Source of the DNA: Bacillota bacterium
GTDB lineage: Bacteria; Bacillota; Clostridia; Peptostreptococcales; Anaerovoracaceae
Assembly (NCBI GenBank): GCA_016284575.1
Contig: JAEEPD010000202.1
Coordinates: 1-41,504, forward strand
Direction of reading: 5' to 3'
Length of the DNA stretch: 41,504 nucleotides
The number at the start of each line of letters is the position of its first letter. Within the stretch, counting starts at the first letter, position 1. Shown here in pieces: positions 1 through 41,504 of this stretch. The notes beneath the pieces are model-generated. The model saw only the letters and a list, made by a program, of their open reading frames with translations. It was not told the origin of the DNA and did not search any database. The position numbers and the translations under genes are program-made.

Positions 1-1
1 A

Positions 2-33
2 AAAGACCCGATACGAGTTCGTATCGGGTCTTT
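2..33. terminator. Bidirectional rho-independent terminator
   Basis: A perfect inverted repeat with 15-base arms (AAAGACCCGATACGA and its complement) around a two-base loop, starting in A and ending in T runs, so it can stop transcription in both directions. It lies beyond the left end of the insertion sequence and may have served yhbY before the element arrived, or a gene outside the window. Confidence 0.8.
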
Positions 34-76
34 CAGTGTTGGTAGTGCCTAGGGGAGTTACGCGTATTTGCGGGTT

Positions 77-96
77 ATAGGACAAAAAGAGTTGGT
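77..96 (+). repeat. IS terminal inverted repeat, left
   Basis: ATAGGACAAAAAGAGTTGGT. It is the exact reverse complement of 1395-1414 and lies just outside the transposase stop codon. Confidence 0.85.
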
Positions 97-98
97 GA

Positions 99-1223
99 CT
101 AGTCCCAGTTAAACGGGTAGTTTGAATGCTTGTGAAGCTCATTCCAAACGATAGCATCGCCCCATGAAGGGATGGGATCTTCCAGCTTTGCTTTAGACGT
201 CATTTTCCTGTATATCTCGGCAATGCTTTTGTCCGTCGGCATAACTTTGATCAATTCACTTGCACCAAGCGGTTCTTCTGAGTGCATATAGCACCACCAG
301 AAGACCGCTTTGATCCTTCTTTCAATGGAAAGTCCTCTATGATCCCTTAGCATAGCCCTCAGCTGTGCATTTACACCACCTTCGATGCGATTGTTGGTTG
401 AGGGTATCCTTCCTAATTCCTCTAGTAAACCGGGTTCAAGATATGTGAAAAGAGTACCATCCTTAAGAAGCCTGATGATCGAATTTGCAGCCTTAAGAAG
501 CCGTTCGTGAGTCGGTCTGATATTGCCGAACTCATCCCTTGTCATTTGGCTTAAGAAAGTGTTGTATTTAGCCAGCCATTCGACAGATCTATCTGTCCAA
601 AGTTTTGCATCTTCCTGAGTTTTTAGATGGAGAAGATCCTTCGAAAGCATGTAAAGTTCAATACCTGCAGCCGTTTTGGGCCTGCTTGTGATGTAGCGTT
701 TGACCTGGCTGAATACGTGAAATGTACACCTCTGATGCTTGGTATTTGGCCATGCTTTTTTCAGTGCTTTTGCAAAGCCTTTACCTCCATCAGATACCAC
801 GACCTTGGGCTCTGCGATGCGCTGCATCAAGGCTCTCCATGCCCCTGAATGCTCATACCTGCATAAATACCAGCCGAGGACATATTTATCATCACTGCAT
901 ATCAATATGCAGGCTTTACGGCCCAGATAGATCCCGTCAACGTAGATCACATCCTTGTGTTCTTCGATCTTTGGCGGCATAGGCCATATCTCCCAGAATA
1001 CGGCAGTCTTTCTTCTAAAACTACGGCCTTCACCTGGCATTTCCTTTTGTGTCTCCCGGCTGAAAAGCCAATTTAGGAAAACATCAAGCTGTTTGGCAGA
1101 GTTGTCTATTTTTTCAACAAACGTAACTGTGCATTTCTTGCAATGCCAACGTTGTGATCCAGCTCCACTTTTGCCATATTTTATGCATTTTCTTCCACAA
1201 GAAGGGCATACAACTTGTCTCAT
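99..1223 (-). CDS. IS256/IS1249-type DDE transposase
   Basis: Catalyses transposition of its own element. The 374-residue protein begins with a zinc-ribbon (C6xxC9 and C28xxC31) of the kind seen in IS1249-type transposases, followed by a MULE-type DDE catalytic core: D96 in IYVDGIYLG, D145 in VVSDGGKGF and E281 in NRIEGGVNA. The C-x2-H motif (C166, H169) expected between the second D and the E is present. The start is fixed by a strong TTGGAGG site 6-8 bases upstream. The frame is intact, so the element may be active. It is transcribed in the same direction as yhbY but is shielded by a hairpin terminator at 1352-1391. Family is clear; the exact subgroup is inferred from the N-terminal zinc-ribbon. 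Confidence 0.9.
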   Translation of the reverse strand: MRQVVCPSCGRKCIKYGKSGAGSQRWHCKKCTVTFVEKIDNSAKQLDVFLNWLFSRETQKEMPGEGRSFRRKTAVFWEIWPMPPKIEEHKDVIYVDGIYLGRKACILICSDDKYVLGWYLCRYEHSGAWRALMQRIAEPKVVVSDGGKGFAKALKKAWPNTKHQRCTFHVFSQVKRYITSRPKTAAGIELYMLSKDLLHLKTQEDAKLWTDRSVEWLAKYNTFLSQMTRDEFGNIRPTHERLLKAANSIIRLLKDGTLFTYLEPGLLEELGRIPSTNNRIEGGVNAQLRAMLRDHRGLSIERRIKAVFWWCYMHSEEPLGASELIKVMPTDKSIAEIYRKMTSKAKLEDPIPSWGDAIVWNELHKHSNYPFNWD

Positions 1224-1301
1224 TTTTCTTCCTCCAAAAGATTGCTTCTCTTAAGGAAGATATACACCCGATTTGAGTTGAAATTTCAATACTTTACAGA
1301 C

Positions 1302-1323
1302 TTTTTACCAACTCTTTTTGTCC
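1302..1323 (-). repeat. Internal duplicate of the IS right end
   Basis: The 22-base sequence TTTTTACCAACTCTTTTTGTCC occurs here and again at 1390-1411, 88 bp apart in direct orientation. The outer copy matches the left end over 20 bases and the inner over 17, so the outer copy is taken as the true end. Confidence 0.85.
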
Positions 1324-1351
1324 ACCCTCAATCTTCTCTCAAAAAAGATTC

Positions 1352-1391
1352 AACCGCTGCAACCCTTGATTCCTCAATGGTTACAGCGGTT
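1352..1391. terminator. Long hairpin terminator inside the IS right end
   Basis: A symmetrical stem made of three blocks (AACCGCTG, AACC, TTGA, each separated by a single mismatch) with a four-base loop. On the minus strand it is followed by TTGAATCTTTTTT. It lies between the outer inverted repeat and the transposase start, so it should block read-through from yhbY into the transposase. It also ends in TTTTT on the plus strand. Confidence 0.75.
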
Positions 1392-1394
1392 TTT

Positions 1395-1414
1395 ACCAAC
1401 TCTTTTTGTCCTAT
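1395..1414 (-). repeat. IS terminal inverted repeat, right
   Basis: Exact 20-bp complement of 77-96. It abuts the 3' end of yhbY. Confidence 0.85.
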
Positions 1415-1420
1415 ATCTCG

Positions 1421-1720
1421 TTATCTCGGAAGCACTATCTTCCGGTCTTCCTTTTCCTTTGCCTGCCTGTAGAGCACGAAACGGCGGCCTATGGCCTGCA
1501 CGTATTCGGCACCCAGCATGGCAGCGGCGTCATTTGCGGCAGTCTTGGGATCCAGCTCGGAGCCCTCCTGAATCTTCACCTTCAGCAGCTCGTGAGCGTT
1601 CAGATACCTGTCCATCTCCGCCAGCACGGTCTCAGTCAGATCCTGCTTTCCTATGTACACCACAGGCTCCAGCTCCGTTGCCAGCGCCTTCAGATATGCT
1701 CTCTGTTTTCCTGTAAGCAT
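1421..1720 (-). CDS. yhbY: YhbY/CRS1-YhbY (CRM) RNA-binding protein
   Basis: A small (99 aa) single-domain CRM protein that binds the ribosome or its assembly intermediates. The frame opens with MLTGKQRAYLKALA, shows the conserved IGK turn at residues 23-25 and closes the domain with GRRFVLYR at 78-85; this length is normal for the family. The start at 1720 is chosen over a longer upstream frame because AAAGAGGAGA sits directly in front of it and the homologous part begins there. In many Clostridia yhbY lies by obgE and nadD, but neither is present here. The 3' end is six bases from the insertion sequence. Confidence 0.93.
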   Translation of the reverse strand: MLTGKQRAYLKALATELEPVVYIGKQDLTETVLAEMDRYLNAHELLKVKIQEGSELDPKTAANDAAAMLGAEYVQAIGRRFVLYRQAKEKEDRKIVLPR

Positions 1721-1787
1721 GTTTTCTCCTCTTTCTTTGAAATATTCACATGAAGGATACAACAAGCAAAGGCCGCTGTCAACAAAA

Positions 1788-1812
1788 CTCCCTCCGGCTG
1801 GGCCGAAGGGAG
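1788..1812 (-). terminator. Rho-independent terminator of the ytrA-like operon
   Basis: An 11-bp GC-rich stem with one mismatch (CTCCCTTCGGC / GCCGGAGGGAG on the minus strand), followed by GTTTTGTT. It lies 21 bases after the permease stop codon. Confidence 0.75.
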
Positions 1813-1832
1813 CAGAAACATTCAAATCCGGC

Positions 1833-2561
1833 TTATTCGAGATTCAGTCTTCTGTCCAGTATGAACCAGGTGAAGCCCAGATAGATGGCCGAGAAAGCGA
1901 TCGGCAGGATGTACCAGACGATCTCTCCCGCAGAGCCTTTAAAGTCCAGATACTGTGGCGTCAGGCGTGCGCGGACGGTCAGGATGGCGATGCCGAAGAG
2001 CACTGTCCACAGCCTTTTATGTTTGCTGAAAAGATGACCTATGCTGTCGCAAAGATACACGAAGCAGACCAGGGCGATTATCTCAAGCAGCATCAGCAGC
2101 AGCGCTTTGCCAAGCATGAGCCAGGTATTGGCATCGATATTCGGAAGTATCTGCGAGAATGCGTCGATAATCTCCTTAAGCCCGGCTTCACTGGTGATCA
2201 GACCCATCAGAAAGGCGCTGATGCCAACCACCGCCACCTGCATAATGCCCCAGACGATGGCATTTATCAGCTTCGAGCAGATGTGCTCCTCGGTCTTCAC
2301 GGGAAGGGCAAAGTAGAGATAGCCCTCGTTTCCCAGAAGCCCGATGCTGAAGCGCTGATTAAGAAGTATGACGGTCCCGATGGTGGAACCTACTATGAGG
2401 GACACGAACAGTACAAAGGCTGCGGTGAATATCTGGCTGCTGTCCAGCCTCATCCTTGCCATCACCGACAGCAGCACGCTTACAGCTATGATCAGTGCAT
2501 ACACCGGAAACATGCTCCGGCCTATGGACCTGAAATCGTATTTTAAAAGCTTCCCTAACAT
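1833..2561 (-). CDS. ABC-2-type membrane permease of a YtrA-controlled transporter
   Basis: A 242-residue integral membrane protein with about six hydrophobic segments (roughly residues 17-35, 46-70, 100-125, 145-172, 182-198 and 213-233) and a positively charged N-terminal cytoplasmic start (MLGKLLKYDFRSIGRSM) typical of ABC-2 permeases that work with a separate YtrB-like ATPase. It overlaps the ATPase gene by seven bases, indicating translational coupling. Together the pair probably exports an antibiotic-like or cell-envelope-active compound; the substrate cannot be read from sequence. Confidence 0.8.
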   Translation of the reverse strand: MLGKLLKYDFRSIGRSMFPVYALIIAVSVLLSVMARMRLDSSQIFTAAFVLFVSLIVGSTIGTVILLNQRFSIGLLGNEGYLYFALPVKTEEHICSKLINAIVWGIMQVAVVGISAFLMGLITSEAGLKEIIDAFSQILPNIDANTWLMLGKALLLMLLEIIALVCFVYLCDSIGHLFSKHKRLWTVLFGIAILTVRARLTPQYLDFKGSAGEIVWYILPIAFSAIYLGFTWFILDRRLNLE

Positions 2562-3250
2562 CTGAATACCTCCCTGAAATATCCGTCCAGACTCATGCCG
2601 GTCTCCTGCCTTACATCATCCACCGGCTTGTGAAGCACCACTCTGCCCTGCTTAAGGAAGATGGCCTCGTCCAGCACCTTCTCCACGTCGCTGATCAGAT
2701 GGGTGCTTATGAGCACTGTGGCCTCCTCGTCGTAATTTGTGAGTATGGTGTCCAGTATGAAATCCCTGGCTGCAGGATCCACGCCCGCGATGGGCTCATC
2801 CAGCAGGTAGAGCTTCGCCCTGCGGCTCATGGTCAGGATAAGCTGAACCTTTTCCTTGTTGCCCTTGGAGAGCTTCCTCAGCAGCATGTTTCCATCCAGT
2901 CCAAGAGCATTCATCATCCCCTGCGCCCTTGCGCTGTCAAAATCGCTGAAGAAATCCCTGTACATCCCCACCAGCTCCGAAACCTTCATCCAGCCCGGCA
3001 GATAGTCCCTGTCCGGAAGATAGGCCACCAGGGCTTTGGTCTTTTCGGAAGGCCGCATGCCGCAGACCTCGATCTTGCCTGCACTCGGCACCAGAAGGCG
3101 GGACGCAGTCTTTATGAGCGTGGTCTTGCCGGAGCCGTTCGGCCCCAGAAGGCCCACGATACGGCCGGACTCTATGGTCAGATCCACGCTGTCCAAGGCC
3201 TTTGTCTGGCCGTAATTCTTGGTCAGTCCTTCGCACTTTAATGTAATCAT
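2555..3250 (-). CDS. ABC transporter ATPase, YtrB-like
   Basis: Energises the neighbouring permease. The 231-residue protein has Walker A GPNGSGKT at 36-43, a Walker B region ending LYLLDEP, a D-loop GVDP and switch histidine in STHL. The signature reads LSKGNKEK rather than LSGGQ, a form I associate with the YtrB/bacitracin-resistance type ATPases. The start at 3250 shares one base with the stop codon of the upstream regulator (TAATG), so the two are translationally coupled. A longer frame to 3268 would overlap the regulator and has no advantage. Confidence 0.9.
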   Translation of the reverse strand: MITLKCEGLTKNYGQTKALDSVDLTIESGRIVGLLGPNGSGKTTLIKTASRLLVPSAGKIEVCGMRPSEKTKALVAYLPDRDYLPGWMKVSELVGMYRDFFSDFDSARAQGMMNALGLDGNMLLRKLSKGNKEKVQLILTMSRRAKLYLLDEPIAGVDPAARDFILDTILTNYDEEATVLISTHLISDVEKVLDEAIFLKQGRVVLHKPVDDVRQETGMSLDGYFREVFRC

Positions 3251-3615
3251 TATTTCAAATACCCCCATTCGTTTACTGCGGCCCGGATCTCCTCGTCCTT
3301 CAGGCCAAGCTCGCGCAGCCGCGTGAACATCTCCTCGATACAGGCGCTGCTGAGCATATCCCGCAGCGTTCGTATCTTTTCTTCGTCAGCAGTCACGAAT
3401 CTGCCGCTGGTCCGGTCCGCGTTCACCAGACTGTCTCTCTCCAGCTCCGAATAAGCCCGCTGGACCGTGTTGGGGTTGACCCCCGCCTCCAGCGCCAGAT
3501 CCCTGACGGGAGGAAGTTTCTCCCCCGGCGCATAGGTCCCGGAGGCTATCCGGCTCTTGATGACATTGCACAGCTGCAGATAAATGGGACTGCCTTCATC
3601 GAATTTCCATCCCAT
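3250..3615 (-). CDS. GntR-family repressor, YtrA subfamily
   Basis: A 121-residue transcription factor with a winged-helix DNA-binding domain (about residues 5-75, including the GEKLPPVRDLALEAGVNPNT recognition region) and a short C-terminal helical tail rather than a large ligand-binding domain. That size and layout define the YtrA subfamily, whose members control the ABC genes beside them. The start at 3615 follows GAAAGGAG. It is the first gene of the three-gene operon and most likely represses its own promoter at the repeat array 3685-3716. Confidence 0.92.
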   Translation of the reverse strand: MGWKFDEGSPIYLQLCNVIKSRIASGTYAPGEKLPPVRDLALEAGVNPNTVQRAYSELERDSLVNADRTSGRFVTADEEKIRTLRDMLSSACIEEMFTRLRELGLKDEEIRAAVNEWGYLK

Positions 3616-3684
3616 AATTACTCCTTTCAAACAATTCCCCTGTTACATGCATGTATTAAAGGCGCCGTCGCGCCGTCTTTTGTA

Positions 3685-3726
3685 TTAAGACAGTAATACA
3701 ATAATACATTAATACAGCTTTGTCAA
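3685..3726 (-). promoter_or_regulatory. ytrA-like promoter with tandem 8-bp operator repeats
   Basis: On the minus strand a -35 box TTGACA (3726-3721) is followed by 17 bases and a -10-like TATTGT (3703-3698). Overlapping it are four consecutive 8-bp units: TGTATTAA, TGTATTAT, TGTATTAC and TGTCTTAA (3716-3685). A further TAATACATGCATGTA palindrome lies nearer the gene at 3643-3657. The repeats are the likely repressor binding sites. Confidence 0.7.
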
Positions 3727-3854
3727 CGGGTTTCAGAAAAAAACTTTTGGCACGTGATTCTTTCGCTATGTTCCGACAGTCCGGACGATCTTCAGCCCGA
3801 GCTTCCTGTAAACGCTGTAAGCCGAGGATTATGTATACACTTTTTCCTGCAAAC

Positions 3855-3863
3855 TGCTATAAT
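3855..3863 (+). promoter_or_regulatory. Extended -10 promoter
   Basis: TGCTATAAT, a perfect -10 with the TGn extension, lies 41 bases before the start codon of the zinc-ribbon protein. The -35 region is poor, as is usual for extended -10 promoters. Confidence 0.65.
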
Positions 3864-3903
3864 AGGGGTATCACTGATCAGCAATCATTTTAAGGAGAAG
3901 ATC

Positions 3904-5685
3904 ATGTTTTGTACCACTTGCGGAAAGAAGCTGCCTGAGGACGCCGAAGGCAGACCCATAGGAAATTTCTGTCCCAACTGCGGAGCCAAAATACAGCTCT
4001 TCGCGGATGCTGCGGCTGCAGGGATGGCGGCAGAAGCTGCAGAGGCAGCGGAAAAGGCCAGGGCACAGGCTGAAGCGGCTGCAGAGGCGGCCAGAACAAA
4101 GGCAGCAGAAGAAGCAGCCGCCAAGGCAAAGGCAGAAGCCGAAGCAGCCAGAGCAAAGGCAGCGGCGGAAGCTGAAGTAGCTAAAGCAAAGGCAGCCCGG
4201 GAAACCGAGGAGGCTGAGGACAGCGGCTGGAAGGATCCCTTCAAGGAGGAGCCGGCAGCGGAGCCCCAGTACAAAGCTGCAGACACTGAGCCGGAGCCCG
4301 TCAACACAGTAGAAGAAATCATCCCGCCGGCAGAGCCATCAAAGGCCCCGGAGACCATCGAAGAACCGCCAAAGAAAAAGTCAAAGGCGCCCATCATCAT
4401 CCTCGTACTGATAGCAGCCCTTGCCATAGGAGGCTTTTTCGTATATCAGAACCTGCCCTCCACCAAGGCCGCCAAGCTGATAAAGCAGGCCGATGAGCTG
4501 GCCATGCAGGACAAGTACGAGGAAGGGCTTGAGCTGATAAGAGAAGCCATGGTACTCCAGCCGGACAAGGCCGAATATCCCGAAAAAGAAATAGACATGA
4601 CCATGGCCTTCGCCAGATACTGTGAGGAGGGCAGTGACGATGTAGGTGCTCTGCTCCACTACGCAGAGGCCACCGAAAAGGCAAAAAAGCTGGAAAACAG
4701 CGAGTCCTCCAAGCGTTTCATTCAATCCATCTCCGACGAGATCAGCAGCATCGCAGGCTACTACAGGGACAACGGCAAGTATGAAACCGCCCTTGAGATC
4801 CTCGATGCAAAGGCTGAGATACTCCCGGAGAACATCGCAGGCATCACCAGGGAAAAGATCACAGTCTATGAGCCCTGGATCCAGGCAATGCTGGAGGAGC
4901 CGGAGACCACGGTCCTCAAGGTATTTAAGGAAATGTATCTTGAGAAAATAATGGAGGCTCCGGAATACAGCGCGCTCCAGCCCCTCTTCGACCAGGTAAA
5001 CGACAGGCTCGAAGCCTCAGAAAGACTGGAGAAGCTGGGAAAGCTGGGCAAGACCTTTATGGCCAGCACTGAAAAAGACAGACAAAGCAACGCCTGCAAT
5101 GTATTCTTCCTGGAATTCAGTTCCATACTCTCCGACAACTACGATATTTACAAATGGTGCAAGAACAACGGCGACAAGCTTCCCCTTATCGCATCCATCC
5201 CGGGGACCACACAGTCCATTGGCATCTATGAAACACAGGGAGCCCTGTTCTGCTACATCGGTGAATACAGCGGCAGAAAGCGCAGTGGAAACGGCGCCTG
5301 GTTCACATACCTGGGAAGCGCCCTCAACACCAACCGCAAATACTACGCCCGCGGCACCTGGGAGAACGACCTTCCCAACGGCGAGTTCACCTGCTGGGAC
5401 TATGTAAAGGTGGCGGATCCTGCCAGCGAGACCGAGATCACCATAAAGTGCAATGTAAAGGACGGCCTCTTCAATGGCAAGGCCGAGACCGTATACAAGG
5501 GCGTGGATACCTTCCGTCCCGAATATGTGAATGGCACCCCGAAGATCCTGGACACCCTGCAGGATGAAAACGGCACCACCCGCTATGTTACCGCCTACGG
5601 CGAAGACTCCACCTATTACTTAAGCAATACCAAGGGCGAAAACTACAAGGACGGCGTGCTGGGCTTCGTGACCGCAGCGGAATAG
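3904..5685 (+). CDS. Zinc-ribbon, Ala-rich coiled-coil membrane protein with MORN-like C-terminus
   Basis: A 593-residue protein of unknown role. Residues 3-26 form a zinc-ribbon (CTTC...CPNC), 33-103 are an Ala/Glu/Lys-rich segment expected to be a long helix or coiled coil, 104-160 are acidic and proline-rich, and 163-181 form one membrane span preceded by lysines. The remaining 410 residues are probably outside the membrane: TPR-like helical pairs (about 185-350) and, near residues 440-550, Gly/Tyr/Trp-rich stretches such as GTWENDLPNGEF and GLFNGKAETV that resemble MORN repeats. The start at 3904 has AAGGAGA at the right distance. Zinc-ribbon plus single-span proteins are common in Clostridia and often relate to envelope stress, but no function can be assigned. 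Confidence 0.8.
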   Translation: MFCTTCGKKLPEDAEGRPIGNFCPNCGAKIQLFADAAAAGMAAEAAEAAEKARAQAEAAAEAARTKAAEEAAAKAKAEAEAARAKAAAEAEVAKAKAARETEEAEDSGWKDPFKEEPAAEPQYKAADTEPEPVNTVEEIIPPAEPSKAPETIEEPPKKKSKAPIIILVLIAALAIGGFFVYQNLPSTKAAKLIKQADELAMQDKYEEGLELIREAMVLQPDKAEYPEKEIDMTMAFARYCEEGSDDVGALLHYAEATEKAKKLENSESSKRFIQSISDEISSIAGYYRDNGKYETALEILDAKAEILPENIAGITREKITVYEPWIQAMLEEPETTVLKVFKEMYLEKIMEAPEYSALQPLFDQVNDRLEASERLEKLGKLGKTFMASTEKDRQSNACNVFFLEFSSILSDNYDIYKWCKNNGDKLPLIASIPGTTQSIGIYETQGALFCYIGEYSGRKRSGNGAWFTYLGSALNTNRKYYARGTWENDLPNGEFTCWDYVKVADPASETEITIKCNVKDGLFNGKAETVYKGVDTFRPEYVNGTPKILDTLQDENGTTRYVTAYGEDSTYYLSNTKGENYKDGVLGFVTAAE

Positions 5686-5741
5686 AGCCGTGATGTCGAG
5701 TCTGACGGCAGCCGCTCAAAATACATACAACGACACACAAA

Positions 5742-5771
5742 AAGACCCGGAGGCATCGTCCTCCGGGTCTT
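5742..5771. terminator. Rho-independent terminator
   Basis: A perfect 12-bp stem (AAGACCCGGAGG and its complement) with a six-base loop, 57 bases after the zinc-ribbon protein gene. Confidence 0.8.
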
Positions 5772-5851
5772 GCACTATATGCTCAGACCTGCCTGTAACA
5801 CAAGCTTAAAGAAATAAACACCCTAAATTCATATACTTTGGGGATTTTTTG

Positions 5852-5860
5852 TGATATATT
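5852..5860 (+). promoter_or_regulatory. Extended -10 promoter, leaderless candidate
   Basis: TGATATATT is a TGn-extended -10 box ending only nine bases before the ATG at 5870. With normal -10 to +1 spacing the transcript would start two or three bases before the start codon. No Shine-Dalgarno is present. Confidence 0.55.
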
Positions 5861-5869
5861 AAATTGGTT

Positions 5870-6904
5870 ATGAAAGAGATCCTCATAGAAAAAAATGATG
5901 CGCAGCAGAGGCTGGACAGGTTTCTTAAGAAATATCTGGCCAGGGCGCCCCTGTCGCAGATATATAAGATCATCCGCAAGGATGTGAAGATAGGCGGGAA
6001 GCGACCCGGGGAGGACTACATGCTGTCCGAGGGCGACGTGCTGCAGCTCTACGTCAGCGACCAGGACCTGGCCGCCTGGACGGAGACTAAAAAGCGGCGC
6101 CACGCCAAGCGGCAGTTCACCATCTGCTACGAGGACGACAACATAATCGCCGTGGGAAAGCCCTTCGGGCTGCTGGTCCACGGAGACAAAACGGAGAAGA
6201 AGGACACACTGGCAAATCAGGTCACGGACTATCTGATAGAGACCGGAAGCTACGTGCCCCGAATCGAAAAGAGCTTTACCCCAAGCCCCGCCCACAGGCT
6301 GGACAGAAACACCACAGGCATTGTGGTCTTCGGCAAGACCGCCCAGGCCCTCAGGACTCTGGCGGCCATGTTCAGGGAGGACGCGGAGGATGGAGAAGCC
6401 TCAGACCCCGAAGCTGTCGCCCGGCCCCTGACCAAGACCTACCTGGCGGTGGCCACCGGCCGCATCGAAAAGCCCTGCCACCTTAAAAACAAGCTGGTCA
6501 AGGACGAGAGGCGGAACATCGGGATAGTAAAAAATCTTGATTTTAACGGCGGAAAGTATATCGAGACCAGGGTTTTTCCCGTCTATACTAATGGGAGCTA
6601 TACTCTTGCAAGAGTGGAGCTGATAACAGGCAGGAGCCATCAGATAAGAGCCCACCTGGCCAGCATAGGCCACCCAATCGCCGGAGACACCAAGTACGGC
6701 GGCAGAGCGGTACGGACCGGAGGCAGGGACAGCGAGCCTCTTTTGAGCACCCAGCTGCTCCACGCCTGGCGCATAGATTTCAAGGCTCCGCCGGCGCCCC
6801 TGGACTATCTGGCAGGAGAAAGCATAGTCGCCCCGCCGGGAAGAGACTTTTCGGACATCTGCGAAAAGCTCCTCGGAAAGAGCCCCCTGGAGCTGGGCCT
6901 TTAA
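5870..6904 (+). CDS. RluA-family 23S rRNA pseudouridine synthase
   Basis: Isomerises specific uridines in RNA, most likely 23S rRNA. The 344-residue protein has an N-terminal S4 RNA-binding domain (about 12-65), then the catalytic domain with the HRLDRNTTG motif at 142-150 (catalytic Asp145), and the family's late motif GRSHQIRAHLASIGHPIAGD. Length fits the RluC/RluD group; which uridine is modified cannot be told. A TTG six bases upstream is in frame, but ATG at 5870 is preferred. There is no ribosome binding site, and a promoter -10 box almost touches the start, so translation may be leaderless. It heads a run with lepB and smpB. Confidence 0.92.
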   Translation: MKEILIEKNDAQQRLDRFLKKYLARAPLSQIYKIIRKDVKIGGKRPGEDYMLSEGDVLQLYVSDQDLAAWTETKKRRHAKRQFTICYEDDNIIAVGKPFGLLVHGDKTEKKDTLANQVTDYLIETGSYVPRIEKSFTPSPAHRLDRNTTGIVVFGKTAQALRTLAAMFREDAEDGEASDPEAVARPLTKTYLAVATGRIEKPCHLKNKLVKDERRNIGIVKNLDFNGGKYIETRVFPVYTNGSYTLARVELITGRSHQIRAHLASIGHPIAGDTKYGGRAVRTGGRDSEPLLSTQLLHAWRIDFKAPPAPLDYLAGESIVAPPGRDFSDICEKLLGKSPLELGL

Positions 6905-6943
6905 ACACGCAAGCTACCCGCAGCAGCGGAACAGGAGATATAA

Positions 6944-7477
6944 ATGAAACTCAGTGAAAACATCATCGAATGGGTCAAGGACATAGCGATCGCGGTGCTG
7001 GCCGCCATACTCATCCTGCAGTTCATCCAGCCCACCATAGTGCAGGAGCATTCAATGGAGAACACTCTCCACGAAAACGACTACGTGTTCGTGAGCAAGC
7101 AGTCATATAAGATCTTCGGAAGCCCCCAGAGGGGTGACATAATCGTCTTCAACAGCTCCCTCACCACCGTAAGCGGCGCCAAGAAGATGCTGGTAAAGCG
7201 CATCATCGGCCTGCCCGGAGACACCATCCAGATAACCAAGGGCGTTGTATACGTCAACGGAGATCCGTTGGATGAGACCTACACAAAGGACGGCTACACC
7301 GGGACGGAGATGGAGGCCGTAAAGGTAAGCTCCGGCCACATCTTCGTGATGGGTGACAACCGCCAGAACAGCGCTGACAGCAGGAGCGAGGCCATAGGTC
7401 AGGTAAGCATGGAGGACATTGTGGGCAAGGTGGTGCTCAGAGCCTACCCCTTCAATCAGTTCGGAAAAGTAAACTAA
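6944..7477 (+). CDS. lepB: Signal peptidase I
   Basis: Cleaves signal peptides from exported proteins at the outer face of the membrane. One N-terminal membrane span (about 10-30) precedes the serine-lysine catalytic domain: Ser37 in EHSMEN, Lys85 in LVKRIIGLPGD, and the MGDNR motif at 136-140. At 177 residues it is a normal short Gram-positive enzyme. An ACAGGAGA site precedes the start. Both catalytic residues are intact, in contrast to the second S26-family gene at 32348-33103, so this is probably the housekeeping enzyme, or one of them. Confidence 0.95.
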   Translation: MKLSENIIEWVKDIAIAVLAAILILQFIQPTIVQEHSMENTLHENDYVFVSKQSYKIFGSPQRGDIIVFNSSLTTVSGAKKMLVKRIIGLPGDTIQITKGVVYVNGDPLDETYTKDGYTGTEMEAVKVSSGHIFVMGDNRQNSADSRSEAIGQVSMEDIVGKVVLRAYPFNQFGKVN

Positions 7478-7483
7478 AATAAA

Positions 7484-7954
7484 ATGGCGCAGACTAAACT
7501 GGTATCAAACAACAAAAAAGCCTACCACGAGTACTTCATAGAGGAGACCTACGAAGCCGGAATAGAGCTTACGGGCACTGAGATCAAATCCGTAAGAGCC
7601 GGCGGTGTTTCCCTGTCCGAAAGCTACGCCAAGGTGACGGCTGACGGCCAGGTCATAGTCTACGGCATGAATATCGCCCCCTACGATAAGGGCAACCGCT
7701 ACAACAAGGAGCCGCTGCGCCCCAAGAAGCTGCTGCTGCACAAGCAGGAGATAAGAAAGCTCATAGGATATACCACCCAGAAGGGGCTCACGCTGATCCC
7801 CACCAAGGTGTATATAAACGCCAAGGGTCTGGCCAAGCTGGAGCTGGCTGTGGCCCGCGGCAAGAAGCTCTACGACAAGAGAGCAGACATCGCAAGCCGC
7901 GATGCCAAAAGGGATATTGACAGAAGGATAAAGGACAGGGGAAGAGATGAATAA
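7484..7954 (+). CDS. smpB: SsrA-binding protein SmpB
   Basis: Binds tmRNA and carries it to stalled ribosomes for trans-translation. The 156-residue protein matches the family throughout: [20 protein letters not shown] at the start, [14 protein letters not shown], the central [11 protein letters not shown], and the basic tail [11 protein letters not shown]. It begins six bases after the lepB stop without a recognisable ribosome binding site, which suggests coupled translation. The tmRNA gene, often adjacent in other genomes, is not seen in this window. Confidence 0.96.
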
Positions 7955-8624
7955 GATAAAGGACATCATTTACGATTTTAACGACATCTTCGTCATACTT
8001 CTTATCATTGCGCTTACCGCAGGTGTGCTTTTCTGGAGAATAGACCGCATAATGGCCTACCCCCAGTACCTGGAGGAGCAGAAGGGAGAGCATCTGGACC
8101 TGGATACGGATGTTTCGGGACTGAACCTTAAGCCGGAGGCCGTGGACAGGAACCTGAACGACGATCCCGGGGAGATAGAGGCAAACTGGGAGAATGTCAC
8201 CTCCGAGGCTGCCATCGAAGCCAACGAAGGGGACGTGGGTGACGGCAGCAAGCCCCAGGATGGAACTCAGGGCCAGACAGGAGAGCAGACCCAGGAAGGA
8301 GAGAGCCAGACCACCGAGGGCGCTGTCCAGACAGGGGAATCCCAGGGGACCACAGGACTTCCCAGTATTGAGGGAGGCCTTCCCGGTGGCAAGACTGACG
8401 ACGGCAAGTACGTAACCTTCACCGAGGTCAAGTTCACCGTGCCCAAGGGCGCCAGCGGCACCAGGGTCGGGACCCTGCTGGAGGAGGCGGAGCTGGTGGC
8501 ATCAAAACAGGACTTCATCAACGCCCTGATAGCTGCCAAGAAGGAAAACCGCCTGCAGGTGGGGACCTTCACCATCCCAGCCGGCTCCACAGCCGAGGAT
8601 ATCGTGGACATACTCACAAAATAA
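7947..8624 (+). CDS. Membrane-anchored protein with MltG-like (YceG) LysM-type domain
   Basis: A 225-residue protein that overlaps smpB by eight bases. Residues 12-32 form one membrane span. A long acidic, Gln/Thr/Gly-rich linker (about 55-148) follows, with degenerate repeats such as [13 protein letters not shown]. The C-terminal 70 residues ([15 protein letters not shown]... to the end) resemble the small LysM-like subdomain found at the front of the endolytic murein transglycosylase MltG; the catalytic part of MltG is absent. It may bind peptidoglycan or a septal partner. I assign the fold by its characteristic pattern ([23 protein letters not shown]), not a function. Confidence 0.7.
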
Positions 8625-8636
8625 AAGCGACAGCAT

Positions 8637-8668
8637 AAAAAACGCGGCTCAGATGGGCCGCGTTTTTT
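8637..8668. terminator. Bidirectional terminator
   Basis: An eight-base GC stem (AACGCGGC / GCCGCGTT) extended by A and T runs on the two sides. It is shared by the converging smpB-side operon and the MATE gene. Confidence 0.85.
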
Positions 8669-8693
8669 ATTGCCTTATTGAGTTCTATGGAGT

Positions 8694-10070
8694 CTAGTCC
8701 TCCACCAGCCTGTTGCTTGCCAGATCCACCTTTGAGTAGTAGATCAGCAGGATAATACCTGCCATGAGCCAGCCCGCAGGATATGCGTAGGTCACCGGCA
8801 GGATGTTTCCGGGGAAGAGGTGAGTAAGCACGAACAGATACAGCTGCCTGAAGGCAACGCCGCCGCCCAGCATGGCAAACATGGGGACCTTTGCATGTCC
8901 CGCGCCTCTTAAGGCTGCGGAGAAGGTCTGGTAGGTGGCCAGCAGGAAGTACACGGGAACGATGTGCCTCAGGAAATAGGTACCCATCTCCACGATGGCA
9001 GGATTGCTGTTGAAGAAGCGTGCCAGCACCGGAGCCGAGGCAAATACTGCCACGCCTGCCACGATGCAGAAGCCGTAGTTCATAAGGGTGGAGATCAGAA
9101 TGCTGCGCTTTGCCCTGTCCAGCTGCCCCTTGCCAAGGTTCTGTCCCACGAAGGTGGACAGCGCCGTGGTAATGGACTGGATGGGAAGCTGAATTATCTG
9201 CGCCACCTTGTTGTAGGCGGTCCAGCCGCCCATCACGGTGCCGCCAAAGGCATTGATGTAGCTCTGAACGAAGAGGTTGGAGAAGGATGTTATGCACATC
9301 TGTATGGCCGCAGGGATGCCCACGTTTATGATCTTCGACATCATGTCCCTGTGGATCTTCAGCTTTTTCAGGCTCAGCTTTATGGGGCCATCCTCTGTGA
9401 ACAGTATCCACAGCACTATGATGCAGGAGATGAACTGGGCAATGGAGGTGGCAACAGCAACACCCAGAACGCCCCAGTTGAATTTGATAACGAAGAGCAG
9501 GTCCAGGATGATGTTGACGATGCAGGATACCACCATTATATAGAAGGGTCTGGAGCTGTCGCCCACGGCTCTGAGTACGCCTGCGCCTATGTTGTAGATG
9601 ACCGGCGGGATCATCAGGGCATACAGCAGGAACAGGTAGGTATGAGCGTCCTTGTAGATGTCTGCGGGCACCTTCATAAGCTTAAGGATGCCGGGCAGAA
9701 GAGTAACGCCTGTCACGCTCAGTATGGCGCCCAGGATGGCGGACATAAGCATGGCAGTGTGCACTGCATCGTTCACCCTGTCGTACTGATGCGCTCCGTA
9801 GTACTGGGAGATGACTATGCCTGCGCCGCCTCCAAGGCCCATGGCGAAGGCTATCATCATATTGAGGGCCGGGCCCACATTGCCAACGGCGGAGAAGGCC
9901 GCATCAGAGGCATAGTTGCCCACCACCCAGGTGTCCACGGTGTTGTAGAGCATCTGGAACAGATTACCCACCAGCAGGGGGATGGCAAAGCTTATGATAT
10001 GTCTGGAGATGCTGCCCTCCGTCATATCCACGTCTTTGCTTTTCTTCTTTCTTTTTTCGGGTTCTGACAT
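8694..10070 (-). CDS. MATE-family multidrug/toxin exporter
   Basis: An integral membrane antiporter that expels drugs or other small molecules using Na+ or H+. At 458 residues with twelve predicted spans, it has the two-lobed MATE layout: the first lobe opens with SRHIISFAIPLLVGNLFQMLYNTVD and VDTWVVGNY, and the same pattern returns in the second lobe near MMSKIINVGIPAAIQMCITSFSNLFV. The N-terminus is strongly basic and cytoplasmic. A GAGG site precedes the start. It stands alone, diverging from the prepilin peptidase gene; no regulator is adjacent and the substrate is unknown. Confidence 0.93.
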   Translation of the reverse strand: MSEPEKRKKKSKDVDMTEGSISRHIISFAIPLLVGNLFQMLYNTVDTWVVGNYASDAAFSAVGNVGPALNMMIAFAMGLGGGAGIVISQYYGAHQYDRVNDAVHTAMLMSAILGAILSVTGVTLLPGILKLMKVPADIYKDAHTYLFLLYALMIPPVIYNIGAGVLRAVGDSSRPFYIMVVSCIVNIILDLLFVIKFNWGVLGVAVATSIAQFISCIIVLWILFTEDGPIKLSLKKLKIHRDMMSKIINVGIPAAIQMCITSFSNLFVQSYINAFGGTVMGGWTAYNKVAQIIQLPIQSITTALSTFVGQNLGKGQLDRAKRSILISTLMNYGFCIVAGVAVFASAPVLARFFNSNPAIVEMGTYFLRHIVPVYFLLATYQTFSAALRGAGHAKVPMFAMLGGGVAFRQLYLFVLTHLFPGNILPVTYAYPAGWLMAGIILLIYYSKVDLASNRLVED

Positions 10071-10126
10071 AAAAACCTCGGATTCTGCAAAATTCTGCTA
10101 AATATATGGAAATTCATTTATTAACG

Positions 10127-10135
10127 TGGTAATAT
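10127..10135 (+). promoter_or_regulatory. Candidate extended -10 promoter for the prepilin peptidase
   Basis: TGGTAATAT lies 27 bases before the ATG at 10162. It overlaps the second of two direct AATATATGGA copies (10101-10110 and 10131-10140) spaced exactly 30 bp. Confidence 0.4.
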
Positions 10136-10161
10136 ATGGATGACGGACTCGATAAAACATA

Positions 10162-10728
10162 ATGTGGGTCCGTATTTTTTGTTCGATCTTTATACTTTCT
10201 CTGGCAGCTATTGCCGAAAGGGATATCCGGGAGCGGATAATTCCCGACATGTGGATAATTATATGCCTGTTTTCGGGAATTTCAATGCTTTTCTTTGCTG
10301 AAGCGGCACTTTTTATTGATGATGATTTTTCTCTGATCTATCAGGCCTTCAGAGAGCTTCCGGGAGAATTATGGACAGGCTTTTCAGACGCCCTGCTGCA
10401 GGGCTTTAAGGGAGCTTTCGGAGTCTGGGGCATATGGCTTTTTATGGCGGCTGTTTCCGCCCTCTTTGGTCAGCCCCCGCCCTTTGGCATGGGGGATGCC
10501 AGGCTTTTCGCCGTGCTGTCCCTCTGCCTGGGGCCGATGGCCGTCCTTCGCATATTCTGCCTCTCCTGCCTGCTCTCAGGTCTATGGTGCGCCGCCCTTC
10601 TTGCCCTTAAAAAGATAAAAAGAAAGGACCAAATCGCCTTTGGCCCTTTCATAAGTCTTTCGACTGTTATTTACTTGTTGTCTTCTTCCCACATGTGCTT
10701 TACGAGTCTGAGCATGTTGCAGGTGTAA
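10162..10728 (+). CDS. A24-family prepilin peptidase-like protein
   Basis: An aspartyl membrane protease related to the enzymes that trim type IV prepilins. The 188-residue protein lacks the N-terminal methyltransferase domain of PilD and keeps both catalytic motifs: Asp21 in ERDIRERIIPD and Asp112 in FGMGDARL. FGPFIS near the C-terminus is typical of the family. No pilin, pilB or pilC gene is nearby. No clear ribosome binding site precedes the start. Its last 58 bases overlap the 3' end of the GAPDH gene on the other strand, with no terminator between, and the residues encoded there do not look conserved. Confidence 0.8.
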   Translation: MWVRIFCSIFILSLAAIAERDIRERIIPDMWIIICLFSGISMLFFAEAALFIDDDFSLIYQAFRELPGELWTGFSDALLQGFKGAFGVWGIWLFMAAVSALFGQPPPFGMGDARLFAVLSLCLGPMAVLRIFCLSCLLSGLWCAALLALKKIKRKDQIAFGPFISLSTVIYLLSSSHMCFTSLSMLQV

Positions 10729-11690
10729 CCCCACTCATTGTCGTAATATGCTACGAACTTGAAGAAGCGGTCGTTCAGCTCGATTCCCTGACGGGCGTCG
10801 AATGCGCAGGGCTGCGGGCAGCCGATGAAGTCGGAGGTAACGACCTCATCATCCACGTACTCGATAACTTCCTTCAGAGGACCTTCTGCTGCCTCCTTCA
10901 TCTTCTGGCAGATGTCTGCATAGCTGGTAGGTGTCTTCAGCATCAGGTTCACGTCTATGATGGAAACGTCAACGGTGGGAACTCTGTATGCGATACCGGT
11001 CAGCTTGCCGGCAACCTCAGGAATTACCAGACCTACAGCCTTAGCTGCGCCTGTGGTGGTGGGGATCATGTTTCCAAACACTGCACGGCCTGTTCTCCAG
11101 TCCTTAAGAGACTTGGCATCGACTACCTTCTGCTTTGCGGTTGCCGCGTGAATGGTGCTCATGAGGCCCATTTCGATTCCGTAGTTGTCCTGAATTACCT
11201 TGCACAGAGGTGCCAGGCAGTTGGTGGTGCAGCTTGCTGCGGAAACCACCTGCATGTCGGACTTGTATTCCTTCTCGTTTACGCCGTAAACGAAAGTCGG
11301 AGTGATCTTATCCTTTGCGGGAGCGGAAATTACCATTTTTTTAGCTCCGGCCGCAATGTGCTCCATACCCTTTTCCGTAGTGGTATATGCGCCTGTACAG
11401 TCGATGATGTATTCAGCCCCGCATTCCTTCCAGGGAATCTTGGTTGCATCGCTTTCGCCGAATACAGGGATCTTCTTTCCGTTGAAGATGATGCCGTCCT
11501 CGTACTTTTCCACGGTGCCCTTGAAGCGGCCGAAGGTGGTGTCGTACTTGATCATGTACACCATGTAATCCAGATCTCTGCTTCTCCAGTTGATGCCTGC
11601 TATTTCGTAGGGCTCTCCCATCTCTGCCATGCAGAGCATAGCAACTTTTGCGATACGGCCGAAGCCACTGATGCCTATTTTAACTGACAT
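10671..11690 (-). CDS. gap: Glyceraldehyde-3-phosphate dehydrogenase (type I)
   Basis: Oxidises glyceraldehyde-3-phosphate to 1,3-bisphosphoglycerate in glycolysis, or the reverse in gluconeogenesis. The 339-residue protein has the catalytic SAASCTTNC motif (Cys154) and His181 in STIHAATAKQK, and ends with the conserved YDNEWGY. Two positions are unusual. The dinucleotide loop reads GFGRIAK instead of GFGRIGR. The residue following Asn34, normally an aspartate that holds the NAD ribose (IND), is tryptophan (INWRSRD), so cofactor preference may differ. It is monocistronic with its own promoter; pgk and tpi are not adjacent. Confidence 0.93.
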   Translation of the reverse strand: MSVKIGISGFGRIAKVAMLCMAEMGEPYEIAGINWRSRDLDYMVYMIKYDTTFGRFKGTVEKYEDGIIFNGKKIPVFGESDATKIPWKECGAEYIIDCTGAYTTTEKGMEHIAAGAKKMVISAPAKDKITPTFVYGVNEKEYKSDMQVVSAASCTTNCLAPLCKVIQDNYGIEMGLMSTIHAATAKQKVVDAKSLKDWRTGRAVFGNMIPTTTGAAKAVGLVIPEVAGKLTGIAYRVPTVDVSIIDVNLMLKTPTSYADICQKMKEAAEGPLKEVIEYVDDEVVTSDFIGCPQPCAFDARQGIELNDRFFKFVAYYDNEWGYTCNMLRLVKHMWEEDNK

Positions 11691-11765
11691 TACTTGCCTC
11701 CTTTATATATATCGAGCGAAGAATAATTCCTGTAAATATTTTACCAAATCTCCAGCCCTTTATCC

Positions 11766-11794
11766 ATAATAAAAAATGATTTATGCTATTGCAA
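11766..11794 (-). promoter_or_regulatory. gap promoter
   Basis: On the minus strand TTGCAA (11794-11789), a 17-base spacer and TATTAT (11771-11766). The -35 box lies inside one arm of the inverted repeat 11776-11823. A second possible extended -10 (TGGTAAAAT) lies closer to the gene. Confidence 0.55.
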
Positions 11795-11823
11795 ATTAGG
11801 ATACTTGCAATAAGCAAAATCAT
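11776..11823. repeat. Inverted repeat upstream of gap
   Basis: Two 19-base arms, ATGATTTATGCTATTGCAA and the near-perfect complement of it, are separated by ten bases. On the minus strand the structure is followed by six T residues, so it could terminate trmB transcription. It also covers the gap -35 box and could be an operator. Confidence 0.65.
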
Positions 11824-11851
11824 TTAATACGAGTGCTGCCCGCCGGGCTTA

Positions 11852-12490
11852 TCAGAAAACGATAAAGGCGTAATTGATTGTCTTGCCCCGCTCGGAAAAC
11901 TTGGCTTCGTACTCCGTCATGGCCAGCTCATCCCGCCATTCGGAGCTGTGAAGATCCCTGGAGACCCGCTGAACATCAAGGCCGCAGGCCGAAAACTCCT
12001 CCAAAGACCACTCGAAAAGCTCGTCATTGTCAGTCTTAAAGCAGAGGAAGCCGCCGGGCTTTACGAATAGCCTGTACTGCTCCAAAAAGCCTCTGTGGGT
12101 GAGGCGGCGCTTTTCGTTTCTCGCCTTGGGCCAGGGGTCCGAGAAGTTGAGATATATGCCGTCCAGCTCGTTCTCCTCAAAGCAGGGCTTCTCCTTAAGG
12201 TGATAGGCAGGGATGACCCGCAGGTTCGTGAGCTGAAGCTCCGCAATTTTTTGCAATATGCGTGGGTAGATCTTTCCGCCTCCCTCGCAGGCCAGATAAT
12301 TGTTTTCGGGATGCTTTAAAGCCTCTTCGCTTATGAAGCGGCCCTTCCCTGAGCCTATCTCCAGGTACAGGGGCTTTGGCTCATCAAAAAGAGAAGCCCA
12401 GTGCCCCTTGAGGCTCTCGGGCTCTGAGACCAGCCACTGCCGGCCTTCTTCTATTATCTGTTCTTTGTTTTTTACAGGTCTGTGTCTCAT
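11852..12490 (-). CDS. trmB: tRNA (guanine-N7-)-methyltransferase
   Basis: Methylates G46 in the variable loop of tRNAs using S-adenosylmethionine. The 212-residue protein shows the SAM-binding motif YLEIGSGKGRF at 42-52 and the family hallmark NFSDPWPKARNEKRRLT at 115-131, with a C-terminal TEYEAKF substrate loop. Length is normal. The start lies three bases after the ecfT stop and has no clear ribosome binding site, so translation is probably coupled to ecfT. Confidence 0.95.
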   Translation of the reverse strand: MRHRPVKNKEQIIEEGRQWLVSEPESLKGHWASLFDEPKPLYLEIGSGKGRFISEEALKHPENNYLACEGGGKIYPRILQKIAELQLTNLRVIPAYHLKEKPCFEENELDGIYLNFSDPWPKARNEKRRLTHRGFLEQYRLFVKPGGFLCFKTDNDELFEWSLEEFSACGLDVQRVSRDLHSSEWRDELAMTEYEAKFSERGKTINYAFIVF

Positions 12491-12493
12491 GGT

Positions 12494-13306
12494 CTAGATC
12501 AGCGGGAATCTCCTCATTACTATCATTGCAGCCAGATAGAGAGCAAAAAGAAGGCCTGCGGTCAGGTCCTTTCTGCCGTATTTCAGAGCGTGGAGACGGG
12601 TCCTGCCCTCTCCTCCTCTGTAGCAGCGGGCCTCCATGGCCATGGCCAGGTCCGCGGCTATCCTGAAGGCGCTTACGAAAAGGGGCACCAGAAGAGGCAC
12701 AAGGCTTTTCGCCCTGTCCATCAGCTTTCCTGTCTCGAAATTCGCGCCTCTTGCGGTCTGGGCCTTCATTATCTTGTCAGTCTCCTCCAGAAGGGTCGGG
12801 ATGAAGCGCAGGGCTATTCCCATCATCATGGCCAGCTCGTGGGGCGAGACCTTGAAGAGCTTCAGGAAGCCCAGCAGGTTCTCAAGACCGTCAGTGAGCT
12901 CTATGGGCTTGGTGGTGAGGGTCAGAAGGGAGCTGCCGAAGATGAGCAGCACCAGTCTAGCGGCCATGAAGCCGCCCCGGTGTATGCTTTCCCGGCTCAT
13001 CTTTATAATGCCCCACTGCCAGATCATGTGCTCTCCGGCGCTGAAGAACACGTTTATGATAAGGGTGAAGATTATAAGGAACATTACGGGCTTAAGGCCC
13101 CGGGTGACAAAGCGCAGGGGCACCTTTGAGAGCTTTATCACGCAAAGCAGACAAAGTCCCGCAAAAAGAAGCCCTGTAAAGCTTTTTGCGATGAACAGGG
13201 ATATCAGAAATCCAAAAGTACCCAGAACCTTGGTCCTCGAATCAAGGCTGTGGATTGGGGATTCTGCCGGATAATATTGTCCCAGTGTGATGTCTGTTAA
13301 TGCCAT
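12494..13306 (-). CDS. ecfT: ECF transporter transmembrane (T) component
   Basis: The scaffold membrane subunit that joins two ATPases to exchangeable substrate-binding S proteins for vitamin or metal uptake. The 270-residue protein opens with DITLGQYYPAESPIHSLDSRTK, a family signature, has about five or six spans, and carries the two coupling motifs ARG (185-187) and EARCYRG (225-231). No S-component gene is adjacent, so this is a shared (group II) module. A 134-base gap with a palindromic element separates it from the ATPase genes. No ribosome binding site is visible. Confidence 0.93.
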   Translation of the reverse strand: MALTDITLGQYYPAESPIHSLDSRTKVLGTFGFLISLFIAKSFTGLLFAGLCLLCVIKLSKVPLRFVTRGLKPVMFLIIFTLIINVFFSAGEHMIWQWGIIKMSRESIHRGGFMAARLVLLIFGSSLLTLTTKPIELTDGLENLLGFLKLFKVSPHELAMMMGIALRFIPTLLEETDKIMKAQTARGANFETGKLMDRAKSLVPLLVPLFVSAFRIAADLAMAMEARCYRGGEGRTRLHALKYGRKDLTAGLLFALYLAAMIVMRRFPLI

Positions 13307-13322
13307 TATGATGATTTATAAG

Positions 13323-13432
13323 TGCTTTGCTTACTGCCCTCAGGGCCCGCTCTCGCCCTTCGCCAAACAAGCTGAGGTCTATTGGCTTGGGCTGGCGCTT
13401 GCGACGACCCCTCGCGGCAGTAAGCTTCAGCA
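13323..13432. repeat. Intergenic palindromic element between ecfA and ecfT
   Basis: Arms TGCT..GCTTACTGCC (13323-13338) and GGCAGTAAGC..AGCA (13416-13432) enclose about 77 bases with further internal pairing. It interrupts what is normally a tightly spaced operon. A 68-codon minus-strand frame runs across it, but it is highly basic and looks non-genic. It could be a mobile repeat or a structured RNA that modulates the operon. Confidence 0.55.
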
Positions 13433-13440
13433 CATTCATA

Positions 13441-14307
13441 TTACTCAAATTTACCTTGTAACGCTTTTGCTATTTCCTCTGCGGCGGCTTCGGTGGTAAG
13501 AGCGGGACTGAGGCTGCTGAAGAAGCTGTTTTTCTCAGCCAGTCTGCGTACGAAGCTGGCTGCAGGAGGCGGAAGTATGCCTGAGCGGGCCATAAGCTCC
13601 GCGTCCCCGAATACCTCCTGAGGCGTGCCCAGCTTAAGGAGCTCGCCGTGGGAGAGCAGCAGGATCTTGTCCGAAAGCTCCACCACATCCGCCATATTGT
13701 GGGAGATCATTACTATGGAAAGCTTAGGGTTCTTTCTGAGAGCCAGGACCATGTCCAGTATCTCGTCATGTCCCTGGGGATCCAGCCCCGCGGTGGGCTC
13801 ATCCAGTATCAGAAGCTCGGGCTCCATGGCCAGAACTCCAGCTATCGCCACGCGCCTTTTCTGGCCTCCTGAGAGCTCAAAAGGACTTCTTTGACCAAAT
13901 ATGTCAGGATCGATGGAAACGAGGCTCAGAGCCCCCCTGGAGCGCCTCAGAGCGTCCTCCTCGGAGCACCCGAGGTTCTTGGGACCAAACATTACATCCT
14001 TCAGCACCGTCTCCTCGAAAAGCTGGTACTCCGGATACTGGAACACCAGTCCTATGCGGTGCCGAAGGGCCATGGCCTCGGGGGTCTTTTCATTTATATC
14101 CTTGCCGTCCACCAGTACCCTTCCGCTGTCCGGCTTAAGAAGGCCGTTCAGATGCTGGGCCAATGTGGACTTGCCGCAGCCGGTGGAGCCGATAAAGGAA
14201 ACGAATTCACCCTCTTCTATAGTAAAGCTCACATCCTTAAGGGCGGCGGTCTCAAAGGCCAGCCCCTTGCCATAGGTGTGATAAAGGTTTTCTATACTTA
14301 AGCGCAT
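13441..14307 (-). CDS. ecfA2: ECF transporter ATPase, second subunit
   Basis: One of the two different ATPases of the ECF complex. The 288-residue protein has Walker A GSTGCGKST at 40-48, the Q-loop in FQYPEYQLFEETV (the YPEYQLFE form is characteristic of EcfA2), signature LSGGQKRR and Walker B LLILDEPTAGLDP. The 3' part after residue 210 is the ECF-specific C-terminal domain. It overlaps the upstream ATPase gene by ten bases. Confidence 0.94.
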   Translation of the reverse strand: MRLSIENLYHTYGKGLAFETAALKDVSFTIEEGEFVSFIGSTGCGKSTLAQHLNGLLKPDSGRVLVDGKDINEKTPEAMALRHRIGLVFQYPEYQLFEETVLKDVMFGPKNLGCSEEDALRRSRGALSLVSIDPDIFGQRSPFELSGGQKRRVAIAGVLAMEPELLILDEPTAGLDPQGHDEILDMVLALRKNPKLSIVMISHNMADVVELSDKILLLSHGELLKLGTPQEVFGDAELMARSGILPPPAASFVRRLAEKNSFFSSLSPALTTEAAAEEIAKALQGKFE

Positions 14308-15179
14308 GGGACTGCCTCCCCTGCCGTTTTTCTGCCTGCAGTCAGGCTTTCCAGGGCTGCCATCAGGTCCTCCTCGGTGACTATGTCCTTCGGAAGCTCA
14401 ATGCCCCTTGCCTTGAGCTGATCCGCCAGCTCTATGGCGAAGGGAAGCACCAGCTTCATTTCGCGGAGCCTGTCCTCCCGGGCGAATACCTCAAGGGGCG
14501 TGCCCTCCATGGCCAGCTGACCGTCTTTCAGCACCACTATGCGGTCCGCCTTTGCGGCCTCCTCCATGAAGTGGGTTATAAGGACTATGGTCTTGCCCTG
14601 TCTGTGAAGATCGCAGATCACGTCTATTATCTCCGCCCTGCCGGATGGATCCAGCATGGCGGTGGGTTCATCGAATATCATGCAGGAGGACTGCATGGCA
14701 AGAACGCCTGCAATGGCCACCCTCTGCTTCTGGCCGCCGGAGAGCTGATGGGGCCCCTTCCTGCGGTTGTCGTACATGTTTACGGCCTTCAGAGCTTCAT
14801 CCACCCTGCGGCGTATCTCAGCCGGGTCAACGCCCAGATTCTCCGGGCCGAAGGCCACATCGTCCTCCACCACGGAGCTCACCAGCTGATTGTCCGGATT
14901 CTGGAATACCATGCCCACCTGAGAGCGTATCTTCCAGATCAGGTCTTCGTCTGAGGTATCCATGCCCGCAACGCAAACCTTGCCTTCCTCCGGCAGGAGC
15001 AAGGCATTGAGGCATTTTGCGAGGGTGGATTTTCCCGAGCCGTTGGGGCCTACTATGGCCACGAATTCGCCGTTTCTGATGTCCAGGCTCAGGTCCTTAA
15101 GGGTGGGCTCGGCGGGAGCATCCTCCTCCGACTCGGGATATGAAAATGTGATGTTTTTAACTTCTATGATGTTTTCCAT
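14298..15179 (-). CDS. ecfA1: ECF transporter ATPase, first subunit
   Basis: Partner ATPase of ecfA2. The 293-residue protein has Walker A GPNGSGKST at 44-52, the Q-loop FQNPDNQLVSSVVEDDVAFG (the form usual for EcfA1), signature LSGGQKQR and a Walker B region ending MIFDEPTAMLDP. It is the first gene of the ecfA1-ecfA2-ecfT-trmB run. There is no Shine-Dalgarno; a strong promoter has its -10 box nine bases before the ATG, suggesting a leaderless message. Confidence 0.94.
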   Translation of the reverse strand: MENIIEVKNITFSYPESEEDAPAEPTLKDLSLDIRNGEFVAIVGPNGSGKSTLAKCLNALLLPEEGKVCVAGMDTSDEDLIWKIRSQVGMVFQNPDNQLVSSVVEDDVAFGPENLGVDPAEIRRRVDEALKAVNMYDNRRKGPHQLSGGQKQRVAIAGVLAMQSSCMIFDEPTAMLDPSGRAEIIDVICDLHRQGKTIVLITHFMEEAAKADRIVVLKDGQLAMEGTPLEVFAREDRLREMKLVLPFAIELADQLKARGIELPKDIVTEEDLMAALESLTAGRKTAGEAVPCA

Positions 15180-15188
15180 ACGGGAGGC

Positions 15189-15217
15189 ATTTTATCATCC
15201 GTCTGGCCTTATGTAAA
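15189..15217 (-). promoter_or_regulatory. ecfA1 promoter, leaderless candidate
   Basis: On the minus strand TTTACA, a 17-base spacer and the extended -10 TGATAAAAT. The -10 ends nine bases before the ATG at 15179, so transcription should begin within two or three bases of the start codon. Confidence 0.7.
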
Positions 15218-15250
15218 GAGACCAAACTGCGGCCATATGACAAGGCCAGA

Positions 15251-15934
15251 TCAGTCGCGCAGGCGGTTGCGGTCCCTTGGGAAGCCGGGCTGGCGCTTCT
15301 CCAGCTCGTGGACCTGCTTTTCGAAATCGTCCATCTCCTCGGGCATGGAATCTTCCTCGGAGAGGTCCAGGCTGTTTCTGTCAATGCCCGGCTTTTTGAT
15401 GAACTCCACTCTGCGAAGCCACAGGATCATGAGAACGGAGCCGGCCAGGACCATGAGCCGCAGAACAAGATAGAGCAGTGTGTTCAGCAGCTGAGCCTTC
15501 ATGCCGCCGTAGACTATGTTGTAAACGATTATGGAGATAAAGCCTGCAAGGGAGCTTACCGCCGCCAGCAGGAAACGGGCCGGTATGGTGGAATAGCTGC
15601 CGTTGTACTGGTGGTAGCGAAGGGGCTCGTTATAGAAAAGGCCCTTCCCTGCCGCCCACAAGGCCATGGCAGTGCCGAAGACCTCGGGTATATAGGGCAG
15701 AAGCATGGATCTCGTGTTCATGCCGGAGAATTTGAAGAAGCCGCTCACAAAGCAGCAGGCAAATACCAGCAGCGATGCTCCCGCCAGCTTCCAGGAAAAG
15801 CTCTTGTACTCGCCTTCCTTGTGGAAGTAGTAGTTGGGGCCAACGTAGATCACATTGCCCTGAGCATCCTCCACCAGGTACTTGAGCATGTCTCTGTATT
15901 CTTTTCTAAGCGTTATAAAACGTTCTATCCTCAT
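15251..15934 (-). CDS. Hypothetical membrane protein
   Basis: A 227-residue protein I do not recognise. An N-terminal soluble part (1-45, with LVEDAQGNVIYVGPNYYFHK) precedes about five hydrophobic segments (roughly 49-68, 77-96, 118-140, 147-158 and 158-176). The C-terminal 45 residues are highly charged and cytoplasmic. AGGAG precedes the start at 15934. It stands alone between the ECF operon and the binding-protein gene. Confidence 0.7.
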   Translation of the reverse strand: MRIERFITLRKEYRDMLKYLVEDAQGNVIYVGPNYYFHKEGEYKSFSWKLAGASLLVFACCFVSGFFKFSGMNTRSMLLPYIPEVFGTAMALWAAGKGLFYNEPLRYHQYNGSYSTIPARFLLAAVSSLAGFISIIVYNIVYGGMKAQLLNTLLYLVLRLMVLAGSVLMILWLRRVEFIKKPGIDRNSLDLSEEDSMPEEMDDFEKQVHELEKRQPGFPRDRNRLRD

Positions 15935-16014
15935 GGCATTCTCCTATCGTGCATAACTAATTAAGTATATCACAGCAAGCCGGCAGGTGCATTAATAAAT
16001 ATTGCCCAGATAAA

Positions 16015-16041
16015 AACCGGCAGGTTTTTGGCCTGCCGGTT
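16015..16041 (-). terminator. Terminator of the peptide-binding protein gene
   Basis: A perfect 10-bp stem (AACCGGCAGG / CCTGCCGGTT) with a seven-base loop. On the minus strand it is followed by TTTTTATC, 30 bases past the stop codon. Confidence 0.85.
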
Positions 16042-16070
16042 CAGTTCGTCTTTTGACTTGTCAGACTATA

Positions 16071-17615
16071 TTAGTCTTCGTAGATTACCCAGTTGTAAGC
16101 TTCGAGGTTCCACAGAGAGATGGAGGGGCTGAACTTGCAGCCTTCGATGTCGTCTCTGATACCGAAGATGGTGTCAACTTCTGCGAACGGCATGGTGTAT
16201 CTGATGTCGTAGATGTACTGGAGGGTTTCCTTGATCATGGTCTTTCTCTTTTCGAGGTCGTAGCACTGTTCAAGGTCATCCAGCATCTTGTCCAGCTTGT
16301 CATCGTTGTTTCCGATTCTGGAACCAAATGCGGAGTCGTAGATGATCAGGATGGAGGTAACTTCAGATGCGTTGCCGGAACGGATGGAAGCTTCCCAGGG
16401 CTTGCCGGATGCAGCAGGCTCACGGGCTGCCAGCTTGGAGGTCTCGATGTGAACATTGAAGCCGACCTTGTTCCAGAACTGCTGAACGATCTCAGCTGCA
16501 GTCTTGAACTCGCCGCCGGAAGCGATGTGGAGCTCGATCTCCATGCCTTCTACGCCGCACTCCTTAACAAGAGCAGCAGCCTTGTCGGGATCATACTCCC
16601 ACTTGCCGGTGCCGCCGCCGTAGATGGGGGTAGCGCCTTCAGTCTTGGAGGGGATGGGGCAGGTCATAACGGAAGCCTGTCCGTCGAAGGTAGCGTCGGT
16701 CAGAGCGTCAAGGTCGATTGCCAGGGACAGAGCCTCGCGGACTCTTCTGTCAGCGAACTTGGGGTTCTGCATGTTGAGGCATACGGTGTAGTACTTGTAT
16801 GCGCGGCCTCTTTCGATGTGATATCCGTCGAAGGAGTCAACACGGTCAGCGTCGTTGCCGTTGATGTAGAATGCCATGTCAGCTTCGCCGGTCTCGAGAG
16901 CGATAACTCTGGAGTTGGCTTCCTGTACGAATCTGATTTCGAATTCGGGGGTCTTGGCCTGTCCGCCGTACCAGGTATCGTTTCTTTCAAGAACGATGTT
17001 GGAACCGGTAGTCCAGCTCTGGAGCTTGTACGGGCCGGTGCCGATGGGCTCTCTCTGATAAGCGTCTGCGCCTACCTTCTCGTAGGTGGTCTTGTCAGCG
17101 ATGTAGGTTCTGCCGCCGCAAAGTACCTGCATAGCAGGGAAGTACGGATAGTTGAAGGCAAGAACTACTTCGTAGTCGCCGTTGGCATAGGAGTTGACAT
17201 CGTCATACCATGCCATGGTGGAGATAGCAGTGGAGTCAGTCTTGGTCTGTGCGAAGGAGAAGAGTACGTCTTCTGCGGTGAAGTCTTCGCCGTTGGAGAA
17301 CTTGACGCCCTCTCTGAGCTTGAACTTCAGGTGGAGGTCATCCAGCCATTCCCACTCAGTTGCCAGATCAGGATTGAAGGTGGCAGTATCATAGTCATAG
17401 TCCATCAGAGCAGAATAGATCAGTCTGTTGGGGATACCCTGAGCTACGGAGTTGGTTCTGGGTCCGAGGTGTGCGGGTTCTTCTTCGGTAACGACGATGA
17501 TTCTTTCCTTAACAGCCTTGTTGGAGTTTCCGTCGTTTCCGCCTTCGCCGCCGCAGGCTGCCAGCATTCCCATTGCCAGTACCAGGACGAGAAGAAGGGA
17601 TACAAATTTCTTCAT
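16071..17615 (-). CDS. ABC transporter substrate-binding lipoprotein, DppA/OppA type (SBP family 5)
   Basis: Captures the imported substrate outside the cell and delivers it to the DppBC permease. The 514-residue protein has a lipoprotein signal peptide with lipobox LAAC (Cys21), a Gly/Asn-rich tether, and the SBP_bac_5 core including WEWLDDLHLKFKLREGVKFS, FTAEDVLFSF and the late DRRVREALSLAIDLDAL. The start at 17615 is chosen because it gives a proper signal peptide and follows GGAAG. It has its own promoter and is the last gene of the dpp locus, usual for a protein needed in excess. Family 5 members bind peptides but also nickel, glycosides and amino-acid derivatives, so the ligand is open. 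Confidence 0.93.
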   Translation of the reverse strand: MKKFVSLLLVLVLAMGMLAACGGEGGNDGNSNKAVKERIIVVTEEEPAHLGPRTNSVAQGIPNRLIYSALMDYDYDTATFNPDLATEWEWLDDLHLKFKLREGVKFSNGEDFTAEDVLFSFAQTKTDSTAISTMAWYDDVNSYANGDYEVVLAFNYPYFPAMQVLCGGRTYIADKTTYEKVGADAYQREPIGTGPYKLQSWTTGSNIVLERNDTWYGGQAKTPEFEIRFVQEANSRVIALETGEADMAFYINGNDADRVDSFDGYHIERGRAYKYYTVCLNMQNPKFADRRVREALSLAIDLDALTDATFDGQASVMTCPIPSKTEGATPIYGGGTGKWEYDPDKAAALVKECGVEGMEIELHIASGGEFKTAAEIVQQFWNKVGFNVHIETSKLAAREPAASGKPWEASIRSGNASEVTSILIIYDSAFGSRIGNNDDKLDKMLDDLEQCYDLEKRKTMIKETLQYIYDIRYTMPFAEVDTIFGIRDDIEGCKFSPSISLWNLEAYNWVIYED

Positions 17616-17652
17616 TTTGGTCTTCCTTTCTTGAAAAGTCTGTGCGCATGAG

Positions 17653-17690
17653 ATGTGCCGTGGGCACATTCAGATATCGATATTTTAGCA
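17653..17690 (-). promoter_or_regulatory. Promoter and 5'-leader hairpin of the binding-protein gene
   Basis: On the minus strand an extended -10 TGCTAAAAT (17690-17682) is followed by the palindrome ATATCGATAT around the likely start point. The leader carries a perfect seven-base hairpin, ATGTGCC-GTG-GGCACAT (17653-17669), 38 bases before the start codon. Confidence 0.55.
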
Positions 17691-17761
17691 CCATACTTTA
17701 GTGTGGCATAATATCAATTTCCGCGTGATTAATAACACATCTGCATGAATTATATTAGGCT

Positions 17762-18742
17762 TTAGGCCTGAATATCATTGATCTCCCTTACCTTGTGGCA
17801 GGCCACGAAGTGTCCGGGGACGACCTCCTCAAGAGCAGGTGTCTTGTGGAAGCACTCTTCGGAGGCGAAGGGGCAGCGCTTAGCAAAGCGGCATTCGTCG
17901 CCGGGGTTGATGGGCGATGTGAGCTCGCCCTTGATGACCTTTCTTTCCTTCTTTGCACCGATCTCGGGGATAGGTACTGCAGAAAGAAGAGCCTTGGTGT
18001 AGGGGTGCAGTCTCTGGCGGAACATCTCCTCGGAGTCCGCGAACTCAACTGCACAGCCCAGGTACATTACCATAATGTCGTTGGAGATGTGGCGCACTAC
18101 CGACATGTCGTGGGTGATGAACATGTAGGTAAGGTTTCTCTCCTCCTGCAGATCCTGCATCAGGTTGATGATCTGAGCCTGAATGGAAACGTCCAGAGCG
18201 GATACGGGCTCGTCGCAGACGATGAACTTGGGGTTCAGGGCCAGGGCACGGGCTACGCCTATTCTCTGGCGGCGTCCGCCGTCCAGCTCGTGGGGGTAAG
18301 CGTTGGAAAGTCTTGCTGCCAGACCTACGGTGTCCATCAGCTGGCCTACTCTCTGAGCCAGCTCGTTGGAGTTCTTGGTCTCCTTGTAAATGAGCAGGGG
18401 CTCAGCGATCAGCTGGGATACGGACATTCTGGGGTTCAGAGAGGAGAAGGGATCCTGGAAGATCATCTGCATGTCTCTTCTGAGCTCCTTCAGCTGGGGC
18501 TTGGTGACATCGGAGATGTCCTTGCCGTCGAACCAGATCTTTCCGGAGGTCTTTTCGTGAAGGTGGATGACGGTACGGCCCAGTGTGGACTTGCCGCAGC
18601 CGGATTCGCCTACAACGCCCAGAGTCTGGCCTTCCTTGATGCTGAAGTTTACATGGTCTACAGCATGCAGATCGCCTCTGGGAGTCTTAAAGAATTTGGT
18701 AAGCTCCTCTACCTGGAGCATGGTCTTTTTATCTTCTGCCAT
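17762..18742 (-). CDS. Dipeptide/oligopeptide ABC transporter ATPase, DppF/OppF type
   Basis: One of two ATPases powering the importer. The 326-residue protein has Walker A GESGCGKST at 45-53, Walker B FIVCDEPVSALDVS and the C-terminal Opp domain with four cysteines (CRFAKRC...EEC...AC) typical of the iron-sulfur or metal-binding tail. The signature motif reads LDGGRRQR instead of LSGGQRQR; I have the impression that this variant occurs in other clostridial DppF proteins. It follows dppD by 12 bases with a GGAAGG site. Confidence 0.93.
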   Translation of the reverse strand: MAEDKKTMLQVEELTKFFKTPRGDLHAVDHVNFSIKEGQTLGVVGESGCGKSTLGRTVIHLHEKTSGKIWFDGKDISDVTKPQLKELRRDMQMIFQDPFSSLNPRMSVSQLIAEPLLIYKETKNSNELAQRVGQLMDTVGLAARLSNAYPHELDGGRRQRIGVARALALNPKFIVCDEPVSALDVSIQAQIINLMQDLQEERNLTYMFITHDMSVVRHISNDIMVMYLGCAVEFADSEEMFRQRLHPYTKALLSAVPIPEIGAKKERKVIKGELTSPINPGDECRFAKRCPFASEECFHKTPALEEVVPGHFVACHKVREINDIQA

Positions 18743-18754
18743 TTTCCTTCCTCC

Positions 18755-19717
18755 CTATTCAAACAGTCTGCATCTTACCAGATGGCCCGGTTCGATCTCT
18801 TTGGTGACCAGCTTTCCGCTTCTGCACTCGTCCTTTGCGTGGGGGCAGCGGTCTGCGAATACGCAGCCGTCGGGCAGATTTGCGGGATCCGGCATCAGGC
18901 CCTTGATGGGCTTGAGTCTGTGGGTCTTGGAGTTGAAGTTCGGAATGGAGCCGAACAGACCCTGAGTGTAGGGATGGCTGGTGTTGTTGTAAATGTGCTC
19001 CAGGGTGCCGTACTCGACGATCTCGCCTGCGTACATGATGGCTACCTTGTCGCAAACCTCTGCTACGATGCCCAGGTCGTGGGTGATCAGCAGCATGGAG
19101 GTGTTGAACTGCTTCTTAAGGTTATCGATCAGGTCCAGCACCTGCTCCTGAATGGTAACATCCAGAGCGGTGGTGGGCTCATCAGCCAGAAGCAGGGAGG
19201 GGTCGCAGGCCAGAGCCATAGCGATAACGATACGCTGCTTCATGCCGCCGGAGAACTGATGGGGATACTCGCCGGCTCTTGCGCCTTCGATTCCTACCAG
19301 CTCCATCATTTCCATAGCCTTGAGCTCGGCGTCTCTCTTGGAGAGATTCTGGTGGAGACGGATAACCTCAGCGATCTGATAGCCTACGGTCTCTACCGGG
19401 TTCAGAGCAGTCATTGGATCCTGGAAGATCATGGAGATCTGGTGTCCGCGGATGGAGCGCATCTCGTGCTCGGACTTCTTCATCAGGTCCTCGCCCTTGT
19501 AGATGATCTCGCCGCCGATGACCCTTCCGGGGGGATCCGGTACCAGACGCATGATGCCCAGAGCAGTGGTGGTCTTGCCTGCGCCGGTCTCGCCTACCAG
19601 GCCCAGGGACTCGCCCTCAGCGATCTGAAGGGAGATGCCGTTTACAGCCTTAACTGTTTCCTGGTCGGTAACATAATGTATGGTGAGATCCTTGATCTCA
19701 AGAATATTGTTTGCCAT
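18755..19717 (-). CDS. Dipeptide/oligopeptide ABC transporter ATPase, DppD/OppD type
   Basis: Second ATPase of the importer. The 320-residue protein has Walker [10 protein letters not shown] at 42-50, signature FSGGMKQR, Walker [15 protein letters not shown] and the Opp C-terminal domain with [14 protein letters not shown]. The GGMKQR form of the signature is normal for OppD. Spacing to dppC is 12 bases and a GGAGG site is present. Confidence 0.94.
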
Positions 19718-19729
19718 TAGCTTACCTCC

Positions 19730-20614
19730 TTAGGACTTCAGACGCGGATCCAGAGCGTCGCGCAGACCGTCGCCCAGCAGGTTGAAGGCGAATACTGCAA
19801 GCATGATCGCCACACCGGGGAAGATTACGATGTACGCATGGTCTCTGATAACCTGTCTGCCGTTGGAAAGCATGGAGCCCCACTCGGGAGTAGGAGCCGG
19901 AACGCCCAGACCGATAAAGGACAGACCGGAGATGGACAGTATGGAGGCTGCGATGCTCATGGAGATCTGTACGATGATGGGTGCCAGAGCGTTGGGCAGT
20001 ACATACTTGGTGATGATGCGGAAGTCGGAAGCGCCGGTGGCTCTTGCGGCTTCGATGTATTCCTGGTCTCTGATGGTGATTACAGAGGAACGGCAGATAC
20101 GGGAGAAGCCTGCGATGGAGCTGATACCCATGGCGAATATCAGTACGTAGATGCTGCTTCCGAAGGCCGCTACTATGGAGATGCCCAGCAGGGTGCTTGG
20201 GATGGCCATCAGTACGTCCATGATACGCATCAGGATGTTGTCGGTGACGCCGCCGTAGAAACCTGCGATGCAGCCTACGATGGTGCCCAGAATGCAGGAT
20301 ACGGCCACAGCGGAGAGGGAGATCTCAAGGGAGGTCCTTGCGCCCCAGACCATTCTGGTGAGTACGTCACGGCCCAGCTCGTCGGTGCCGAAGATGTGCT
20401 CAGCATTGGGATGGCAGTATCTGTTGGACAGATCCTGAGAGTAGTAGTCCTCGCCTACCAGCTGTGCGGGGAACAGAGCGCAGATCAGGAACATCACGAT
20501 GATGAGAAGACCTACGATGCCGCCCTTATTTTTCTTGAACCGTCTGACGAAATCGCCGAACTGGCTCTTTTTCTTCATGGAGATTGCATCTGCAGTTGAC
20601 ATTTCTTTTGACAT
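19730..20614 (-). CDS. Dipeptide/oligopeptide ABC transporter permease, DppC type
   Basis: Membrane subunit of the importer. The 294-residue protein has a cytoplasmic basic N-terminus (FVRRFKKNKGG), a first span, an extracellular loop with HIFGTDELGRDVLTRMVWGARTS (a DppC/OppC signature), and five further spans enclosing the EAA loop around EYIEAARATGASDFRIITKY. It follows dppB by one base. Confidence 0.95.
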   Translation of the reverse strand: MSKEMSTADAISMKKKSQFGDFVRRFKKNKGGIVGLLIIVMFLICALFPAQLVGEDYYSQDLSNRYCHPNAEHIFGTDELGRDVLTRMVWGARTSLEISLSAVAVSCILGTIVGCIAGFYGGVTDNILMRIMDVLMAIPSTLLGISIVAAFGSSIYVLIFAMGISSIAGFSRICRSSVITIRDQEYIEAARATGASDFRIITKYVLPNALAPIIVQISMSIAASILSISGLSFIGLGVPAPTPEWGSMLSNGRQVIRDHAYIVIFPGVAIMLAVFAFNLLGDGLRDALDPRLKS

Positions 20615-20615
20615 A

Positions 20616-21590
20616 CTATGCCTCCTTTGCAGCTGCAGCGGGAGCTGCCTTGGCCTTCTTGACCTTTACATACTGAGATCTGATACGCGGATCGATGAAT
20701 GCATAGAGGATATCTACGATCAGGTTGGCTACCGACATGGTCAGCGCCAGGAAGAGCACGCCGCCCTGTACCTGAGGAGCATTCTTGAGGTTGATGGAGT
20801 CGATCAGCAGCTTGCCGAGGCCGGGGATGGCGAATACCATCTCGGTGATGGAGGAGCCGCCCAGCATTCTTCCGAACTGCATACCTACTACGGTAACGAT
20901 AGGAATAGCAGCGTTCTTAAGAGCATGTCTCCAGATAACTACGGATTCCTTCTGACCCTTTGCTCTGGCGGTTCTGATGTAGTCCTGACGGATAGCCTCC
21001 AGCATGTTGGAGCGGGTCATACGCATGATAGAGGATGCGGAGTGGAGACCCAGAGTGAGTGCAGGCATTATCCAGTGCTTCCAGGTCTTGAAGCCTGCTG
21101 CAGGCAGCCAGCCCAGCTTGACGGAGAACAGAAGCATCAGCATCAGTCCCAGCCAGAAGGTAGGCATGGATACGCCGATCATTGCGATAAAGCGGCAAAT
21201 GTTATCCCAGAGGGAGTACTGCTTTACCGCAGAGATAATACCTGTCGTAAGACCTAATATACTCGACACGACTACGCTGAAAAACGCGAGTTTAAAAGTG
21301 GTCGGGAAACGGGTAAGGATCTCTTCAGTTACAGGCTTCTTGGTGTTGTAGGAAATACCAAGGTCGCCCTTGAGGGCCTTACGGACATAGTTGAAATACT
21401 GAATCCAGAATGGCTTATCAAGGCCGTTCTCAACACGGAACGCTTCCTTGTCCTCTGCGGTAGCCATATCGCCCAGGATATAGTCTTCCGCATTGCCGGG
21501 GGAGAAGTACATCATGGAGAATACCACCAGTACAACGCCCAGCATTACCGGGATAAGCATCAGGATTCGTCTGCCAATGAATTTAAGCAT
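20616..21590 (-). CDS. Dipeptide/oligopeptide ABC transporter permease, DppB type
   Basis: Partner permease. The 324-residue protein starts MLKFIGRRILMLIPVMLGV, the usual DppB opening, has six spans, the GLDKPFWIQY loop motif and the EAA loop RQDYIRTARAKGQKESVVIW. A longer frame to 21692 exists, but the start at 21590 is supported by GGAGG and by homology. It is the first gene of dppBCDF and diverges from lysR. Confidence 0.95.
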   Translation of the reverse strand: MLKFIGRRILMLIPVMLGVVLVVFSMMYFSPGNAEDYILGDMATAEDKEAFRVENGLDKPFWIQYFNYVRKALKGDLGISYNTKKPVTEEILTRFPTTFKLAFFSVVVSSILGLTTGIISAVKQYSLWDNICRFIAMIGVSMPTFWLGLMLMLLFSVKLGWLPAAGFKTWKHWIMPALTLGLHSASSIMRMTRSNMLEAIRQDYIRTARAKGQKESVVIWRHALKNAAIPIVTVVGMQFGRMLGGSSITEMVFAIPGLGKLLIDSINLKNAPQVQGGVLFLALTMSVANLIVDILYAFIDPRIRSQYVKVKKAKAAPAAAAKEA

Positions 21591-21720
21591 AAGTTGAGTC
21601 CTCCAAATGATTGCTGCTAAGGCTTTCGCCCAAAGGGTAAAGATGACTTTTACCCTTATAAAAAAGATATAGATATTATTACATGCAGACATAGTTTTTT
21701 GAAATGCCTTGATTAGGTTT

Positions 21721-21810
21721 ATTAATGCAATCGTGTAATCATTCGGCTAAATTTATCTTGAATTCATATCAATTTCGTAATATAATAATGCTGGAATGGC
21801 ATTAATCTGC
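21721..21810. promoter_or_regulatory. lysR promoter and candidate LysR operator region
   Basis: A plus-strand promoter TTGAAT (21758-21763), 17 bases, TATAAT (21781-21786) drives lysR. Inverted copies ATTAATGC (21721-21728) and GCATTAAT (21799-21806) flank it, and CATTAATCTGC (21800-21810) recurs with one change upstream of the hydrolase operon. These are plausible LysR binding sites serving both lysR and the divergent dpp genes. Confidence 0.55.
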
Positions 21811-21827
21811 GTGAGGGGGATAGAACG

Positions 21828-22754
21828 ATGTCAAGCATGCTTAGATTAAAGTATTTTGTGAGCCTTGCAGACAATCTGAGCTTTACCAAGGCTGCACAGG
21901 AATGCTTCATAGTACAGACTGCCATGAGCCGTCAGATAGCGGCGCTGGAGGCGGAGCTGGGAGTGCAGCTTTTCGTAAGGAATACAAGGACCGTGGAGCT
22001 TACAGAGGCGGGCAAGGAATTCTACAGCTTTGCGGTGAGCGCTCTTAATGACTACAACAGAGGTGTAGAGCGGGCCAAGATGGTCTCCGCCAGCTACGAC
22101 TGGACCCTCAAGATAGGCATAGGCCCTCAGGAGCATCTGCTGCTGGAGCCCCTGCTGTCTCAGTTCATAGAACTGTATCCGCAGACTGCGGTCATAGTTG
22201 ATCAGATGGGCTACCGGAACCTGCAGAAATACTACAGGGAGGGGGCATATGACATCATCTTAGGCCACAGAAAAAGGCTGCCGGAGTTTGATGACGCAAA
22301 CAGGATAGAGTTTCCCGGCATCAAGTGGGGCATAATCCTCTCTGAGAAGAATCCGCTGGCTGAAAAGGAAGACATCATGCCGGAGGACATGTCGGGACAG
22401 ACCTTCGTGAGCATGACCTCCATAAACATGGAGCAGTTCGAGGAGGCTGTACACCAAAGCTTCCCGGGCTCCAAGTTCATCAGCGCCAATTCCATACCGC
22501 TTAAGTACATGTTCGTGCGCATGAACATGGCCATCGCTTATATGCCCGGCTTTCTTGCCAAGGACATGCCCAGCGGCATAGTCTTCAGGGAAAGCAGCTG
22601 GATGAATGAACCCCTTAAGGATGATCTGGAATTCGACATGGTCTACAGGGTGACCGCCCACGAAAGGCGGGCCCAGGCGGAATTTATAAGGATCGCGTCG
22701 GATTATCTCACCAGCGGGGGAGACAAGCCCTGGATGCACACCCAAAGAGAGTAG
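21828..22754 (+). CDS. LysR-family transcriptional regulator
   Basis: Senses a small effector and controls neighbouring genes. The 308-residue protein has the N-terminal winged helix-turn-helix (1-60, LRLKYFVSLADNLSFTKAAQ, then a QTAMSRQIAALEAELG recognition helix) and a two-lobed effector domain (about 90-295). GAGGGGG precedes the start. It lies between the divergent dpp importer and the convergent hydrolase operon and ends at a terminator shared with the latter. I infer that it regulates both. Confidence 0.93.
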   Translation: MSSMLRLKYFVSLADNLSFTKAAQECFIVQTAMSRQIAALEAELGVQLFVRNTRTVELTEAGKEFYSFAVSALNDYNRGVERAKMVSASYDWTLKIGIGPQEHLLLEPLLSQFIELYPQTAVIVDQMGYRNLQKYYREGAYDIILGHRKRLPEFDDANRIEFPGIKWGIILSEKNPLAEKEDIMPEDMSGQTFVSMTSINMEQFEEAVHQSFPGSKFISANSIPLKYMFVRMNMAIAYMPGFLAKDMPSGIVFRESSWMNEPLKDDLEFDMVYRVTAHERRAQAEFIRIASDYLTSGGDKPWMHTQRE

Positions 22755-22801
22755 CATAAGCCAGTCGGAAGGCAGCTCCTCGCCGCGCGAAAACGCAAAA
22801 C

Positions 22802-22844
22802 AAAAGCCCCGGACCTCAGGCATTCCCTGAGTCCGGGGCTTTTT
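22802..22844. terminator. Bidirectional terminator between lysR and the hydrolase operon
   Basis: AAAAGCCCCGGA pairs with TCCGGGGCTTTT, continued by a CTCAGG/CCTGAG inner stem with one bulge. Confidence 0.9.
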
Positions 22845-22883
22845 CGGCTTTTTACTAAGGAGTAAAGCCTGTCTGTTCAGTTT

Positions 22884-23723
22884 TTATGCTTCCAGAGTGT
22901 CGCAGGTGTCGGGACGTCTGTTGTGCAGCTGACCGATGGATCTTCTAACCTCTTCGATATAGTCAAGATCGATGTCGGCATAGATGATGCCTGTGCGCTC
23001 CTGGGCTCTTGCGATAACCTTGCCCCAGGGATCAACTACCATGGATTCGCCGAAGCTTGCGGCAACGGGACCGCCGTACTGGCCGGCAGCCACCATGTAG
23101 CAGCCGTTCTCCAGAGCTCTTGCTCTGAGCAGCACTTCCCAGTGGTCCTTACCGGTGACCATGGTGAAGTTTGCGGGGTTGAACAGCAGCTGAGCTCCCA
23201 TGAGGGTCATCTTTCTGAAGAGCTCGGGGAAGCGGATGTCGTAGCAGATGGCCAGGCCAAGCTTACCAAGCTCGGTGTCAACGACTACCACCTCGCTGCC
23301 GGGCTTGCAGCGGGAGGATTCCTTTGCAACGTGGCCGCTGGGAAGGGTCACATCGAAGGGATGGATCTTGTGATATTCAGCTATGACTTCGCCCTGGGGA
23401 TCCACAACGAAGGTGGTGTTGTAGGTCCTGGGATCCTCGGGGTTCTCGGTCTGGATACCGAAGGAACCGCAGTGGATGTAAACGCCGTGCTCCTTGGCCT
23501 TCTGCTGGAAGAGCCTGAGTGTGGGGCTGTCCTCTCTGGTCTCGGGGGAGGGAGCGTTGTCGTCCTGTCCGCCTCTTCTTCTGGAAACGGCCTCGGGGAA
23601 GGAGATGAGCTTTGCGCCTCTTGCAGCGGCCTCGTCGATGGAGTCTGCAATGAACTTCCAGTTAGCCTCTCTGTCGGTGCCGGAATTGGTCTGAACCACG
23701 GCAATCATGTATTTCTTGATCAT
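22884..23723 (-). CDS. Nitrilase-superfamily carbon-nitrogen hydrolase (copy 2)
   Basis: Hydrolyses a C-N bond such as an amide or carbamoyl group. The 279-residue protein has the catalytic triad Glu44 (SFPEAV), Lys119 (EYHKIHPFD) and Cys160 (CYDIRFPEL), the last being typical of the omega-amidase/Nit branch. An insertion rich in Arg and acidic residues after Glu44 (RRRGGQDDNAPSPETRED) may shape the substrate pocket. It is the last of six genes read leftward, 18 bases after the first nitrilase, and ends at a terminator. True nitrile hydrolysis is less likely than amide hydrolysis given the motif. Confidence 0.92.
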   Translation of the reverse strand: MIKKYMIAVVQTNSGTDREANWKFIADSIDEAAARGAKLISFPEAVSRRRGGQDDNAPSPETREDSPTLRLFQQKAKEHGVYIHCGSFGIQTENPEDPRTYNTTFVVDPQGEVIAEYHKIHPFDVTLPSGHVAKESSRCKPGSEVVVVDTELGKLGLAICYDIRFPELFRKMTLMGAQLLFNPANFTMVTGKDHWEVLLRARALENGCYMVAAGQYGGPVAASFGESMVVDPWGKVIARAQERTGIIYADIDLDYIEEVRRSIGQLHNRRPDTCDTLEA

Positions 23724-23741
23724 TTTATAGCCTCTTTCTTC

Positions 23742-24581
23742 CTACTTTACCATGCCTGTGGGTTCTTTTTCGAGTCCGGGATAGACGTCAGGACGTCTGT
23801 TGGACAGGGTTCCGAGCATCATGGCGCACTGATCTGCATAATCCAGATCGATGTCGCCGTAAACGATGCAGGGCTTCTCCTGAGCTCTGGCAATTACCAG
23901 GCCCCAGGGGTCTACGATCATGGAGTTGCCGAAGCAGGGGCCGCCATACTGAGCGGCTGCGATAACGTAAGCGCTGTTCTCCAGAGCTCTGGTCCTCTGC
24001 ATAACTTCCCAGTGGTCCTTGCCGGTGGTCATCATGAAGGCTGCTGCGGTGATGAACACCTGAGCGCCCTGCATGGCCATTCTTCTGTAGAGCTCAGGGA
24101 AGCGGATGTCGTAGCAAAGGGACAGGCCGATCTTGCCCAGCTCGGTGTCGACAACGACGATCTTGTCGCCGCGGACGGTGGTCTTGGATGCGTCGAATAC
24201 TCTGCCGTCGGGGAGGACTACGTCGAAGGGATGGAGCTTGACGTACTTTGCGATCTGCTTTCCGTCAGGTCCGAACATGAAGGTTGCGGTGTTGACTCTG
24301 GTCTCTCCGGGGATCTCAAGAGGAATACTGCCGCCGACTACATAGATGCCGTGCTCCTTGGCCTTTGCAGCCAGAGTGGTGCATGCGGGACCGTCGGGTC
24401 TTTCTTCTCTCTTGACACCCTCCTGGGGCTTTCCTGCGATCAGGAAGTGCTCGGGCAGGGATACCAGCTTGGCGCCGTTCTTTGCAGCTTCATCGATGGC
24501 GTTGCAGGCGAACTCCAGGTTCTTTTCCTTGTCTGCGCCGGAGCTCATCTGAACGGCAGCGACTTTATACTGTCTGGTCAT
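23742..24581 (-). CDS. Nitrilase-superfamily carbon-nitrogen hydrolase (copy 1)
   Basis: A second amidase-type enzyme of the same length (279 aa), clearly paralogous to its downstream neighbour but diverged over most of its length. The triad is Glu44 (SLPEHFL), Lys115 (KYVKLHPFD) and Cys156 (CYDIRFPEL). Retention of two different copies suggests two amide-bond steps or two related substrates. The gene follows the RraA-like gene by 12 bases and has a GGAG site. Confidence 0.92.
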   Translation of the reverse strand: MTRQYKVAAVQMSSGADKEKNLEFACNAIDEAAKNGAKLVSLPEHFLIAGKPQEGVKREERPDGPACTTLAAKAKEHGIYVVGGSIPLEIPGETRVNTATFMFGPDGKQIAKYVKLHPFDVVLPDGRVFDASKTTVRGDKIVVVDTELGKIGLSLCYDIRFPELYRRMAMQGAQVFITAAAFMMTTGKDHWEVMQRTRALENSAYVIAAAQYGGPCFGNSMIVDPWGLVIARAQEKPCIVYGDIDLDYADQCAMMLGTLSNRRPDVYPGLEKEPTGMVK

Positions 24582-24593
24582 TTTTGTTCTCCT

Positions 24594-25292
24594 TTACTTC
24601 TTCCAGAAATCGGGAGCGAGCTCGCCGCTTCTGAGGGCATTGATGATGTCCTGGATCTTGGCTTCTTCCAGAACCTTTACGGAAGGTCTGCCGGATGCGG
24701 GCAGGGGCTGGCCGGATTCATAGGCAGCTCTCATCTTGGCTTCTCTTGCAGCCATGGCTTCTGCTCTTTCGAGCATCTCCTCATAGCCTTCAGAGGGCAT
24801 TACTACAAGGCCGTCGCAGTCGCCGAGGATGATGTCTCCGGGGTGAACAACGGCGCCGCCGCAGCAGACGTCGATCTGGGTCTCACCGGTGATGCCCCAG
24901 CAGTTGCAGGTAACGGCGGAGAGGCCGCTGCAGAATACGGGGAAGTCCTCGAAGGTGCGGATGTAAGCGGAGTCGGTGGCCATGCCGTCGATGACAAAGC
25001 CTGCCAGGCCCTTTGCTCTTGCGCCGCGGGCTACGAATTCGCCAACGGGAGCGTAGATGTCGTCCCCTGCTCTGTCGATAACGATGACGCTGCCTTCAGG
25101 TGCATCCTCAATGGCCTTGAACATGGCATAGTGGTCCTTGCCATAGGTCTTGACGGTGTATGCGGGGCCGCAGATCTTGGAGTTGGGGTTGATGGGCTTG
25201 ATCTTGGGCGCCATGAAGCGGACACCGATGAAGTGGCCGTAGGCGGCGGGATCAGTCTTCATAAATCTTGCTTTTAATTCTTCAGTCCACAT
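24594..25292 (-). CDS. RraA-like protein with altered aldolase site
   Basis: A member of the RraA/4-hydroxy-4-methyl-2-oxoglutarate aldolase fold (232 residues from the ATG at 25292). It shows the family landmarks CGPAYTVKTY, PVGEFVARGARAKGLAGFVIDG and HPGDIILGDCDGLVVMPSE. In characterised aldolases the motif after the beta strand is DGxxRD, with Arg and Asp acting on pyruvate enolate and metal. Here it is DGMATD (102-107): the Asp remains but the Arg is Thr106. Activity, if any, is therefore probably not the standard retro-aldol. The longer frame to 25340 is rejected because AAAGG and homology favour 25292. Confidence 0.85.
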   Translation of the reverse strand: MWTEELKARFMKTDPAAYGHFIGVRFMAPKIKPINPNSKICGPAYTVKTYGKDHYAMFKAIEDAPEGSVIVIDRAGDDIYAPVGEFVARGARAKGLAGFVIDGMATDSAYIRTFEDFPVFCSGLSAVTCNCWGITGETQIDVCCGGAVVHPGDIILGDCDGLVVMPSEGYEEMLERAEAMAAREAKMRAAYESGQPLPASGRPSVKVLEEAKIQDIINALRSGELAPDFWKK

Positions 25293-25367
25293 GATAATTT
25301 GCCTTTCTGTCTGCCGCATCCTCAGAAGGATGTCCGGCATGCTTTATAGTCTATTAACGATTAACGA

Positions 25368-26111
25368 TTAAGCCTTGATATCAACAGCCCATTCGTCCTT
25401 CAGGAAGCTGCAGATGCGAGCAACTGCGGCCTCGACCACTGCCTTGCCCTTCTCTGCGGTGCCAAGAGTTGCATCGCCGACGGTGGCAGAGGGAGTCTTG
25501 TCCTGCATGGGGACGAAGGTCATGATGTCGGGGTAGTTGACTACATTGGGCTCGATCTTGGTGGCCTTGCTCATGTCCACCAGGTCGGGACGGAAGTAGA
25601 GGATGACGGAGGTGCCTGCCTCAGCAGCGTGGCCGTGGCACATTCTGCCCTCGGTGTCGAAGATGCCCTTGCCAAGAGGCTGAACGAATCTCCACCAGTC
25701 AACCTGAGCCCACTTGCAGCCCTTCTGCTCCTGGTACTTGCGGGCAACATACATGATGGTGGAGTTGCTGGCGGCATGACCGGTGATGAAGAGGAACTTT
25801 CTGAAGCCGTAGTCGTAAAGCTGAGCCATCAGCTCCTCGATGTACATCTCAAACAGCTTCGGGGTGATGGTGAGGGTGCCCGGATAGGCCAGCAGCATGC
25901 TGGAATCTGCCAGGGGGAAGCAGGGAGCGATCAGGGCGTTGCACTTTTCAGCAACGAGCCTTGCTACTCCGTCTGCTGCGATGGCGTCGGAGCCCATGGG
26001 AAGATGGGTGCCGTAGATCTCGCAGGCGCCTGTGGGGATGATCACAAGATCGGTCTCCTTGCGGCGCTTGTCGAATTCGGACCAGGGCATTTCATTGATA
26101 ACGTTTGTCAT
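25368..26111 (-). CDS. Creatininase-family amidohydrolase (copy 2)
   Basis: A metal-dependent hydrolase of the creatininase fold, which opens cyclic amides or removes formyl groups. The 247-residue protein has the metal ligands in the expected order: Glu31, His36 and Asp42 (EIYGTHLPMGSD), His112 (ITGHAASN) and Glu164 (HAAEAGTS). A WW pair follows at 139-140 (AQVDWWRFV), matching the active-site Trp region. GHA replaces the common GHG. Related families include creatinine amidohydrolase, MftE and FAPy deformylase, so the substrate is not determined. Confidence 0.9.
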   Translation of the reverse strand: MTNVINEMPWSEFDKRRKETDLVIIPTGACEIYGTHLPMGSDAIAADGVARLVAEKCNALIAPCFPLADSSMLLAYPGTLTITPKLFEMYIEELMAQLYDYGFRKFLFITGHAASNSTIMYVARKYQEQKGCKWAQVDWWRFVQPLGKGIFDTEGRMCHGHAAEAGTSVILYFRPDLVDMSKATKIEPNVVNYPDIMTFVPMQDKTPSATVGDATLGTAEKGKAVVEAAVARICSFLKDEWAVDIKA

Positions 26112-26203
26112 GATTTTTCTCCTGTTATGTAAAGCTATAGGTTAACGTTATTTAAGGGACTGCAGGCTTACGCAGCTTTAATAAGGGCCCGCAGCTGCAG
26201 AAG

Positions 26204-26641
26204 CTATGCCTTTCTCAGCTCTTCAGCCTTGGCAGCGTTTCTTTCTTCCATTTCCTTCTGCTTCTGTACATACTGTGCGTAGTTGGGATTGAAGGGACGC
26301 AGATACCCGCTGCTGCCTGCGTTGTCGTTGCCGTGCTCCTTGAAGATCACGATGGAACGGCCATGATCCTCGCCCAGAGCCAGTGTGCATGCTCTTTCGA
26401 AGCCTGCGCAGATCAGGTTCTTGCCCTCCGGAGTCTTGCCGAAGGTGGTGAAGATGTAGAGGCACTGCATGTGCTTGGTCTGCTCGTCGCAGTTCTCAGC
26501 CTTGATCTCCTGGATGGAAACGAAGCTGTGGTCCATGGAAACGCCAAAGCCCTCCATGCAGGCCTTCTTGGTCTCCTGGATCAGGAGCTGCTTCTGCTCC
26601 TTGGTGTAACCTTCTACGATGTTTATGATTCCTAAAGACAT
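26204..26641 (-). CDS. Tautomerase-superfamily protein without Pro1
   Basis: A 145-residue protein with the beta-alpha-beta pattern of the 4-oxalocrotonate tautomerase/MIF superfamily: SLGIINIVEGYTKEQKQLLIQETKKA, then a second strand-helix unit (FTTFGKTPEGKNLICAGFERACTLALG). Its length fits two fused units, as in cis-CaaD-like enzymes. The superfamily's catalytic Pro1, exposed after removal of Met, is Ser here. The tail (115-145) is a charged helix. AAAGGAG precedes the start. It lies between the two creatininase genes. It may be a binding protein, a non-tautomerase enzyme, or a partner subunit; fold assignment is by pattern only. Confidence 0.65.
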   Translation of the reverse strand: MSLGIINIVEGYTKEQKQLLIQETKKACMEGFGVSMDHSFVSIQEIKAENCDEQTKHMQCLYIFTTFGKTPEGKNLICAGFERACTLALGEDHGRSIVIFKEHGNDNAGSSGYLRPFNPNYAQYVQKQKEMEERNAAKAEELRKA

Positions 26642-26659
26642 TTTGTTTCTCCTTTCAGA

Positions 26660-27400
26660 CTAGATGTCCCACTTCTTATTCATGAATTCAACGATGCGGT
26701 CCACGCACTTGTCGATTATGGCCTTGCCCTTCTCTGCGGTGCCCTTGGTGGCGTCACCGACGGTGGCGTTGGGGCTGCGGAAGTCCATGGGGAAGTACTG
26801 CATGATGTCAGGATATTCAAAGCACTGGGGATTCAGCTCCACGCGGGTCATTCTTTCCTTGACCACCAGCTCGGGACGGAGGTAGAGCATTACAGAGGTG
26901 CCTGCCTCAGAGGCGTGACCGTGAGCCATCTGGCCCTTCTCCTCGAAGATGTCCATGCCGTTGGGCTGAACGAATCTCCACCAGTCCACCTGAGCGTAAT
27001 GGATGCCGTGGGACTTGGTGTACTTGACGCCTACCTGATTGATGGGGCCTACGCTGCCGCCGTGTCCGGTGATGAAGAGCAGGTTCTTGAATCCGTACTC
27101 CACAACGAGGCACTCAACGATGTCCTCCATAACGGCCTTGAAGGTCTCGGAAGATACGGTGATGGTGCCGGGGTATGCCATAAGGGACTTGGAGTCGGAT
27201 ACGGGCATCATGGGTGCGATCAGGGCGCCGGTCTTTTCTGCGATGCGCTCTGCAACGCCCATGGCTGCGATCCCGTCCTCGCCCATGGGAAGGTGGGGTC
27301 CGTAGATCTCAACTGCTCCGGTGGGGATGATAACAGTATTGGTGTTTTTACGGCGCTCGTCGAATTCGACCCAGCTCATTTCGTCTATTCTGTAAGTCAT
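26660..27400 (-). CDS. Creatininase-family amidohydrolase (copy 1)
   Basis: First gene of the six-gene operon. The 246-residue protein aligns with copy 2 over its whole length and has all metal ligands: Glu31, His36, Asp42 (EIYGPHLPMGED), His113 (ITGHGGS) and Glu165 (HASEAGTS), plus the AQVDWWRFVQP block. This copy keeps the standard GHG. GGAGG lies directly before the start. The two copies flank the tautomerase-like gene, so they may act on related substrates or form a hetero-oligomer. Confidence 0.92.
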   Translation of the reverse strand: MTYRIDEMSWVEFDERRKNTNTVIIPTGAVEIYGPHLPMGEDGIAAMGVAERIAEKTGALIAPMMPVSDSKSLMAYPGTITVSSETFKAVMEDIVECLVVEYGFKNLLFITGHGGSVGPINQVGVKYTKSHGIHYAQVDWWRFVQPNGMDIFEEKGQMAHGHASEAGTSVMLYLRPELVVKERMTRVELNPQCFEYPDIMQYFPMDFRSPNATVGDATKGTAEKGKAIIDKCVDRIVEFMNKKWDI

Positions 27401-27460
27401 TTTTCCTCCTGCCCGATACTAAGCGGGCTGCAGCTTGCGCTTTGTTACTTTTATGCACTA

Positions 27461-27515
27461 AAATAATACAATCTATCAGTAAATAATACAAACGCATAAA
27501 TTTAGCGGATTAATG
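27461..27515 (-). promoter_or_regulatory. Hydrolase operon promoter and operator candidates
   Basis: On the minus strand TTGTAT (27491-27486), 17 bases, TATTAT (27468-27463). Two direct copies of AAATAATACAA (plus strand 27461-27471 and 27481-27491) lie exactly 20 bp apart over the promoter. Just upstream, CATTAATCCGC (minus, 27515-27505) matches the lysR-upstream motif at 10 of 11 positions. Confidence 0.55.
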
Positions 27516-27539
27516 ATTGATTGTAGTAAAAAGCAAAGT

Positions 27540-27567
27540 AAAACCCGGGGCTTTAGCTCCGGGTTTT
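27540..27567 (-). terminator. Terminator of the pilus operon
   Basis: AAAACCCGGGGC pairs with GCTCCGGGTTTT (one G-T) around a four-base loop. It is about 70 bases after the last sortase gene. Confidence 0.8.
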
Positions 27568-27638
27568 CGTTTTGATCTTCAGAACCTGAGTTCCTGCATT
27601 GAACCTGTTTAATAAAGAATATTTTTCATCAGCACGCA

Positions 27639-28322
27639 TCACTCTGTTTTATCGCATCTGATGGCTGTTCTGTGGCTGCCGCCCGGGGTACAGGTGAAAA
27701 GTGTCAGGTCCCAGTCGCCGAGCACATCAGTCATGTATTCTATTTCGTGAGACTCGAGGGTCTCGATCTTGCTTACCTTGTATTTGTAGTGGGTCCCGTC
27801 CACACTGCGGAAGTCGACGTCTGTACCGATGGCGGCATTGCGCAGAGGGCCGAAGTGGTTGCTGTAGTTGTGTGCGCAGATGACCAGATCCCCGCTCTTG
27901 TAGCTTCCGCTGTAGCGGCAGGGAGCGGTCTTGAGCTTGTCGTAGTCCCAGTTCTCCATAACAGGAAGAGATAGGCCGTAGGCGTCCACATCAAGGATGC
28001 CGATGTAGCGGTCTCCGTCCAGCAGGCAGATATCCATGGGTAGAAACTCCGCAGGGAGGTCCGGGTCCACGGGGAAGATCTCGTTTCCGATCAGCTGCTG
28101 GCTGTCATCTCCCGTCTGAACATAGACGCCGGCGTCGACGGTCTGGCTTACAGCCTGCCCGCTGTTGATGCGGGACGCCAGCTCGTTTCGCACAGTCAGG
28201 GAAGCCGTGCCTGCGCGGCGGTCCTCGTTCACGTTATGGACGACCAGTGTCAGGGCTGCAAGGATGAGCAGCAGGCCTATGGCAAGTATTGAATTTCCGA
28301 CAATACGTCTTGTCTTATTCAT
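27639..28322 (-). CDS. Sortase (pilus-associated, second)
   Basis: A membrane-anchored transpeptidase that joins LPXTG-type proteins to pilin or to the wall. The 227-residue protein has one N-terminal span (9-28) and the catalytic set His151 (ICAHNYSNHFG), Cys211 (TLFTCTP) and Arg218 (SHRTAIRC). It lacks the class B insertions seen in the other sortase here and looks closer to class D or A. It overlaps the upstream LPQTG pilin gene by eight bases and probably anchors the finished pilus or its minor subunit; this role is inferred from order. Confidence 0.88.
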   Translation of the reverse strand: MNKTRRIVGNSILAIGLLLILAALTLVVHNVNEDRRAGTASLTVRNELASRINSGQAVSQTVDAGVYVQTGDDSQQLIGNEIFPVDPDLPAEFLPMDICLLDGDRYIGILDVDAYGLSLPVMENWDYDKLKTAPCRYSGSYKSGDLVICAHNYSNHFGPLRNAAIGTDVDFRSVDGTHYKYKVSKIETLESHEIEYMTDVLGDWDLTLFTCTPGGSHRTAIRCDKTE

Positions 28323-29745
28323 TCTCTTTCTTCTTTCTTCTGAGCAGGAGTCCGAAAATGCTCAGGACTGTGCCGCTGCCCGCAAGAACAGGTACGGGCC
28401 ACCAGAGCTGGCCGGTCTGGGGCAGATGGGCCAGGGGGTTGCCGTTTTCATCGAGGTCCTCGTCCTCATCTACCTCTTCACCGTCATCTCCGGGGGTGCT
28501 GCTGCCGGGATCGGGACCGCCGTGTTCGGAATCATCGCTGTCTTCACTTCCCGGATCCTCGCCTCCGCCGATACCGGGATCGGTGGTAATGCTTTCAGGA
28601 GTGGTTGGAGTCTCGCCGCCGTCCAGCACATTCACGAATTCCATGATGCTGGCGCGGACGTTGTCAGAGCGGATGTAGCTCACGCTGAGGACTATCTCTC
28701 CATCCTTGGCGCGGACCGCCACATTCATTGTGTATGTTTTGGTTTCGTATTCGAATTTGGGATTGGTGCCGACATTCTCGGAAATGATGTAGCTGTAATC
28801 CTTATCCACATCCTCCAGGCCGAACTGCATCCAGCCGAACTCGACTTCGCCCTCGCCCGTAATGCTGGCCTCCATGGTGGAGCCTCGCGTTCCGTTGGGC
28901 ATGGGAGCATCAGCCTGAAGCGGCTTCATGGTGAAGACGAACACATCGCTTCCGGAGTAGGGCTTGCCGCTCTTGTCGATGATCTTCTTTCGGATGGGCG
29001 GATCCAGCTCTGCCTTGGGAGCGGGCTTGGGATTTTCTATTTTTGTGTTGGTTACAGTGTAGCGAAGTCCTGTGCTGCTTACCGAAGCCGTGTAGCCTTC
29101 GACAGGCTCCTCCGATACATTGTATGTGTATCCGGCATCCAGACCGCTGAAGGTATGTCTCCAGCCGCCTGCTGCAGTAAGAACCGCGGAATCGATCAGA
29201 CTGCCGTTCTTAAACAGATTGACTGTGATGGAGGGAGGAAGCGTATCCTCGGGGGAGACACCTGACCATACTTTACTTACATATACTTTTACGGTCTCCG
29301 GGTCCGGGTCCGGAGCGGGGGTAAAGACGTTGCTGAAATCGATATCGTCATATTTGGTCAGATCGCCGGGCTTGTAATACCCCAGATTGAAGGCCAGCTT
29401 GCCCATGACATCTTTGTAGATGTAGACTCTTGCGGTATAGATCATCCGGTCATAGGCGACTGTCGCAGTATCGGCATTCTCGACCTTGATGGTGAAATCA
29501 TAGACGCCTTCTGCGGTAAAGGTCCTTGTAAAGCTTTGCGCAGTCCCGGGAACCAGATCCAGTGTATCGAGAAGAGTATCCGTTGCATCATCTGTTAATG
29601 ACACTCTGCAGCCTACTCCGCTGCAGCTTACCGGCATATTTACATCTATGCTGCCTGCGCCATAGACCGGCCATGCGGAAAAGACCGTCAACAGCAGGCT
29701 AAGTGCCCAGATCAGGCTTGTTCGTCTAATTATCTTGTTTTTCAT
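28315..29745 (-). CDS. LPQTG surface protein/pilin with Cna-B and FctA-like domains
   Basis: A 476-residue wall-linked protein. A signal peptide (1-30, ending VYGA) is followed by an N-terminal FctA-like region, a Cna-B domain (about 150-250, VYVSKVWSGVSPEDTLPPSI) and a Spy0128/FctA-like domain (about 258-375, DVFVFTMKPL to EFVNV) of the kind that forms internal Lys-Asn isopeptide bonds. An acidic Pro/Gly/Ser-rich wall-spanning segment (about 378-435) precedes the sorting signal LPQTG (441-445), a hydrophobic segment and an RRKKKENE tail. It overlaps both neighbouring sortase genes. It is probably the tip, basal or accessory pilin. Confidence 0.88.
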   Translation of the reverse strand: MKNKIIRRTSLIWALSLLLTVFSAWPVYGAGSIDVNMPVSCSGVGCRVSLTDDATDTLLDTLDLVPGTAQSFTRTFTAEGVYDFTIKVENADTATVAYDRMIYTARVYIYKDVMGKLAFNLGYYKPGDLTKYDDIDFSNVFTPAPDPDPETVKVYVSKVWSGVSPEDTLPPSITVNLFKNGSLIDSAVLTAAGGWRHTFSGLDAGYTYNVSEEPVEGYTASVSSTGLRYTVTNTKIENPKPAPKAELDPPIRKKIIDKSGKPYSGSDVFVFTMKPLQADAPMPNGTRGSTMEASITGEGEVEFGWMQFGLEDVDKDYSYIISENVGTNPKFEYETKTYTMNVAVRAKDGEIVLSVSYIRSDNVRASIMEFVNVLDGGETPTTPESITTDPGIGGGEDPGSEDSDDSEHGGPDPGSSTPGDDGEEVDEDEDLDENGNPLAHLPQTGQLWWPVPVLAGSGTVLSIFGLLLRRKKKENE

Positions 29746-30466
29746 TGCTTCCCGTATCCTCCGTTTTGAGGGTTATGGTGCCTATTACCAGAAGTCTGTC
29801 GTTCATGCCTTCACCGTAGCACGTGGACAGAGCCAACAGAGGCAGATCTGCTTCCGGTTCTTCGTATATAAGGGCATTATCCTGAAGATAAGCCAGAACT
29901 TTCGATTTTGATGTCTTTTTTACATTGAACAGCACAGGATCCATTCCATCGCCCTTCGTTACAGCAAAGAGCCTGTAATCAAATACCTGCGATTCGGATG
30001 TTAATGTTCCTGTCTTGTGTGCTTCATAGTAATCTTTGGACAAATATTCCTCCAGCGAGCCGAACATCTTGCCGTATTCCATGTGATGTCCGTAAACCAA
30101 AGAATATTCGTCGGAAAAATCCTTTGCGTTGCCCGCATCCAGAAAGATGCTGCCGCTAAGGGAGAAGTCTCCATAAGGGTCTATATTGAGGAACTCAAAA
30201 TTGTCCTCCCCCTGCATCAGCGGATAGTCGATGTTCGTACCATCCAGCGCTATCCAGCCTGCCTGCTTGTCTGTGATCTTCTTTTCGGGAGCCAGGGGTA
30301 TGTCCAGCTCCGGTTTATAGTATAGAAGGGATTTGTCGGACGCATGCTGATAGAGATACGCATTGTCCAGTACCGAATATGTACCGATGAACATCATGAG
30401 CAGGCAAACCAGCACTAATGCCAGATCTATGATTCTGTCTATAAGTCTTATGATGCTGCCTGCCAT
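29726..30466 (-). CDS. Class B sortase, pilin polymerase
   Basis: Probably links the VPTG-type pilin subunits into a polymer. The 246-residue protein has an N-terminal span (12-31) and the class B core: WIALDGTNIDYPLMQGEDNFEFL, His127 (YGHHMEYGKMFGSL), Cys216 (LALSTCYG) and Arg224 (NDRLLVIG). In Streptococcus pyogenes FCT pili a class B sortase builds polymers of FctA through a (Q/E)VPTG signal, matching the gene next to it. The start at 30466 is chosen because the upstream extension to 30535 is low-quality sequence; AGGA precedes it. Confidence 0.9.
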   Translation of the reverse strand: MAGSIIRLIDRIIDLALVLVCLLMMFIGTYSVLDNAYLYQHASDKSLLYYKPELDIPLAPEKKITDKQAGWIALDGTNIDYPLMQGEDNFEFLNIDPYGDFSLSGSIFLDAGNAKDFSDEYSLVYGHHMEYGKMFGSLEEYLSKDYYEAHKTGTLTSESQVFDYRLFAVTKGDGMDPVLFNVKKTSKSKVLAYLQDNALIYEEPEADLPLLALSTCYGEGMNDRLLVIGTITLKTEDTGSNEKQDN

Positions 30467-30567
30467 TGTCGTCCTAAAATACCTTAATGAAATTGCAGTC
30501 CGGGCGCCCTGCCCTGCTGCGGGTCTTAGCTGCACTCAGGGAAACTCAGGCCTTAAGTGCTGCATCC

Positions 30568-30598
30568 CGGCGGAGAGAGGACCAGCCCCTCTCCGCCG
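30568..30598. promoter_or_regulatory. Stable GC hairpin between pilin and sortase genes
   Basis: A 13-bp stem with one mismatch (CGGCGGAGAGAGG against CCCCTCTCCGCCG) lies about 90 bases after the pilin stop. No T run follows on the minus strand, so it is more likely an RNA stabiliser or partial terminator that lets the pilin be expressed above the sortases. Confidence 0.6.
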
Positions 30599-30687
30599 TA
30601 ATAAATATCGCTCTTCGTCTGTTGATCTGCGGTCCTGGATGTTTGTTTATTCAGCAAGCTTCAGGACCCAAAGCACTGATTTTCTGC

Positions 30688-31800
30688 TTAATGCTGCTTT
30701 CTCTTCCTGGAGGCAAGCATGATCAGCAGACCTGCGCCGCCAATGGTGATGACGGCAATGGCAGGAGCAACTGAGAGAAGTACACCGGTGGGTACGGTAG
30801 CATCCTTGGTGTTTCTGAATAATACTTCTACAGCAGATTCACCGATACTGTGATTTCCTGTAGTCAATCCGGACACATAGTCTCCCTCACCGACGATCTT
30901 GTACTCGGAAGTATACCCAGGCTCTTCTGTTTCTGTAACATTATAGGTTGCGCCCTGAATAAGCTTGATAGAAACATCTTCATCATCCTTCAGCCAGAAC
31001 ACAACTGAAGCAGTGCCATCTGCTCCAATAGTGACAGAAGTCGGATTCGCATAGTTTGCAGGCTCACCAAAGAGGGTGGTTGCAGGGGTTCCGGGGCCAC
31101 CGGCAGTATTAACAGGTAGCGTATTGCCTGCGACTGCACTCATGCCTGAAAGATTAACAGTAAACATAAAGTACTGATCTTTTGATCCAAGAGCTCCGCG
31201 GACAAGCTTTTCGATCGTCAGCTGCGGCTCTTTTGCAGGATAGTTATCAACGATAGAGTTTATTTTTGTTGTTGAAGACAGACTTTCACTCAATCCGTAA
31301 GAGATCTCCAGATTACCACTGTTATCAACAACTCTGACCACCAGATAAAGTGTCTTTTTCTCATTTGATACCTTAGGATCTCCTGTAGCACCTGCACCGG
31401 AGGCCACTTTTTCTACTGTCCAGTAATAGATTCCCGGCTGGGTAAATGACAGAGAAGAAAGATCGATAGAAAAATCCTTCTTCAGCTTTCCATCAGCGGG
31501 CAGGGTGTCAGTAGGACCAAAAGATAATGTAGCCAAAGATGTTCCTGTAGGGAACTTTGACACATCAATGGCTCCGGCGTAAAAATAATCTACTCCGCCG
31601 TTTGAGTAGCCTGTCATATTTGATGTTGTTTTGAGCTCATAAGTAACGTTTGGTATAACGGAGCCCGCAACATGCAGCTCCTCTTGTACTGTTACAGTAC
31701 CGCCTGTAACTGCGGTGTACGCGCTTGCCGGCACAGCGCTCAGCGCGAGCAGCAGCATTGCCACAAGCACGCTTGCAAGCCTTCTTGTCTTGTTTTTCAT
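30688..31800 (-). CDS. FctA-like major pilin, VPTG sorting signal
   Basis: The probable pilus shaft subunit. The 370-residue protein starts at 31800 with CAGGAGGA in front, has a signal peptide (1-26, ending SAYA-like ASAYT) and two Spy0128/FctA-like domains: about 30-165 (VQEELHVAGSVIPNVTYELK... GLSES) and 172-335 (LTIEKLVRGALGSKDQYFMFTVNLSG... VLFRNT). The sorting signal VPTG (336-339) replaces LPXTG and is followed by a hydrophobic segment and SRKRKQH. This combination is that of streptococcal FctA/T-antigen pilins. An isopeptide network is likely but I did not place the exact residues. Confidence 0.88.
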   Translation of the reverse strand: MKNKTRRLASVLVAMLLLALSAVPASAYTAVTGGTVTVQEELHVAGSVIPNVTYELKTTSNMTGYSNGGVDYFYAGAIDVSKFPTGTSLATLSFGPTDTLPADGKLKKDFSIDLSSLSFTQPGIYYWTVEKVASGAGATGDPKVSNEKKTLYLVVRVVDNSGNLEISYGLSESLSSTTKINSIVDNYPAKEPQLTIEKLVRGALGSKDQYFMFTVNLSGMSAVAGNTLPVNTAGGPGTPATTLFGEPANYANPTSVTIGADGTASVVFWLKDDEDVSIKLIQGATYNVTETEEPGYTSEYKIVGEGDYVSGLTTGNHSIGESAVEVLFRNTKDATVPTGVLLSVAPAIAVITIGGAGLLIMLASRKRKQH

Positions 31801-32347
31801 GTTTTCCTCCTGTTGATTGAAGAGCAATAGAGTTTCTATGTTCTAAATCCGCTGTTGACGGATGATTAGACAGCTATTGGCGGACATTTGTGCTTGTCCG
31901 CCGGTCGTTCATGGTATTAATTTCGAAAAAATAGCGATAGTGATCCTACTAGTGGTCGGGCTGATGAGAGCGGGGCCGCTAGTATAAGATACTAACGCCA
32001 ATTATCCCTGTTTGGGTATGGTTGATGTATAAGTGGTTAACCTTTCGTAATCACTCCTGTTATTGTATTGGAGCTTCATGATATCGCGGAAATGAATCCT
32101 CTTCATAAAATTCGCTTTTCCTACGGGCAAATTCTACCATGTTGATAGGTAGAACGCAATATGTGTTTTTAACCATTTCGGTTAAAAAACATATATTTCT
32201 ACTATATTAGTCCTGTGTCTATGATGTTTCGTGGATAATAAGGTTTTTTTTTCACATTTTCTTCTGCTGCATTATCGCGTTAAACTGCTAACACGTTGAA
32301 ATTTCTGAAGCTGAAGACTATGCAGCCTGGGTGCGAAAACCCGTTTG
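31801..32347. promoter_or_regulatory. 547-bp regulatory gap upstream of the pilin gene
   Basis: No gene is seen. The gap is AT-rich compared with neighbours and holds several inverted repeats: GGCGGAC/GTCCGCC (31879-31902), TAGTAT-AAG-ATACTA (31980-31994), TTCTACC/GGTAGAA (32132-32154) and a nearly perfect ATATGTGTTTTTAACC-type hairpin (32159-32195), which could end transcription of the SipA-like gene. A confident promoter could not be chosen. The separation suggests that the pilin operon has its own regulated transcription. Confidence 0.6.
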
Positions 32348-33103
32348 CTACAGTCCCCGCCGCCGGATTATGTAGACGGCTTTACCCTTGACATCGTCGG
32401 TACTGATCTCGCCGAAGATGCGGCTGTCGCTGCCGTTTGTGCGAAAATCATCAAGCAGGAATAGGCCGCCCTCCCCGACGACATAGGGGTATTCCACCGA
32501 GGAATCTTCTGCCGGCTGAGTGAGGTAAAAGACCGTTTCGTTTGGAATATAATTGTCCACGACCAGCTGGCCTTCCTGAGTTATGACCACAGTGCTGCCG
32601 CCCTTGGCCACGATGCGGGAGATGCGGTTTTTGCCGCTGATGGGGTCCTGATAGAGCACGATGTCACCCACCCGGCAGGGCTCCAGCCTGTAGGTTATGA
32701 CCAGGTCTCCGTCCATGACGAAGGGGTACATGTGATTGCCGTGGTTGAGGTGCACGCCCAGGACGAATCTGCCCACGAGGAACACGGCAAGGGCGATGAC
32801 TGCGATCTTTATAAGCAGGTGAAGAAGCTCCTGCCCTACGCTGCTGCCCCCCTGTTTCGAAGCGGAGCGTTTTGCCTGATTTCCGGAGGCCGAGTGTCTG
32901 CCGGCGGAGCGGCCGGACCTGGACTTTACAGGAACTTCGGCGGAGGTTTTGCCTGCCGCAGAGCTTTGGGGCACGTCAGCGGGTTCCTTCTGGCCTGCCT
33001 TGAGTTCTTCGGGCATGTCAGCCGGAGCCGGCTGTTTTTCTCTTATTGTAACAAGGACTTCTTCTGTCCCTTTATTTTCAGTTGTTATGTTCTTATCTTC
33101 CAT
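32348..33103 (-). CDS. Signal peptidase I-like pseudo-enzyme (SipA-like pilus factor)
   Basis: A 251-residue S26-family protein. A long Ser/Lys/Pro/Glu-rich cytoplasmic region (1-92) precedes one span (95-116) and a peptidase-like domain. Aligned with the intact LepB at 6944-7477 by HSMEN and VKRIIGLPGD, the catalytic Ser becomes His124 (GNHMYPF) and the general-base Lys becomes Ser162 (RISRIVAKGG). Fold landmarks remain (VGDIVLYQDP, LDDFRTNGSDSR). In S. pyogenes FCT loci, SipA likewise lacks the Ser-Lys dyad and is needed for pilus assembly. Position next to the pilin gene supports that role here. AAAGGAC precedes the start. Confidence 0.85.
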   Translation of the reverse strand: MEDKNITTENKGTEEVLVTIREKQPAPADMPEELKAGQKEPADVPQSSAAGKTSAEVPVKSRSGRSAGRHSASGNQAKRSASKQGGSSVGQELLHLLIKIAVIALAVFLVGRFVLGVHLNHGNHMYPFVMDGDLVITYRLEPCRVGDIVLYQDPISGKNRISRIVAKGGSTVVITQEGQLVVDNYIPNETVFYLTQPAEDSSVEYPYVVGEGGLFLLDDFRTNGSDSRIFGEISTDDVKGKAVYIIRRRGL

Positions 33104-33193
33104 GGTGGTCCTTTTCGGTGATTCGCAGAGAATGCATTTTACCAGCAGGCGGCGATGATTGCAACAGGTTAATCCGAGGCGCCGCCCCAGCGC

Positions 33194-33952
33194 TTACGCT
33201 TCGTTGAACACTGTGATATAGGCCGAGACCGGGTTCGGGCTGAGCATGGTCCATCTCGGAGCCGGGTCCAGAGTGTAGCCGTCCCGCACCTGCCAGAAGC
33301 GGAATGACTTGCCGGAGCCGGTCATTTTAAACTCGGCGCTGCCGCAGCAGACCACGCTGTGATTGAAATAGCCCCCCGCATCTGAGTACCAGATGTTCAG
33401 AAGGAAGGGCCTGCCGGCAGCCAGCTCCCTGAGGCCGCGGCTGCGGGAGAAGCTGTTGACGGCGATGAGAGGGAGGCTGAGGCTCCGGATGCAGAGCCTG
33501 GAAAAGAAAGTATAGTCGATGTTGTCCAGGGTGAAGTCTCCAAGGGAGGGCGCCGGATCCAGCTTTTCCCGGAAGATCTGCATGATGCGGGGCGCCAGGG
33601 CTTCTGCGGTGACGTTGCCCGGGGCGGGCCTTGAGCTGCCAGCGCTCAGGGCAGAGCCTGCGGTGACGGCGCTCGGAGCAGAGCCTGCGGTGATGGCGAC
33701 CGGACCGGACTCTGAGCTGCTGGCCAGTCCTGCCGCGCCGCCCTCCCGCGCCTGAAGCCGGTTCATGTGAAAAGCCAGCATCGAGGATATCCCATACAGG
33801 GCGCAGGCGTTGGTCTCGAAAATGTAGTAAGGCGGAACCCTGTCCGCCAGCGATACCTGCGATTGCAGTTCAAAGGAGCGTCCCGGGTACTTAGCCTCCA
33901 GGAAGCTTACAGGGTCCTCTATTCTGTTTGCCGGCGTATCTCTGAACAGCAA
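33194..33952 (-). CDS. Papain-like cysteine-peptidase-fold candidate
   Basis: A 252-residue cytoplasmic protein with a possible C39-type triad in order: Cys50 (FETNACALYGISSML), His198 (GGYFNHSVVCCGSAEF) and Asp224 (WQVRDGYT). No signal peptide is visible. Residues 70-112 are a low-complexity Ala/Ser/Gly insertion with an imperfect repeat (TAGSAPSAV, TAGSALSAG). The start codon is TTG at 33952, supported by GGAAGG. It lies upstream of the pilus genes in the same direction. It may process a surface protein or be an inactive relative; the fold is a pattern-based inference. Confidence 0.55.
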   Translation of the reverse strand: MLFRDTPANRIEDPVSFLEAKYPGRSFELQSQVSLADRVPPYYIFETNACALYGISSMLAFHMNRLQAREGGAAGLASSSESGPVAITAGSAPSAVTAGSALSAGSSRPAPGNVTAEALAPRIMQIFREKLDPAPSLGDFTLDNIDYTFFSRLCIRSLSLPLIAVNSFSRSRGLRELAAGRPFLLNIWYSDAGGYFNHSVVCCGSAEFKMTGSGKSFRFWQVRDGYTLDPAPRWTMLSPNPVSAYITVFNEA

Positions 33953-34041
33953 TTACATTCCTTCCGGACGCGGCACATCCGCTGTCGCTACTTTATGTAT
34001 TATAGCAGAAAGGTCCTCGGTTGCCAAAGTAAGTTGAAGCA

Positions 34042-34845
34042 CTACAGCAAATAGTACTCGGCGACCTGTTTAATCTTTCCGCTCGTGAGCGGCTGCTGCT
34101 GATTTTCAAGCGTAATGATCAGTCCCTTCCCGGGGAAAAGCCCGTCCCTGGCATATCGATCCATTTTGTACATAAATGAATTCTGTACATACTCCGGGTC
34201 ATCCATACGGCCGAAATGCTCCCAGTAATAGATTTCGCCGGAGCGGCTGATAACTGTAAAGTCCGGGGTCGAGCTTCCGGTGGAGTAATTGAAGTAATAT
34301 GCCTGCTCATATGTGTAATACAGGCCATGCTCGTAAAGAAAATCCGCAATGAGAAGCTCGGACTTGGAGCGTACGAATTCACCCCGCCTTGTCTGAAAAA
34401 GGAGACCCTCCTGGTGGGAGGAAAAGCCCTGCGGTGCGGGCGTATCCCAGGTATCATCTGCCCAGACATCTATCTCTGAAAGAGGTCCGAGCAGCCGCCT
34501 TCGGCCCGGGCTGAGAGAGCGATACGCATCAGTGAGGGCTTCAGGTTTATATTGATTCAGGAAACGGTGGATCGCATTGCGTTCCTCTTTAGCCAGTCGG
34601 AGCGTTTTTTCTGCGTAGTCTTTTTCCGCCAGACGCGCGGCTAAGGCTTCATCGCTGCTCCGGATGTATTTGGAGACGGTTTTCCCGTCTTTGTTTCTTC
34701 GGAGTTTATAGTAATGCCAGCTGCCGTTTTTAATCTGTCTGCATCTTAATGCACCGCCCGGGGCTTTTCTTATGATTCCGCTGCAGATCTGGATGACAGT
34801 ATTCAGCTGCGCCTCTCTGCGTAGAAGATCATCTCTGATTTTCAT
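34042..34845 (-). CDS. PD-(D/E)XK nuclease-like protein
   Basis: A 267-residue protein with a basic, helical N-terminal half (about 1-125) and a C-terminal restriction-endonuclease-like core: RSKSELLIADFLYEHGL (Glu near 162), STPDFTVI (Asp195) and EIYYWEHFGR (Glu209, His210). The Asp...Glu-x-His spacing fits PD-(D/E)XK folds, and this group is widespread as hypothetical proteins in Clostridia. AAAGGAAAG precedes the start. No methylase or defence gene lies beside it, so it is not part of an obvious restriction system. Confidence 0.7.
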   Translation of the reverse strand: MKIRDDLLRREAQLNTVIQICSGIIRKAPGGALRCRQIKNGSWHYYKLRRNKDGKTVSKYIRSSDEALAARLAEKDYAEKTLRLAKEERNAIHRFLNQYKPEALTDAYRSLSPGRRRLLGPLSEIDVWADDTWDTPAPQGFSSHQEGLLFQTRRGEFVRSKSELLIADFLYEHGLYYTYEQAYYFNYSTGSSTPDFTVISRSGEIYYWEHFGRMDDPEYVQNSFMYKMDRYARDGLFPGKGLIITLENQQQPLTSGKIKQVAEYYLL

Positions 34846-35373
34846 AATTTATCTTTCCTTTACATTTATTGCTATTATCCGGCGGGTCAATGATACTTGA
34901 TTATGTATTTAATGTCAATATTTACTTTTAATGCGCGTTGTTGAACTCAGTTCATTTAGGTGCTTCGAAAATTGATAGTATCAGATTTTCGATTTTCCGT
35001 TTTTTGTACCATGTAAAACCGCAATTTTTTGGGAAACATAAGTCTATTGATGGTACGGGATATGTGAATTCACAGTTGTTGTTCTATTTTCGATACATAT
35101 TTTTACATTTAACCCCACCTTTTGCTGGCATAGATCTTCAACCGAGTCTTTTTCATGGTACAAAATATCAACTTCACCTTTCTGGTTCCATCATTTTCGG
35201 AAGGACCTTTTCTGAAAGGCATTGGACCCTTGATTCGGCACGTTTACAACGGCATTTATAGGATTTGCGGGGAATTGGGACTATTTCGAGAAATTTGGGG
35301 CGAGGTGCAAGGCTTGACGGCCGGCCAAAAGCGGAGGACGCACTACAAGGACATTTTTTAGTACCGTTTGAGT
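34846..35373. other. 528-bp AT-rich gap with a long inverted repeat, no clear gene
   Basis: Base composition differs from both neighbours. A perfect 12-base inverted pair, TTTTGTACCATG (35002-35013) and CATGGTACAAAA (35154-35165), encloses 140 bases, and a smaller CGAAAAT/ATTTTCG hairpin lies at about 34967-34993. A 107-codon plus-strand frame (34938-35261) has no ribosome site and no recognisable domain. A decayed mobile element is possible. Confidence 0.45.
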
Positions 35374-35402
35374 TTGGCAAAGGCTTTTGGATAGGGTACA
35401 AT
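35374..35402 (+). promoter_or_regulatory. addB promoter
   Basis: TTGGCA (35374-35379), 17 bases and TACAAT (35397-35402), each one mismatch from consensus. The -10 box overlaps an in-frame ATG at 35401, which argues for the downstream start at 35452. Confidence 0.7.
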
Positions 35403-35451
35403 GGTGAGGAAAAGGAAAAGTATTCAGGATAGAACCTGCGGGAGATCATAT

Positions 35452-38400
35452 ATGTTAAGGATAATAAATGCGGCAAGCGAGGAGCGGCTGGAGGAGCTGC
35501 TTTTCAGGGATATAAAGGAGAAACTCGAGCGGCTGAGAAGCCGGGAAGCCGCCGGCTCAGGCTTTGTACATGCAGGAGGGAACTCCGAAAGTGCCGGGTC
35601 TGAAAACCCGAAGGCCAAGAGTGCGCCAGAGCTCGGGAACGAGAATGCCAATAGTAGCCTGAAGTTTGGGCGCGAGAGCTCCGAGAGTGCTCGGGAACTC
35701 GGGGGCAAGGATACCAGCAGTGCACAGGAGTCTGGGGACAAGGGATCCAAGGGGGCATTGGGATCAGGAGGAGGACTGATTGAGCCGCTAACCATGAATA
35801 GCGGAGAGCTTCGCGCTCCGCGGCAGGTGGTGCTTGTTGTTCCGGCGCAGTACACGCTGCGGGCGGAGGAGCGGGCCTTCAGAAGCCTTGGCGGCGACGG
35901 TTTTTTCGACTTTCACATAATGTCCGGAAACAGACTCATACACCAGATCGTCCACGAGACCGGCGGACCCGGGCTTACCCCTGTCAACAATCTGGGGCGC
36001 ACAATGATGCTGCGCCGCATCGCGCGAAACAGGGCGCAGGATCTGAAATGCTACGGTTCCCTTGCAGAGAGCAGCGAGTTTCTTAAGCTGGCCGGAGATT
36101 TTATAGTGCAGGCCAAGCAGAACAAGATAGACGAGGAGGCCATGCCGCTGCTGGTCCAGGCCAGCCCCGAGGGCAGCCTGCTGCGGGACAAGCTGTCGGA
36201 CATGCAGATACTGATGAGCGAGTACCAGCTGGCCATGGCGGGCAGGTTCAGCGATTCTGAGGATCTGCTGGCTTTTGCTGCAGGAAATGCGAAGGACTCC
36301 CCCTTTGTACGGGATTCATATTTCTTCTATTTCGGCTTTTATTCTTTCACTTCCAACGAGATGGATTTCCTGACGTCGCTGGCGGAGGCGGGATGCGGGC
36401 TGACGGTGATGCTTCAGGGCGCTCCCTCAGAGGGCCTGGAGGATGACGTTTTTATGGTCCCCAGAAGATCTGCCCAGCGACTGACTGCGCTGTGCAGGGA
36501 AAAGGGGATCCCGGTTGAAAGGCTCACCGAAGCTGAGCAGGATAGACAGGCGGGAGCCGGACTCGATGCAGAGCAAGGCTGTCAGGCAGGAGCCGGGCTC
36601 AATGCAGGGCAAGGCCGACATGCAAAAACGAGAGCCGAAGCTGAGCAGGATAGACAGGCGGGAGCCGAAGGTCCGGCAGGTGATGCAGGAGGCGGAGCCA
36701 AAGCAGCTGCCGCTGCAGCTGCGGGGACTTCGGCTGCCGATGGATGCGATTCAAACGCAGCCGGGACGCGGGAAATCAAGCTGGTGTGCTGCGCGTCGCC
36801 CTTCGCCCAGGCGGAGACCATTGCGGCGGAGGCGTCTGAGCTCATCCGCACAGGCAAGGCTAAGCCCGGGGAGATCGCCGTGCTCTGCGCCGATCCGGAC
36901 GCAGACGGCAGCATCATGAGCCGCGTATTCGCAGACTTTGAGCTTCCCATCTTCATGGACAGCAAGCGCAGCGTCTCCCACAACCCGGCGGCAGCCTTCA
37001 TCAGCGCAGCCCTGGACATCGCGGCAGGAGGCTTCGAAAAGGAAGCTCTTCTGACCATGCTCAAAAGCCCCTATCTCCCCGAAGCGCTCAGAAACACCCG
37101 GCTCCCCTCATATATGGAGCTGTATCACATAGAAGGCAGAAATTTCGAAAAGCCCCTCAAATACGGCAGTGCAAAGTACCCCGAGGAGGAATTCACGGCC
37201 ATGGAGGAGGCAAGATCGGGCCTCTGCGCCCTGCTTTCCCCCTTCTGCAAAGCCTTTGAGACCGCTGAGACAGCTGCGGACAAGTCCAAGGTTTTGTATA
37301 ACTTCATGGAAGAGAGCCTTGGCATACGGCAGATGCTGCAGGAAAGCGCTGCGCAGCTCTCGGAAGAGGGCTATCTTGACGCGTCGGAGGAGATCTCCCA
37401 GCTCTGGGGCGCAGTCTGCAGCCTGCTGGACCAGATAGTGGAGCTCTTAGGCAGCGAAAAGCTGAGCCCTGCGGAGTACCGCGATATTTTCCAGAGCAGC
37501 CTCCAGGACATCGAGATAGGCGTGCTGCCCCAGTCCGAAGGCATGGTACAGCTGGGAAGCATCAGCCGCTCCAGGATCCCCGGGATCAAAGCCCTGTTCA
37601 TAGCGGGCTTCAACGACGGCAGGATCCCGCCGGACGGAGGCGGAGATTTTCTCCTTAGCGACAGAGAGCAGGAGGAGCTTATGGCCGCGGGATTTACGGT
37701 CTGCAAGGGAAGCGAGCTGCTGGACGCGGAAAACCGGCTGCTGGTGCACAATGCTCTGTCCCAGCCCGTCAGCTATCTGTGGCTGGGCTGGTGTGCCGCT
37801 GATGAAAAGGGCGAGGCCATGAAGCCCTCCCCCATGCTGCTGGAATTCGCCGAAAAGCACGCTCTCAAAGAAGAAAAAGACATAGAAAACAGCGGCAGTT
37901 CCCTGCCCTTCATTCAGGGCAGCAGCCCTGCCCTCTCACGCCTCGGCGAGGAGATGCGAAGGATACTGGACAGCGATGGCAGCCTGAATGGCATGGACCC
38001 CGCCCTCATGGCAGTCTACGGCCTCCTGGAGCCGGAGAAAAGAGCGTCAATCAGGGACGCCCTGCTCTACAAGGGCGGCAAGCCCCGGCTGGAACCGGGG
38101 CTCACGAAGGAGCTTTACACACCGGGAGGAAGGGAGCTGTCACTGAGCCCCTCAAGGCTGGAGAGCTTCGCAGCCTGCCCCTTCAAGCACTTCGTCCGCT
38201 ACGGCCTCAGCCCCGAGGAGAGCCGCGAATTTGCCATAGATTCCCTCACCGTGGGCAACATCCACCACGAAGCCCTGCTGGCCCTTTGCCAGCGGCTCAG
38301 CAAGCCGTCGGAGGAGGCAGGAAAGCCCATCAGCAGCCCGGACTCCCTCTGGAGCACCATCACAGACGAAGAGCTCAGGGCGATGATGGACCAGATCCTG

Positions 38401-39216
38401 GAGGAGCTGGCGGAAAGCGGCTTCGACGGCATAATGAAGGCCGGAGACAGGGAAAGCTACCAGTCCAGGCGCATCCGCAAGGTCTGCAAGGACTTTGCCA
38501 GGCAGCTGGTGCTTCAGGTGCGCAAGGGAAACATCGACAGCATGTACTTTGAGACGGGCTTCGGTCGGGGCCGCAACTTCCCCGCCATCGATCTTCCAAC
38601 CAGCCTGGGCACCGTCCACGTGGAGGGACGCATCGACCGCGTGGATCTGATAAAGACCTCCGACGGCAGCTACGTAAAGGTGGTGGACTACAAGTCCGGC
38701 TATAAGAAATTCGAAAGGGACAAGGTCGAAAAGGGTCTGGCGCTGCAGCTGATGTGCTATCTGGAGGGCACCCTGGGCCGCAAGGATCTGAAGCCCGCCG
38801 GGGTCTTCTATTTCATGATCAGAGAGCCAAGGCAGGAAGCCTCCTTCGCGGAGCTTGCCGCAGATGAGCTGAGCGTAAAGCTTCGGGAGAATCTTGAAAA
38901 GGAGTACATGCTCAACGGCATGTTCGTGGAGAGAGACGATGTGCTGCGTTCCCTGGACAGGGAGCTTCCGGAGGCCGACAGCTCCACAGTCATAAGCTTC
39001 AAAAGGACTAAGGAGGGCAAGATCAAGGCCGGAGGCATGGTGAGCGAGGAGGAATTTGAGGCCTTCCGCAGCCGCTTCAGGAAAACGCTGGAGGGCATCT
39101 GCAGCGAGCTGGCAGAGGGCAGCATAAATCCACGTCCCCGAAGAGTGGACAAGCTCCGCACCAGCTGCGATCTTTGCGATTACAGGTCGATTTGCCTTTA
39201 CGGCACCGAGCGCTGA
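35452..39216 (+). CDS. addB: ATP-dependent nuclease subunit AddB (RexB)
   Basis: The inactive-helicase plus nuclease subunit of AddAB, which processes DNA double-strand ends for recombination. The 1254-residue protein matches AddB by VVPAQYTLRAEERAFRSLG, the helicase-like middle, a PD-(D/E)XK nuclease (EGRIDRVDLI, Asp1079 and Lys1081 in VVDYKSG) and the four cysteines of the iron-sulfur staple (Cys909, 1239, 1242, 1248). It is longer than usual because of two low-complexity insertions (about 31-118 and 359-441). No Walker A motif is seen at the N-terminus. The start has GGGAG and lies downstream of the promoter. addA does not follow. Confidence 0.92.
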   Translation: MLRIINAASEERLEELLFRDIKEKLERLRSREAAGSGFVHAGGNSESAGSENPKAKSAPELGNENANSSLKFGRESSESARELGGKDTSSAQESGDKGSKGALGSGGGLIEPLTMNSGELRAPRQVVLVVPAQYTLRAEERAFRSLGGDGFFDFHIMSGNRLIHQIVHETGGPGLTPVNNLGRTMMLRRIARNRAQDLKCYGSLAESSEFLKLAGDFIVQAKQNKIDEEAMPLLVQASPEGSLLRDKLSDMQILMSEYQLAMAGRFSDSEDLLAFAAGNAKDSPFVRDSYFFYFGFYSFTSNEMDFLTSLAEAGCGLTVMLQGAPSEGLEDDVFMVPRRSAQRLTALCREKGIPVERLTEAEQDRQAGAGLDAEQGCQAGAGLNAGQGRHAKTRAEAEQDRQAGAEGPAGDAGGGAKAAAAAAAGTSAADGCDSNAAGTREIKLVCCASPFAQAETIAAEASELIRTGKAKPGEIAVLCADPDADGSIMSRVFADFELPIFMDSKRSVSHNPAAAFISAALDIAAGGFEKEALLTMLKSPYLPEALRNTRLPSYMELYHIEGRNFEKPLKYGSAKYPEEEFTAMEEARSGLCALLSPFCKAFETAETAADKSKVLYNFMEESLGIRQMLQESAAQLSEEGYLDASEEISQLWGAVCSLLDQIVELLGSEKLSPAEYRDIFQSSLQDIEIGVLPQSEGMVQLGSISRSRIPGIKALFIAGFNDGRIPPDGGGDFLLSDREQEELMAAGFTVCKGSELLDAENRLLVHNALSQPVSYLWLGWCAADEKGEAMKPSPMLLEFAEKHALKEEKDIENSGSSLPFIQGSSPALSRLGEEMRRILDSDGSLNGMDPALMAVYGLLEPEKRASIRDALLYKGGKPRLEPGLTKELYTPGGRELSLSPSRLESFAACPFKHFVRYGLSPEESREFAIDSLTVGNIHHEALLALCQRLSKPSEEAGKPISSPDSLWSTITDEELRAMMDQILEELAESGFDGIMKAGDRESYQSRRIRKVCKDFARQLVLQVRKGNIDSMYFETGFGRGRNFPAIDLPTSLGTVHVEGRIDRVDLIKTSDGSYVKVVDYKSGYKKFERDKVEKGLALQLMCYLEGTLGRKDLKPAGVFYFMIREPRQEASFAELAADELSVKLRENLEKEYMLNGMFVERDDVLRSLDRELPEADSSTVISFKRTKEGKIKAGGMVSEEEFEAFRSRFRKTLEGICSELAEGSINPRPRRVDKLRTSCDLCDYRSICLYGTER

Positions 39217-39217
39217 G

Positions 39218-39226
39218 TGGTATAAT
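39218..39226 (+). promoter_or_regulatory. Extended -10 promoter for the gtrA-like gene
   Basis: TGGTATAAT, a perfect extended -10, begins one base after the addB stop and 41 bases before the next start. Confidence 0.65.
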
Positions 39227-39266
39227 AAATTGTTTTAGTACAATTACCTCAGTAAAGGAGCGACCC

Positions 39267-39830
39267 ATGCTTAAGACTGCCATAAGACTTGTTCAGCTTG
39301 GCGTGGCACTTGCTAAAAACAGGGAGGTTCTTGCCTACCTGTTTTTCGGTGTGCTTACCACAATAGTCAACACCCTCTGCTACAGCGTCCTGGACAGGCT
39401 CGGGCTGTCCACACTGGCGGCTACCTTCCTAGCCTGGCTCATAGCGGTGATCTTCGCCTTTATAACCAACAGGAAGTACGTCTTCCGGGCCGACAGAAGC
39501 GGCGGCAGCGCGGCAAAGCAGTTCTTCGGCTTTTTCTTTGCCCGCAGCTTTACCGGCATCCTGGACCTGGTGATCATGTATCTTGCGGTGGACGTCTACG
39601 GGATGAACGGCACCCTGTGGAAGCTCATTTCGAATGTCATAGTGGTGGTGCTGAATTATTTCTTCAGCAAGCTGCTGGTCTTCAGGAAGCCGAAGACTTT
39701 GGAGGCTGAGCCTGAGACCCGTTTTGTGCCGGAGGAGGCTGAGCCTGTGACCCGCTCTGTGCCGGAGGAGGCTGATGAGGCAGGCGCAGCTGATGAAGAA
39801 GCACCGGATACTGAAAAAACAAGTGAATAA
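39267..39830 (+). CDS. GtrA-like flippase-associated membrane protein
   Basis: A 187-residue protein of the GtrA family, which helps move undecaprenyl-phosphate-linked sugars across the membrane. Four spans (about 20-42, 47-66, 84-105 and 115-138) contain the family features YLFFGVLTTIVNTLCY, FITNRKYVF and FSKLLVFRK. The last 45 residues are an acidic tail with two copies of a RFVPEEAEP/RSVPEEADE unit, outside the normal family. AAAGGAG precedes the start. The next gene encodes a GT-C-type glycosyltransferase, a usual partner. Confidence 0.9.
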   Translation: MLKTAIRLVQLGVALAKNREVLAYLFFGVLTTIVNTLCYSVLDRLGLSTLAATFLAWLIAVIFAFITNRKYVFRADRSGGSAAKQFFGFFFARSFTGILDLVIMYLAVDVYGMNGTLWKLISNVIVVVLNYFFSKLLVFRKPKTLEAEPETRFVPEEAEPVTRSVPEEADEAGAADEEAPDTEKTSE

Positions 39831-39894
39831 GCGCAGTCGTACATCCCAATAATCACATAAAACAACAAACCATTTATATTTATATATAATCAAC

Positions 39895-41349
39895 ATGAAC
39901 GATACTCTGAACTGCAAACAGAATATACTCCACAGGATCGCCATCTTCCTCTTCAGCGCCTGGTGCTTTTTCCTGGCCTGGCGGAACATGCTGAGGCTCT
40001 TTGTAGCCCCGCCCCTGTGGTACATAAGCATCGCGGCAGGCGCATCGGCGCTGCTTTCCATAGCCGTCAGCTTTCTGGCTGCAAAGCCCCTCTCAAAGCT
40101 CAAAGGCTGGCAGATCGCGGCCCTGCTCTTCGCCATCTCCCTAGCCCTTAAGCTGCTGGTGGTCTTCAGCTTCGCACCCGCGGAATACTCGGACTTTCAG
40201 ACCTTCCGCGCCGGCGCCGCCCTCACTGCCAAGAGGGACATGTTTTTCATCACCAGCCTGCCCTACTACAGCATCTGGGCTTACCAGTTCGGCTTCGAAT
40301 GGCTGATCTCCCTGATCTTCAGGCTTTTCGGCCGCTGGGACCCGGTCTTCGGCCTGGTGGTCAACAGCTTCTTCGCCGCAGGCTGCACCCCTGCACTCTA
40401 TGCGGTGGTCAAGGAGGTCCGGGACAAAAAGGCCGGCATCTGCGCCGCCCTGCTCTTCACCCTGCTGCCCATAACAATCAATCTTTCCGCGGTTTTCACA
40501 AACCAGCACGTATCCCTGTTTTTCATACTCATGGGCCTCTGGCTGCTCCTAAAGCGCCCCGACTGGCTGGGCGGCCTGCTTTCGGGCTTCTGCCTTGCCG
40601 TAGCCAAGGTGGCCAGAGCGGACGTCATCGTCTACATCGCAGCCATCGCCGTGGCCATAGTGCTGCTAAAGCGCAGCAAAAAAGCCTTCATAGCCCTGGC
40701 CTGCTGCGTCATCGCCTACTTCGGCTTCTTCAAGGCGGCGGAGATCATCGTATCCCCCCTGCAGCCCTTCGGTCTGGGGAACAATTTCCCCCTCTACAAA
40801 TTCGCCGTGGGCCTGGATGAAGCCAGCTCCGGACGCTATTCCGTCCGCATGCAGAACGAGATATTCAACAACGAGACCTATCTGGCGGATCACGCCCTGC
40901 GGGACGCGGAGACCATGAAGCTCATAAAGGAGGAGCTTTCCATCGGGCCTGCGCGCCTTGCAAAGCTTTTCCTTGCCAAGATTGACATACAGTGGACCAA
41001 CCTTTATCACAGCTACGAAATGCTCCACGACATAGTGCAGCAGGAGACCGTAAGGACCCCCATCGGCAGCGTTACCAGCAAGGTGATAGCCCGCACGGTG
41101 ATGCAGTGGGACGATTTTTCCCGCATGCTGCTTTTTGCCGCGGCGGGGCTTGCCGGCTTCGTGCTTGGCACTAAAAAACGCATGCATCTGGGCGCCAGCG
41201 TGCTGATCCTGGCCTTCATGGCCTTCAGCGCCATCGCCTTTGCCATAGAAGTGCAGTACAGGTATTCCTATTTTGTATTCCCTGCGGTCTGCATGGTTGC
41301 CGCTATGCTGCCGGCCATACTGTTTGAGGAAGAGCCCGCCGGGGAGTAA
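39895..41349 (+). CDS. Multi-span GT-C-type glycosyltransferase (family 39-like)
   Basis: A 484-residue integral membrane protein with about eleven spans. An early extracellular acidic site (EYSDFQTFRAGAAL, near residue 100) fits the catalytic Asp of lipid-sugar-dependent GT-C enzymes, and the run YSIWAYQFGFEWLISLIFRLFG plus KKAGICAALLFTLLPI is typical of the PMT/ArnT-like superfamily. It probably transfers a sugar from undecaprenyl phosphate to a surface polymer or protein, with the GtrA-like protein supplying the donor. No Shine-Dalgarno is present; TATAAT ends four bases before the ATG and another -10-like TATATT lies 14 bases before it. Confidence 0.82.
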   Translation: MNDTLNCKQNILHRIAIFLFSAWCFFLAWRNMLRLFVAPPLWYISIAAGASALLSIAVSFLAAKPLSKLKGWQIAALLFAISLALKLLVVFSFAPAEYSDFQTFRAGAALTAKRDMFFITSLPYYSIWAYQFGFEWLISLIFRLFGRWDPVFGLVVNSFFAAGCTPALYAVVKEVRDKKAGICAALLFTLLPITINLSAVFTNQHVSLFFILMGLWLLLKRPDWLGGLLSGFCLAVAKVARADVIVYIAAIAVAIVLLKRSKKAFIALACCVIAYFGFFKAAEIIVSPLQPFGLGNNFPLYKFAVGLDEASSGRYSVRMQNEIFNNETYLADHALRDAETMKLIKEELSIGPARLAKLFLAKIDIQWTNLYHSYEMLHDIVQQETVRTPIGSVTSKVIARTVMQWDDFSRMLLFAAAGLAGFVLGTKKRMHLGASVLILAFMAFSAIAFAIEVQYRYSYFVFPAVCMVAAMLPAILFEEEPAGE

Positions 41350-41353
41350 AAGC

Positions 41354-41383
41354 GATGACAGGGAGGACCCATGCCACTGTCAC
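41354..41383. repeat. Degenerate REP-like palindrome
   Basis: TGACA and TGTCA ends surround a GGAGGACCC-type core. It resembles, with several changes, the two near-identical units that follow. Confidence 0.4.
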
Positions 41384-41410
41384 AGAGGAGGAGCCCTCAA
41401 AAGTTTAAAA

Positions 41411-41440
41411 GGTGACAAAGAGAACCGTCCCCATTGTCAC
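41411..41440. repeat. REP-like repeat unit 1
   Basis: A 30-base unit with GTGACA...TGTCAC inverted ends and the core AACCGTCCCC. It differs from unit 2 at one base. Confidence 0.8.
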
Positions 41441-41446
41441 AATACA

Positions 41447-41476
41447 GGTGACAAAGAGAACCGTCCCCAATGTCAC
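41447..41476. repeat. REP-like repeat unit 2
   Basis: Second direct copy, 36 bp from the first. Units of this kind with GTGACA ends and a CCGTCCCC core are scattered in many bacterial genomes, often near Y1 (REP-associated) transposases. Confidence 0.8.
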
Positions 41477-41490
41477 ATGGAGACGTTATT

Positions 41491-41497
41491 AAGGAGA
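41491..41497 (+). promoter_or_regulatory. Ribosome binding site of a gene beyond the window
   Basis: AAGGAGA lies at the right edge, suggesting a plus-strand start codon just outside. Confidence 0.4.
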
Positions 41498-41504
41498 ACT
41501 GATC

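What the first reader, a model, noticed from the sequence alone, without database searches (positions are those of the whole stretch)
27639..33103. FCT-like sortase pilus locus in a Clostridia-type genome
The order SipA-like, VPTG FctA-like pilin, class B sortase, Cna-B/FctA LPQTG pilin, second sortase parallels the S. pyogenes FCT region. Two different sorting signals (VPTG and LPQTG) pair with two different sortases, implying separate polymerisation and anchoring steps.
Basis: partly seen in the sequence, partly recalled or inferred. Interest (0 to 1): 0.6.

Follow-up and report, generated by a model that had tools for sequence, protein, structure and literature searches.

The report
FCT-type pilus operon with swapped anchor

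Summary
Five intact minus-strand ORFs at 27639-33103 encode a SipA-type pseudo-signal peptidase, a Spy0128/FctA-like VPTG pilin, a class B sortase, an LPQTG base pilin and a second sortase. The FCT comparison holds. The class B sortase falls in one supported clade with S. pyogenes Spy0129 (99/93), outside S. aureus and Listeria SrtB. SipA has lost both catalytic residues. The shaft pilin matches Spy0128 along its length. Such loci are common in rumen and gut Clostridia, and one is experimentally known in C. perfringens (VR-10B).

The fifth gene does not come from an FCT locus. Its family (here srt2) is otherwise the last gene of class C pilus operons, next to a base pilin ending LPQTGxLWWPV. 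The window's srt2 is sister to the srt2 of this genome's own class C pilus. The base pilin is a domain chimera: FctB-like N-domain, class-C-type Cna_B domain and tail. Among class B loci, LPQTG base pilins occur only where srt2 is present (4/4 versus 0/38). Best reading: SrtB polymerises the VPTG shaft and srt2 anchors the LPQTG base. In a congener base pilin and srt2 are fused, and that genome shows no third sortase. New variant of a known kind; function inferred, untested.

The parts
32348..33103 (-). SipA/LepA-like pseudo-signal peptidase; the SPase I Ser position is His and the Lys position is Ser
   Evidence: Best PDB hits SipA 4n31 (3.9e-21) and LepA 4k8w (5.2e-19), far above real SPase I 4me8 (0.022); residues at the dyad positions H and S, and no SipA next to a class B pilus sortase keeps both Ser and Lys
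31801..32347 (-). AT-rich intergenic gap (GC 0.40) with inverted repeats at 32158-32197 and 32132-32154; possible regulatory or terminator region ahead of fctA
   Evidence: function not tested
30688..31800 (-). FctA/Spy0128-like shaft pilin, 370 aa, signal peptide, two Ig-like domains, ATVPTG sorting signal, C-terminal TM and basic tail; K179 is the candidate inter-subunit linking lysine; C-domain isopeptide triad K198/E290/N330; N-domain triad positions read E40/K131/D185
   Evidence: Family profile vs 3b2m 2.2e-37, 8f70 1.2e-61; AF2 pLDDT 85, Foldseek best 3gle/3b2m about 1e-18; residues from alignment with Spy0128
29726..30466 (-). class B pilus sortase (predicted shaft polymerase), start probably the ATG at 30466; N-terminal TM, catalytic Cys in LSTC
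   Evidence: Best PDB 3psq, Spy0129 (8.7e-32; family profile 6.9e-47); clade with Spy0129 99/93
28315..29745 (-). LPQTG base pilin, 476 aa: FctB-like N domain (25-150), Cna_B (155-234), FctA domain (264-373), disordered stalk, LPQTGQLWWPVP + TM; invariant K131 (first-row position 107 of alignment A5) is the candidate acceptor lysine
   Evidence: Pfam; domain-wise origin test; N domain vs FctB 3klq 1.1e-11; AF2 model vs FctB-iso 5ttd rmsd 1.6 over 119 columns
27639..28322 (-). srt2: second sortase, single N-terminal TM, LTLFTC active-site Cys, no C-terminal TM; predicted dedicated wall-anchoring sortase; overlaps the base pilin gene by 8 nt
   Evidence: Pfam Sortase 7.2e-14; no NCBIfam class cut-off met; 34/34 unfused family members have an N-TM only, against 21/24 class C sortases with N- and C-TM; sister to the class-C-locus srt2 of the same genome, 100/99

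Best explanation
The locus encodes a sortase-assembled pilus of the S. pyogenes FCT-2/3/4 class B type whose anchoring end has been replaced by the anchoring cassette of a class C pilus. Proposed mechanism: the catalytically dead SipA acts as assembly chaperone. The class B sortase cleaves ATVPT|G of the FctA-like shaft pilin and joins the Thr to a lysine (predicted K179) of the next pilin, and finally to a lysine (predicted K131) of the FctB-like N domain of the base pilin, which stops growth. The base pilin's LPQTGQLWWPV signal is then cleaved by the adjacent srt2 sortase, which joins the pilus to peptidoglycan precursor in place of a housekeeping SrtA. The base pilin is thus an adaptor: its N domain fits the class B shaft, its tail fits srt2. 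Shown here: genes, homology, phylogeny, loss of the SipA dyad, chimeric base pilin, and co-occurrence of the LPQTGxLWWP signal with srt2. Inferred: every catalytic step, the linking lysines, and that pili are made.
For: (1) SrtB in one clade with Spy0129, 99/93; S. aureus and Listeria SrtB outside, 98/80. (2) SipA nearest to SipA/LepA of S. pyogenes; dyad Ser->His, Lys->Ser. (3) Shaft pilin family profile matches Spy0128 over its length, 2.2e-37; AF2 model best hits Spy0128. (4) Base pilin N domain hits only class B-locus base pilins among its best hits; its Cna_B domain hits almost only srt2-bearing, mostly class C, loci; its tail hits only srt2-bearing loci. (5) LPQTG base pilins in class B loci: 4/4 with srt2, 0/38 without, Fisher 8.9e-6, not corrected for phylogeny. 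(6) Coding signature PQTGxLWWP in 16 of 351 family genomes, 15 of them among the 34 with srt2 (1.5 expected; hypergeometric 3e-16, not phylogeny-corrected; reversed-pattern control shows none in the listed rows). (7) Congener G126 (96% complete) has two detectable sortases, SrtB and an srt2 fused to its LPQTG base pilin; G049 (96%) has a class C and an srt2 only. (8) The only four sortases found in this genome are these two plus a class C and an srt2 at C197. (9) A second VPTG protein, 1272 aa with two DUF7601 domains and SVPTG, lies on C39, a tip adhesin candidate.
Against: No tip adhesin (cpa) gene is adjacent, unlike many related loci in the same family. The genome is 84% complete, so a missed housekeeping sortase is possible. 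srt2 activity and class are unknown; its profile is closest in the PDB to a class C sortase (1e-15), then to several class A/C/D entries. Inverted repeats between sipA and fctA could split the operon. One genome (G244, 67% complete) has the signal but no detected srt2. In G265 two LPQTGxLWWP genes lie 12-22 kb from srt2. Expression and pili are unproven.
Confidence: 0.78

Rival explanations
1. srt2 is a second pilin polymerase or base-loading enzyme (like the extra sortases of multi-sortase class C pili) that adds the base pilin to the shaft, and wall anchoring is done by an undetected housekeeping sortase.
For: srt2 is distantly class C-like (best PDB profile hit a class C sortase, 1e-15) and pilus-linked.
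Against: srt2 lacks the C-terminal TM found in 21 of 24 class C sortases. G126 and G049, both 96% complete, have no further detectable sortase to do the anchoring. In class B loci srt2 goes with a change of the base pilin's sorting signal, not of the shaft signal.
Confidence: 0.13
2. Ordinary FCT-like pilus with no special division: the class B sortase handles both VPTG and LPQTG, and srt2 is a bystander kept by operon drift.
For: S. pyogenes Spy0129 joins tip, shaft and base with one enzyme (PMC3019223).
Against: srt2 co-occurs with the LPQTGxLWWPV signal across class B and class C operons, overlaps the base pilin gene here and is fused to it in G126 and G128. In S. pyogenes too the base LPXTG is a substrate of another sortase, SrtA (PMC7900414).
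Confidence: 0.06
3. The neighbourhood is a cryptic or decaying locus, or a contig chimera, and no such pilus is built.
For: Draft genome in 261 contigs; no adjacent adhesin; lower GC in fctA and srtB (0.46-0.47).
Against: All ORFs are intact with catalytic Cys and sorting signals. The same order sipA-fctA-srtB-base-srt2 occurs in independent assemblies L120 and L121 and, fused, in L119. The base pilin chimera lies within one ORF and is shared with L120.
Confidence: 0.03

Closest known systems
S. pyogenes FCT-2/3/4 pilus locus (cpa-sipA-fctA-srtC-fctB)
   Same: Order sipA-fctA-class B sortase-base pilin; dead SipA; Spy0128-like VPTG shaft pilin; FctB-like N domain in the base pilin; canonical LPXTG on the base
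   Different: No adjacent cpa; an extra dedicated sortase instead of reliance on SrtA; base pilin enlarged by Cna_B and FctA domains with a class-C-type tail; N-domain isopeptide triad of the shaft pilin altered
C. perfringens VR-10B pilus (CnaA, signal peptidase, FimA, class B sortase, FimB)
   Same: Clostridial FCT-like class B pilus; pili shown by EM and ladders (PMC8088525)
   Different: FimB carries a sortase-B-type signal and a second class B sortase lies nearby, rather than an LPQTG tail and srt2
FCT-like loci of rumen/gut Clostridia with a second class B sortase (L118, L123-L127, L140 and others)
   Same: Same polymerising core plus a second sortase in the locus
   Different: Their second sortase is class B and their base pilins mostly carry [NTQKSR]P[KRQ]T[GSN]; here srt2 and LPQTG
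Class C pilus operons with LPQTG base pilin + srt2 (this genome C197; L085, L087, L090, L097 and others)
   Same: Base pilin Cna_B and/or FctA domain, LPQTGxLWWPV tail, and the srt2 sortase
   Different: Shaft polymerised by a class C sortase on LPxTG pilins; base pilin N domain not FctB-like

Membership tests
FCT-2/3/4-type class B pilus locus | Gene order sipA-fctA-srtC(class B)-fctB | tested here: met
   literature order from PMC4049620
FCT-2/3/4-type class B pilus locus | cpa (tip adhesin) at the start of the operon | tested here: not met
   Genes upstream of sipA have no Pfam match or are addB; an SVPTG adhesin candidate lies on C39 instead
FCT-2/3/4-type class B pilus locus | Polymerase in the Spy0129 clade of class B sortases | tested here: met
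   Tree, 99/93 support
FCT-2/3/4-type class B pilus locus | SipA lacks the Ser-Lys dyad | tested here: met
   H and S at the two positions
FCT-2/3/4-type class B pilus locus | Major pilin homologous to Spy0128/FctA with a VPTG-type signal | tested here: met
   Family profile 2.2e-37 to 3b2m; Foldseek best hits Spy0128, about 1e-18
FCT-2/3/4-type class B pilus locus | Both intramolecular Lys-Asn isopeptide triads of FctA | tested here: not met
   C-domain triad K/E/N kept; N-domain positions read E/K/D
FCT-2/3/4-type class B pilus locus | Anchoring by housekeeping SrtA, no second sortase in the locus | tested here: not met
   srt2 in the locus; no class A sortase recognised among the four PF04203 hits of the 84% complete genome
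FCT-2/3/4-type class B pilus locus | RofA/Nra regulator adjacent | tested here: not met
   Neighbours tested are a creatininase/nitrilase cluster, two ORFs without Pfam match, addB; the only regulator seen is a LysR at 21828-22754
FCT-2/3/4-type class B pilus locus | SDS-resistant pilin ladder / pili by EM | not testable with these tools
   wet-lab only
Class C sortase (NF033745) | Model cut-off and N- plus C-terminal TM (for srt2) | tested here: not met
   27.6 bits vs cut-off 160; no C-TM in 34/34
Housekeeping class A sortase (for srt2) | Monophyly with SrtA | tested here: inconclusive
   Weak PDB hits to class A (6e-5); no tree with reference class A/D/E sequences was built

The most novel reading that the evidence does not exclude
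srt2 is an unclassified sortase subfamily devoted to pilus anchoring. It reads an extended signal LPQTGxLWWPV and travels with the base-pilin tail as a cassette that can be attached to either a class B or a class C shaft. In some species base pilin and sortase have become one polypeptide that would anchor itself. Alongside this, shaft pilins of the srt2-bearing class B loci carry a Lys/Glu-exchanged, Asp-using N-domain triad (E/K/D) that may form a Lys-Asp isopeptide with swapped strands.
Probability: 0.5. Interest if true: 0.65.

Novelty: new variant of a known kind. Interest (0 to 1): 0.5.

Why it matters
Gram-positive pili are usually described as a pilus-specific polymerase plus a generic housekeeping anchor. 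Here the anchoring step has its own enzyme and signal, and that cassette is shared between pili built by two different polymerase classes. This gives a natural test of which base-pilin features the polymerase reads (N domain) and which the anchor sortase reads (tail). The pilin-sortase fusion in a congener makes substrate assignment directly testable, and LPQTGxLWWPV offers a candidate orthogonal sortase tag.

Tried and rejected
Rejected: srt2 as a second class B sortase (no SrtB model hit; other Clostridia do use a second class B there). Rejected: a misassembly explanation for the mosaic, since L120 and L121 share it. Rejected: GC difference as proof of transfer; fctA and srtB are AT-richer (0.46-0.47), but so are the class C pilin (0.483) and the C39 adhesin (0.462), while G126's copies are not, so it may reflect pilin composition or recent acquisition. 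Led nowhere: single-sequence PDB search with the shaft pilin (no hit; the family profile was needed); Rfam scan of the window (no match); plasmid tblastn with SrtB (only distant class B hits); paper searches for FCT-like pili in Clostridia with FctA (none) and for swapped Lys/Glu isopeptides (none relevant). In G067 the fused protein has only one evident TM between signal and sortase, which would put the sortase on the wrong side of the membrane; left unexplained.
Full report
WHAT IS THERE. On the minus strand the window carries, 5' to 3', a SipA-like protein (33103-32348), a VPTG shaft pilin (ATG at 31800 to 30688), a class B sortase (ATG at 30466, or GTG at 30535, to 29726), an LPQTG base pilin (29745-28315) and a second sortase, called srt2 here (28322-27639). 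The last two overlap by 8 nt. Pfam and NCBIfam confirm each assignment. Upstream lie two ORFs without Pfam match and addB. Downstream lies a creatininase / nitrilase / RraA cluster. Neither flank is pilus-related. The host is an uncultured draft genome, 84% complete. Congener G126 appears to be a goat abomasum MAG: locus L119, on a contig of the same length (61,795 bases) and with the same genes. The sortase's nearest named relatives are Oscillospiraceae/Clostridia MAGs.

FCT PARALLEL. SipA's best solved relatives are S. pyogenes SipA 4n31 and LepA 4k8w (3.9e-21, 5.2e-19); a real signal peptidase scores 0.022. The catalytic Ser and Lys positions are His and Ser. No SipA next to a class B pilus sortase in my set keeps both Ser and Lys; the two SK rows in those loci are separate, canonical signal peptidases. 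S. pyogenes SipA is likewise inactive yet needed for polymerisation (PMC4049620). The class B sortase's best solved relative is Spy0129, 3psq (8.7e-32). In a tree of 121 sequences the sortases adjacent to sipA+fctA form one group with Spy0129 (99/93), outside S. aureus and Listeria SrtB (98/80). A profile of 48 shaft pilins matches Spy0128 (3b2m, 2.2e-37) and other T antigens. The AF2 model (pLDDT 85) finds Spy0128 structures first.

SHAFT PILIN DETAIL. Aligned to Spy0128, the C-domain isopeptide triad is intact (K198, E290, N330). The N-domain triad K36/E117/N168 reads E40/K131/D185 here. The same E/K/D set occurs in exactly three other pilins of the 48: L036, L120 and L121. These are the other class B loci with srt2; one close relative reads HKD, another HSD. 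Lys and Glu have exchanged places and Asn has become Asp. Whether a Lys-Asp bond forms is untested. A lysine 4-8 residues before the Asn/Asp column, where Spy0128 has its linking K161, is present in 45 of 48; here it is K179.

THE SECOND SORTASE IS NOT FCT. S. pyogenes FCT-2/3/4 has one sortase and uses SrtA for anchoring (PMC7900414). srt2 relatives occur in 34 of 351 family genomes. In the fetched loci of that search that also contain another sortase, srt2 lies in a class C pilus operon, as a rule as its last gene: adhesin, LPxTG pilin, class C sortase, LPQTG base pilin, srt2. This genome has such an operon on contig C197 (class C sortase 275.8 bits to NF033745). The window's srt2 is sister to the C197 srt2 (100/99, about 50% identity). 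srt2 in class B loci does not form one group; starred branches force at least two changes. Among 79 named loci with the class B core, an srt2 adjoins it only in L119 (=G126), L120 and L121. Elsewhere there is either a second class B sortase or none.

THE BASE PILIN IS A CHIMERA. Searched domain by domain against all genes of the fetched loci, residues 25-150 hit only base pilins of class B loci. The Cna_B domain hits almost only base pilins of srt2-bearing loci, mostly class C. The FctA domain is mixed. The tail hits only srt2-bearing loci. The N-domain profile matches FctB 3klq (1.1e-11) with an invariant lysine near FctB's GDEEK segment. The AF2 model superposes that domain on FctB (5ttd, 1.6 A over 119 columns).

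SIGNAL AND ENZYME CO-OCCUR. Class B loci with srt2 have LPQTG base pilins 4/4. Class B loci without srt2 and with a readable xPxTx signal have none in 38, counted by hand (Fisher 8.9e-6). Those loci carry mostly polar signals such as NPKTS, TPKTG or RPQTG. srt2-linked unfused base pilins mostly extend to LPQTGxLWWPVP. The coding pattern for PQTGxLWWP is in 16 of 351 family genomes, 15 of them srt2-positive, 1.5 expected, p 3e-16; the reversed-pattern control gives none in the listed rows. These probabilities ignore shared ancestry and should be read as strong association only. The exception G244 is 67% complete.

FUSION. In G126 the LPQTG base pilin and srt2 are one 612-aa ORF: LPQTG, TM, basic loop, TM, sortase, with no ATG/GTG/TTG start for the sortase between LPQTG and the second TM. 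G128 has a similar two-TM fusion in a class C locus. The WWPV extension is absent in both. G126 (96% complete) has no third PF04203 sortase. A simple reading is that srt2 acts on the protein it is fused to, and that it anchors.

MECHANISM AND LIMITS. I propose SrtB for polymerisation and base attachment, srt2 for wall anchoring, and SipA as chaperone. The tip protein may be the 1272-aa SVPTG protein on C39. Every catalytic step is inference. The novelty lies in the exchange of the anchoring module, the fusion, and the altered triad, not in the existence of an FCT-like pilus in Clostridia, which is known from C. perfringens VR-10B (PMC8088525). That locus has a class B base signal and a second class B sortase, matching the more common clostridial arrangement seen here.

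Noticed in passing
L036:8804-10642 (G126), L102:3628-5253 (G128), L104:3168-4535 (G067): Base pilin and srt2-type sortase fused in one ORF. Two fusions have a two-TM hairpin consistent with an extracellular sortase; the G067 one has only one evident TM, which is topologically puzzling.
   Followed up: partly
window 30688-31800 (residues E40, K131, D185); L036, L120, L121 shaft pilins: N-domain isopeptide triad positions read E/K/D instead of K/E/N, only in pilins of srt2-bearing class B loci.
   Followed up: partly
L118, L123-L127, L129, L131, L140 and others: Many clostridial FCT-like loci carry a second class B sortase of a separate clade (100/87), together with NPKTS/TPKTG-type base pilins; probable anchoring enzymes of another kind.
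   Followed up: partly
L215:3596-7414 (genome contig C39) and L216:1-8152 (C220): Large DUF7601 surface proteins elsewhere in the genome: 1272 aa with SVPTG signal, and at least 2717 aa with FctA, Cna_B and LRR domains, running off the contig end.
   Followed up: partly
window 32132-32197: Adjacent inverted repeats (9-nt perfect arms within a longer hairpin, plus 7-nt arms) in the AT-rich gap between sipA and fctA.
   Followed up: no
window 21828-27400: Cluster of two creatininase-family, two carbon-nitrogen hydrolase, one RraA-like and one tautomerase-like gene with a divergent LysR regulator; looks like an amide/purine-type catabolic operon.
   Followed up: no
window 33194-33952 and 34042-34845: Two ORFs (252 and 267 aa) upstream of sipA without Pfam or NCBIfam match; the second reads by eye like a PD-(D/E)XK-type nuclease.
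   Followed up: no
L236 (G265:C1:103000-121000): Two further LPQTGxLWWP proteins 12-22 kb from the single detected srt2, which would have to serve them in trans.
   Followed up: no
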